Positions 1-44,304 of a stretch of 44,304 nt of DNA are shown here, piece by piece. The stretch is from an uncultured bacterium (GTDB lineage: Bacteria; Planctomycetota; Phycisphaerae; Phycisphaerales; SM1A02). A program made the translations under genes and the position numbers. Position 1 is the stretch's first letter. Each line of letters starts with the position of its first letter. Location: positions 1 to 44,304 of the forward strand of contig CAIWCL010000365.1 of assembly GCA_903911205.1 (NCBI GenBank), written 5' to 3'. The notes beneath the pieces were generated by a model, which was not told the origin of the DNA, did not search any database, and worked only from the letters and a program-made list of their open reading frames with translations.

Positions 1-32
1 GGCGGTGCTCTAACCAACTGAGCTAAGCGCCC
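1..32 (-). tRNA. tRNA gene, 5' part only (cut by window edge)
   Basis: Read on the minus strand from 32 down, the sequence gives a 7-nt acceptor strand (GGGCGCT), TA, the D-stem GCTC, a D-loop with AGTTGGTTA, GAGC, A26 and the 5' side CCGCC of the anticodon stem. The anticodon lies beyond the window edge, so the amino acid cannot be assigned. The D-arm is close to that of the complete tRNA-Asp at 28781. Confidence 0.85.
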
Positions 33-133
33 GGGGAGGCGGAGTGTACCCGCACGGTCAAGCTGGAAGGGAGTTCGGAGGCGTGCTTTTCGGGCGTTCA
101 GCCCGAGAGCGAGCGAGCGATACGATTCTTCGT

Positions 134-162
134 TTGAGCAGGAGGCTTCGGACGGCTATTGT
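134..162 (+). promoter_or_regulatory. Promoter of hrpA, apparently leaderless
   Basis: TTGAGC (134-139), a 17-nt spacer and TATTGT (157-162) form a sigma70-like promoter. The -10 ends 9 nt before the GTG at 172, so transcription would start at or within about three bases of the start codon. An AGGAGG at 140-145 is too far upstream to serve as a ribosome site. Confidence 0.5.
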
Positions 163-171
163 CGACGCCCT

Positions 172-3100
172 GTGTCCGAGTTCCGCGCGCTCTTTTCCCG
201 CCTCGATGAGGTCTTGCCGAGCGATCGGCGCGAATTGCGAGCCCGTCTCGCTGGACTCGATAAGCGCGTCCGCGACGGAAAGCCCGTCGATCAGCGCGCT
301 CTCGGAGCAGTTGCGCAAGCGATTGAGCGGAGCGCGTTAGAACGTGAGCGACGCGGCGCACTCAGGCCGTCCGTCACGTACCCCGCGGATCTCCCCGTCA
401 CTGCGGCATTGCCTCAACTCCGCGAAGCGATCACGTCGTCCCAGGTGGTGGTCGTCGCGGGCGAAACGGGCTCTGGAAAAAGCACGCAACTTCCAAAGCT
501 CTGTCTTGAACTCGGGCGCGGCATCGTCGGGCGCATCGGCCATACGCAGCCACGACGACTCGCGGCGCGCAGCGTTGCGCGACGTATTGCCGATGAACTT
601 GGTGTGCGCGTTGGTGGAATCGTCGGCGTCAAGGTGCGGTTCAACGACGAAACTGGTCGTGACACGCTCCTCAAGGTGATGACCGATGGCATCTTGCTTG
701 CTGAAACGCGCGCGGATCCGCGACTCGACGCGTACGACACGATCATCGTGGACGAAGCGCACGAACGCAGCCTCAACATCGACTTTCTTCTCGGATACCT
801 GAAGCGGTTGCTACCACGCCGCCCAGATCTGAAGGTCATTCTCACGAGTGCGACGATTGATGTTGATCGGCTTTCCGCGCACTTCGGTGGCTGCCCTGTC
901 GTCGAAGTGCCCGGCCGTTCGTATCCAATCGAATACCGCTACCGACCGCTTGAGAAAGACGACATCGATGAAGAGGATCCGCGGATGCTTGACGCCATTG
1001 CGTCGTCGATTGACGAAATCGATACGCATTTCGCGCCAAAGACGCCGGATGTGCTCGTGTTTCTCTCAGGCGAGCGCGAGATTCGGGAAGTTGAGTCACA
1101 TCTCGGCGGGCACTTTCGTTCACGCGGTGGTGCGTCGAGTGCGAATGTGTCGAGCGGCACCGATGTCGGGCGTCGTGCAACCGAGATTCTTCCGCTCTTC
1201 GCGCGACAGGGAATTGAAGAGCAAGAGCGTATTTTTTCACCTGGCCCCAAGCGACGCATTGTGCTCGCGACCAATGTCGCGGAAACGTCGTTGACGGTGC
1301 CGCGAATCCACGCCGTCGTCGATCCCGGATTCGCGCGCGTCCTTCGATACAGCGCGAAGTCACGTGTGCAACGACTCCCCGTCGAGAAGATCTCGCAGGC
1401 CAGCGCGCGACAACGTTCCGGTCGCGCGGGGCGGCTTGGCCCCGGCCTCGCCATGAGGCTCTATTCCGAAGAGGACTACGCGGCACGGAACCCGTTCACG
1501 CCGCCGGAGATTCTCCGAACGAATCTTGCGAGTGTCATCCTGCAGATGGAGGCGCTCAAGCTTGGAAAGGCAGAGGACTTTCCGTTCGTCGATCCGCCGG
1601 GAGCGCGCATGCTCGCCGATGGCCGTGCGACACTTGTTGAACTCGGAGCTTCGACCGCGGAAGGACGATTGACGCAGGTTGGCCGCGCGATGAGTCTTCT
1701 GCCGCTCGATCCGCGGCTCTCTCGCATGCTGCTCGCATCTGTCGATGAGCGCGTGACCAACGAAATGCTCGTCGTTGCTGCAGGCCTTGCGATTCAAGAT
1801 CCGCGTATTCGGCCGCAAGAATCTCGCGATGCGGCGGACTTCGCGCACGCGCGATTCGCTGATCCTGCGAGCGATTTTCTGACGTTCCTCCGTATCTGGC
1901 GCGCGTGGCGTACAGAAACGCGCGATGCGAGCGGCAAAGAGGTTGGCTCAAGCGCTCGGCGTCGGTGGTGCGAGAAGAACTGGCTCTCACATCAACGCAT
2001 GCGTGAGTGGTCGGACACGGTGCAGCAGTTGAAAGAGCTCTTCGCGGAGCACTTTGAACTGAAGGTCGGCGATGCGGCTGACGCGCCAGACTACGGGCGA
2101 TTCCACCGCGCAGTCATCGCTGGATTCCCGTCGCACATTGGCCTGCGTACGGAGAAGGGCGAGTTCAAATCACCTTCTGGTGCGTTGTTTGCGTTGCATC
2201 CGTCGGGGGTCCTTGCGCGACGCGCACCGAACTGGGTTGTCGCGGCGGAACTCGTGGAAACGACACGCCGATATGCACGCATTTGTGCACGCATCCAACC
2301 TGATTGGGTGCTGCGCGTCGCGCCACATGTTTGCACCAAGACGCAGTTCGAGCCGCATTTCGTCGAGGAAACTGGGCAAGTGTCGGCGTGGGAACGCACG
2401 AGTTGTGGCGAACTCGTGCTCGTAGCGAAGCACCGCGTTCCGTGGGGACCAATCGATCCGGTGTCTGCGCGCGCGGTCTTTCTTCATGAAGGTCTTGTCG
2501 CTCATCGCGCCAGAACGAAGGGTGACTTCCTCGCCAAGAATCGCGCGCTTCGAGAGCGTCTCGAAGAAGAAGAAGAGCGCGGACGTCGACGAGGGCAACT
2601 CCTCGAGGAGACGCGCGCGTTTGAGTTCTACGACACGCGCGTTCCTGCGGATGTTCGCTCGCTTCCGTCGTTCGAGGCGTGGCGGCGTGATGTCGAAGCG
2701 AAGGATCGAGACGTTCTCGTCATGCGTGACGAAGATCTCTTGAAAGACGGCGCGGAGCGCACCGATCGCGCGCAGTACCCTCAGGAGATGGCGCTCGACG
2801 CGTTGGCGGTACCACTGGTGTATGCGCACGACCCTGAAGACGCGCGCGACGGCGTGAGTGCGCAGATCCCGGTGGAAGCGTTGACGCTCGTCGATCCACA
2901 GCCGTTTGAGTGGCTCGTTCCAGGCCTACTCGCGGAAAAAATCGACGCGCTTGTTCGCTCGCTGCCGAAACACCTGCGCGTACGTCTCTTTCCGATTGAA
3001 GAAGTTGTGCAAGGCGCGGTTGAAGCGATCGAGTTCGGGAAGGCTTCACTCTTCGCAAAGCTTGCACGCTACCTTTCAGCCGTCGCGGGGACCGAGATCG

Positions 3101-4200
3101 CGCCTCAAGACTTTCGGCGAGAACTGTTGCCAACACATCTCTCGATGCGCTTTGTGGTGGTTGACGCGGACGGCCGGGAACTTGGATCCGGGCGCGACCT
3201 CGCGGTTCTCGCAAAGAAATTCGCCGATGTCGGGCGCGACCGATTGCGCGCTTCGGTGGACGTGGACACCGATCCGGTGGCGCGCATAGAGCAGCAGCGC
3301 GTCGACGTGATGCCAGAGCAGGGGGTTCCGAAGTTGATTCGATATTCCCGCGCTGGAATATCGCTTTCGGGCTATCCCGCACTCGTCGTCGAGGCGGCCG
3401 GCACCCGTGTTGCACTGCATGTTCTTGATGTTGAAAGTGCGGCGTTCCGCAAACATGCGGGAGGCGTTGCCGCACTCATCGCGCGCGACCTTCGCGAAGC
3501 AGTCGAACACCATGTGGCCTATCACCCGCTTGCAGAGGAACTGTGTGCGCTGCTCGCGCGCGCCGGTATTGAAGATGCGGTGGCGTTTGTCGCACGTTCG
3601 GTCGCGCGTCTCGCGGTTGGTGACGCGATGCTTGCGCCGCGTGAACCTGACGAAATGCTCGCGGTTGCACGCCGCGCAGAACGCGGGCTCGCAGAGTCGG
3701 TTTCGTTCGTTGTTCGGACCATGCACGCGATGCTTGTGACCACGGAGGAGATTCTCGCGCGTACCCGCGGGGTGACGCCTCATGCGCTCGGCGGCCCCAA
3801 GGAGCGCGTACTCGCGCGTCTCGCCGACGTCCTCGCGCGGGATTCTGGGGCTGCACCTCTCAGCGATGCGCTCGCGTCACTGTCGCTTGGCTTGGAGGCG
3901 ATCGCTACCGCGGATCGAGACGAGCTCTCGCAACGTGCGCGACTTGTGTCCATGTTGATGGAGCGACTCGAGCGGCTTCGCGAAATTGGTCCTGCGCGTG
4001 ATCGAGCAATCGATGACGAACTCGATCCGTGGCGCGTGCGTGTTGCCTCGGCCTTGCGTTCACCCAAGCGTCCGCTGACGGAACTCGTCTCGATCGCTCG
4101 TATGTTCGAAGAGATCGAAATCAGTCGATTCGCGCCGAAAATGCCCCGAAACTTTCCGGCCAGCGAGAAGCGGTTGGCATCGCTCCTTGGCGAAGATTGA
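172..4200 (+). CDS. hrpA: ATP-dependent RNA helicase HrpA (DEAH-box)
   Basis: This is a 1342-residue DEAH/RHA helicase, full length for bacterial HrpA (about 1300). The sequence shows Walker A GETGSGKS near residue 97, the DEAH box (VDEAHERS) near 194, motif III LTSATID, motif V ATNVAETSLTVPR and motif VI RQRSGRAGR, followed by the long HrpA-specific C-terminal half. In the known family it unwinds RNA and helps rescue stalled ribosomes. The start is GTG with no nearby ribosome site; the promoter at 134-162 ends just before it and supports this choice. No in-frame alternative start lies upstream after the previous structure. It is transcribed alone, diverges from the tRNA at 1-32 and converges with the FtsK-like gene. 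A 16-bp tandem repeat follows the stop directly. Confidence 0.97.
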   Translation: MSEFRALFSRLDEVLPSDRRELRARLAGLDKRVRDGKPVDQRALGAVAQAIERSALERERRGALRPSVTYPADLPVTAALPQLREAITSSQVVVVAGETGSGKSTQLPKLCLELGRGIVGRIGHTQPRRLAARSVARRIADELGVRVGGIVGVKVRFNDETGRDTLLKVMTDGILLAETRADPRLDAYDTIIVDEAHERSLNIDFLLGYLKRLLPRRPDLKVILTSATIDVDRLSAHFGGCPVVEVPGRSYPIEYRYRPLEKDDIDEEDPRMLDAIASSIDEIDTHFAPKTPDVLVFLSGEREIREVESHLGGHFRSRGGASSANVSSGTDVGRRATEILPLFARQGIEEQERIFSPGPKRRIVLATNVAETSLTVPRIHAVVDPGFARVLRYSAKSRVQRLPVEKISQASARQRSGRAGRLGPGLAMRLYSEEDYAARNPFTPPEILRTNLASVILQMEALKLGKAEDFPFVDPPGARMLADGRATLVELGASTAEGRLTQVGRAMSLLPLDPRLSRMLLASVDERVTNEMLVVAAGLAIQDPRIRPQESRDAADFAHARFADPASDFLTFLRIWRAWRTETRDASGKEVGSSARRRWCEKNWLSHQRMREWSDTVQQLKELFAEHFELKVGDAADAPDYGRFHRAVIAGFPSHIGLRTEKGEFKSPSGALFALHPSGVLARRAPNWVVAAELVETTRRYARICARIQPDWVLRVAPHVCTKTQFEPHFVEETGQVSAWERTSCGELVLVAKHRVPWGPIDPVSARAVFLHEGLVAHRARTKGDFLAKNRALRERLEEEEERGRRRGQLLEETRAFEFYDTRVPADVRSLPSFEAWRRDVEAKDRDVLVMRDEDLLKDGAERTDRAQYPQEMALDALAVPLVYAHDPEDARDGVSAQIPVEALTLVDPQPFEWLVPGLLAEKIDALVRSLPKHLRVRLFPIEEVVQGAVEAIEFGKASLFAKLARYLSAVAGTEIAPQDFRRELLPTHLSMRFVVVDADGRELGSGRDLAVLAKKFADVGRDRLRASVDVDTDPVARIEQQRVDVMPEQGVPKLIRYSRAGISLSGYPALVVEAAGTRVALHVLDVESAAFRKHAGGVAALIARDLREAVEHHVAYHPLAEELCALLARAGIEDAVAFVARSVARLAVGDAMLAPREPDEMLAVARRAERGLAESVSFVVRTMHAMLVTTEEILARTRGVTPHALGGPKERVLARLADVLARDSGAAPLSDALASLSLGLEAIATADRDELSQRARLVSMLMERLERLREIGPARDRAIDDELDPWRVRVASALRSPKRPLTELVSIARMFEEIEISRFAPKMPRNFPASEKRLASLLGED

Positions 4201-4207
4201 TCGAAAC

Positions 4208-4287
4208 GAGGAATGATCTCGACGAGGAATGATCTCGACGAGGAATGATCTCGACGAGGAATGATCTCGACGAGGATTGATCCATCG
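4208..4287. repeat. 16-bp tandem repeat, about five copies, after the hrpA stop
   Basis: The unit GAGGAATGATCTCGAC is repeated exactly at 4208, 4224, 4240 and 4256, then a diverged fifth copy begins at 4272. It starts 8 bases after the hrpA stop and fills most of the 117-bp gap between hrpA and the convergent gene. There is no T-tract, so it is not an ordinary intrinsic terminator, although CTCG and CGAG in neighbouring units could pair. Confidence 0.95.
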
Positions 4288-4317
4288 ATGGAGCGCGAGG
4301 CTTTTCGCGCTTCAGCT

Positions 4318-7300
4318 TTATGACAACGCGTACGGCCGGAACTTTTCGAGCAGCCCGAGTTCCTCTGAATGCAGAAGGCCACGATTCGTACCAAGCCGAC
4401 TCGCGGCGGGCGAATCGATGAGATTGCTCGAATCGGCAGGGGAGATCTGGAAGAGAACCTTCCAATCAAACTCGCGGAGCGCGTTGCGATCAAACGATCG
4501 CTGAAGGCTCGCGAGCGTGTCACACATCACAAGGACGTGTACTCCTGCCACCGGTCCCTCGCGCACGATTCCCGCGAGCAACTTGTCCGGCGACGGAGGA
4601 CCATCACTTCCGCTGAAAGAGAAATCATCTTCGTTGCGTCGAAGCGTGCGGTAGCGCTGCAACTGATGGACGACGAGGAATCGTCGCGGTCGGCCCGGAT
4701 TGTCGGCGCGATCAGTCACGTCTTGAGCGATTTCCGCCAGACGCGCTTCCACATCGCGATACGCGACAAAGTTTGCCGTGATACCGCGATCACGCGCAAA
4801 CCTCTCCAGCATGCCGTATTCAGGCGCGTCGGCAGGCGTGCCGTCGAGTACATCAATCGTGGCATCGGGTGCTTCAAGATGGATGGAGAGCAGAAATGCC
4901 GCGGTCGTCGCGATGGCTTGATCGTCACGCGGACTGATGGATGCGACGTTGGCGCCCGCAGCGCGCGCGAGTCGAGCGCACGTCGGATCCTTGATCGCGA
5001 CAGCTTCCCCTGTCCAAATGCGCACGTTTCCCCGCGGATCTGGCTTCAAGTGTTTGCGAGCACCAGGATGGAGCGACATTGGCGCGCGCGCGTCGCCTTC
5101 GAAGACAATGCGTGGAAGTGCATCAAATCGGCCCTTTGCGCGGCGTTCGCACTCGCCGAGCCACACATCGCGTTTTTCGTCGGGCAGGAATGCCACTTGG
5201 AATGGCGAATTGCCTTCCACGCGGCCACCGGCGTCGTTGTAGATCGCTTCACCCGGTCGTGAAAGGAGACGCGCGGCGAGATTCTCGTCCGAAAGAATGA
5301 GTTGCGAATCCGCTTCGCTGCATTGCAGTGCGATGCGCACGCCCATTTGCCCCATGGTGCTCCGCGCGAGCGAATACGCGCCGCCAAGCGTTTGCGAACC
5401 AAGAAGCGCGTGCATGCCAAAGGCGCGACCTTGTCGAACGAGTCGGTCGAGCAGCATCGACGCGCCCTGCGAAACGCGATCATCATCGAGGAAGAACTCC
5501 TGGAATTCGTCGATGACAAGCAGGATGCGCGGCATACGAACCTCCGGTCGCGCCGCGCGGAAACTGGCAATGTCCTGCACGCCCGCATCTCGGAAGAGTT
5601 CGCCGCGCCGAGAAAGTTCGCCATCGAGACCTTCGAGTACCGAGAGGCCAAATTCGCGGTCGGATTCAATTGCAACGGCGCGCGCATGCGGAAGCGCATG
5701 CTCGGCGTATGTTTTGAACTCGACGCCCTTCTTGAAGTCCACAAGCCAAAGTTCAACCTCGTCAGGCGAATACCACGTCGCAAGGCCCGTGATAATCGCG
5801 TGAAGGAGCGTCGACTTACCAGAGCCCGTCTTGCCTGCGATCAATGCGTGCTGGCTCGTGCCTTCACCAAGCAGGAACTGTTGCAATCTCGTCGCACCTG
5901 CGCGGCCAACCGGAACACGAAGATTCCGAGCACTCGAAAGCGACCAGAAGACGTCGGGTTTCGGCGCAATGGCGTCGAACGGAACTTCGACGCGTGCGGC
6001 TGTCTTCGCGTGACGACCAATGCGCGTCAACATGGGAATCAGTCGTTCATCACCGGGCGCGATATCGAGTTCAAGCGGCAGCGAGGAGAATGGTCCTGAC
6101 GCGATGCGGTGACGCGACTTGTCCTTCGGATCTTGACGCACGATGGCGCAATTCGCGGTGATTTCATCGGCGGAGATCCCGTCAGGAAGCGGCGACTTCG
6201 CGTCGCGGAGAAGGATGACGTGAACGCCGCAACGCTGTCCGGCGCGCAGGATCGAGTTGAGTCTTGCAGCGGCTTGCTCGCTGAAACTCGCAGGAAAATC
6301 GGCGCAGACGAGGAAACGGTACGGCTCGGCGATCTCACCGGCAGCGTCGTTGTAGGCGTCGATATCCTCAAACTCGTTGCGCAGGTACTTCTGAATCACC
6401 GTTTCCATGTGCTCGGTGAGATCGACGAGACGCTGTTCAATCGCGCGAGGATCGGTCCAAATCCGTTCGCCGACAAGGAGTTCAAACTCGTCTCCGAGAT
6501 GCATGAAGGCGGCGAAGCTTTCGCCAAGCCCAACCGGATCAATAAAGGTAAAGCGCGCTTTCGATGGTGGAATCGAAACGAGAATGCGGGCGAGAAGCGA
6601 CTGCACAGCGCCAAGCGCGGCGGCACGCGAATCAGGCGTGGTTTCGAAAACGAGATTTCCAGTGCGTGGAAATCCGAGCGCCGCAGGGATTCGGAAGCGT
6701 TCGGGCATTTCCACGAAGAACGCGGGGTCGGTCGGAAGCCCGCCGGGCATCTGGGTCGGCGCGAGTTCGAATGTGCCGAAACGGAAGAGCGGTGCGCGTG
6801 ATCGCGCGAGTCCACCCGTCGCAAAGTCGAAGTCGCTCCATGCCACGTTTGTTCGACGATCTTCCTTTTCAACGGCGGAAAGAATGTCGCGACACTCGGC
6901 GGCGGTGCGCAGCCAATGCTCGCGGGCACCGGCGAGTCGCGATTCCTCTTCGTTCGCGAGTTGTGTGGACTCGAGACTCGCGCGAGCAATCTCGGCATCT
7001 TCCGCCGCGCAACTCTTCGTCGCGATCGATTCGAGCCGCTGCGAAAGCTCGGCCTTCGCCGCGTCAATCACGGCCGCGCACTCACTCGACGCTTGTTGTG
7101 CTGCTGCTCGTGACGCGGTTTCCAACCGCTCTAGTCTGCGCTTCAAGGCAAGCGGGATCTCGGCGATCGGTGCGTCATACTTTGCGTGCGCCAGGCGTTC
7201 TTCTTCGATCTCGCGGGCTTTGAGTTGTGCGTGAGATTTCTCGCGCTTCGCGACGTCTTCGCGTTCGGCGCGCGTCTTCGCATGTGCGATCGCGGCGAGA

Positions 7301-8208
7301 TCGGCAGAGAAAGGCGTCCAGACGCGACGCATCGCCGAACTGGCGATGCTGCGCAAAACAACCAACAACACAATCACAAAGAGAAGGGCGCCACCCGCGC
7401 TGGCACCTGCCACCATGGCCCAGCGCTCCTCGTGGAAAAGGGTCGCGGCGCCCCCGATGACTCCGGCGCCGATGACGAGCGCGGTCGAGAGGAGAAATGG
7501 CGCTGCGCCACTCAAAAGACGCGCGGCGCGGGTGGACAGGATCGCATCGAGGTGGTCGCGGGCCTTAGTGAGGAGCGCTCGGATCTCCTCCTCAGGGGGC
7601 ATCGCGCTCTCTGGTGTGGCATCGGACGCCGACGGGGGCAACGGCAGACGGCAACTCTTGAGGTACGCCTTCGCGCTGGCCTCCAAATTCGCGGCCTGCA
7701 GGGTGTATTCGGCGAGTCGACCTGCCAATTCGCGAGAGCGCGCGCGATCGGCTTCTTCGCCTGCTTCGCGCATCGCCTCGCCCATGAGGAGAGCCTCCTC
7801 GAGACCGCGCTGCAGCCGTGTCAATTCGGTCTGCAGCGACGACCGCAGTTCGTCTTGTTTTGCCTTCCGACCAGAATCGATCTCACCGAGTGTCTGATCG
7901 CGCAACGAAGTTGCATCGGACTCGATCTGCGAAGCGAGCGCGTGCGCCGCGTCGGTCTCATTCGTTCGCGATTGGCGAATCACGGCAAGAGCGCGGTCAT
8001 GTGCAACCCGCGCGCGATCGCGTTTCCCGCGCACATCCGCCGTGACTTCATCGATCACGCGCTGACGTGCGAGCAGGGCATCGATGAGCGTGCCCGTGAC
8101 CTCGGCGAGCCCGGCACCGGGATCACCGGCGCCGCGTGCCTTCAACGCAGAACTGACCTCGCGCTCGAAGTCTGCGTGCATAGCTTCCGCGATCGCCCGT
8201 TCGCTCAT
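4318..8208 (-). CDS. Large coiled-coil FtsK/SpoIIIE-domain ATPase of unknown function
   Basis: The protein has 1296 residues. Order seen: an alpha-helical, Glu/Arg/Ala-rich coiled coil (about 1-230), two hydrophobic segments (about 235-290, likely a hairpin in the membrane), a second coiled coil (about 300-460), then three RecA/FtsK-like units. Unit 1 (about 470-740) has no Walker A but carries IDPVGLGESF and EIAEPYRFLV. Unit 2 has Walker A GKTGSGKST near 789, FtsK-type DFKKGVEF and Walker B ILLVIDEFQEF near 894-904. Unit 3 (about 1030-1296) lacks a P-loop and ends in DSSNLIDSPAASRLG. The FtsK gamma DNA-reading domain is absent. The three-unit plan recalls EccC/EssC secretion ATPases, but no WXG100, FHA or other type VII gene is nearby. 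DNA or protein pumping is possible; the substrate is unknown. It is last in the pgk-miaA-topA direction, 96 bp after topA, with its own -10-like TACGCT 7 nt before ATG. Confidence 0.85.
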   Translation of the reverse strand: MSERAIAEAMHADFEREVSSALKARGAGDPGAGLAEVTGTLIDALLARQRVIDEVTADVRGKRDRARVAHDRALAVIRQSRTNETDAAHALASQIESDATSLRDQTLGEIDSGRKAKQDELRSSLQTELTRLQRGLEEALLMGEAMREAGEEADRARSRELAGRLAEYTLQAANLEASAKAYLKSCRLPLPPSASDATPESAMPPEEEIRALLTKARDHLDAILSTRAARLLSGAAPFLLSTALVIGAGVIGGAATLFHEERWAMVAGASAGGALLFVIVLLVVLRSIASSAMRRVWTPFSADLAAIAHAKTRAEREDVAKREKSHAQLKAREIEEERLAHAKYDAPIAEIPLALKRRLERLETASRAAAQQASSECAAVIDAAKAELSQRLESIATKSCAAEDAEIARASLESTQLANEEESRLAGAREHWLRTAAECRDILSAVEKEDRRTNVAWSDFDFATGGLARSRAPLFRFGTFELAPTQMPGGLPTDPAFFVEMPERFRIPAALGFPRTGNLVFETTPDSRAAALGAVQSLLARILVSIPPSKARFTFIDPVGLGESFAAFMHLGDEFELLVGERIWTDPRAIEQRLVDLTEHMETVIQKYLRNEFEDIDAYNDAAGEIAEPYRFLVCADFPASFSEQAAARLNSILRAGQRCGVHVILLRDAKSPLPDGISADEITANCAIVRQDPKDKSRHRIASGPFSSLPLELDIAPGDERLIPMLTRIGRHAKTAARVEVPFDAIAPKPDVFWSLSSARNLRVPVGRAGATRLQQFLLGEGTSQHALIAGKTGSGKSTLLHAIITGLATWYSPDEVELWLVDFKKGVEFKTYAEHALPHARAVAIESDREFGLSVLEGLDGELSRRGELFRDAGVQDIASFRAARPEVRMPRILLVIDEFQEFFLDDDRVSQGASMLLDRLVRQGRAFGMHALLGSQTLGGAYSLARSTMGQMGVRIALQCSEADSQLILSDENLAARLLSRPGEAIYNDAGGRVEGNSPFQVAFLPDEKRDVWLGECERRAKGRFDALPRIVFEGDARAPMSLHPGARKHLKPDPRGNVRIWTGEAVAIKDPTCARLARAAGANVASISPRDDQAIATTAAFLLSIHLEAPDATIDVLDGTPADAPEYGMLERFARDRGITANFVAYRDVEARLAEIAQDVTDRADNPGRPRRFLVVHQLQRYRTLRRNEDDFSFSGSDGPPSPDKLLAGIVREGPVAGVHVLVMCDTLASLQRSFDRNALREFDWKVLFQISPADSSNLIDSPAASRLGTNRGLLHSEELGLLEKFRPYALS

Positions 8209-8215
8209 GGTTTAG

Positions 8216-8221
8216 AGCGTA
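8216..8221 (-). promoter_or_regulatory. -10-like TACGCT 7 nt before the FtsK-like ATG
   Basis: Minus-strand TACGCT lies 7 nt upstream of the ATG at 8208, the same arrangement as at several other genes in this window. No convincing -35 is visible at the usual distance and no Shine-Dalgarno sequence precedes the start. Confidence 0.35.
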
Positions 8222-8304
8222 CCACGACGCAAAGATCGCGACGGCAATCGAAAGAACGCGAGTGCATGCGACAGAAATCGGACGCGCGTCGGTCGGTCGT
8301 GAGC

Positions 8305-11184
8305 CTAGGCCCGTTTCTTCGTGACGCGCTCGCGAAGGTGACGGACGTACGGTTCAGCGATGGCTTCCGCAGCGCGATAGGGCGCGAGATATCCCGTCGC
8401 GTCTCCATCGACGGGCGGCCGATCCGCATCGGGGTGCATCGGGAGGGTGACGACGCTTTCCGGAAGGATGAGTTCGGTGACCGGTGTACCTGCCTCGATC
8501 AGCCGTCCGTCGCGGCGACGGAGTTCGCCCGGGGCGTTTTCAATGGCATGCTTCGCGAGAGCCGCAACGAGTTCCTGTTGCTTTGTCTCGCCAAGGGCTT
8601 TCCAGTCCGCACGGCCGCGGCACTTGGGGAAACCACTGCAGCCAAGCCATGGGCCGCGCTTTCCGTCGCGCACGTTGCACACGCGTCCGCACTTCGTGCA
8701 GACGATCTCCGGATCCTGCAACGGCGGAGGAGAGGGAAGGACGATGCGGTCCTTCTTGTCGAGTCGAACGACGAATTTCACCGTCGGGTAGTTCACACTC
8801 GAGATGTACTTCCCGAACTTGCCGCTTCGAAGCACCATCGCAGAGCCGTCGACCGGACAAACGAGGTCGAGCGCGACGTCTGAAACGGGTTCACCTTGTT
8901 CGTTCAGACGCGACGCAAAATCGCACTCGGGGTAACCCGAGCAAGAGAGGAACCAACGTCCGCCGCCGACTCGTTCTTTCGTGCGCTTTCCGCACTTTGG
9001 ACAGGCGTACTTCGTCCAACGCCAGAGTGGCACCTCGCGCATCCTCGTAAAGGATTCGTCGAGTGTGGTCCCCTCAAGCATGCTCTTGATTTCACTCAGA
9101 ATCGAGCGCCAATCTTCTTCATTCGCTTCGACGCGATCGAGCCGCTCTTCCATAAGGCGCGTGTACTCGTAGTCAAAGAGGAGCGGGAATCCGCCGATGA
9201 GCAGTGAGACGACGGCTTCGCCGAGCGCGGTCGCATGGAAGCGCCGACCCTTTTGTTCGACGTAGCCGCGCGCCTCAATTGTGTTGACGATCGATGCGTA
9301 GGTACTTGGTCGCCCAATCCCGCGAGATTCAAGCTCTTTGACGAGCGACGCTTCAGAAAATCGTGATGGCGGGGCACTGAACCGCTGCATCGCATCGATC
9401 GAAACGCCAGCGAGTTCCTGCTGCACCGTGAGCTTGGGGAACGTGGCCTCTTCGTCGTCTTCGGAGATATCTTCTACCAACTTGAGGTAGCCATCGAACA
9501 CCACGACACTGCCCGACGCGCGGACAACCGCGCCGGTCTTCGTATCACTGCGCTCGAAACGAACCGTCGTGAGGTCGTACTTCTTCTCCGCCATCTGGCA
9601 TGCGACAAATCGGCGCCAAATGAGTTCGTACAACTGGTACTGCTCTGAGGAAAGCGCACCACGAACGGACTCGGGAGATCGGAATGGATCTGTCGGACGA
9701 ATTGCTTCGTGCGCTTCTTGCGCGTCCTTTCCGGACGCGTAGAAATGCGGTTTCTCCGGGAGATACGCGTCACCAAAGCGCTTCTTCACGAGGTCGCGTG
9801 CTGCGTGAATTGCTTCACCGGCGATATGCGTCGAGTCGGTACGCATGTAGGTGATGAGACCGACGCGATCTCCACCGAGATCGACACCTTCGTAGAGTTG
9901 CTGCGCAATGCGCATCGTGCGATCGGTTGAAAAACCGAGTTCGCTCGACGCGGACATCTGCATCGTCGACGTCTTGAAGGGAGGCATCGGACGGCGCGAT
10001 TTTCGCTCCGTTTCGACGCTAGCGACGCGATAGGTGACACCCGTACCGAGCGTGCCGGTGACCGCGCGCGCAAAGCGGGCTGCGCCGCGGCCGTTCTTGT
10101 TCTCATTGATTGTGAACGAGACTCGTTCGAGTCCTGCGGCCTCAACGGCACTCTTCACTTCCGCGGAAAGATCGCGTGGCTCGCGTTCGTTGGCTGTCGC
10201 TTCGATCTTCAGCTCGCGACCACCGACCTCGACGAGTCGCGCCTCGATGATGCCTTGCTTCGAAAGAAACGCGAGGCGATCCTTTTGCGAGGGGCCTTTC
10301 GCGCGGTCCGTCCCGCGATCGGTACCGCGTTCATCGCGTCGTGCGAGGAAGTCTGCGATCGCCTTGGAAAACGCTGCGCGGCTTGCCAACTCTGGTGTGA
10401 GCCGCACCAAGACATCCCAAGACTCGCTCGGCACAAACTCGCGGATTTCTTGCTCGCGCTCCACCACAAGTCGCGCGGCGACGGTTTGCACGCGGCCTGC
10501 GCTCAATCCGCCTTGTCGCATCAGCCGCCACAAGAGCGGAGAGATGCCGTATCCGACGATACGATCGAGGATGCGTCGCGAATTCTGCGCGTTCACCCGC
10601 GACATGTTGATCGGACGCGGATGGGCGAAGGCTTCTCGAATGGCAGTCTTCGTAATCGCGTTGAAGACGACGCGCTTCGCTTCGAGCGGATCCACGTCGA
10701 GCACTTCCGCGATGTGCCATGAAATCGCCTCTCCCTCGCGGTCAAGGTCTGTTGCGAACCAGACGTCGGTTGCACCTTTCTTGAGTTTGCGGAGTTTTGC
10801 GACCGTATCACGACGATCAGATGTCACCACATACGTCGTGGCGAAGGTCTGCATGTCGACGCCGGGAATATCCATCGGCTTGGGTTCGGTCGACGCCGCC
10901 TTCTTCTCGCCCTTCACCCGCTTGGTGACCTTTTTCTTCGCGGGTTCGCCACCCTCGGAATCAGCAGAGGCTTTCGAGGCCTTCTCAGGAAGGTCACGGA
11001 CGTGCCCCTTTGAAGCTTCGACCACGTAGGTCCCGAGCTCTTTCAGGTACTTCTCGATGGTCTTCGCCTTCGCGGGGCTCTCGACGATGACGAGGTGCGT
11101 TCCCTCCGCGATCTCCGCGACAGACTCGCCGCCGTCAGAGGAGGCGCGTGGAGTTCGAACGGATTTGGACTTCTTCGCTGCCAT
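8305..11184 (-). CDS. topA: DNA topoisomerase I (type IA)
   Basis: 959 residues from the ATG at 11184; an upstream in-frame extension to 11271 has no family similarity and was rejected. The TOPRIM domain shows VIVESPAKAKTI (about 31-42) and ATDLDREGEAISWH (about 150-165), with a Lys/Glu-rich insertion between them (about 80-125). The core has the active-site tyrosine in GLITYMRTDST (Tyr446). The C-terminus carries zinc ribbons, two of them clear: CPKC...CSGYPEC (about 723-755) and CTKC...CSGFPKC (about 822-850), with a CPVDG segment between. The enzyme relaxes negatively supercoiled DNA through single-strand passage. It lies between miaA and the FtsK-like gene in the same direction, with 233 bp on the miaA side, so it may have its own promoter. 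Confidence 0.97.
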   Translation of the reverse strand: MAAKKSKSVRTPRASSDGGESVAEIAEGTHLVIVESPAKAKTIEKYLKELGTYVVEASKGHVRDLPEKASKASADSEGGEPAKKKVTKRVKGEKKAASTEPKPMDIPGVDMQTFATTYVVTSDRRDTVAKLRKLKKGATDVWFATDLDREGEAISWHIAEVLDVDPLEAKRVVFNAITKTAIREAFAHPRPINMSRVNAQNSRRILDRIVGYGISPLLWRLMRQGGLSAGRVQTVAARLVVEREQEIREFVPSESWDVLVRLTPELASRAAFSKAIADFLARRDERGTDRGTDRAKGPSQKDRLAFLSKQGIIEARLVEVGGRELKIEATANEREPRDLSAEVKSAVEAAGLERVSFTINENKNGRGAARFARAVTGTLGTGVTYRVASVETERKSRRPMPPFKTSTMQMSASSELGFSTDRTMRIAQQLYEGVDLGGDRVGLITYMRTDSTHIAGEAIHAARDLVKKRFGDAYLPEKPHFYASGKDAQEAHEAIRPTDPFRSPESVRGALSSEQYQLYELIWRRFVACQMAEKKYDLTTVRFERSDTKTGAVVRASGSVVVFDGYLKLVEDISEDDEEATFPKLTVQQELAGVSIDAMQRFSAPPSRFSEASLVKELESRGIGRPSTYASIVNTIEARGYVEQKGRRFHATALGEAVVSLLIGGFPLLFDYEYTRLMEERLDRVEANEEDWRSILSEIKSMLEGTTLDESFTRMREVPLWRWTKYACPKCGKRTKERVGGGRWFLSCSGYPECDFASRLNEQGEPVSDVALDLVCPVDGSAMVLRSGKFGKYISSVNYPTVKFVVRLDKKDRIVLPSPPPLQDPEIVCTKCGRVCNVRDGKRGPWLGCSGFPKCRGRADWKALGETKQQELVAALAKHAIENAPGELRRRDGRLIEAGTPVTELILPESVVTLPMHPDADRPPVDGDATGYLAPYRAAEAIAEPYVRHLRERVTKKRA

Positions 11185-11417
11185 CGGTGGTGGTGTCCGG
11201 TCCCGACGAGTATCGCCGGCGTTGATTGGACAACATCGGTCCAACCCGAGTTGGGGGAATAAAGGAAGCACGGGGTGAAAGTCAAGCAGCGAAGGACAGG
11301 AAATCCCGTCAGACTCGCGCTTGCATCAACGTCGGAATCGCGCTACGCGCACGCGCACGACGCGCGTGGGCGCGGGACGTGGCGAGCGATCCTCAGGAAC
11401 CTGAGACGCGATAAGCC

Positions 11418-12371
11418 TTACGACGCAGAGAGCTTCTCGATGACCCGCACGACAAGTGCATCCACAGAAATCTCCCCCGTACATTCGATGGTGAGACTCG
11501 GTTTGAGCGCACGAAATCGCTTGAGCCATGTTCGTTGCTGTTTGGCCAGTCTCCGTGAGCGAATCTTCGTGCTCTCTGCAGCCTCTTCAAGGTCGCGCGG
11601 ATGCGGCGCGCGTGTGCCGTCACCGATCGCACGAACAAGTTCCTCATACCCGCACGCAGCGCGTGCTTGCGCACACAGCGGTCCGCGCTGAAGGAGGCTC
11701 GCAACTTCTTCGACGAAACCTTCTTCGAACATGCGACGCACGCGCGCATTGATGCGACGATTGATCGCTTCGACCGGCCAATCGAGGATGACTGTGAAAA
11801 GGTCGTCACGACGTGGCGTCACGCCCGTGTCATCCCAGGTCGTGCGCCGATTCGACGCGGTATCACCAGTCGTGTGTGCGATTTCAAGCGCCCGTGTAAT
11901 GCGACGTCGATCGTTTGGGTGAAGACGCGCCGCTGCGATAGGGTCGCTTGCCGCAAGTCGCGCATGGAGTTCCGCGCTCTCGATTCGTTCGAGTTCCGCG
12001 CGAAAGAGGGGGTCTGCCGCCGGCGCCTCGTCCAACCCCTCAAGGAATGCGCGGATATAGAGGTTGGTTCCGCCGACAAGAATCGGTGTCTTGCCTCGCG
12101 CAAGGATATCGGCAACCGCAGCATCGGCGATCGCAAGCCACTGGGCGACGGTGAATCCTTCGTCTGTTGCCTCGACGAGGTCGATCGCGTGGTGGGGAAC
12201 TTCCGCGCGTTCCGCCGCTGTTGGCTTGGCGGTGCCAATACTCATGCCGCGGTACACCTGCATCGAGTCGGCGCTGACAAGTTCGCCACCAAGGCTGCGC
12301 GCCAGGCCCATCGCAAGGTCGCTTTTGCCGCCAGCGGTGGGGCCGAGGATGACGATGACGCGCGGTTTCAT
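11418..12371 (-). CDS. miaA: tRNA dimethylallyltransferase MiaA
   Basis: 317 residues, normal length. The P-loop GPTAGGKS is at residues 10-17, followed by SADSMQVYRGMSIGTAKP, the HHAIDL segment and GGTNLYIRAFLEG, all hallmarks of MiaA. It transfers a dimethylallyl group to N6 of A37 in tRNAs that read codons starting with U. The ATG at 12371 is the only start that keeps the P-loop at the usual distance. It sits 138 bp downstream of pgk on the same strand, with an 11-bp tandem repeat just before its start codon and no clear ribosome site. Confidence 0.97.
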   Translation of the reverse strand: MKPRVIVILGPTAGGKSDLAMGLARSLGGELVSADSMQVYRGMSIGTAKPTAAERAEVPHHAIDLVEATDEGFTVAQWLAIADAAVADILARGKTPILVGGTNLYIRAFLEGLDEAPAADPLFRAELERIESAELHARLAASDPIAAARLHPNDRRRITRALEIAHTTGDTASNRRTTWDDTGVTPRRDDLFTVILDWPVEAINRRINARVRRMFEEGFVEEVASLLQRGPLCAQARAACGYEELVRAIGDGTRAPHPRDLEEAAESTKIRSRRLAKQQRTWLKRFRALKPSLTIECTGEISVDALVVRVIEKLSAS

Positions 12372-12380
12372 ACGGGGTTC

Positions 12381-12416
12381 ATGCCCTCGTCATGCCCTAG
12401 TGATGCCCTAGTGATG
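12381..12416. repeat. 11-bp tandem repeat between pgk and miaA
   Basis: ATGCCCTCGTC at 12381 is followed by two copies of ATGCCCTAGTG (12392 and 12403) and a partial copy. The array begins 10 nt upstream of the miaA start codon (minus strand), where a leader or ribosome site would be expected. Confidence 0.85.
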
Positions 12417-12509
12417 CCACGTACATTCCGAGTTGAAGTTCATTTCCAAACAACTTCGCGTCGAGCGATGCATGCGGTGATGAAGAGGTGTTCGGTCGGG
12501 TCGAGAAAG

Positions 12510-13730
12510 TTAGGCATCATCGAGCGCGTCGAGACAAATCAGATGCTTCCCTTCGAGGACTTCGAGACTTGCGCCGCCGCCTGTCGACACGTGCGAGAAT
12601 CGTTCGGCGAAACCAAGTTCTTCGACAGCCGCTGCGGTGTCGCCGCCACCTGCGATCGTGATCGCGCCCTTCGCAGTCGCGTCGGCGCATGCTTGAGCGA
12701 CCGCGCGCGTTCCTGCATCGAAGGGGGGCATTTCAAAGACGCCCATTGGGCCGTTCCACACGACGGTGCGGCTCTCGCGCACAGCCTGCGCGAACGCGTC
12801 GCGCGTCGCGGGTCCGATGTCGAGCCCCATCAGTCCGTCCGGAATGGCACCTGTGACAATGGTCGTGGGCGCATTCGCTTCGAACTTCGCGGCACACACA
12901 TGGTCGCTCGGTACAAGGAACTGGCAACCGCGCGCCTTCGCCTTCGCAAGCAACTCGCCTGCGAGTTCTACCCGATCGGCTTCAACGCGACTGGAGCCCG
13001 TCGCGACGCCTTGTGCGCGAAGAAACGTGTACGCCATGGCGCCGCCGATGACGATTCGGTCGACCTTCGTCATGAGGTTTTCGATCGCGAGGATCTTGTC
13101 GGAAACCTTTGCGCCGCCGAGAATCGCCGTAAAGGGCCGCTCTGCTGCCGCAATGCGACCATAGAGATATTCCAGTTCAGCGGCGAGCAGAAACCCTGCA
13201 ACGCTCGCGCAACCGCGCGCGCGCATCGCGAGCGGAAGGGCGTGCATCGACGCATCGGCGCGATGGCTCGTTCCAAAGGCGTCGTTCACGTACAGATCGC
13301 AGAAGGAAGCAAGTTTTTCCGCAAACGAAGCATCGCCTTTCTTCTCGCCCTTCGCGAAGCGAAGATTTTCAAGCAGCACAACGCCACCCGCAGGCATGGC
13401 CGCAATCGCCGCGCGCGCGGTGTCGTCCGTGCAATCGTTCGACGGGAATTGGACTCCGTGCGGCGCGTCGGCACCAAGTAACTCGGCCAGTCGCCGAGCG
13501 ACCGGCGCGAGCGAGTATTCCGCTTCGTGTCCCTTACCTTCCGGCCGACCAAGATGGCTCGCGAGGACCGCGCGGCCGCCACGGGAGAGCACCGAGCGAA
13601 TGGTGGGAAGGCTCGCCCGAATGCGGCGATCGTCGGTGATGACTCCGCCGTCCATCGGGACGTTGAAATCCACGCGAATGAAGACCCTCCGACCGTCGAC
13701 CGACACCGACTCGATGCGCTTCTTGTTCAT
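12510..13730 (-). CDS. pgk: Phosphoglycerate kinase
   Basis: 406 residues, normal length. The N-terminal RVFIRVDFNVPMDGG and ASHLGRPEGK segments, the central NDAFGTSHRADAS segment and the C-terminal AITIAGGGDTAAAVE nucleotide-binding stretch identify the enzyme. It transfers the acyl phosphate of 1,3-bisphosphoglycerate to ADP in glycolysis, and works in reverse in gluconeogenesis. It is first of a minus-strand series with miaA and topA. A TATAGT ends 8 nt before the ATG, so the transcript may be leaderless. It diverges from the TlpA-like gene across 198 bp. Confidence 0.98.
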   Translation of the reverse strand: MNKKRIESVSVDGRRVFIRVDFNVPMDGGVITDDRRIRASLPTIRSVLSRGGRAVLASHLGRPEGKGHEAEYSLAPVARRLAELLGADAPHGVQFPSNDCTDDTARAAIAAMPAGGVVLLENLRFAKGEKKGDASFAEKLASFCDLYVNDAFGTSHRADASMHALPLAMRARGCASVAGFLLAAELEYLYGRIAAAERPFTAILGGAKVSDKILAIENLMTKVDRIVIGGAMAYTFLRAQGVATGSSRVEADRVELAGELLAKAKARGCQFLVPSDHVCAAKFEANAPTTIVTGAIPDGLMGLDIGPATRDAFAQAVRESRTVVWNGPMGVFEMPPFDAGTRAVAQACADATAKGAITIAGGGDTAAAVEELGFAERFSHVSTGGGASLEVLEGKHLICLDALDDA

Positions 13731-13738
13731 GGGGGCGC

Positions 13739-13744
13739 ACTATA
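13739..13744 (-). promoter_or_regulatory. -10-like TATAGT 8 nt before pgk ATG
   Basis: Minus-strand TATAGT differs from TATAAT at one position. It is followed by 8 nt (GCGCCCCC) and the pgk ATG at 13730. Transcription starting 6-8 nt downstream of the hexamer would give a leader of 0-2 nt. No good -35 is seen. Confidence 0.5.
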
Positions 13745-13928
13745 CGGACCGATGGCAGAGAGGGGACACCGCGCGGTACGGGGCAACTCGCACAGATCCC
13801 TGAAAGAAAGCGCAATCGCGGTGCGTCCGGCCCGGTATCATCGTCCCCTCGCCGAGCGACCGCCTTTCACGTCTCGCGTCTTTACTTCCGCCGAGTCGTC
13901 GGCCCTCCCGAACCATCAGGAGCACTTC

Positions 13929-15023
13929 ATGAGCCTTCCCTTCGATCTCCGCCTTCTCGCTGTCCCCGCCATCGTCGCATCTGCCGCGCTCACCGCTTCC
14001 GCGGTTGCGCAGGAAGAAGCACTCAAAGTTGGCTCGTCGGCGCCAGCAATTACCGTCGATTGGGTGCAGGGTAACGTGGCCGACACGAGCGACGCCTCGA
14101 AGACCTACGTCGTCGAGTTCTGGGCAACGTGGTGCGGCCCGTGCATGCGCTCGATTCCGCACCTCAACGAGTTGCACACGAAGTACAAGTCGAAGGGCTT
14201 GGTCATCATGGGCATCTCTGACGAGCCGATGGGCACCGTGAAGCCGTTCGTGTCGAAGAAGGGGGGCGCGATGAGCTACCCCGTCGCCGTCGACAAAGAC
14301 AATCAGATGAAGCGCAATTGGATGGAAGCCGCGAAGCAGAACGGCATTCCGTGCGCGTTTGTTGTGAAGGAATCGAAGATCGCGTGGATCGGCAATCCGC
14401 TCGATCCGAACTTTGACAAGGTCGTCCTCGGCACCCTCAGTGGGCGCTACAACCCGACGCTCTCGAAGAAGGCCGAGCCTATTCTGAAGGCTGCGAAAGA
14501 TGCAGTGCGCGTGAAGAATTTCCAAGACGCGTACAAGCACTACAACTCGCTCTGGATGCTCGATATGAAGTTCTTCGGTGACGTCGCGGTGCTCAAGTAC
14601 AAGACGATGCTCGTCGATGCCAAGGATCCAGCGGGCGCCGAAAAGTGGGGGCGAGAAGTTGTGATGTCCGCAAAGAACTCGAAGGATGGCGTGACCCTCC
14701 GCGAGTTCACGGAGGTGATTCTCAACGACAGTGCGATCGACGACCGCGATTACAAGATGGCACTTGCAAGCGCCTTGGCGTTGGACGAAGTGAATTCGTC
14801 GGCCTCGAACCGTGCCCTCCTTGCTGAGGTGTACTCGCGCCAAGGCAACCTCGCCAAGGCAGCCGAAGTGCAGTACGAGGCTTGGATGAAGGCAGACCCG
14901 TCAGAGAAGGCTGATTTCAAGCGTGTTCTTGACGGCTACAAGAAGTCCGCCGCGAAGGCAGGCACAGCGAAGCCGGCCGAGAAGGCGAGCGACAAGTCGT
15001 CCGACGCGCCAGCTGCCGAGTAA
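13929..15023 (+). CDS. Secreted TlpA/ResA-like thioredoxin with helical C-terminal extension
   Basis: 364 residues. The ATG at 13929 has AGGAG (13918-13922) 6 nt upstream; an in-frame reading that begins at 13527 runs through the pgk promoter region and was rejected. A signal peptide (about 1-27, ending ASAVAQ) is followed by a redoxin domain with EFWATWCGPC (Cys69/Cys72), GISDEP and the cis-proline region NGIPCAFVV. After residue 180 comes a helical, TPR-like region (QDAYKHYNSLWML; repeated alanine-rich helices) and a Lys/Ala/Ser-rich tail. The domain is typical of thiol-disulfide reductases outside the cytoplasmic membrane. The substrate is unknown. It stands alone, diverging from pgk and preceding rpe by 58 bp. 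Confidence 0.88.
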   Translation: MSLPFDLRLLAVPAIVASAALTASAVAQEEALKVGSSAPAITVDWVQGNVADTSDASKTYVVEFWATWCGPCMRSIPHLNELHTKYKSKGLVIMGISDEPMGTVKPFVSKKGGAMSYPVAVDKDNQMKRNWMEAAKQNGIPCAFVVKESKIAWIGNPLDPNFDKVVLGTLSGRYNPTLSKKAEPILKAAKDAVRVKNFQDAYKHYNSLWMLDMKFFGDVAVLKYKTMLVDAKDPAGAEKWGREVVMSAKNSKDGVTLREFTEVILNDSAIDDRDYKMALASALALDEVNSSASNRALLAEVYSRQGNLAKAAEVQYEAWMKADPSEKADFKRVLDGYKKSAAKAGTAKPAEKASDKSSDAPAAE

Positions 15024-15069
15024 TCGCGCAGGCGCGTCGTGCGCCCTCGCGCCGCGAGCTTTCGTGCGA

Positions 15070-15075
15070 TACGCT
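15070..15075 (+). promoter_or_regulatory. -10-like TACGCT 6 nt before rpe ATG
   Basis: TACGCT, identical to the hexamer before the FtsK-like gene, ends 6 nt before the ATG at 15082. No ribosome-binding sequence is present. The -35 region is GC-rich and gives no match. Confidence 0.35.
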
Positions 15076-15081
15076 CGCGGC

Positions 15082-15801
15082 ATGGCGGCTCTCGACAATC
15101 ATGCATCCACTCGAACGGCTCCCCTTGCTGGGAGCCGTTCGCTTTCACGCTTCGCCCCCGGAACCCTTCTCGTCGCGCCGTCGATCCTCTCCGCGGATTT
15201 CGCGCGGCTTTCCGAGGATTGCCGCGCCGCGCTCGCCGCAGGGGGCGACCTGCTCCATGTCGACATCATGGATGGTCACTTCGTCCCAAATCTTTCGATG
15301 GGGCCTGCCGTCTGCGACGCAGTGCATCGCGCACTTCCCGATGTCGTGCTTGACGTCCATCTGATGGTCACCGAACCCGCGGCGTACATCGAGCCGTTTG
15401 CGAAGGCGGGTGCCGGGAACATCACCTTTCACGTCGAGGCTGTGAGTGATCCCCGTCCCCTCATCGATCAGATTCGCGCCCTCGGCATGACCGCCGGACT
15501 CGCAATCAATCCCGATACGCCCGCGAGTCGAATCATGCCGTTCCTCAGCCTGATCGACCTCGCGCTCGTGATGAGCGTGCACCCTGGTTTTTCAGGACAG
15601 AAGTTCATCGATGCGGTGTTGCCGAAGACGCGCGCGATCCGCGACGCGGCTGGCCCACATCTTTGGGTTGAGATGGATGGTGGCGTCGGACCGGACAGCG
15701 CACCGCGGTGTCGATCGCACGGCGCGAATCTCCTTGTTGCCGCGAGTGCGATTTTCGGGAAGTCCGACTATTCCGCTGCGATCGCTGCGCTGCGCGAATG
15801 A
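15082..15801 (+). CDS. rpe: Ribulose-phosphate 3-epimerase
   Basis: 239 residues from the ATG at 15082. An in-frame extension to 14923 overlaps the previous gene and has no similarity, so the shorter form is chosen. The TIM barrel shows LLHVDIMDGHFVPN, DVHLMV, MSVHPGFSGQKF and VEMDGGV, covering the metal ligands and catalytic aspartates. It interconverts ribulose 5-phosphate and xylulose 5-phosphate in the pentose phosphate pathway. The usual VAGSAIF phosphate loop reads VAASAIF here, a Gly-to-Ala change next to the phosphate site. The first 20-25 residues before VAPSILSADF are an extra N-terminal extension. Confidence 0.95.
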   Translation: MAALDNHASTRTAPLAGSRSLSRFAPGTLLVAPSILSADFARLSEDCRAALAAGGDLLHVDIMDGHFVPNLSMGPAVCDAVHRALPDVVLDVHLMVTEPAAYIEPFAKAGAGNITFHVEAVSDPRPLIDQIRALGMTAGLAINPDTPASRIMPFLSLIDLALVMSVHPGFSGQKFIDAVLPKTRAIRDAAGPHLWVEMDGGVGPDSAPRCRSHGANLLVAASAIFGKSDYSAAIAALRE

Positions 15802-15829
15802 GTCGCCGTCGTCGAACAGCACGGCCAAC

Positions 15830-15868
15830 TTTCGCGAGGATGAAGTTTCGCGGGGATGAAGTTTCGCG
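15830..15868. repeat. 16-bp tandem repeat between rpe and accD
   Basis: TTTCGCGAGGATGAAG (15830-15845) and TTTCGCGGGGATGAAG (15846-15861) are followed by a third TTTCGCG (15862-15868). The array begins 28 bp after the rpe stop and ends just before the accD promoter hexamer. Confidence 0.85.
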
Positions 15869-15896
15869 CGCCGCGCTAGACGCGCATTGTTTCCGC

Positions 15897-15902
15897 TACA
15901 CT
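15897..15902 (+). promoter_or_regulatory. -10-like TACACT 7 nt before accD GTG
   Basis: TACACT is followed by CCGCCCC and the GTG at 15910. There is no Shine-Dalgarno sequence, so a leaderless start is likely. Confidence 0.4.
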
Positions 15903-15909
15903 CCGCCCC

Positions 15910-16749
15910 GTGGCTGAGACGACTTGGACGCAGACCGACCTCGCGCAAACCCCGAAAAAGGGCGTTCCCGAAGGCCTTTGGATGAAGTGTCCCTCTTGCG
16001 AGGAGACACTCTTCAAGAAGGCCGTCGAGTCGAACCTCTGGGTATGCCCTAAATGCCAGCACCACATGCGTGTCTCCGCGCGGCAGCGTGTGGAGCAACT
16101 GCTCGACCCGGGTACGTTCGAAGAGATTGACACACATCTCGTCGCAATCGATCCGTTGCACTTCGTCGACACAAAGCCGTATCCCGCGCGCATCGCTGAT
16201 ACGCGTAAGAAGACTGGTGAACGCGATGCGCTTCTCTCTGGTTTCGGCTTCGTGAAAGGGCGTCGCGTTGTCGTCGCCGTGATGGATTTCACCTTCCTTG
16301 GCGGATCGATGGGTTCCGTCGTTGGAGAGAAAATCACGCGCGCGATTGAAGCCGGCATCGACCACAATGTTCCGGTTGTGACGGTTGCCTGCTCCGGCGG
16401 CGCACGCATGCACGAGTCCGGTTTCTCGCTTATGCAAATGGCGAAAACAAGTGCGGCACTCGCGCGGCTCGACGAGGCGAAGGGGCTTTACATCTCTGTG
16501 CTTGCAGATCCGACGACGGGCGGAGTGACCGCAAGTTTCGCGATGCTGGGAGACGTGATTTTCGCAGAGCCGAAGGCATTGATCGGCTTTGCTGGACCGC
16601 GCGTCATCAAGCAGACGATTCGCCAAGATCTTCCCGAGGGCTTCCAAACGTCGGAGTTCCTGCTTGAATCAGGATTCCTCGACCGGATCGTGCATCGCAA
16701 AGATCTGCGCTCCGAGATCGCGCGCGTGATTGACTATGCAGGACGTTGA
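15910..16749 (+). CDS. accD: Acetyl-CoA carboxylase carboxyltransferase subunit beta
   Basis: 279 residues, normal length. An N-terminal zinc finger has Cys27, Cys30 (CPSC), Cys46 and Cys49 (CPKC); the carboxyltransferase domain shows MDFTFLGGSMGSVVGEK, CSGGARMHES, DPTTGGVTASFAMLGD and AEPKALIGFAGPRVI. With AccA it transfers the carboxyl group from biotin to acetyl-CoA, giving malonyl-CoA for fatty acid synthesis. The GTG at 15910 is preceded by a -10-like hexamer rather than a ribosome site. The 3' end overlaps the lnt start by 14 nt, so the two are probably co-transcribed. No accA lies in the window. Confidence 0.97.
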   Translation: MAETTWTQTDLAQTPKKGVPEGLWMKCPSCEETLFKKAVESNLWVCPKCQHHMRVSARQRVEQLLDPGTFEEIDTHLVAIDPLHFVDTKPYPARIADTRKKTGERDALLSGFGFVKGRRVVVAVMDFTFLGGSMGSVVGEKITRAIEAGIDHNVPVVTVACSGGARMHESGFSLMQMAKTSAALARLDEAKGLYISVLADPTTGGVTASFAMLGDVIFAEPKALIGFAGPRVIKQTIRQDLPEGFQTSEFLLESGFLDRIVHRKDLRSEIARVIDYAGR

Positions 16750-18604
16750 CGCCGTGCGCGGAGCTCCGTCTTCCGAAGTTCCGTCGGGTGATCCGAATCC
16801 TGCGATGCAATCTCCCTCGTCGGGCACCGAAGGAACCGCGCGTAGGAGTACGCGATGGATTGGCTGTCGCAAGGCGTTGGCGCTCGCCGCACTCTCTGCG
16901 TTGGCGTTCGCGCTCTCCTTCCCTCTGAGCGGTTCTCTCGTCGTGGGTTGGCCACTCGCGTTTGTTTGGCCAGCGCTTCTTGCTGCAGCGGTCACGCGGA
17001 CGCGCGGGATTCGAGAACTCGCCATTGTTGTCGCGCCACCATTCTTCTTGGCGTTCCTCGCGCACGAATGGTGGATGCAGACAGTGACGGAACTGGGCAT
17101 GCCCGTGCTTGTGCTCTATCTCACTGCGTGGACCGTGGTCCTCGCGTGGGTGCTGCGAAGGATGGCGGGACGCGGTCGCGAATCTGGCGAGCTCAGCTCG
17201 TCAGGTGAGATTTCGCGCACGCTTCCGTGGATCCTCGTCATCCCCGCGGCGCTCGTCGCGATTGAGTTTCTGCGCGGCGACGTGATTTGCACTGGATATG
17301 CGTGGTTTTTCGTAGCTCACCCGCTCGTCGAATGGCGAGAGGTTGCGCAGATCGCGTCGCTCGGTGGTGGTTGGGCCCTCACCGCACTTGCCGGCGTCGT
17401 GGCAGGCGGCATCCTCGACGGAGTGACAGGACAAGGTCGAAGGCGTTTGATTTCTCCGGCGCTTGCGGTCGCTGCTCTTACTGCGACATGGGTCTTCGGC
17501 TCGGTTCGCGTGGGGCATCTCGATCCACTTGCGGATCGCGCGGATACGCCGGCCGATTCGTATGTCTTGCTCGTCCAAACCAACGTGCCGATGTCGAACA
17601 AACTCGCGTGGAGCCCTGAGGCGCAGGTCGATGACTTCGTCGCGTCAGCGCTTCTCACGATCGAAGAAGCGAGTCGAGCGAAAGCCGCCGGAAAACAGAT
17701 CGCCGTTGCCGTTTGGCCCGAAACCATGGTGCCCGGCTTCGGTTTCGAGCCGGAGTCGCTCGAGACCCTTGTCCGAGGTCCCTACTTTCCAGGGGATCGA
17801 TTCGCGGAAGGGTTGTCAGACCTCTCACGCCGTCTTGGGGCACCGATCATCGCGGGAAGTGCCGCGTATGAGGGATTGCGCGTGGACGGCAATCGCTTCC
17901 GCTGGGATCAACAGTTCAATTCCGCGTACCTCGTCGATCCGACGGGGCCGCTCGCGCGCACGGACAAGATCTATCTGACGCCGTTCGGAGAGACGATGCC
18001 GATCATCTCGCGCTCCGATTGGCTCGAGGCGCAACTGTTGGCGCTCGGCGCGGAGGGAATGACGTTCGACCTTGAATCCGCAGATGAACCGACGATTCTG
18101 CGTGTTCCGTCCGTGGTTCAGGGCGAGGCACCGACGTCGGCAGCGTCGACGGACAAGGCGCTTGCAGTCGGGGTTCCGATCTGCTTCGAGATCACCATGC
18201 CGTGGGCATCGCGCCGCATCGCCTTCGACGGTGGAGAGCGCCAAGCCGACATTCTCATCAACATCTCGAACGACGGATGGTTTGGCGCCTCGCACCTCGG
18301 TCGGCGTCAGCATCTCCAGGTGGCGCAACTTCGGGCGATCGAGCTTGATACCGCGGTGCTCCGTTCCGTCAACACGGGTGTGAGCGCATGGATCGATCGC
18401 ACGGGCCGGGTCCGACAGACGGAGCCCGCAGAAGAGGCGGGGGCGGTCCTCGCCCGAATCGAGCCTTCCGAGGGCACGCCGCTGTCTGCCCGCCTGGGTG
18501 ACTCGGTGGCGTGGTGCGCCCTCGGTGTGTGCGTGTTATCGTGCACTCTTCGGAGAAATCCGCGCGCGACACGCCGGGGTGTGCCGCACGATGGACGAAC
18601 TTGA
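16736..18604 (+). CDS. lnt: Apolipoprotein N-acyltransferase
   Basis: 622 residues, somewhat longer than E. coli Lnt (512). A polar N-terminal tail (about 1-40) precedes several membrane helices (about 45-260) and a carbon-nitrogen hydrolase domain. The catalytic triad is visible: Glu329 in AVWPETM, Lys411 in TDKIYLTPFGE and Cys483 in VPICFE, then NISNDGWFG. It adds the third acyl chain to lipoproteins in the cytoplasmic membrane. The ATG at 16736 lies inside the end of accD; a TTG six bases earlier is possible but less likely. The next gene encodes a predicted lipoprotein, a fitting neighbour. Confidence 0.95.
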   Translation: MQDVDAVRGAPSSEVPSGDPNPAMQSPSSGTEGTARRSTRWIGCRKALALAALSALAFALSFPLSGSLVVGWPLAFVWPALLAAAVTRTRGIRELAIVVAPPFFLAFLAHEWWMQTVTELGMPVLVLYLTAWTVVLAWVLRRMAGRGRESGELSSSGEISRTLPWILVIPAALVAIEFLRGDVICTGYAWFFVAHPLVEWREVAQIASLGGGWALTALAGVVAGGILDGVTGQGRRRLISPALAVAALTATWVFGSVRVGHLDPLADRADTPADSYVLLVQTNVPMSNKLAWSPEAQVDDFVASALLTIEEASRAKAAGKQIAVAVWPETMVPGFGFEPESLETLVRGPYFPGDRFAEGLSDLSRRLGAPIIAGSAAYEGLRVDGNRFRWDQQFNSAYLVDPTGPLARTDKIYLTPFGETMPIISRSDWLEAQLLALGAEGMTFDLESADEPTILRVPSVVQGEAPTSAASTDKALAVGVPICFEITMPWASRRIAFDGGERQADILINISNDGWFGASHLGRRQHLQVAQLRAIELDTAVLRSVNTGVSAWIDRTGRVRQTEPAEEAGAVLARIEPSEGTPLSARLGDSVAWCALGVCVLSCTLRRNPRATRRGVPHDGRT

Positions 18605-18630
18605 ATTGCATGCGGGCATGGAGGCCTTCG

Positions 18631-19827
18631 ATGTTTTTGACAACACCAGTCGCGAAAATGACCATCAGCGCACGCGTGAGTTCTCAATCGAGCTGTGCGG
18701 TCATGCTCGCCGCCGCCGCTGCCTTCACGGGTGGTTGCATGCAGCAGATGGATCCCAAAGCGGCGCGCGCCGAGTTCAGTTCAAAGCAGCAATCGATCAC
18801 CTCCGCCCAAGCCGCCTCGACGCAGGCGAAGCCGCTCCCTGCCGTGGCGACGGGGCCGGTACAACTCTCGGCGCCCCAAGCAGGCGTGAGCGCGGAAATG
18901 CGTGCACGTGAAGCTGCACACCTTGCGTCGACGCAATCGGCGGAAGCGCAGGCGCTCCTTCGCGCGGCGGCCCGAAGTTCGTGGGCTGCGTTACGCGCCC
19001 ATGCGATCGAGGCATCGACGCCGAACGCGGCGCTGCTTGCCGAACTCGCTCCCGCAGGTCTCGCTGACGAAAACCGAGGCGTTCGCTTCGTCGCGTGCAT
19101 GGCACTCGCGGAAACACCTTGCCCCGAAGTCGCGGTCATGGTGCAACCGTTGTTGAAGGACGAAAGCGCCTCTGTACGCGCGGCCGCAACACTGGCACTG
19201 GTTCGTCTCGGCAAGCCCGTGGACCCAACGCCGATTGCGGCCATGGTCTTCGACGAAGACCCGGAGATTCGAGCAAACGCGTACATGGTGTTGGGGGAGT
19301 TGGGGAACCCCTCGGCCATTCCGTTGATCCACGACTCCATTGGCAAGGGGCTCGACCTCATCAACCCTATCCGAGTACGACTGATTGGTCTCGCCGCTTC
19401 CGAGTCGCTGGTGAAGCTCGGAGAGCAGCGGGAGATTGAGCCGATTCGCGCAGCACTTTTCGCACCGCCCGAGCAGGCAGAGTTGACGGTGGTCGCGTGC
19501 GGTGCGATTGGTCGACTCAAGGACGAAGTTGCTCGCCCGATGCTTCAAAGGCTGCTGACCGTCCAAGGTGAAGGACTGCGAGTCCCTGAGATTCGCCTTT
19601 CGGCCGCCATCGCGCTCATGGAACTTGGGGGATCGAGCGACCTGGCGTTGGCCGTCTCGCGCGAATACCTCTCCAACGACGATCCGCGCGTTCGCTCGTT
19701 GGTGGCGTCGCTCCTTGGAAAGGCTCGGAGCCCTGAAGCGGCGGCCGTGCTTACCAATCTCATTCGCGACGCCGACCCGACAGTGCAGGTGGCGGCGGCG
19801 GGGGGGATTGAAGCGATTGACGAGTAA
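18631..19827 (+). CDS. Predicted lipoprotein with HEAT-like repeats
   Basis: 398 residues from the ATG at 18631, chosen because GGAGG (18620-18624) lies 6 nt upstream; an in-frame GTG at 18511 would overlap lnt by 94 bp. The signal sequence ends in a lipobox (AAFTGGC, Cys36). A Gln/Ala/Ser-rich linker (about 40-90) is followed by several about 30-residue helical repeats with HEAT-like spacing (DESASVRAAATLALVRLG, DEDPEIRANAYMVLGELG, NDDPRVRSLVASLLGKA). Such repeats bind protein partners. The partner is unknown; the position after lnt suggests an outer-envelope location. Confidence 0.8.
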   Translation: MFLTTPVAKMTISARVSSQSSCAVMLAAAAAFTGGCMQQMDPKAARAEFSSKQQSITSAQAASTQAKPLPAVATGPVQLSAPQAGVSAEMRAREAAHLASTQSAEAQALLRAAARSSWAALRAHAIEASTPNAALLAELAPAGLADENRGVRFVACMALAETPCPEVAVMVQPLLKDESASVRAAATLALVRLGKPVDPTPIAAMVFDEDPEIRANAYMVLGELGNPSAIPLIHDSIGKGLDLINPIRVRLIGLAASESLVKLGEQREIEPIRAALFAPPEQAELTVVACGAIGRLKDEVARPMLQRLLTVQGEGLRVPEIRLSAAIALMELGGSSDLALAVSREYLSNDDPRVRSLVASLLGKARSPEAAAVLTNLIRDADPTVQVAAAGGIEAIDE

Positions 19828-20240
19828 TGGAACGCGAGTAATGCCGACCCGCGTAGTGCAAACCGCGGGATGGACTGTGGGTTGGACTGTGGATCTCTGA
19901 GAGAAGTCTCCACATCACTTGCCTCGAAACGTCCAACCCGAGATATCAGGCCGTTGACACCCCTCTCGCCTATCGGTACAACACCCCACTCTCCATTCCA
20001 TGTGGATTTGGTCAGGACGCGTCCGACCCAACCCACGGCCTGCGAGACGCGAGTTGCGCGAGTCTTTGGGCGCTTCTCGAGTGAAAGTTGGCAGAATCGC
20101 AATGCTCGTCTGCTCGTCTGTGCGAGTTGGGCGTGCAAAATTGCGAGACTATGCCTGAGAAATTTGCCTGCGAATTCGTTTCGGAAACTTTCGGCCGCAC
20201 ACGGCACTTCGACCGCGAACCACGCTGAGGAACCTAGACC
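19828..20240. other. 413-bp intergenic region with promoter and long leader
   Basis: No credible gene is seen on either strand. The first 60 bases hold short duplications (GCGAGTAATG near 19834 and TGGACTGTGG at about 19872 and 19884). A strong promoter lies at 19954-19982, which leaves a leader of about 250 nt before the GTG at 20241. The leader is less GC-rich than the genes around it and has direct copies of CTCGTCTG near 20106. No known riboswitch motif was recognised. Confidence 0.6.
19954..19982 (+). promoter_or_regulatory. Sigma70-type promoter of the cell-shape block
   Basis: A perfect TTGACA (19954-19959), a 17-nt spacer and TACAAC (19977-19982, four of six matches) form the best consensus promoter in the window. 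It points toward the MreC-like coiled-coil gene. Confidence 0.6.
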
Positions 20241-21140
20241 GTGCATGTCCTGACCAAGATCTTCGTCGTTCTCGTCGCGCTCCTGACCGTGGCCATCGTG
20301 CCGCTCGTCGCTGTGAACGCGACGAACGAGAGCTCCTTCAAGCAGAAGTACAAGGGCGCCGAGATGAAGGCTGCCGCTGCCGAGTCGATGCTCGCGAGCG
20401 AGCGCACTTCGTGGGTCTCGCAGCAGCAGAAGCTGGAAGCCGATTTGGCTGCCGCGAAGGCGGTTGTTGCCGACCTCCAGAAGCAGGTTGAAACCAAGGC
20501 CGCTGCTGCGCGCAAGGCAGAGAGCGAACTCGCAGGCACCAAGGCTGCCTCGGCGTCGATCGCCTCGAGCCTCGAAATCATCGCCCAGACCGACAAGGCC
20601 AAGGGCGAACTCAACAACGCGCTCGTCGCGGAGTTGAGCGAACTCCGTACGAAGTCACTCGACGCGGAAACCCGCCTGAAGGAACTCGAGATCGCCTTCG
20701 ACAAGTCAAAATCTGACCTCGATGTGGCTGACGCGGCCCGCCGCGCGCTTCAGGAAGAAGTCAAGCGCCTGAGCGACGAGAAGGACCGCGCGGTCGCCAC
20801 CATCGCCGAGTACGTTGCAAGCGTTGGTGAACTCACCAAGGCTCGCGCCGGTGCTGTTGGCGACGTCCAGCGCGTCGCGGCCACCCGCAACCTTTCCGCA
20901 ACCATCATCAACGTGCGTCGCGGCGAAACCGCTCCGCTTGCTGAAATCAATGCTGGTTCGCGCGAAGGCGTGAAGCCGGGTTGGGTTCTCACTATCGGCG
21001 ATGGCAGCACCTTTATCGGCAATCTCCGCATCACGGAAGTCGACGTCAACCGCTCGGTCGGCGTCATCGAACTCGAAGACCCTGCGAGCCGCGGTGAAGT
21101 CAAGGTCGGTCAGCGCGCAATCGCGCGCGCCGGTGAGTGA
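20241..21140 (+). CDS. Membrane-anchored coiled-coil protein with MreC-like C-terminal domain
   Basis: 299 residues. A single N-terminal membrane helix (about 4-26, an uncleaved anchor) is followed by a long Ala/Lys/Glu coiled coil (about 35-205) and a beta-rich end domain (about 220-299). The end domain reads INAGSREGVKPG...IGDGSTFIG, which matches the corresponding stretch of MreC encoded at 22691 (INAGTRHGVVPG...IDGDVFAG). The plan (one helix, coiled coil, beta domain) is that of MreC, and the gene lies upstream of mreBCD, so a role in cell-shape scaffolding is inferred. The GTG start follows a GAGG 10 nt upstream; the nearby ATG at 20245 is out of frame. Function is not established. Confidence 0.8.
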   Translation: MHVLTKIFVVLVALLTVAIVPLVAVNATNESSFKQKYKGAEMKAAAAESMLASERTSWVSQQQKLEADLAAAKAVVADLQKQVETKAAAARKAESELAGTKAASASIASSLEIIAQTDKAKGELNNALVAELSELRTKSLDAETRLKELEIAFDKSKSDLDVADAARRALQEEVKRLSDEKDRAVATIAEYVASVGELTKARAGAVGDVQRVAATRNLSATIINVRRGETAPLAEINAGSREGVKPGWVLTIGDGSTFIGNLRITEVDVNRSVGVIELEDPASRGEVKVGQRAIARAGE

Positions 21141-21192
21141 CGGACGCGTTGGTTTCAACTCGCTCTCTGATTGCTAGAAGGGATCATCACCC

Positions 21193-21372
21193 ATGGCCAA
21201 GACTCATACCAAGGCGCGTCCAGTCGGCGGAGACATGACCGTGTACACGGCTCTCCTCGTCGTCACGGCGATTGTTCTGCTCGGTGGCATCGGTGTCCTC
21301 TGGGCGTCGAACGTCTCGCAACTCGAGACCGCCGGCCAGATGGACGGCATGCCGTTCACTGTTGTCCGCTGA
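21193..21372 (+). CDS. Small single-pass membrane protein, 59 residues
   Basis: The ATG at 21193 has AAGGG about 11 nt upstream (around 21177-21181). The product starts MAKTHTKARPVGGDMTVY, has one hydrophobic helix (about residues 19-37, TALLVVTAIVLLGGIGVLW) and a short polar tail ending MPFTVVR. It lies 52 bp after the MreC-like coiled-coil gene and is followed by a strong terminator, so the two form a transcription unit. Positive charges before the helix predict the N-terminus in the cytoplasm. No family was recognised; it may be a small partner of the coiled-coil or Mre proteins. Confidence 0.7.
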   Translation: MAKTHTKARPVGGDMTVYTALLVVTAIVLLGGIGVLWASNVSQLETAGQMDGMPFTVVR

Positions 21373-21392
21373 GAATTCTTTGACCGCTTTCT

Positions 21393-21427
21393 GACGCCGC
21401 CCGATTTTGTCGGGCGGCGTCTTCTTT
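21393..21427 (+). terminator. Intrinsic terminator before mreB
   Basis: A perfect 12-bp stem, GACGCCGCCCGA (21393-21404) and its complement (21410-21421), with loop TTTTG, is followed by a T-rich tail TTCTTT. It separates the coiled-coil/small-protein unit from mreB. Confidence 0.9.
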
Positions 21428-21531
21428 CGGTCCCTTACTTCTTTCACCGGTTCTCTAGACCGGTTCAGGCTCCGCCGACCTCGAGCCGTGCTACGCTGCC
21501 CGTTGCGGCGGAGGGCCGCAAGGGAGATTCC

Positions 21532-22584
21532 GTGATTCTGCAGAAACTGCTCGGATGGTTCAGTGTCGATATGGGGATCGACCTTGGCACATGCAACACC
21601 TTGGTGTGCGTGCGTGGCCAAGGCATCGTGCTCAATGAGCCATCGGTGGTTGCTGTTCGAAAGGGCACCAATCGAGTTCTGAAGAACGGCACCGCCGTGG
21701 GTACCGCGGCGAAGGAGATGCTCGGAAAGACCCCGGGCACCATCAGCGCGATCCGCCCGATGAAGGATGGCGTCATCTCTGACTTTGACGTCACAGAAGC
21801 GATGTTGGCCTATTTCATCCGCAAGGTCACTGGGCGAAGTCGTCTCGTGGCGCCGCGCGTGGTGATCGCAGTCCCGTCGGGGATTACCGCGGTGGAGCGC
21901 AAAGCTGTCTTCGACAGTGCTGCGCGCGCTGGAGCGCGACAGGTCTTTCTCCTCGAAGAACCGATGGCAGCAGCGATGGGCGCGGGACTTCCGGTTGCCG
22001 AGCCCACTGCGAACATGATCGTCGATATCGGCGGCGGCACGACGGACGTCGCGATCATCTCGCTCGGTGGCATGGTGACGTGCGAGTCCCTCCGAGTCGC
22101 GGGCGACGAGTTCGATGAGGCGATCATCAATCACATGAAGAAGAACTACGGTCTGATGATCGGCGAGCAGACCGCAGAGCGCATCAAGATCGAGATTGGT
22201 AGTGCGGCGCCCCTTGAGAAAGAACTCACGATGGACGTCCGCGGGCAAAACATGGTCTCGGGCCTTCCGCAGAAAGTGGTTGTCGGAAGCGAAGAGATTC
22301 GCGAAGCGTTGCTCGAGCCCGTTGTTCAGATTGTCGAGACCGTGCTGCATACCCTCGAGAATGCCGAAGCAGAACTCAGCGCGGATCTCGTAGACAACGG
22401 CATCGTGCTCGCGGGTGGTGGCGCGTTGCTACGTGGCATCGGTCGCGTGATTGAGGAACGCACAGGACTCTCGGTGCGCGTGGCAGAGGACCCGCTGACG
22501 TGCGTCGCGCGAGGAACTTCGATCTACCTTGAAAACCTCGAGGAGTGGAAGTCGACGATGGACAGTGATGTCGACGATGGTTGA
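21532..22584 (+). CDS. mreB: Rod shape-determining protein MreB
   Basis: 350 residues, normal length. Actin-fold signatures are present: MGIDLGTCNTLVCVRGQG, NEPSVVAV, IAVPSGITAVERKAV, the adenosine-site IVDIGGGTTDVAIISLGG and GIVLAGGGALLRG. MreB polymerises beneath the cytoplasmic membrane and steers wall synthesis. The GTG at 21532 has GGGAG about 7 nt upstream (around 21521). It is the first gene after the terminator at 21393, so it probably has its own promoter in 21428-21531. The C-terminus is acidic and slightly extended (STMDSDVDDG). mreC follows after 106 bp. Confidence 0.98.
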   Translation: MILQKLLGWFSVDMGIDLGTCNTLVCVRGQGIVLNEPSVVAVRKGTNRVLKNGTAVGTAAKEMLGKTPGTISAIRPMKDGVISDFDVTEAMLAYFIRKVTGRSRLVAPRVVIAVPSGITAVERKAVFDSAARAGARQVFLLEEPMAAAMGAGLPVAEPTANMIVDIGGGTTDVAIISLGGMVTCESLRVAGDEFDEAIINHMKKNYGLMIGEQTAERIKIEIGSAAPLEKELTMDVRGQNMVSGLPQKVVVGSEEIREALLEPVVQIVETVLHTLENAEAELSADLVDNGIVLAGGGALLRGIGRVIEERTGLSVRVAEDPLTCVARGTSIYLENLEEWKSTMDSDVDDG

Positions 22585-22690
22585 TCGCGCTGATGCGGAC
22601 TCTCGCTCGCGTCGCGTCCGCGAAGATGCGCGCTCGAGTCGGTCGTGCTGAAGAGGAGCGCGCGAAGCGCCCTGCGCTTGAAGAACTCCC

Positions 22691-23659
22691 ATGCATGTGA
22701 GCAGGATGCAACAGTTCTTGACTGGCAAGCGGCTTGACTGGACGCTTGTTTGTCTTGCGTTTCTCGTTGCGCTGTTGCCTGTGCGCGTCTTGCGACCGTG
22801 GACAAACGACGTCGCACGACTGGTGTTGATCCCGCTCGTCCCTGTGACGCATCTCAGTTCGTCCTTGCGTGATCGCATTCGACCGTCGCTCTCGTCCTTC
22901 GAACCATCACGCCCGGGGTTCGCATCAACGGAGGTTCTTGCGCTTGAGGCGGAGGTCGAACGGTTACGCACGCTGTACGAGGCGAGCCGATTGGACGCTT
23001 CTCGCCTCGAGGAGTCGCTTGTTGCTCTTCGCGCGACCAGTACCAGAGCTGGACGAGGCGCCCTGATCGATGTTGCTGCAGCCACCGGATCTATCGTCGC
23101 AACGTCGAACGGTGAGAACGACGGCATCGTTCGCATCAATGCCGGAACTCGGCACGGCGTCGTTCCCGGGAGTGCAGTCTTCATCGACGGAGACGTTTTC
23201 GCCGGGCTCGTTTCGGAAGACGTTGGTTCGTTCATCTCGTCGGTCACGCCATCGACACGCTTACCGAGTATCGGTTGTCGCATCTATCCCGCAACGGGAA
23301 GTGATCCAACACAGCCAATAGGTTCCGCGCCGGGTGCCGTTCTGAAGCCGACGGGGCGCGGCACTTGGACCGCCGATGTCGCGAGCGCGGGTGAACTGGC
23401 CGTTGGCATGGTCGCGCGCGTTGCCGACGACCGAATGCCGCGCTCGGCGCTCGGCGCTCGCGTGGGTCGTGTGGTGGCGATCGCCCCGATCGAGCAGGTT
23501 CCCCTCGCACGCCGTATCGAAGTTGAGCCGATTCTCAAGGCCAAAGATGCGGCGAGTGCCGTCGTGGTGCTCGAGATGGGAGTTTTGGGGGCTGGCGAAG
23601 GCGGGCGCGAACCGGCTGGAGCTCGGACATCGACGCCGTTGGATGGAGGGCGTCGCTGA
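22691..23659 (+). CDS. mreC: Rod shape-determining protein MreC
   Basis: 322 residues. One N-terminal membrane helix (about 17-33), a coiled coil (about 80-115, LEAEVERLRTLYEASRLD) and a C-terminal beta domain with INAGTRHGVVPGSAVFIDG and a GRVVAIAPIEQVPLARRIEVEP stretch. Length and plan match MreC, which links MreB to periplasmic wall enzymes. The identification also rests on its place between mreB and mreD. The ATG at 22691 lacks a clear ribosome site; the ATG at 22706 (MQQFLTG) is an alternative. Residues after about 300 are Gly/Arg-rich tail. Confidence 0.9.
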   Translation: MHVSRMQQFLTGKRLDWTLVCLAFLVALLPVRVLRPWTNDVARLVLIPLVPVTHLSSSLRDRIRPSLSSFEPSRPGFASTEVLALEAEVERLRTLYEASRLDASRLEESLVALRATSTRAGRGALIDVAAATGSIVATSNGENDGIVRINAGTRHGVVPGSAVFIDGDVFAGLVSEDVGSFISSVTPSTRLPSIGCRIYPATGSDPTQPIGSAPGAVLKPTGRGTWTADVASAGELAVGMVARVADDRMPRSALGARVGRVVAIAPIEQVPLARRIEVEPILKAKDAASAVVVLEMGVLGAGEGGREPAGARTSTPLDGGRR

Positions 23660-23668
23660 CGCGCCACC

Positions 23669-24250
23669 ATGCATTGGAGCGTCTTCATCATCGCCGTATT
23701 GCTCGCAAGCGCGCTCGACGCGGGCCTCGGCGGACTCTTTGAAGTGGGCTCCCTTCGGGCAGAGATTCTCCCGTCCATCGTCGTCTTTGTTGCGCTCTCG
23801 GCGCCGAAGAAGATTGTGGTCCGTGCCGCAATGCTCGTAGGGCTCGTCGCCGATCTCTTCGCACCCGTCATTCTTGGCGACGGAACGCCTCTCGTGGTTC
23901 CCGGCCCGCGCGTCCTCGCGTTTGCGCTTGGGGCGGCGGCGGTGATTCCGTTGCGTGGTCTGCTCTACCGACAAAATCCGTTGTCGAACTCGGCGGCGGT
24001 CGCGATTTTTTCAGCCTTCACCGCGTTGGCATGGATCGTGATGTCGATCCTTCGAAGCGTCGTCACGGGAGGCGATGTCCCATGGTGGCCCGCGACAGGA
24101 ACCAGCGAACTTGTCGTCCAGTTTCTTGGCGCACTTGGCGATGCAGTGCTAGCGCTGCCGGTCTTTTGGGTGCTCACTCGGACGAAGCCCATTTGGGGCT
24201 TCGAGACGAAAACGCGCCTGACACCGGGTGTCGCACGCGAGGGGCTCTGA
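23669..24250 (+). CDS. mreD: Rod shape-determining protein MreD-like membrane protein
   Basis: 193 residues, mostly hydrophobic, with about five predicted membrane helices (starting MHWSVFIIAVLLASALD; later VVFVALSAPKK, LAFALGAAAVIPLRGLL, IFSAFTALAWIVMSIL, ALGDAVLALPVFWVL). Sequence alone would give only 'membrane protein'; the position 9 bp after mreC, the length and the MreD-like topology make MreD the likely call. MreD sits in the membrane with MreC and supports the elongation machinery. Confidence 0.82.
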   Translation: MHWSVFIIAVLLASALDAGLGGLFEVGSLRAEILPSIVVFVALSAPKKIVVRAAMLVGLVADLFAPVILGDGTPLVVPGPRVLAFALGAAAVIPLRGLLYRQNPLSNSAAVAIFSAFTALAWIVMSILRSVVTGGDVPWWPATGTSELVVQFLGALGDAVLALPVFWVLTRTKPIWGFETKTRLTPGVAREGL

Positions 24251-24264
24251 AGCATGCCTTCGGC

Positions 24265-24292
24265 AGGACAGCATCCCTCCGCGCTGTACATT
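24265..24292 (+). promoter_or_regulatory. Promoter of the alternative GlmU gene, leaderless type
   Basis: AGGACA (24265-24270), a 16-nt spacer and TACATT (24287-24292) end 7 nt before the ATG at 24300. This could give the GlmU-like and polA genes a start independent of mreBCD. Confidence 0.4.
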
Positions 24293-24299
24293 GCCGCGC

Positions 24300-25532
24300 A
24301 TGACTTCGATTGAGATCCCGTCTGACGCGCCATTCGTTCTCGTCGATGACCGATGCGGCACGTTCGGGCCATTAACGGATTTGCGGGCGTCGTTCGAACT
24401 CCGTGCGGGGCTTGGGACGATCGCCGAGCGCATTGAGGCGGCCGTTGGCCGACGCGCGACGGCGGTCTGTGTCGACCCAACGATCGCGGACGTCGTGCGC
24501 GATGACGGTCGAAGCGTCACGTTGCCCGAGGGTACGCAGGACGCACTTGTCGTCCACGGACGCCTTTTGACCGCGGCTTCCGCGCGCGTACCTCGAGGGG
24601 AGATTCACACGACATCCGACGGCATGTTGGTCGCAGGATGGCTCCCGCGCGACCTTCTCCAGAAGATCTGGGAGAACCCAAGTCTGCTGCGCTCTCTGCG
24701 CGGAACTCGCACGGTTGAGGCGCGCTTCGCGTCGACTCCATGGGATCTCACAACGTCGATCGCGACAACGCTCGAGGAAGACATCACGCTCTTCGCCCCC
24801 GAAACGCGTCGTGCACTGCGTCCCGACGAGGGGCAGTCATTCGGAGCACATCCGGTCGCGATCCATCCTTCGGCAACCATCGGTCCGTTTGCGGTGATCG
24901 ACGCAAGCAAGGGGCCTGTCATCATTGGATCGAACGTCGTGGTTCGACCCTTCGCGGTACTCGTCGGACCTTGCGCGGTGCTCGATGGAAGCAGCGTTGC
25001 GGAGCGCTCGCTCATCAAGGCTTCGACGGTCATCGGGCCGCATTGCCGAGCTGGTGGCGAGATTGGCGGCACGATCTTCCAGGGCTATTCAAACAAATCA
25101 CACGATGGACACCTTGGCGATAGTTTCGTTGGCGAGTGGGTCAATATCGGTGCTGGTACCGACAACTCAAATCTGTTGAATACCTACGGTGAGGTCATCG
25201 TGCGCCTTGAGCCGGATGGCGGACTTGTGCGCACCGGTCGACAATTTTGGGGTTCGATTCTCGGCGACCACGTCAAACTCGCGATCGGCACGCGACTCAT
25301 GACTGGCACCACGCTCGGGACGGGCGCGATGATCGCGAGTTCCAAGTCGCCACCAACGCTCGTCTCCCGTTTTGCATGGGTGACCGATGCGACCGACGGC
25401 GCGAAGCACTTCCGCATCGACAAATTCCTCGAAACAGCCCGCGCCATGATGTTGCGGCGAGGGAAAGCGCCCAGCCCTGCCGTTGAAGCGCGGCTTCGCG
25501 AACTCTTCGCGCGAACGACGGGGGCCCTGTGA
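24300..25532 (+). CDS. Alternative GlmU-type sugar nucleotidyltransferase/acyltransferase
   Basis: 410 residues from the ATG at 24300. The N-terminal half begins with FVLVDDRCGTFGPLTDLRASFELRAG, as in the 'alternative bacterial GlmU' family of Bacteroidetes and planctomycetes; the C-terminal half (about 195-370) is a left-handed beta helix of hexapeptides (IHPSATIGPFAVID, SNVVVRPFAVLVGP) with IFQGYSNKSHDGHLGDSFVGEWVNIGAGTDNSN typical of that family. It would make UDP-GlcNAc for peptidoglycan or lipopolysaccharide, though the exact substrate is inferred. A GTG/TGA overlap of 4 nt couples it to polA. Confidence 0.87.
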   Translation: MTSIEIPSDAPFVLVDDRCGTFGPLTDLRASFELRAGLGTIAERIEAAVGRRATAVCVDPTIADVVRDDGRSVTLPEGTQDALVVHGRLLTAASARVPRGEIHTTSDGMLVAGWLPRDLLQKIWENPSLLRSLRGTRTVEARFASTPWDLTTSIATTLEEDITLFAPETRRALRPDEGQSFGAHPVAIHPSATIGPFAVIDASKGPVIIGSNVVVRPFAVLVGPCAVLDGSSVAERSLIKASTVIGPHCRAGGEIGGTIFQGYSNKSHDGHLGDSFVGEWVNIGAGTDNSNLLNTYGEVIVRLEPDGGLVRTGRQFWGSILGDHVKLAIGTRLMTGTTLGTGAMIASSKSPPTLVSRFAWVTDATDGAKHFRIDKFLETARAMMLRRGKAPSPAVEARLRELFARTTGAL

Positions 25533-28500
25533 GCACGGTTGCGGAGTCTGCTCCATCGAACCACGGCCCCATCGGCCCGCACGCTGCCATCATCGACGGT
25601 CATGCGCAGTTCTTTCGGGCCTATTACGCCATCCGCGGCGGACTCTCGAGTAGCGTCACGGGCGAACCGACGAACCTCGTCTTCGGCTTCCTTTCCATGC
25701 TCTTCTCGTACATTCGTGCGCAGAAGCCGACGGAACTCGTTGTCGTCATCGATGCGGCGGGAGACACCGAGACCTTTCGATCCGCGTTGTACCCGGAGTA
25801 CAAGGCCCATCGCGATCCCGCGCCAGAAGACTTTCACCCGCAAGTCGAGCGCTGTCTCGAAGCGCTTCGTCTGATGGGAATCCCAGTACTTGCAATCGAG
25901 GGCGTGGAGGCCGACGACGTCATCGCGACGGTCGTTCGCCGGGTGCGTCGCGCGCATCCGGAGTTGCGTCTCCGCATGTTGAGTCGCGATAAGGATCTCG
26001 CGCAACTCGTCGACAAGCGTGTCACACTCTTCGATCCACAGAAGGGTGGCGATATTGGACTCGAGCAACTCTTCGATTCGAAGGGTGTGCGACCGGATCA
26101 AGTCATCGATCTTCTCGCGTTGATGGGCGACACGGCAGACAACGTCCCGGGTGTTCCTGGGGTAGGTCCGAAGACCGCGGCGGCACTGCTCGCTGAGTAC
26201 GGCTCGATTGAGGGGATTTACGACAATCTCTCGAAGATCAAGGGAAAGCGTGGCGAAGCGTTGGCGGCGAGTCGTGACCTCGTCGCGCTCTCACGTCGAC
26301 TCGTGACGCTCAAGGACGATTGTGAGATCCCTTTCGAGGACGCCTCCGCACAGTTTGATCGCAAACGCTGCGATCTTTCGCGGTTACTCGAACTCTTGCG
26401 CGTCCTCGGATTTCACCGGCTGCAGAGTGAAGCGAAGGAGATCTTTGGCGGCGACAGCGTTCCGCAAAGTTCGACCGACAGCGAACCCGAAGGGACTGCA
26501 CGCGGCGAGGCGGGCAAGAGGGGCCGCAAGAACGCAGCCGCCGCTGATCACTCGGACGCGGGGCTGTTTGCGCCTGGATTCGGTTCCACGAGTACTTCAC
26601 ACTCGAAGGATGGCATCGATGGGGGCGCGCCGTTGAATGCAGCCCGACCGGCATCTCATGAAGCCGCGATGTTCGGAACGCTGTTCGACGCGGTCGCGGC
26701 GAGTGTCGGCCCGCCGGTTTCTGCGCGAGCAATGACGGTTCATGTGGTGCGTACCCAGGCGGAACTCACCTCGCTCGCGACGCAACTCCGAGCATCCGGT
26801 CGATTCGCATTCGATACGGAAACGGACTCACTCATATTGCCAATCGCTCGGCTTGTTGGGTTGAGTTTCGCAATCGTCGAGGGCGAAGCGTGGTATGTGC
26901 CAGTTCGATCGCCGGAGCCGTCGTCACACCTCGACACAGCACAAGTGCTTACCGAACTCGGCCCGATCCTGGCTGACGCGAAACTGGCGAAGGTTGGTCA
27001 CAACCTGAAGTACGACCACGCTGTGCTCGCAAATCACGGTGTTGCTCTTCACGGAATCGTCGGCGATTCGATGATCGCGAGTTATCTCGCCGACCCAACG
27101 CGTCCGTCGCACGGACTTGATGCCACCAGTGAACACGTACTCGGGGTGCGGCCAATTCCGATTGAGTCGGTGCTTGGCCCTCGTGGCCCGGCGCAGCGCC
27201 GTTTCGATGAGGCACCTCTTGAAACTGCTGCACCATACGCCGCGGAAGATGCGGAGATCGCGCTGGCGCTTTCTCTCCGTCTTGAAGAGGGGCTTGAGAC
27301 TCGCGGTCAGCGGAAGGTTTACGACGACATTGAGGTTCCGCTCATTCCGGTTCTTGCTCGCATGGAACGGGCGGGGATCCGTATTGATCGCGACGAGCTT
27401 GCGACACAGCGAAGGTCACTCGAAGTTCGATTGTCGAAACTCCGCGACGAGATCGCCGCGGGGGCGCCTTGGGAGTTCAATCCCGACAGCCCGAAACAAC
27501 TCTCGCAGATCCTCTTCAACGCACCGGACGCAACACCGCCGGGCCTCGGGCTTCGGATCGTGAAGCGAACGACGACAGGCGCGAGTACCGACAGCGAAGT
27601 GCTTGAAAAACTTGCAGAAGACCCCGCGTGCCAATCACAACTCCCCGAGCAGATTCTTGAGTATCGCCAGTTCGCGAAGCTCGTCGGCACGTATCTCAAG
27701 GCGCTTGATGCGGCGGTACTGCCCGAAACGGGGCGCATTCACTGTTCGTTCCATCAAACAGGAACTGCCACCGGCCGACTTTCGTCGAGCGAACCGAACC
27801 TGCAGAACATTCCGATTCGCAGTGAGGTTGGAGCGGCAATCCGTCGCGCGTTCGTGGCGAGCGAAGGCATGACATTCGTAAGCGCCGACTACTCGCAGAT
27901 CGAGCTTCGGTTTCTCGCGCACTTTTCTGAAGATCCCGGTCTTTGCGAGGCATTCGCGCGGGGGGAGGACATTCACCGCGCGGTCGCCGCGCAGGTCTTT
28001 GGTGTTCCGCTCGATCAGGTCGATGACGCGCAGCGGTCGGCCGCGAAGATGGTGAACTTTGGAATCGTCTACGGCATCACGGCATCGGGTCTCGCCCGGC
28101 GTCTCGGACCCGGTTGGACGGTCGCGCGGGCGAAGGAGATCATCGAGAGCTATCGCGCCCGATTCCGAGGAATTGACGCGTTCCTCGACCGGTGTGTGGA
28201 GGACGCCAAACGGACGGGACATGCGACCACGATTGCCGGCCGCTGGCGGCCAATCCCGCAGATTACGTCGCGAAACCCGGCGGAGCGTGCCTTCGGCGAA
28301 CGGATCGCCGTCAATACAGTCGTTCAGGGCTCCGCGGCCGACCTCATCAAACTGGCCATGGTCGAGCTCGATGCGGCGCTGGGGGTGCGCTTTCCGCAGT
28401 CGCGATTGCTCCTCCAGATCCATGACGAATTGCTCGTAGAGGCGCCCATTGCCAACGCACAGGCGGTCTCCGACCTCCTCTCGGCAACCATGCGGGGTGC

Positions 28501-28564
28501 CATGTGTCTGAAGGTGCCGCTCGAGGTATCGGCCGCCATCGGGCCCCGTTGGTCTGACGTGTGA
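25529..28564 (+). CDS. polA: DNA polymerase I with both exonuclease domains
   Basis: 1011 residues, longer than E. coli PolA (928). The 5'-3' exonuclease domain occupies about 1-300 (IDGHAQFFRAYYAIRG, EGVEADDVIATVV, LMGDTADNVPGVPGVGPKTA). A low-complexity Ser/Ala/Gly linker of about 90 residues follows. The 3'-5' proofreading domain keeps its acidic residues (FDTETD near 429, GHNLKYDH, YAAEDAE), so proofreading is probably active. Polymerase motifs A (SADYSQIELR, near 788), B (KMVNFGIVYGI) and C (QIHDELLVE, near 965) are intact. It fills gaps in repair and removes primers. The GTG start overlaps the GlmU-like stop, an unusual pairing that suggests translational coupling. Confidence 0.98.
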   Translation: MSTVAESAPSNHGPIGPHAAIIDGHAQFFRAYYAIRGGLSSSVTGEPTNLVFGFLSMLFSYIRAQKPTELVVVIDAAGDTETFRSALYPEYKAHRDPAPEDFHPQVERCLEALRLMGIPVLAIEGVEADDVIATVVRRVRRAHPELRLRMLSRDKDLAQLVDKRVTLFDPQKGGDIGLEQLFDSKGVRPDQVIDLLALMGDTADNVPGVPGVGPKTAAALLAEYGSIEGIYDNLSKIKGKRGEALAASRDLVALSRRLVTLKDDCEIPFEDASAQFDRKRCDLSRLLELLRVLGFHRLQSEAKEIFGGDSVPQSSTDSEPEGTARGEAGKRGRKNAAAADHSDAGLFAPGFGSTSTSHSKDGIDGGAPLNAARPASHEAAMFGTLFDAVAASVGPPVSARAMTVHVVRTQAELTSLATQLRASGRFAFDTETDSLILPIARLVGLSFAIVEGEAWYVPVRSPEPSSHLDTAQVLTELGPILADAKLAKVGHNLKYDHAVLANHGVALHGIVGDSMIASYLADPTRPSHGLDATSEHVLGVRPIPIESVLGPRGPAQRRFDEAPLETAAPYAAEDAEIALALSLRLEEGLETRGQRKVYDDIEVPLIPVLARMERAGIRIDRDELATQRRSLEVRLSKLRDEIAAGAPWEFNPDSPKQLSQILFNAPDATPPGLGLRIVKRTTTGASTDSEVLEKLAEDPACQSQLPEQILEYRQFAKLVGTYLKALDAAVLPETGRIHCSFHQTGTATGRLSSSEPNLQNIPIRSEVGAAIRRAFVASEGMTFVSADYSQIELRFLAHFSEDPGLCEAFARGEDIHRAVAAQVFGVPLDQVDDAQRSAAKMVNFGIVYGITASGLARRLGPGWTVARAKEIIESYRARFRGIDAFLDRCVEDAKRTGHATTIAGRWRPIPQITSRNPAERAFGERIAVNTVVQGSAADLIKLAMVELDAALGVRFPQSRLLLQIHDELLVEAPIANAQAVSDLLSATMRGAMCLKVPLEVSAAIGPRWSDV

Positions 28565-28720
28565 TTGCCAGGCCCGGGATGGCGTGACCTAGCCCGACCT
28601 GCGGCCGACGAAGGCAAGGCGGATCAAGCGTCGACGCTCGCCTCAGCGCTCCGGCTGGCCTCAGAGCCGTCACCGCCGGCGCAAAGCAGGCGCTCGTTCC
28701 TTTCCGAGGCCGCTATGGCC

Positions 28721-28748
28721 TTGACGGCATCAAGAGATCTGCTACTCT
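28721..28748 (+). promoter_or_regulatory. Promoter of tRNA-Asp
   Basis: TTGACG (28721-28726), a 16-nt spacer and TACTCT (28743-28748) lie 33 nt before the mature 5' end of the tRNA. Five of six -35 bases and three of six -10 bases match the consensus. Confidence 0.45.
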
Positions 28749-28780
28749 CTCCATCCCTCGCGGGTGACCGCGAAGGTGTT

Positions 28781-28854
28781 GGGGCGGTAGCTCAATTGGT
28801 TAGAGTACCGGCTTGTCACGCCGGTGGTTGCGGGTTCGATTCCCGTCCGCCTCG
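28781..28854 (+). tRNA. tRNA-Asp (anticodon GTC)
   Basis: A full cloverleaf is visible. The acceptor stem GGGGCGG pairs with CCGCCTC (one G-U pair), the anticodon stem-loop is CCGGC-TTGTCAC-GCCGG with anticodon GTC, and the T-arm loop is TTCGATT. The discriminator base is G, as expected for Asp. The CCA end is not encoded. It stands alone with its own promoter and terminator. Confidence 0.97.
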
Positions 28855-28869
28855 CCTCCGAATCGCGAA

Positions 28870-28897
28870 CCCCTCGGCCGAATTGCCGAGGGGTTTT
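28870..28897 (+). terminator. Intrinsic terminator of tRNA-Asp
   Basis: A perfect 9-bp stem (CCCCTCGGC at 28870-28878 with GCCGAGGGG at 28885-28893) and a 6-nt loop are followed by TTTT. It begins 15 nt after the tRNA. Confidence 0.9.
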
Positions 28898-28903
28898 GCA
28901 TTC

Positions 28904-28958
28904 ACGGGTCCTCTACGGGTCCTCTACGGGTCCTCTACGGGTCATTTACGGGTTGCGC
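28904..28958. repeat. 11-bp tandem repeat after the tRNA terminator
   Basis: ACGGGTCCTCT is repeated exactly at 28904, 28915 and 28926, followed by ACGGGTCATTT (28937) and ACGGGTTGCGC (28948). There is no spacer between copies. Confidence 0.93.
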
Positions 28959-28974
28959 AGGGCCGGGTCGCAAA

Positions 28975-29085
28975 GGGACACGTCGCACGGGGACACGTCG
29001 CACGGGGATACGTCGCACGGGGATACGTCGCACGGGGGTAAGTCGTGCAGGGGTAAGTCGTGCAGGGACCGGTCGTGCATGCGTG
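28975..29085. repeat. 15-bp tandem repeat, about seven copies, downstream of the thioredoxin-like gene
   Basis: GGGACACGTCGCACG occurs at 28975 and 28990, GGGATACGTCGCACG at 29005 and 29020, then diverged GGGTAAGTCGTGCAG-type copies run to about 29085. The array ends some 10 bp from the stop codon of the minus-strand gene at 29094, so it lies in that gene's 3' region. It is a different repeat from the 11-bp array next to it. Confidence 0.93.
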
Positions 29086-29093
29086 ACCCCTCG

Positions 29094-29645
29094 TCATGAC
29101 TTCCATTTGATGCTGCAGCCGACGGATGGCGTTTGATGATCAAGCGGCGGACCTCCTGCAAGGAGCTGATCGAGTGCACGACGCAGGTCGCGCCCGGTGA
29201 CAGGAATGTCCGATTTCGGTCGACTGTCATCGAGTTGTCCTCGGTACACCAGGCGATGGTCGCGATCGAAGAGATAGATGTCCGGCGTGCACTGCGCATC
29301 GAACCGCTGAGCGACCTCTTGTGTTTCATCAAAGAGGTACGGGAAGAGATAGCCCGCATCGCATGCTTCGGACGCCATCCGGTCTGGGGCGTCGTCTGGG
29401 TACATCACTGGATCGTTTGAACTGATTGCAGCGATCGCGACTCCCTGCGGGATGTATGCACGGCCGATCGCTGCCAATGCATGCCGAATGTGCTTCACAA
29501 AAGGGCAGTGGTTACAGATGAAGAGCACAAGAATCGGCCTTCCAATCGCATCTCGATCGCTCATGCGGAAACCGCGCGGATCGGCGAGGTCAAAGTGGGG
29601 GCAAGGCGTACCAATCTCGGTGCGAGTACTTTGAAGCGGAGGCAT
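29094..29645 (-). CDS. Thioredoxin-like (redoxin) family protein
   Basis: 183 residues. The sequence shows PCPHFDLADPRGF, FICNHCPFVKHI (Cys44/Cys47, a CNHC redox pair), AISSNDPVMYPDDAPD, the cis-Pro region QCTPDIYLFD and the family-typical end SVGCSIKWKS. No signal peptide is seen, so it is probably cytoplasmic. Family members are annotated as thioredoxin or alkyl hydroperoxide reductase/TSA type; the physiological partner is unknown. The ATG at 29645 is preceded by TACGAT at 7 nt (minus strand) and has no Shine-Dalgarno. An in-frame extension to 29735 was rejected. Confidence 0.88.
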   Translation of the reverse strand: MPPLQSTRTEIGTPCPHFDLADPRGFRMSDRDAIGRPILVLFICNHCPFVKHIRHALAAIGRAYIPQGVAIAAISSNDPVMYPDDAPDRMASEACDAGYLFPYLFDETQEVAQRFDAQCTPDIYLFDRDHRLVYRGQLDDSRPKSDIPVTGRDLRRALDQLLAGGPPLDHQTPSVGCSIKWKS

Positions 29646-29652
29646 GGTGGGT

Positions 29653-29658
29653 ATCGTA
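29653..29658 (-). promoter_or_regulatory. -10-like TACGAT 7 nt before the redoxin ATG, overlapping a plus-strand TATCGT
   Basis: The stretch GTATCGTAC contains minus-strand TACGAT (29658-29653) and plus-strand TATCGT (29652-29657). One short site could therefore serve both divergent genes. Confidence 0.35.
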
Positions 29659-29718
29659 CGGCGGGTAGGCGCGCGTCGAAAAGGTGCGTCAGGACCGGCA
29701 AGGAGCTTGAGCTTCCAC

Positions 29719-30057
29719 GTGGCACGACGTCGCACATCTGAGGAAGACGAATGGAGTCCCGACGATGATCGCGATTCGGATTTGTCTCGTGGTGATGCCG
29801 CATTCGGTGACGACGACGAGCATGACGCTCATGATCGCGCTCGATTCGAGTCTGAAACCGCATTTTGCCCAGAGTGCGGCGCGGAGATTTACGACGCGGC
29901 CGACGTCTGTCCAAAGTGCTTCACGTGGATCGACGGCGACACGTTGCGGCGCCCTTCATCCCAACGCCGTCGAACCTTTCGGCACGCAGTCGTGTGGATT
30001 CTCATCGGGACATTCCTTGCAGGTGCAGGTGCATTGAGCCTGTTGCGGGTGCTTTGA
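29719..30057 (+). CDS. Zinc-ribbon protein with C-terminal membrane anchor
   Basis: About 112 residues if the GTG at 29719 is used (AGGAG at 29701-29705 is 13 nt upstream); an in-frame ATG at 29644 would overlap the start codon of the divergent gene and is less likely. An acidic, Asp-rich segment (DDDRDSDLSRGDAAFGDDDEHD) is followed by a rubredoxin-like zinc ribbon with two Cys pairs (FCPECGAEIYD, VCPKCFTWID) and a single C-terminal helix (WILIGTFLAGAGALSLL), so the ribbon faces the cytoplasm as a tail-anchored protein. The function is unknown. The last codons lie inside a 20-bp duplication that spans the stop. Confidence 0.72.
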   Translation: MARRRTSEEDEWSPDDDRDSDLSRGDAAFGDDDEHDAHDRARFESETAFCPECGAEIYDAADVCPKCFTWIDGDTLRRPSSQRRRTFRHAVVWILIGTFLAGAGALSLLRVL

Positions 30058-30073
30058 GCCTCTTGCGGATGTT
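30034..30073. repeat. 20-bp tandem duplication spanning the zinc-ribbon stop codon
   Basis: TTGAGCCTGTTGCGGGTGCT (30034-30053) is followed by TTGAGCCTCTTGCGGATGTT (30054-30073). The second copy supplies the TGA stop at 30055-30057. Confidence 0.8.
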
Positions 30074-30138
30074 GTGAGAATCCCGCATTGCAACGTGTGT
30101 ACGCACGCGGAAGCACTCCCGAAGGCAGTAACGAGGGG

Positions 30139-30168
30139 GAAAGAAAGAAGGCCCGCGACGTGCGGGCC
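30139..30168 (-). terminator. Intrinsic terminator of the sigma factor gene
   Basis: On the minus strand, GGCCCGC, a 5-nt loop (ACGTC) and GCGGGCC are followed by TTCTTTCTTT. It lies 87 bp after the sigma factor stop. Confidence 0.7.
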
Positions 30169-30254
30169 CTCGAATCGTGTTTGATCGAGTTCTCAAGATG
30201 ACGCGCGCAATGCACGAGTTTGCCACTGCGCGATGTCTCGACCAATATCGATCA

Positions 30255-30950
30255 TTAGGCGACATCATCTGCGCGGGCACGCCAACGGTCTGCTGCGCGA
30301 ATCCGACTCGTTTCGCCGGCTGGAGAGGGCATCGTGTCCCTCGCGAAGTCGCTTGAGGTCTCGATGCGCATGCCGCGCCGCGGAAGACGACGCGAACTCG
30401 TCGGTTCCACTTCCTCGACCGGCATGGTGGTGCCTTCGCCTGCATCTTCGATGTACTTGCGCAACTTCACGATGCCGCGGTGCTTCCAGTTATTAATCGT
30501 GGTGACCGAAACCCCAAGCGCTTCCGCGGCGTGTTGGTAACTCTTCCCTTCGCAGACGATGAGGCGGATCGCGTCCTGTTCATCCCGGGTGAGAAGACCA
30601 AGCGCTGTCTCAAGAATCCCATCGCTCACCGTTTCGTCGTCCTTGTGTCGCTTCACAGGTCCGATCTCAGGATCCCCGTCACGTCGCACGCGCTCCTCGA
30701 GGAGTTCCCGAAGTCGCGCCGCGCGGGAGAAGCGCCGTCGTAGCAGGTTGTGCGCAATCTTGAGCAGGTAACTGATCGAGATCTCAAGCCGCTCAAGTTC
30801 AGGATGCTGCATGAGTCGGAGGAAAACTTCCTGAGCCAGATCTTCAGAGATATCTGGAGTTGTCGACTTCCGCAGGAAGGCGTACACGCGCTCGTAGTAG
30901 TGATCGAAGAGATCAAGCACGAGCGTCGAGCGTTGCTGCGTTACCACCAT
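30255..30950 (-). CDS. ECF-type RNA polymerase sigma factor with C-terminal tail
   Basis: 231 residues from the ATG at 30950, which has GAGGA 8 nt upstream; a longer frame to 31139 covers the intergenic region and was rejected. Region 2 is visible as YYERVYAFLR...ISEDLAQEVFLRLMQHPE and SYLLKIAHNLLRRRF; region 4 as LLTRDEQDAIRLIVCEGKSYQHAAEALGVSVTTINNWKHRGIVKLR. It would direct RNA polymerase to a set of special promoters. A tail of about 60 Arg/Ser-rich residues follows region 4 and is not part of the core fold. No anti-sigma gene is adjacent. It diverges from a LuxR-type response regulator across 231 bp that contains two inverted repeats. Confidence 0.9.
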   Translation of the reverse strand: MVVTQQRSTLVLDLFDHYYERVYAFLRKSTTPDISEDLAQEVFLRLMQHPELERLEISISYLLKIAHNLLRRRFSRAARLRELLEERVRRDGDPEIGPVKRHKDDETVSDGILETALGLLTRDEQDAIRLIVCEGKSYQHAAEALGVSVTTINNWKHRGIVKLRKYIEDAGEGTTMPVEEVEPTSSRRLPRRGMRIETSSDFARDTMPSPAGETSRIRAADRWRARADDVA

Positions 30951-31000
30951 GTTGGTGTCCTCAGGTCTAGAGGGCCAAAGCCCTGAACACGAATCGTCAG

Positions 31001-31024
31001 CTGCAGGAACCGCCCGTCCTGCAG
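31001..31024. promoter_or_regulatory. Inverted repeat in the sigma factor/response regulator intergenic region
   Basis: CTGCAGG (31001-31007) and CCTGCAG (31018-31024) form 7-bp arms around 10 nt. It lies 51 bp upstream of the sigma factor start and could be an operator. Confidence 0.35.
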
Positions 31025-31134
31025 TCGGCACGATGAAGATACGGACGAAAGGAAATCCTTCCATCAGGCAGGCTCCCCAAAGAGCGATGCCGACTCTTGG
31101 CGGCTTGTCACGACACCCGATCAACGGCACCGAA

Positions 31135-31161
31135 CCCATCGTCGGTTTTTCGTCCGATGGG
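31135..31161. promoter_or_regulatory. Inverted repeat just upstream of the response regulator ribosome site
   Basis: CCCATCG (31135-31141) and CGATGGG (31155-31161) flank a 13-nt T-rich centre. The right arm ends 7 nt before the AAGGAG of the response regulator, so it could be an operator or an RNA hairpin near the ribosome site. Confidence 0.35.
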
Positions 31162-31181
31162 CGGTTTCAAGGAGTATTCCC

Positions 31182-31895
31182 GTGACGCAGTTCGCACAAG
31201 GAAATGGCTTCCGTTATGCTGAATTCCCGCACATGACCGCACCCAAAACCATCACTGTCCTCGTTGTCGATGATCACGCGCTGATTCGCGCGGCACTCGT
31301 CTCTGTGCTCGAAGACACCAGTGACATCAAAGTCATTGCAGAAGCGTCGAATGGGGCAGACGCCGTAGAGCTCGCGCACAAGCTTTCACCGAATGTCGTG
31401 CTTCTCGACGTCGACATGCCTGGGGTGGATGCCTTCCACGCGGCATCGCACATCCTCCAATTGCGTCCGAATACGGCAATCATGTTCCTTACGGCAACGG
31501 ATTCGGATCGAGCGATTGGTCAGGCCTTGAAGGCGGGGGCCCTCGGCTACGTCGTCAAGAGTGATGATCCGAGTGGAATTCCGACGGGCGTGCGTACGGT
31601 TGCGCGCGGTGAACAGTACTTCTCACCTCGCGCAGCAGAACGTGTGCGAGGCAACGCCGCGGAAATGCGAAAGCGCAAAGTCACTGGAACGCGCGGTGAG
31701 GCACTCAGTGATCGCGAAATCGAAGTGCTCCGATACGTCGGCCGAGGTTTTGCGAAGAAGCAGATCGCAGAGATGCTTGGAATCTCGGTCAAGACCGTTG
31801 ATAAACACGTGACGAGCGTGATGGAGAAACTTGATATCCACGACCGTGTGGAACTTGCGCTCTATGCCGTGCGCGAGGGATTCATCAGCGCTTGA
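31182..31895 (+). CDS. LuxR/NarL-family response regulator
   Basis: 237 residues from the GTG at 31182, which has AAGGAG 7 nt upstream. The ATG at 31233 (MTAPKTITVLVVDDH) is a real alternative, with TTCGCA-18-TATGCT in front of it. The receiver shows VVDDH, phospho-acceptor Asp76 in VVLLDVDMPG, the conserved Thr in MFLTATDSD and VVKSDD. The C-terminal LuxR helix-turn-helix is LSDREIEVLRYVGRGFAKKQIAEMLGISVKTVDKHVTSVMEKL. A partner kinase is not adjacent. It is divergent from the sigma factor gene, so the two may share control. The stop is followed by 12- and 11-bp tandem repeats. Confidence 0.93.
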   Translation: MTQFAQGNGFRYAEFPHMTAPKTITVLVVDDHALIRAALVSVLEDTSDIKVIAEASNGADAVELAHKLSPNVVLLDVDMPGVDAFHAASHILQLRPNTAIMFLTATDSDRAIGQALKAGALGYVVKSDDPSGIPTGVRTVARGEQYFSPRAAERVRGNAAEMRKRKVTGTRGEALSDREIEVLRYVGRGFAKKQIAEMLGISVKTVDKHVTSVMEKLDIHDRVELALYAVREGFISA

Positions 31896-31920
31896 TGTAT
31901 CTCTCGACGTATCCCTCGAC

Positions 31921-31964
31921 GTCTCCATCGTGTCTCCATCGTGTCTCCATCGTGTCTTCATCGA
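31921..31964. repeat. 11-bp tandem repeat between the response regulator and pseudouridine synthase genes
   Basis: GTCTCCATCGT occurs exactly at 31921, 31932 and 31943, then GTCTTCATCGA at 31954. A shorter duplication of a 12-bp unit ending CTCGAC precedes it from about 31898. The array abuts the proposed ATG at 31964. Confidence 0.92.
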
Positions 31965-32908
31965 TGAGTTTTTCGATGTGCCGCCCTGCACCAGACCCGC
32001 GCCCTGACTCCGATGATCGCGGCTCGTCTGCAGCGAGCATCGGAATGCTCCCCGTCCTTTGGCGGGGCGACCGTGAGGTTGCGATCTATAAGCCCGCAGG
32101 GCTCTCAAGCGAACGGCCCACGCGAGAATCGTCGGGGGATTCGTCGGGAGTTTCGTTTGGGGTTTCGTCGAAATCATCTCCAACAGGTAACCGCGCCGCG
32201 CTGTTCGACTCTGCGCTCGAGCGAGCGAAATCCCAGTTTGGATGGCCGGAGGCGCGACTTCCGCATCGCCTCGATCGCCCGACGTCCGGCATCTTGATGA
32301 TTGCTGCAGACAGTTCTCGCGCTGCGGATCACGCGCGAGAGATCCGCGAGAAAACGTGGACCAAGTACTACATTGCCCGAGTCGATCATCAGACGAGCTC
32401 GGGCGAGGCGAGCGCCCTGATTGGTAGGCACAAGGCCTACGTGCGTCGCGAAGGTCGATTCGCACGCTGCGTTCGTTCTGGCGGTGATCCGGCATCACTT
32501 GAAATTCTGGCGGTGGCGCAGCCGGGGGATGACCCGCGTACGGCACACGTCCTTCTTCGCCTCGAAACCGGGCGATTCCATCAGATCCGAGTGATGCTTG
32601 CGCATCTCGGCTTTCCACTCGTCGGAGATCTGGACTACGGCGGGCGTCGTTGGGGCGGCCGGCGTATCGATCGATCGCCGTCCGGACTTGAACCAGCTTC
32701 TCAACCTTCTTTGGGCTTGAAGTCGCCGCATTCAGAAGGTGGCGGCCTCGAACTCATCGCCGTTGGGCTTCGACTTGACCGACATGAAGGTGTGACAGTG
32801 ATCACCGTGCCGCTTGAGTCGGCGCTTGGAAGTCGAACGCTGTCAGAATCGATCGTTCAGAAGTTCGCAATCGCGCTCTCAACTCCGGCGAGCGCATCGC
32901 CCCGTTGA
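31964..32908 (+). CDS. RluA-type RNA pseudouridine synthase
   Basis: 314 residues from the ATG at 31964; a longer frame to 31892 only adds translated tandem repeats. Family motifs are clear: VAIYKPAGL, the catalytic motif LPHRLDRPTSGILMIA (Asp104), TWTKYYIARV and ETGRFHQIRVMLAHLGFPLVGDLDYGG. The enzyme isomerises uridine to pseudouridine in rRNA or tRNA; the target site cannot be read from sequence. There is no S4 domain. Between YKPAGL and the catalytic motif sits a Ser/Gly-rich insertion (about 52-75) encoded by a degenerate 12-bp tandem repeat. The 3' end overlaps the convergent lipoprotein gene by 52 bp. Confidence 0.88.
   Translation: MSFSMCRPAPDPRPDSDDRGSSAASIGMLPVLWRGDREVAIYKPAGLSSERPTRESSGDSSGVSFGVSSKSSPTGNRAALFDSALERAKSQFGWPEARLPHRLDRPTSGILMIAADSSRAADHAREIREKTWTKYYIARVDHQTSSGEASALIGRHKAYVRREGRFARCVRSGGDPASLEILAVAQPGDDPRTAHVLLRLETGRFHQIRVMLAHLGFPLVGDLDYGGRRWGGRRIDRSPSGLEPASQPSLGLKSPHSEGGGLELIAVGLRLDRHEGVTVITVPLESALGSRTLSESIVQKFAIALSTPASASPR
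32129..32176. repeat. Degenerate 12-bp in-frame tandem repeat in the pseudouridine synthase gene
   Basis: GAATCGTCGGGG, GATTCGTCGGGA, GTTTCGTTTGGG and GTTTCGTCGAAA follow one another, coding for a Ser/Gly-rich insertion. Confidence 0.6.
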
Positions 32909-33654
32909 GCGTCGTTTCGAAAGAGATCGCGAACAACGGTGGCGAGAGGCGCATCCATCGCGTCGCCAAACGCACTGCGAACCCAGATCGACCGACCGAG
33001 CGCGTTGGTCGCAAATTGGGAGACCGTTCGCCGCCATCGATTGGCAACTTCCGGGGCGAGTGGCGCGGTCAGCGTGCTCTCGAATCCAACGGGACTGAGA
33101 AGATCGTGGAAGCCCTCCGTCTTCTCGAGGAGCGTCAGGGTTCCACCTTCCACGTCAAGCGTCATGGGCCCTGTGGCCGGATCGCCCTTTGGTCGCGCGA
33201 ATCCTGCACCGCCGTAGATCCCGAGCTCTCCCTCTGACACGATCACCACCCGCAACGTCAGATTGGTCGCGGTCGAATCGAGCGGCGTCATGCCGGGTTT
33301 CGGATACCACAGCAGTTGCGCGTGGACGAACATCGCGTTCTTCAGTGGCGTGCCCTGTTCGTGGGCAAGCAGTGCTTCAAGCGGAACATCCGCAAACCAG
33401 AAGCTATCCTCGCTCTCCTTGCGAACGTACGACGCTGAAACCATTTCACGTCCAAGAATGAGCGGTCGCGAGCCGAGCGCGACAAGTTCGACGTCTCCGA
33501 CGTTGCGGTCGAAAGCGCCATCGAACGCTGAGCAGCCCGACAAGCCGAACACCGTCGTTGCGCACAGAGCGGCCCACGCGCGTCGCTTCCATCGGTGCAG
33601 GGGTCGCTCTCTGCTTGAGAACTGGAGGCGGTCCGCACATTGAATCTCATTCAT
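32857..33654 (-). CDS. Predicted lipoprotein of unknown function
   Basis: 265 residues. A long, Arg-rich N-terminus leads to a hydrophobic stretch (AAWALCATTVFGLSGC-type; lipobox LSGC, Cys41). The mature part has beta-strand-like segments (VELVALGSRPLILGREMVSASYV, NLTLRVVIVSEGELGIYGGAGFA) and no recognised domain. The ATG at 33654 overlaps the TGA of the upstream amidohydrolase-like gene by 4 nt, so the two are co-translated. Its 3' end overlaps the convergent pseudouridine synthase gene by 52 bp. Confidence 0.78.
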   Translation of the reverse strand: MNEIQCADRLQFSSRERPLHRWKRRAWAALCATTVFGLSGCSAFDGAFDRNVGDVELVALGSRPLILGREMVSASYVRKESEDSFWFADVPLEALLAHEQGTPLKNAMFVHAQLLWYPKPGMTPLDSTATNLTLRVVIVSEGELGIYGGAGFARPKGDPATGPMTLDVEGGTLTLLEKTEGFHDLLSPVGFESTLTAPLAPEVANRWRRTVSQFATNALGRSIWVRSAFGDAMDAPLATVVRDLFRNDAQRGDALAGVESAIANF

Positions 33655-34574
33655 CCCGTTTCTCCCGTCAGTCGAAGTGGCGACTCGCTCGCGAGTGCTC
33701 GGCTTGTATCGCGTTCACGAGGCGTGGGTAACCGCCCAAGACCAAGCAAACTGATACTGTCGCGCTCGATAATCTCTCGAAGGACCGTGCGTGCCACGCG
33801 CGGAAGACCCGTGCCGTGCACCATGGTGTTTACGCCGTAGATCGCTTCAATGGCGCGGACTGGCGCATCAAAAGGAAAGCCCGACGCGAAGAGCACCTTC
33901 CGATCGACGCCATGATCTCGGCAGAGTTCAAGCGCCTGGAGGAGTTCCCAAGGGCGCGCCACAACGCCGGCCGTGTGGGTGAAGACGCGATCGTGTTTCG
34001 CAAGAAGCGCGAGTGTTTCGTGCAGGAACGGGGCACCGAATCCTCCGATGACGATCGCCAACCGCGGGAACGCGCGCGCGACTTCGTCGAGGAGGTACGG
34101 CCGCGCGTACTCAAGTCGCGCGGATGGCGGCGTAGGGCCAGACCAACCGAGAAAGACGGGAAGTTGATTCGCCTCCGCGCGGTCAAAGACCTTCATGGCG
34201 CGCGTGTCGGCCGGATGAAACGCTTGGAGCGCCGGATCGAGCCAGATCGCACTCGCACCAACGGATCGAGCTGACTCAACTGAAGCGACTGCATCGTTTG
34301 ACGTTGGATCGATCGCCCGCGCGTAGAAGAGGCGGCCCTCACTTCGAGCAACCGCTTCAAGTAACTGCGATTCCGCGATCGCTCCGCGAACCGTGTTATT
34401 GCGGTAGCCGAGAACCACCGCCGCATCGATGCCGCGAATGGCGTTTTGGTGGACCTCAGGCGACGCATCTGGCTGCAGCCAACGTCCGGCCGCGTTTCGG
34501 CGAATCGCGCTCGCAACCTCGTCACCGAGGTCGTCCACACGCGTCCAAAGACGAGTTTCGAGGTCGACAATCAT
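33651..34574 (-). CDS. Amidohydrolase-fold protein lacking the metal ligands
   Basis: 307 residues from the ATG at 34574 (an extension to 34625 was rejected). The length and motif order match the amidohydrolase-2 TIM barrel: start IVDLETRLW, IRGIDAAVVLGYRNN, FYARAIDPTSND, LPVFLGWSG, LAIVIGGFGAPFLHETLALL, VFTHTAG and KVLFASGFPFDAPVRAIE. The usual HxH after the first strand is ETR, the histidines in the middle strands are replaced (LGWSG, IGGFG) and the aspartate of FGSDFP is Gly. An active metallohydrolase is therefore unlikely; a binding or structural role is inferred. It has TACATT 8 nt before ATG and is co-translated with the downstream lipoprotein. Confidence 0.75.
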   Translation of the reverse strand: MIVDLETRLWTRVDDLGDEVASAIRRNAAGRWLQPDASPEVHQNAIRGIDAAVVLGYRNNTVRGAIAESQLLEAVARSEGRLFYARAIDPTSNDAVASVESARSVGASAIWLDPALQAFHPADTRAMKVFDRAEANQLPVFLGWSGPTPPSARLEYARPYLLDEVARAFPRLAIVIGGFGAPFLHETLALLAKHDRVFTHTAGVVARPWELLQALELCRDHGVDRKVLFASGFPFDAPVRAIEAIYGVNTMVHGTGLPRVARTVLREIIERDSISLLGLGRLPTPRERDTSRALASESPLRLTGETG

Positions 34575-34582
34575 CCGGGTGG

Positions 34583-34588
34583 AATGTA
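34583..34588 (-). promoter_or_regulatory. -10-like TACATT 8 nt before the amidohydrolase-like ATG
   Basis: Minus-strand TACATT (34588-34583) is followed by CCACCCGG and ATG. It faces the menG hexamer on the other strand, with 41 bp between them. Confidence 0.4.
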
Positions 34589-34629
34589 GCCGAGCCGAAG
34601 TGAGCGCGCATGGAGTGCGCGCCACGGCC

Positions 34630-34635
34630 TATACT
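34630..34635 (+). promoter_or_regulatory. -10-like TATACT 9 nt before menG ATG
   Basis: TATACT (five of six bases of TATAAT) is followed by CGCCGCCTT and the ATG at 34645. No ribosome site is present, so a leaderless start is likely. Confidence 0.5.
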
Positions 34636-34644
34636 CGCCGCCTT

Positions 34645-35430
34645 ATGCCCAAAGCGGTCTGGCAACCTCAGGAACTCGCTCAGGATCCGCACGCTCGGAG
34701 CGACAAGGCGGCGAAGGTCCGCGACATGTTCGCCTCCATCGCCGGAGCCTATGACCTCAACAATCGAGTGCACTCGTTTGGTCTCGATCAACGTTGGCGT
34801 CGAGCAGCGGTTCGACTGGCAGAGGTTCAAACTGGTGAGGCTGTCGTCGATGTTGCATGCGGAACTGGCGACCTGACCGAACTCTTCGCGACATCGGGTG
34901 CGGCGTCGGTGATTGGCATCGATTTCACGGCGCCGATGCTGGATATCGCGCGTGTGAAGAGTTCCTCGAACCTCGCGAAGGAGCCTGCTCCGCGCCGCGG
35001 GGCTCGAGTCTCGCCGGTTTATCGCGAGGGTGATGCGATGGCGCTCGACCTTCCCAATGCGTGCGCGGACGTTGTCACGATCGCCTTCGGGCTTCGCAAC
35101 GTGAGCGAACCCACCAAGGCGTTGAGCGAGTTCCGTCGCATTCTTCGCCCTGGAGGTCGACTTGTGGTTCTTGAGTTTGATGAACCGCGGAACGGCCTGA
35201 TTCGCGCGATGAATCGCCTGTACACGCACCAGATCATGCCCTGGACCGCATCGCTTCTTGCACGCGATCGTTCCGGTGCCTACCGATATCTGCCACGTTC
35301 GGTTGAAACTTTCCTCGATCGTGATCGTCTGCGCACGGCGGTTCTTGACGCCGGATTCGCGGAGGTTGATCAGAAGGAACTGACCTTCGGAACCTGCGTG
35401 CTGACTCGCGGCCGTGTCGCGCGTGATTGA
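34645..35430 (+). CDS. menG: Demethylmenaquinone/ubiquinone-type methyltransferase
   Basis: 261 residues from the ATG at 34645; the in-frame extension to 34429 lies inside the divergent gene and was rejected. The SAM-dependent fold shows the family start MFASIAGAYDLNNRVHSFGLDQRWR, motif I VVDVACGTGDLTELF, AFGLRNVSEPTKAL, the LRPGGRLVVLEF strand and LPRSVETFLDRDRL. The enzyme performs the C-methylation of the quinone ring; menaquinone is the likely product in a planctomycete, but ubiquinone cannot be excluded. It diverges from the amidohydrolase-like gene with closely facing promoters. Confidence 0.94.
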   Translation: MPKAVWQPQELAQDPHARSDKAAKVRDMFASIAGAYDLNNRVHSFGLDQRWRRAAVRLAEVQTGEAVVDVACGTGDLTELFATSGAASVIGIDFTAPMLDIARVKSSSNLAKEPAPRRGARVSPVYREGDAMALDLPNACADVVTIAFGLRNVSEPTKALSEFRRILRPGGRLVVLEFDEPRNGLIRAMNRLYTHQIMPWTASLLARDRSGAYRYLPRSVETFLDRDRLRTAVLDAGFAEVDQKELTFGTCVLTRGRVARD

Positions 35431-35711
35431 GCTTTGGGTGAAGCGTAGACCGCGAGGTCAACAGCACCTTGGCGCCGCAGCGAGGCTCGGTTCGCGGCTC
35501 ATGCGGCCACTTTTGCGGACGCGTCGGTTCTATCGCGAGATTCTCTTCCCTGATCGCCTCAAGAGTGAAACAGAGCGCGGCGTCACATGATTGTCGCTCT
35601 CGGTTCGATGGATCGAACCGCACCCATTTCGGCCGGAGGATCCGGCTCAACGGCATCTGAACGAATCGTGGCGGGGACCGCCTACGTCGTTCCCAACGTT
35701 GGAGCTCGGCC
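35431..35711. other. Intergenic region with a 9-bp-arm palindrome and a weak 55-codon frame
   Basis: No gene is certain here. A frame from GTG 35423 to TGA 35590 overlaps the menG stop and would code for an Arg-rich 55-residue peptide; nothing else supports it. A perfect inverted repeat lies at 35601-35620. Confidence 0.4.
35601..35620. promoter_or_regulatory. Perfect palindrome upstream of the B12-fold gene
   Basis: CGGTTCGAT (35601-35609) and ATCGAACCG (35612-35620) are exact complements around GG. At 91 bp before the ATG at 35712 it is a good operator candidate; as RNA its 2-nt loop would be too tight without opening the last pairs. Confidence 0.4.
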
Positions 35712-36458
35712 ATGCCTCAGGCCACGGACTTCTACGGCAACGGTTTCGGATCATCGAGCACATCCCGCGAACTTGAGCGGTTTGTGCGGCTTCTCATTCA
35801 AGGTGATCGCGTCGGCTGTCGCGATCTCATCCGCGAGTACCTCGACAGCCTCTCCCCGGGCGGCGGAGACGCGGCGGGCGCGCTGCGCGACCTCGCATGG
35901 CCCGCGTGCGCGACCTTGGATGCGCTCGCCCGTCGTGATCAGATCGGAAGCGCGGAGGAGCATTCTGCAACGGTGCTCCTCGCGCAACTCGTGCAACGCA
36001 TTGAGTGCGGACTGGCGAAGCGACCCGCGCGCTGCAAACTCTTGGTCGTTTCCACCGGGCCGCGTTCCACCGAAGAACTCTCGGGCGAGATCTTCTCGGG
36101 CCTCGCGGAGGCCGATGGATTCGATGTCCTCTATCTCGGTGGCGGGGTTGAGTCGGATGATTTGTTCTCGCAAATCGCTGCTCGCCGTCCCTCATACTTC
36201 GTGAGTTTCGCGGCCTCCGGACCAGACGCGCCTCGCCTTCGTCGCCTCATAACGGCCGTGCGAACCCAAGACCCTGTGCCGGGGATCCGGCTCGGTGTTG
36301 GCGCGGGGGTCTTCGAGCGGGCTCCCGGGCTCGGTGAGGAGATCGGCGCCGACTTTGAAGCCAATACGCCGTTCGAGATGCTTGCAGAACTGCAACGACT
36401 CGAGGCGTCGCAGGCGGCCTCGCGCCCCACGAAGTCGCCGCGCTCACGCGCGGCGTAG
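35712..36458 (+). CDS. B12-binding-fold protein without the cobalamin histidine motif
   Basis: 248 residues; GGAG about 8 nt upstream of the ATG. The first 95 residues are helical (ELERFVRLLIQGDRVGCRDLIREYLD, LDALARRDQIGSAEEHSATVLLAQLVQRIE), like the helical cap of cobalamin-binding modules. Residues about 105-235 resemble the Rossmann B12-binding domain (KLLVVSTGPRSTEELSGEIFSGLAEADGFDVLYLGGGVESDDLFSQIAARRPSYFVSFA), but the DxHxxG motif that coordinates cobalt is replaced by PRSTEEL. It is therefore probably a sensor or regulator that binds something else or acts by protein contacts. No DNA-binding domain is present. It is followed by a strong terminator and stands alone. Confidence 0.75.
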   Translation: MPQATDFYGNGFGSSSTSRELERFVRLLIQGDRVGCRDLIREYLDSLSPGGGDAAGALRDLAWPACATLDALARRDQIGSAEEHSATVLLAQLVQRIECGLAKRPARCKLLVVSTGPRSTEELSGEIFSGLAEADGFDVLYLGGGVESDDLFSQIAARRPSYFVSFAASGPDAPRLRRLITAVRTQDPVPGIRLGVGAGVFERAPGLGEEIGADFEANTPFEMLAELQRLEASQAASRPTKSPRSRAA

Positions 36459-36489
36459 GTTCGGAAGCCAAGACCAACGCTCGAATCGC

Positions 36490-36528
36490 GCAGAGCCCTC
36501 GCCGCCACCGAGGGCTCTGCGCCATTTT
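36490..36528 (+). terminator. Intrinsic terminator after the B12-fold gene
   Basis: A perfect 12-bp stem (GCAGAGCCCTCG at 36490-36501 with its complement at 36509-36520), a 7-nt loop and GCCATTTT downstream. The T-run is offset by four bases. Confidence 0.8.
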
Positions 36529-36621
36529 GATGTTGCCGCGGAGGTCCGGCAATCCGCAACGAACCCGGACGTTTGGTCGTCGTACCGAGAGGTCACAATC
36601 CGCAAATACCTGCGGAAGATC

Positions 36622-36650
36622 GGAACGCAGCGGAACGCCGCCCGTACACT
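36622..36650 (+). promoter_or_regulatory. Candidate ECF-type promoter of the sigma factor operon
   Basis: GGAAC (36622-36626), 16 nt and CGTAC (36643-36647) fit the GGAAC-N16/17-CGT plan known for ECF sigma factors, which suggests autoregulation. The same site also offers a housekeeping-like -10, TACACT (36645-36650). The ATG is 39 nt downstream. Confidence 0.4.
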
Positions 36651-36688
36651 CGGGGCCCCGGCTTCCCGTAGATCTCGAGAGGCTTCCC

Positions 36689-37270
36689 ATGCTTGACGCG
36701 AAGACCGAACGACTCACCATCCAGCGCGCGCGCCGCGGCGATCGCGAGGCGATCGCTGAGTTGATTCGTGCCTATCAACGGCCGTTGGAGTCCTTCATAT
36801 TCCGCCTGTGCGGAAAGTCTGAACTCGCGGAAGACATCGCGCAGGAAGCCTTCGTCCGAGTCATGAAGTCGCTCGACCGATTCGACGAGCGATTTCGATT
36901 TTCGACCTGGCTTTTCACCATCGGCAAGCGGCTTCTGGTCAATCATCATCAGAAGATGAGGCCATCCGCGGACAGCGAGACGGTTGAGTATCGCGCCGAT
37001 GATCATCGACGTCCCGAGCACGTGCTCGAAGAATTTGAACGCTCTGAGAAGATGGGAAAGATGATCGGTGTCGCGCTCGACGCGCTTGTCTCGCCGCAGA
37101 GGGAGATTGTCCTGCTCTTCCACCAGCAAGGCTGGCCAGTCGAGCGAATCGCGACCGAACTCTCCATGCCCGAAGGCACCGTGAAGAGCCATCTCTTCCG
37201 GGCGCGTCGGCGCATGCTTGAAGCGATCGAATTGAGCGGCACGCCCAATCCTCAAGAGGTCTTCCGATGA
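36689..37270 (+). CDS. ECF RNA polymerase sigma factor
   Basis: 193 residues from the ATG at 36689; GAGAGG lies about 8 nt upstream. Region 2 shows LIRAYQRPLESFIFRLCGKSELAEDIAQEAFVRVMKSLDRFD and STWLFTIGKRLLVNHHQK; region 4 shows LVSPQREIVLLFHQQGWPVERIATELSMPEGTVKSHLFRARRRML. It is first of an apparent operon with a membrane protein (4-nt ATGA overlap) and a large secreted protein. The upstream GGAAC/CGTAC pair suggests that it transcribes its own gene. Confidence 0.95.
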   Translation: MLDAKTERLTIQRARRGDREAIAELIRAYQRPLESFIFRLCGKSELAEDIAQEAFVRVMKSLDRFDERFRFSTWLFTIGKRLLVNHHQKMRPSADSETVEYRADDHRRPEHVLEEFERSEKMGKMIGVALDALVSPQREIVLLFHQQGWPVERIATELSMPEGTVKSHLFRARRRMLEAIELSGTPNPQEVFR

Positions 37271-37758
37271 GCGATTGGACCGACCTCTCTGAGGATGATG
37301 GTCGACACGGACCATCTGTTCGTGCGCAGCGTCTGCTGGTGCGAATGCTCTTGGCGCTCCGCCGCGAGTCGCGGCGAACCCAGAACCCCGATCGTGATTA
37401 CGAGCGCGCGGAACTGTTGGCGAACCGCATCATGGCGGAGTTTCCGCGACGCGTGCTTCCGGTTGGAGTCGCGGCGATGCTGGTGGTCGTGGTGTTCGCA
37501 TCATTTCCCCTCGTCCGCGATGTGCTTCCCGATGCAGCCGGCGGCGCGCAGCCCACGCCCGTTGCGACGGCAGTAGAGGCGGGGCTGCGACAGCAAGGAT
37601 CCGCGATGAGCGATGGCATTCAAGCGCTCCGCGCGATCGTTGGGCCGTTCTCTGCGCCGGCCAATGCACCGACCGAAGACCGTGCCACGCCGATCCTCGA
37701 GGATGAGGGCTCGCCGAAGCAATCCTCAGAAGCAACCGCACCCTTTCAGAAGAGTTGA
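37267..37758 (+). CDS. Single-pass membrane protein, possible anti-sigma factor
   Basis: 163 residues. A charged cytoplasmic N-terminal part (about 1-60, Arg-rich, RAQRLLVRMLLALRRESRR) is followed by one membrane helix (about 64-84, VLPVGVAAMLVVVVFASFPLV) and an extracytoplasmic Pro/Ala-rich tail. The gene overlaps the sigma factor stop by 4 nt, the arrangement usual for anti-sigma factors. The HxxxCxxC zinc motif of common anti-sigma domains is absent, so the role is inferred from position and topology only. Confidence 0.72.
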   Translation: MSDWTDLSEDDGRHGPSVRAQRLLVRMLLALRRESRRTQNPDRDYERAELLANRIMAEFPRRVLPVGVAAMLVVVVFASFPLVRDVLPDAAGGAQPTPVATAVEAGLRQQGSAMSDGIQALRAIVGPFSAPANAPTEDRATPILEDEGSPKQSSEATAPFQKS

Positions 37759-39662
37759 AAGCCACCGTGCGCGCTCTGCTGTCCGCATCTTTCTTGCCCA
37801 TGCAAACGGCGTATTCGCCAGCGCATGTACGGACGATTTCCTCGCGGAATTTACCGTGCGATCTTTCAAAGACGACGGTGACGGTTCTTCGCAGGGTACT
37901 GCGTCGTGCTTCGTGCGGTTGTTTCCGTGTGTTGCTCTGCGCGATCGTTTTCATCGCGCTTGCGCGAAGCGCGTTCGCCGACAATGCGGGGTTCGCGCTC
38001 GCGCCGAAGAGCTCTTCATTTGCATTTGACGCGCGCGGTCTCGCCGAACTCCTTGGCAATGAGAATGCCACCAGCATTCGGCCGATCGTAGAGGCCATCG
38101 CCGGACGCGATGCGCTCCTGACGTTCGATGCACTGGCGCGCCGCTGCAATGCCGGAACCGACACGGTCGCCCGTGAGGTTTTCGCAGGTCGAATCGCGTT
38201 CGCACTGGTCGAACTCGAAACCGCCAAGGGGTTGGACGGCGCGGAGCGACCAACTGCCAACTCTCGGATTTCCTCATGGATCTTCGGAATCGAGGCGGAC
38301 GATGACCGCTGCGAGCGTGTCTTGCGCATGATCGGCGCGCGACTCCGTGCGCCTGGGAGTTTTGAAGCTCCCACCGAGGGGCTACACGCGAGGCGCGTTG
38401 GCGGCTGGCTTCTCGTGGCACCCACCCCCAGTGCAGATCTTGTGCTCGATCAAGCCGCCAAGCGCATCGCCGTTGAGGATTCGGAGTCGAGTCTACTTGG
38501 CGAACCGCTCGCACAACATCTTCTCGTATCGGATGCGCCGCTTCGAGTCTTCATCCGTCACGATGCTCCGATCGGCGGCGCGACCGCCATTGGGATTCGG
38601 CCGAATCCCGCACCGGGTCAATCGGGCTTGCGTGCGGAAGTCGAAGGTCGCTACGACGACGCTCCGATCGGCGAGTCGGGTGTGAAGAATGCGCTCGACG
38701 CAGTGCTGATGCGGGCCTTTGAAGAGCGCGCGGTTTTCGCTGTCGCGAATCCAGCCGACGGTTTGCCTGATGCGAGCGATGCTTTTTGGCTTGCGCTCGT
38801 TCCTGAGTTGCGTCCCTCTCCAGCCATGCGTGCCAATCTTGCCGGCGAACGACTGCTCGTTGTTGGCGCTTCATCGCGCGTCATCGCACCCGCGATGGCC
38901 ATTGCCTGGCGTGTCGAGGACGCGGAACAGGCCGAACGCGATCAGCGACTGCAAATGCGCGGCATTCTTTGCGGAATCGCTCGCGCGACAGAGCACGGCG
39001 CGACCGCGCGTCGCAACGGCCAGGAGGTCTCGGACGAAGCACGCGAACGCACGACCGCCACGCGAATCCACCCTTCTCGACAGGATTCCTCAGGACACGA
39101 TTCGTCAGGACAGGATTCATCAGGACAGGCGTCTTCAGAACAGGCGTCTTCAGAACAGGAATTGGGACAGGATCACTCTGGAAGTGCCCTCGGTCCGTTC
39201 CTCGAGAAGTACATCGGTCGGCCATTTCGACTTGGCGATTGCGTCCTCTGTTGGAGCACCGTGCGTACACCATGCGGTGGTTGGCAGGTGTACGCGAGTG
39301 ATACCGAGTGGCTCGGTGATGTTGCGTCACGGCTCGAAGCTTCGAGCTGCGCGGAAGAAGGAAAGACGCCGGCAGGTGGCATCGGTTTCTGTGATGGGCC
39401 ACGCGCCGCGAGCGTTTTGCGACGTTGGCGACCACTCGCCGGTGAAGACGCGAATGACCGCGTGGGCCGCGGTATCGAGGCACTCGCGGCAACGATCGAA
39501 CAACTTGGCCGCTTGCGCTTCACCTACGAGTCGCCGGCACCTGGACGCTTGGTTGCCCGCATTGACCTCGAACCGCTCGGCACGCTCGGTGCCACTCGCC
39601 GATCGGACGATTCGAGTGAAGTTCCGCCTCGCCCGCTCATGAAACGGGACGGTCCTCGTTAG
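37755..39662 (+). CDS. Large exported protein of unknown function in the ECF operon
   Basis: 635 residues if the TTG at 37755 is used (4-nt TTGA overlap with the previous stop); GTG 37767 or ATG 37800 are alternatives. A long basic N-terminus leads to a hydrophobic signal segment (VLLCAIVFIALARSAFA, about 58-74), so export is likely. The mature part has alternating helices and strands (FAFDARGLAELLGNENATSIRPIVEAIAGRDALLTFDALARRC, WLLVAPTPSADLVLDQAAKRIA) reminiscent of DUF3352-like proteins, but the resemblance is weak. A low-complexity insert (DSSGQ/ASSEQ pentads, about 443-472) is coded by a 15-bp repeat. Co-transcription with the ECF sigma factor suggests it is part of the stress response or signal chain. 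Confidence 0.7.
   Translation: MKATVRALLSASFLPMQTAYSPAHVRTISSRNLPCDLSKTTVTVLRRVLRRASCGCFRVLLCAIVFIALARSAFADNAGFALAPKSSSFAFDARGLAELLGNENATSIRPIVEAIAGRDALLTFDALARRCNAGTDTVAREVFAGRIAFALVELETAKGLDGAERPTANSRISSWIFGIEADDDRCERVLRMIGARLRAPGSFEAPTEGLHARRVGGWLLVAPTPSADLVLDQAAKRIAVEDSESSLLGEPLAQHLLVSDAPLRVFIRHDAPIGGATAIGIRPNPAPGQSGLRAEVEGRYDDAPIGESGVKNALDAVLMRAFEERAVFAVANPADGLPDASDAFWLALVPELRPSPAMRANLAGERLLVVGASSRVIAPAMAIAWRVEDAEQAERDQRLQMRGILCGIARATEHGATARRNGQEVSDEARERTTATRIHPSRQDSSGHDSSGQDSSGQASSEQASSEQELGQDHSGSALGPFLEKYIGRPFRLGDCVLCWSTVRTPCGGWQVYASDTEWLGDVASRLEASSCAEEGKTPAGGIGFCDGPRAASVLRRWRPLAGEDANDRVGRGIEALAATIEQLGRLRFTYESPAPGRLVARIDLEPLGTLGATRRSDDSSEVPPRPLMKRDGPR
39081..39170. repeat. 15-bp in-frame tandem repeat coding for Ser/Gln-rich pentads
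   Basis: Units start at 39081 (CAGGATTCCTCAGGA), 39096, 39111, 39126 and 39141 (CAGGCGTCTTCAGAA twice), then degrade. The frame is kept, giving QDSSG/HDSSG/QASSE pentapeptides in a linker of the exported protein. Confidence 0.9.
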
Positions 39663-39673
39663 TTCCGCGTCGA

Positions 39674-40741
39674 ATGCTGGCTCGAAAGCGTCGGATGGAA
39701 ACTATCGCTTCATCGCTCCTCCGGTCGGAACCTGCCGAAACGTTGCGTCGCGCGTCGCGCCATCCAGTGATGTCGCGCGTCGCGGAAGGACTTGTTCGCG
39801 CCGGCATCACACCGTCAGAGCGCGTACTTCTCCTTGTCAGCGGGGGGAGCGATTCCATGGCGCTTCTTCTCGCGATGACCGCACTTGCAGATCGTGCCAA
39901 CAGCCAAGGCGAGCGGAGCCCATGTGCGCAATACGCGGTGCTCACGGTTGATCATGGTTTGCGGAGTGAATCTGCGACGGAGGTTCGATTGGTGGAATCG
40001 ACCGCGAGAGCGCTTGGAGTTGTGCACTGTTTGAGCGAACGGGTCACGGTTCAAACTGGCGCCAATCTCCTCGCTGCGGCGCGAGAGGCGCGATATCACC
40101 TTGCACGCTCTGTCGCGCGACGTTTGGGTGTGCAAACTCTCGCCGTTGCACATCAGGCAGAGGATCGTGCAGAGTCGCTGCTCCTCGCGCTTGAGCGTGG
40201 CGATGGTCTCGAGAGCCTTGCACGGCTTCGGCCGCGCCGTGTAATGAACGAATGGGAAGAGATCGCGATCGCAAGACCGCTGCTTGGAATCAGTCGTGCG
40301 GATTTGCGCGATTTTCTCGTCGATTGCGATGTCGAGTGGATCGAGGATCCGAGTAACGCAGAGCACGCTCGCGGTGCCATGCGCGGGGACCCTTCACTCG
40401 CGTCGCTGGTTGAGCGTGTCGCTCGGGGTTTGGGCAATCTCGCGGACGAAACCGCGGAGGTTCTCGCGTGGCGGGATCAGTACCTTGCAAGACTGCTCAA
40501 CGAAGGCGCTTTGAGTTGCAGCCGCCAGGATTTTGATGGGGTTCCACCTTCATTTCGACGCGCCATTCTTTTGCAACTTGTCCGAAATGCAGGCGGCGAG
40601 ATGTCGAGGTCGATGGTTGAGAAGGCTGCATCGAACGACTCGCGTGCTCCACGTCGATACACGTGCACCGAGGGCGTGGAACTTGTAATTGATACGCGAA
40701 CAATCCGAGTCAACCGCGTCGATGAGTCACGGCCGAGTTAA
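39674..40741 (+). CDS. tilS: tRNA(Ile)-lysidine synthase TilS
   Basis: 355 residues. The ATP-pyrophosphatase loop LLLVSGGSDSMALL (about 54-67), VLTVDHGLRSES, NLLAAAREARYHLA, AHQAEDRAESLLLALERGDGLESLA and LLGISRADLRDFL with WIEDPSN are the TilS core motifs. It attaches lysine to C34 of the AUA-reading tRNA-Ile. The usual AHHADDQAET reads AHQAEDRAES, a conservative change. The length fits the shorter type without a large C-terminal domain. The ATG at 39674 lies 11 bp after the previous gene, so it may be the operon's last member; METIASS at 39695 is an alternative start. Confidence 0.93.
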   Translation: MLARKRRMETIASSLLRSEPAETLRRASRHPVMSRVAEGLVRAGITPSERVLLLVSGGSDSMALLLAMTALADRANSQGERSPCAQYAVLTVDHGLRSESATEVRLVESTARALGVVHCLSERVTVQTGANLLAAAREARYHLARSVARRLGVQTLAVAHQAEDRAESLLLALERGDGLESLARLRPRRVMNEWEEIAIARPLLGISRADLRDFLVDCDVEWIEDPSNAEHARGAMRGDPSLASLVERVARGLGNLADETAEVLAWRDQYLARLLNEGALSCSRQDFDGVPPSFRRAILLQLVRNAGGEMSRSMVEKAASNDSRAPRRYTCTEGVELVIDTRTIRVNRVDESRPS

Positions 40742-40761
40742 AGACGCGCTCCAAGTCCGCG

Positions 40762-41754
40762 TTACGGCGCCAACAAACACTCGCCCTTGAATCGGTCGCT
40801 CACGCACGTTACGACGCCATCTTCGATCTTGATCACCATCGGACTTGCCACGAGATAGTTGGGACCAGGCGGTAGCAGTAGAGGCTCGCATCCAACACAG
40901 ACGATGGGTTCATGCGCTTCGCCGCTCTCCACCTGCGGCACCCCATTGGCTGGCGGAATCTCAACCGTCAAGACCTGCTCGAGCCGCGGTGCAGAGAAGA
41001 ACTGGTCAAACAGCGAGTGGCACGCGCTGCAATCTGGCATGTAGAAGACAACAAAGGTCGTCACTCCTCGAGTTCGCGCGGCAAGCGAAGGTAACGACGC
41101 ACCGATCGGCGTCTCTTCGACGCGACGCCCCACGAAGGGATGCATGTCGAAGTCGACGTTGACGACCTTCGGTATCGAAACCTTCGGCGCGCTCTCCGAA
41201 GGGCGCGAAGGATCGGTTTCCCTCGCAGCGACCGCCCCAGTGATGGTCGCAATAGCGATGGCGCTGAGCGCAGTCCACGCGGGCGAGAGCCCGCGACGCC
41301 CCATTCGATTGATCGCGATGGATCGCATGGAGAGCACGCTGCATGCCGTAAAGACGACAAAACTCGTGGCCGGATATCCCATGCCCCCGGCGCTCAATGC
41401 GCGTGAAATGCATGCGAGCGAAACGAACGCGCCGAGCGACGCCGCGACTGTCGGTAGAAATCGGTTTCCGAAGCCAACGCCGAAGAAGAGGACGATCAGT
41501 GCACCTGCGAGTGTTGACGAGGAGAGGAGTCGGCCGGCCAGTTCAGGTGTGTATCCGAACAGTGCATCGAGCAATGCAACGAGCGGCGCGGGAACGGAGT
41601 TCGGGATGTCACGAAACTGTAGTACCGCGGTCACGACCAAAAAGAGCGCAACGATCGCTGCAGTGACGCGTGGTCGCCGCAAGAAAGGAACCGTGGGATG
41701 TTCGCCATCGGTCATCGCGCTTTGCATGGATGTTGAGGAGTTTGGGGACTTCAT
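40762..41754 (-). CDS. Membrane protein with one double-CxxC thioredoxin-like module
   Basis: 330 residues from the ATG at 41754 (GGAGAG upstream); a frame to 41829 would overlap the upstream stop. About five membrane helices (starting near residues 30, 80, 98, 128 and 158) are followed by an extracytoplasmic module (about 200-330). The module has a first pair DCSACHS (near 241), then a second pair CVGC (near 287), then LPPGPNYLVASPMVIKIEDGVVTCV. The same order occurs twice in the upstream gene at 41808, 53 bp away on the same strand, so the two form an operon of related redox proteins. The fold and partner are inferred; no family name was recognised. Confidence 0.78.
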   Translation of the reverse strand: MKSPNSSTSMQSAMTDGEHPTVPFLRRPRVTAAIVALFLVVTAVLQFRDIPNSVPAPLVALLDALFGYTPELAGRLLSSSTLAGALIVLFFGVGFGNRFLPTVAASLGAFVSLACISRALSAGGMGYPATSFVVFTACSVLSMRSIAINRMGRRGLSPAWTALSAIAIATITGAVAARETDPSRPSESAPKVSIPKVVNVDFDMHPFVGRRVEETPIGASLPSLAARTRGVTTFVVFYMPDCSACHSLFDQFFSAPRLEQVLTVEIPPANGVPQVESGEAHEPIVCVGCEPLLLPPGPNYLVASPMVIKIEDGVVTCVSDRFKGECLLAP

Positions 41755-41807
41755 AGGGCGAGACTCTCCGCGCAAAGCGTGCACTCCAACATCGCGTCGG
41801 TCCCGCG

Positions 41808-43508
41808 TCACTCGTTGAACTTCAAGCACGCCTCAAGCGCTGCCATGTCATCGACATTCTCCACAACGCACTCGACGACGCCGTCGTTGATCGCCAGTAC
41901 CACCGGCGTTGCGATCACGTAATTCGGGCCCTTGACGAGCGAAACCTTGGCGCACGCATCACAGGGGTTCCCGAGCAGACTGTTCGGATCGGCGTCGGGA
42001 ATCGCGACGGTCAACGTCGGGTACTTCAACGTTCCGGTGAAGTGCGTCGAGAGCAACTCAAAGCAGTGATCGCAATCCTCGCGGAAGAACACCACAATCC
42101 AACGACCCTTCAGGAAGTTTGCTGGGAGCTTGTTCTCCATCAGGAGCGCAAACGGGTTGTCGCTCAATTTCTTCCCGACGGCGTCGGTGAACTCCGCGAC
42201 GTAGAAACTCTTCAGCGTGGTGGGAGGCCCAGGCCAGACGGCCTCTTGAGGGGCTGGAACAACGGGCGGTGTTGGCGTTTCGGTTGTTGCCGTTCCGGCC
42301 GCTCCGGGGCCGTCGGCGGCCGTGGACGCATTCGCGCTCGGGAAGACCGCGTTGAACTCCTCAACGTTCGCACGGTCGGTGCAAACGCCCGTGACAATGC
42401 CATCCTTCATGCGAACGATGATGGGCGTGCGGAAGACGTACTCGGGGCTCTTTCCTGTTTCGCCCGCGCGAACATGGAACAACTTGCGTTCCTCGCAGCC
42501 GTTGCAGGGCATCCCGAGCGGCGTCCCGCGCGCGTCAGGAACATTGACCTTCAGGACGCGTTCCTTTCGCGGCTCGGCGAAATACGCGCGGTACATCGAC
42601 TGACAATCAGAGCAGTCCTGCCGTGAGAAAACGATGAGCCACTCGCCCTTTTCAAAGTCCGCAGGCATCGGCCCTTCGATGGCGCGTGCGAGTTTCTGAT
42701 CGCGCAACGGTTGTCCGACCCAATCCTTCCAACGCGGGAAGTAGTTCTTGTCGTACTTCGTCGGCGCACCTGGCCAAGGGCCTTGGATTTTGCCTGAGCC
42801 TGTGGCCGCACTTGTCGTTGGGTTGGCGGTGGCGGACTGCGTGCCTCCATCGGGTGTCGTCGCGCCGGACTGCGTGCTGTTGTTGTCCGGCATCGGCGCG
42901 GCGACTTCAGGTTCGCGAATCGCGAAGACTGCGATGAGCCCGACGGCGCATGTCGCCATGATCGGCGTAAGCGATCCACTGCGCCCGCGCGGCACCAAGA
43001 AGAGCGCATTCAAAAGAAGCAGGCCGTCAATCGAGAACATCACACTCGCGGGAAGGCCTTTCTCGCCGAAGCAGCCACAACCGCCTGTCAACGCTTCCAC
43101 GATGCCATCCTTCATGGCAGTCGTCGCCATCGCATACGCGAGAATCGCGCAGAAGAGGGCAAGCGTCAGAATTGCGAGAAGTCGCGCGTATCGCGTGGAG
43201 AGGAGGATCGCGAGCGCAATGAAGATCTCCGCGCCGATGATCGTGCGGAGCGACCACGTCATCAGAAGATCTGGATCGACCGAGGTCGACTTCATCACCC
43301 ACTGAAGGAGCGACAGGATTGGCCCGGGGAGAAGGTTCGGGTTGAACTCCAATGCCTTCATGAGCGCGCCGTAACCGATCCAACCGGCGGTTCCGACGTG
43401 CAGCATCCCGAGTGCCGCGGTTTGCAAACCTGTTCGGCGGGAATCAGCGGGTGCCCCCGTGGCTGCGGAGGTCGTCGCGGAGGTTTGAGAGGTCGTCGGT
43501 TTCGTCAT
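41808..43508 (-). CDS. MauE/DoxX-like membrane protein fused to two double-CxxC thioredoxin-like modules
   Basis: 566 residues from the ATG at 43508; a longer frame to 43760 enters the divergent gene. Residues about 30-190 contain four or more membrane helices with a GGCGCFGEKG motif (near 143), as in MauE/DoxX-type proteins that work with thiol systems. After a Pro/Thr/Ala linker come two modules. Module 1: IVFSRQDCSDCQSMY (near 298), then MPCNGC (near 333) and TPIIVRMKDGIVTGV. Module 2: VVFFREDCDHCFELL (near 478), then NPCDAC (near 513) and GPNYVIATPVVLAINDGVVECV. Each module has a TRP-like WPG-P-T lead sequence. The plan suggests relay of electrons between membrane and periplasmic thiols. 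The substrate is unknown. Confidence 0.8.
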   Translation of the reverse strand: MTKPTTSQTSATTSAATGAPADSRRTGLQTAALGMLHVGTAGWIGYGALMKALEFNPNLLPGPILSLLQWVMKSTSVDPDLLMTWSLRTIIGAEIFIALAILLSTRYARLLAILTLALFCAILAYAMATTAMKDGIVEALTGGCGCFGEKGLPASVMFSIDGLLLLNALFLVPRGRSGSLTPIMATCAVGLIAVFAIREPEVAAPMPDNNSTQSGATTPDGGTQSATANPTTSAATGSGKIQGPWPGAPTKYDKNYFPRWKDWVGQPLRDQKLARAIEGPMPADFEKGEWLIVFSRQDCSDCQSMYRAYFAEPRKERVLKVNVPDARGTPLGMPCNGCEERKLFHVRAGETGKSPEYVFRTPIIVRMKDGIVTGVCTDRANVEEFNAVFPSANASTAADGPGAAGTATTETPTPPVVPAPQEAVWPGPPTTLKSFYVAEFTDAVGKKLSDNPFALLMENKLPANFLKGRWIVVFFREDCDHCFELLSTHFTGTLKYPTLTVAIPDADPNSLLGNPCDACAKVSLVKGPNYVIATPVVLAINDGVVECVVENVDDMAALEACLKFNE

Positions 43509-43731
43509 TGGGAGTTCGAAGTGTGAGGATCCGTGGATCGCGGACGGTGGAGGGGTGCGCGGTATCCCGGTGGATGTCGTCCAAAGAGGGCCGGATTCTA
43601 CGGAAGAGCCTGAGAAGAGTTTCGAAACGGGAGGATTTGGACGCGCGAACCAATCGAGCGCGTCCTTGATTCCTCGGGGACCAATCGCGCGGGCGCATCT
43701 ATCGTGCGATCGCGGGCGAAACCCGCCCTCC

Positions 43732-44304
43732 ATGGCTGAGCGCTCCCGTCCGTTTGCCAACGAAGTGTTCGCCGCAGAGTTGGCAGCGCGGTCTCAATCC
43801 GCGTCTCAATCCGCGTCTCAATCCGGTCTGCATTCGAGCGTTGGCAGTGCGCCTCGGGCGCCTCGCGCGAGTGTCAGTGCCAAGGCGATCGCCCGACCGC
43901 GGGAGCGCGTCGTCGTCGTACTGCCCGACCAATTGAGCCTCGAGATCGGGCCCACCGCACGTTCGGAGCCGCGGGCGACGCGCATCGTGCTCCTTGAAAG
44001 CGGTGAGTGGTTTGCGCGGCGGCCGTATCACCGACAGCGACTGGCGTGGATCCTGCTTTCTCAGCGGAAATTCGCGCTTGAGGCCGCCGACCATGGGTTC
44101 GAGGTCGAGGTTCTTTCGGGCGACGAGCCGATGGTCGACCTTCTTCGGCCCTACCTCGATGCGCACGGGGCTGCCACCTGCATGGAGCCCGCGGAACGGG
44201 AGATGCGCACCGAGCTCGCGCCGCTTGTTACGGCGGGAATGCTTGTGCTTGAGCCGCACGACGGCTTCCTCACGTCCGCGATCGATCTTGAAGCCGGTCG
44301 AACC
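43732..44304 (+). CDS. Cryptochrome/photolyase-related protein (DPRP), 5' part
   Basis: The frame is open to the window edge (191 codons). After a Ser/Gln/Ala-rich N-terminal extension (about 1-58, SQSA repeats), the sequence reads RVVVVLPDQLSLEIGPTA, RIVLLESGEWFARRPYHRQRLAWILLSQRKFALEAADHGFEVEVL, LLRPYLDAHGAATCMEPAEREMR and VLEPHDGFLTSAIDLEAG, which fits the N-terminal domain of deoxyribodipyrimidine photolyase-related proteins. Members characterised so far are FeS-containing (6-4) photolyases with flavin and lumazine; the iron-sulfur cysteines would be in the missing C-terminal part. A TATCGT at 43700-43705 may be its -10. It diverges from the double-CxxC operon. Confidence 0.8.
   Translation, partial: MAERSRPFANEVFAAELAARSQSASQSASQSGLHSSVGSAPRAPRASVSAKAIARPRERVVVVLPDQLSLEIGPTARSEPRATRIVLLESGEWFARRPYHRQRLAWILLSQRKFALEAADHGFEVEVLSGDEPMVDLLRPYLDAHGAATCMEPAEREMRTELAPLVTAGMLVLEPHDGFLTSAIDLEAGRT
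43791..43826. repeat. 12-bp in-frame tandem repeat coding for Ser-Gln-Ser-Ala
   Basis: GTCTCAATCCGC at 43791 and 43803 and GTCTCAATCCGG at 43815 give SQSASQSASQSG near the N-terminus of the DPRP gene. Confidence 0.92.

Follow-up and report, generated by a model that had tools for sequence, protein, structure and literature searches.

The analysed window, a 44,304-nt stretch, forms contig 365 in the 3.9 Mb genome of an uncultured planctomycete and contains two adjacent minus-strand genes, A and B (together 40762–43508), whose products join a membrane domain to thioredoxin-like modules with two CxxC pairs each. We give an about even chance to the reading that they act as a membrane-anchored thiol-disulfide exchange pair on the outer side of the inner membrane, of the MauE type and with an extra internal cysteine pair in every module; they probably represent a local version of the machinery that carries electrons to or from disulfide bonds. 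A sequence-only reading of the window had described two neighbouring genes with three such modules, one copy in one protein and two in the other, each with a TP and a DGVV strand behind the second pair. Both open reading frames bear this out, and the strand appears in all three modules as [TS]P followed by a D-G-[IV]-V turn. The distance from the first to the second pair is 32, 33 and 40 residues in the three modules, and the start codon of gene B is uncertain (ATG at 41754, 41727 or 41715).

Features of the A/B locus, with window coordinates and the basis of each assignment
Feature	Coordinates	Strand	Basis or remark
Gene A: MauE/DoxX-type membrane domain and two thioredoxin-like modules	41808..43508	(-)	566 aa; ORF and homologues
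Gene A membrane domain, five predicted helices, N-in/C-out	42921..43430	(-)	AF2 helices, loop charge, weak PF07291 match
CGCFG in outward loop of gene A (residues 144-148)	43065..43079	(-)	C144 and C146 in 58/58 homologues
Gene A module 1	42357..42764	(-)	AF2 model; a first module occurs only in the genus of the window, a sister genus and a few others
Module 1 pair 1, CSDC (residues 299-302)	42603..42614	(-)	
Module 1 pair 2, CNGC (residues 335-338)	42495..42506	(-)	
Gene A module 2, C-terminal, in every gene A relative	41811..42221	(-)	AF2 model, homologues
Module 2 pair 1, CDHC (residues 479-482)	42063..42074	(-)	58/58 homologues
Module 2 pair 2, CDAC (residues 516-519)	41952..41963	(-)	57/58 homologues
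Gene B: membrane domain without conserved Cys and one module	40762..41754	(-)	ORF
Gene B membrane domain, homologous to that of gene A, without CGCFG loop	41221..41688	(-)	hhalign, no conserved Cys, NACHO/TMEM35A match
Gene B thioredoxin-like module	40765..41166	(-)	Alignment, AF2 model, VIA
Gene B pair 1, CSAC	41020..41031	(-)	47/47
Gene B pair 2, CVGC	40888..40899	(-)	47/47
Gene B third cysteine pair, C-x8-C near C-terminus	40777..40806	(-)	47/47

Gene A combines the features of MauE, a helical membrane domain (from the AF2 helices) and an invariant CGC loop. In the Pfam scan PF07291 (MauE) matched gene A at 20.1 bits, below the 27-bit cut-off, and relatives of the same architecture (L123, L129, L136) at 32–39.5 bits, above it. 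For both proteins the positive-inside distribution of loop charges favours five helices with an N-in/C-out topology, which would place the CGCFG motif and the modules on the outer side. The same scan found no match in gene A or B to the DsbD transmembrane family PF02683 or to the VKOR family PF07884, and the genome scan found no VKOR at the A/B locus; the DsbB family PF02600 has no match in the window and a single one in the source genome, on contig C41. The MauE-type motif proposed from sequence thus holds for gene A, but the two membrane domains, taken then to be different, are homologous by profile-profile comparison (hhalign 95.7%, E 9.5e-9), that of gene B lacking the CGCFG loop. By sequence, gene B is a paralogue of gene A whose membrane domain lost this loop, and it lies directly downstream of gene A in nearly all examined loci that hold it. 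The helical arrangement of its membrane part resembles that of NACHO/TMEM35A, a DoxX-like fold without known redox role, at a VIA Z of 8.9 over 120 residues (rmsd 4.0), where values below 13 are weak evidence for helical bundles.

AF2 models built from 47 sequences for B and 58 for A both had a mean pLDDT of 84.8, most residues of the modules exceeding 90, and gave the modules a thioredoxin fold, in agreement with their description from sequence. VIA-align matched them to FetE, ResA, CcmG and DsbE-like structures with Z of 8–10 and rmsd of about 3–4; Foldseek returned no match under E 0.001, its top matches still being thioredoxin-fold proteins, and a PDB sequence search returned short matches around CxxC only. 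Membership of the thioredoxin superfamily is further indicated by the CxxC before the long helix and by the TP of the putative cis-Pro loop, which is invariant in the A alignment. The models place pair 1 as thioredoxins do, at the N-terminal start of the first long helix and behind a strand; pair 2 falls within a long loop that follows strand 3, just ahead of an additional short strand. Because the end of the loop leaving strand 3 sits at the active-site edge in thioredoxins, these models suggest that pair 2 is probably near pair 1. TlpA/ResA/CcmG/DsbE-type proteins and FetE thus share the fold, whereas in the A/B modules the loop with the second CxxC takes the place of the third helix of thioredoxin, and the modules are sited behind a membrane domain. 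FetE, the top Foldseek match, was considered as a precedent for two pairs and rejected, as it has a single CxxC, CPSC (PMC10783030). We also rejected heme attachment at the CxxCH found in some modules, because the histidine behind the second cysteine is not kept (CDHCF and CSDCQ in the window).

Of the 147 modules at 79 named loci, 143 retain both CxxC pairs. The loci belong to Phycisphaerales-type Planctomycetota, represented almost entirely by metagenome assemblies, and in six cases to Acidobacteriota, for example L118 (Candidatus Sulfomarinibacter). With 57/58 in A and 47/47 in B, this conservation answers the objection, raised in the sequence-only reading itself, that the second pair might not be kept in homologues. 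As the mean column identity of the gene A alignment is only 25%, the invariance of the pairs does not reflect general similarity or chance. The second pair is missing in L075 and G171 (both A modules), in the A protein of G102, and in an additional module-only gene that some genomes carry. In one genus such a gene lies between A and B (L187:2757-3440, also in L188, L194 and L195), with a single CEHC and a frame without the CGC membrane motif.

These patterns bear on a structural explanation, in which pair 2 and C-x8-C would be stabilising disulfides of an exposed domain, pair 1 alone would be reactive, and A and B would be ordinary MauE-thioredoxin fusions. We regard it as a weaker candidate, with something like a one-in-four chance. 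It fits the members of the wider family without pair 2, the A proteins named above that are kept after losing it, and the third invariant pair of B near the C-terminus, which brings the B module to six invariant cysteines in all 47 aligned proteins and is possibly a structural disulfide. Pair 2 is, however, conserved to about the same degree as pair 1 in A and B while the neighbouring sequence drifts, and CxxC disulfides are seldom purely structural.

Nearly every sampled member of the window's bacterial family has a relative of gene A; such relatives are rare elsewhere in the order. Outside this family, in further Phycisphaerae families and in other planctomycete classes, we found a CGC[FLM]G membrane domain joined to a thioredoxin-like module with one CxxC. 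Several of these single-CxxC relatives retain one cysteine near the position of pair 2, and some exceed the Pfam cut-off for MauE. Since these distant planctomycete relatives are the same fusion with one CxxC, pair 2 is, on sequence comparison, a lineage addition to the known MauE-thioredoxin architecture and not a new class. MauE (PF07291) and the MauE-thioredoxin fusions share with gene A the type of membrane domain and the CGC[FL]G loop; the fusions mostly have one CxxC in wider relatives, against two per module in A and B. A second worry of the sequence-only reading, that the modules belong to a known single-CxxC family, is thereby half borne out: they are related to a widespread fusion of that kind. 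In a FastTree tree of the modules nearly all two-pair modules cluster, those of gene B make up a single clade (support 0.99), and the window's gene A has its two modules in separate clades. Most genera have one A module; two are found in the window's genus, the sister genus and a few others. Gene A with pair 2 also occurs in genomes without B, so pair 2 probably preceded gene B. No plasmid-borne copies were found.

A four-cysteine site is the basis of a metal-binding alternative, in which both pairs of a module would jointly bind zinc, copper or an iron-sulfur centre as a metal carrier or structural site. The spacing CxxC-x32-40-CxxC resembles the cysteine layout of a zinc ribbon, and one relative has a weak MJ0042 zinc-finger match, though below the cut-off. 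Pair 1, by contrast, is modelled at a helix start as in thioredoxins and is kept alone in many relatives, which argues against its origin as one half of a four-cysteine site; together with the CGC motif on the membrane partner, this makes metal binding improbable in our view.

For the thiol-disulfide exchange pair that we favour, we envisage electron exchange between the CGC loop of A and pair 1, the pair at the thioredoxin active site; pair 2 would exchange with pair 1 and pass the charge to a partner, foremost the B module, or to clients; this chain from CGC loop through pair 1 and pair 2 to B or clients may run in either direction. As B has no conserved membrane cysteines, its module must be served by A or by another protein. 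The role is likely the oxidation or isomerisation of disulfides in exported proteins. In DsbD/CcdA the membrane part hands electrons to outward thioredoxin domains, and the sequence-only reading had drawn a DsbD likeness, which proved weaker than suggested: A and B lack the DsbD membrane family, and a separate DsbD gene is present in the source genome (contig C210). MauE has a suspected role in disulfide formation, according to a passage in PMC7794033 citing van der Palen 1997, so the MauE analogy would fit either electron direction. A literature search for MauE together with DoxX and thioredoxin found no paper in the library searched. Disulfide formation outside the membrane seems little studied in Planctomycetota. 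If A and B form disulfides, this would widen the role of MauE-type proteins from methylamine dehydrogenase to a general one, and the module with two pairs, if our reading is true, would be a compact natural relay within a single thioredoxin fold. That A and B instead serve one exported cysteine-rich protein, as MauE and MauD serve methylamine dehydrogenase in Paracoccus according to the same passage (PMC7794033, citing van der Palen 1997), is very unlikely, since the Mau system occurs with that enzyme whereas its light chain PF02975 has no match over cut-off in 51 genomes of the A/B family, and A is near universal there, amid unrelated neighbours and with no conserved client gene nearby.

Other disulfide genes were surveyed in the same family. 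The DsbD membrane family was found in 46/46 sampled genomes, DsbB in 14 and VKOR over cut-off in 12. In the nine genomes checked, VKOR and a DsbA-like domain (PF13462) share one open frame of 600–670 aa, a VKOR-DsbA fusion (G018:C44, G066:C31, G069:C41, G075:C15, G084:C23, G105:C92, G111:C148, G132:C22 and G147:C1). Like A and B in the favoured reading, this fusion joins a membrane electron carrier to a thioredoxin-fold domain in the same bacterial family; A and B differ from it in having no VKOR match and, in gene A, a membrane motif that is a CGC in a loop. In the window's own genome a short sequence (G000:C206:26958-27152) resembles VKOR weakly and contains an in-frame TGA; it could be a remnant or a stray contig.

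Gene B is anti-correlated with the DsbA-like family PF13462 (both in 4 genomes, B only in 12, DsbA only in 17, neither in 6; Fisher p=0.004, one genome per genus of the family) and, within the family, with VKOR (3, 27, 9 and 7 in the same order, p=0.001); the presence of B was read from the loci of the order sample for the VKOR table and determined separately for the DsbA-like table. No association was seen with DsbB (p=0.32). Neither VKOR nor DsbB was over threshold in 18/30 genomes with gene B in the sampled family, and some B-bearing genomes retain one or the other. Mapped on the tree of gene A, B shows about one gain, with early members of the clade still carrying the fusion and later ones mostly without it; sporadic absences of the fusion occur outside the B clade too, and VKOR losses are few. 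Because about one gain of B and few losses of VKOR underlie them, the p-values overstate the evidence, and we treat the anti-correlation of B with the VKOR-DsbA fusion as a lead. A bolder proposal, that A and B are a disulfide-forming system not described before, with two-CxxC modules driven by a MauE-type CGC loop, and that it replaced the fusion in part of one planctomycete family, we consider doubtful. A link to cytochrome c maturation, one of the checks suggested from sequence, was rejected, as ResB matches are scattered (11/51 family genomes).

Across the 79 loci no redox gene is a conserved neighbour of A and B; the surroundings comprise TilS, photolyase, SIS-domain, epimerase and MFS genes. 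TilS, photolyase and others were rejected as operon partners and look like inherited gene order. In the window, the start of a photolyase-related (DPRP) gene (43555–44304, plus strand) diverges from gene A, and photolyase-type genes are often near A/B in relatives. Two further plus-strand frames were observed in the window: a 635 aa open frame without Pfam match that contains a run of DSSGQ/ASSEQ-like repeats (37755–39662), and a gene with weak matches to B12-binding domains immediately ahead of an ECF-type sigma factor gene (35712–37270).
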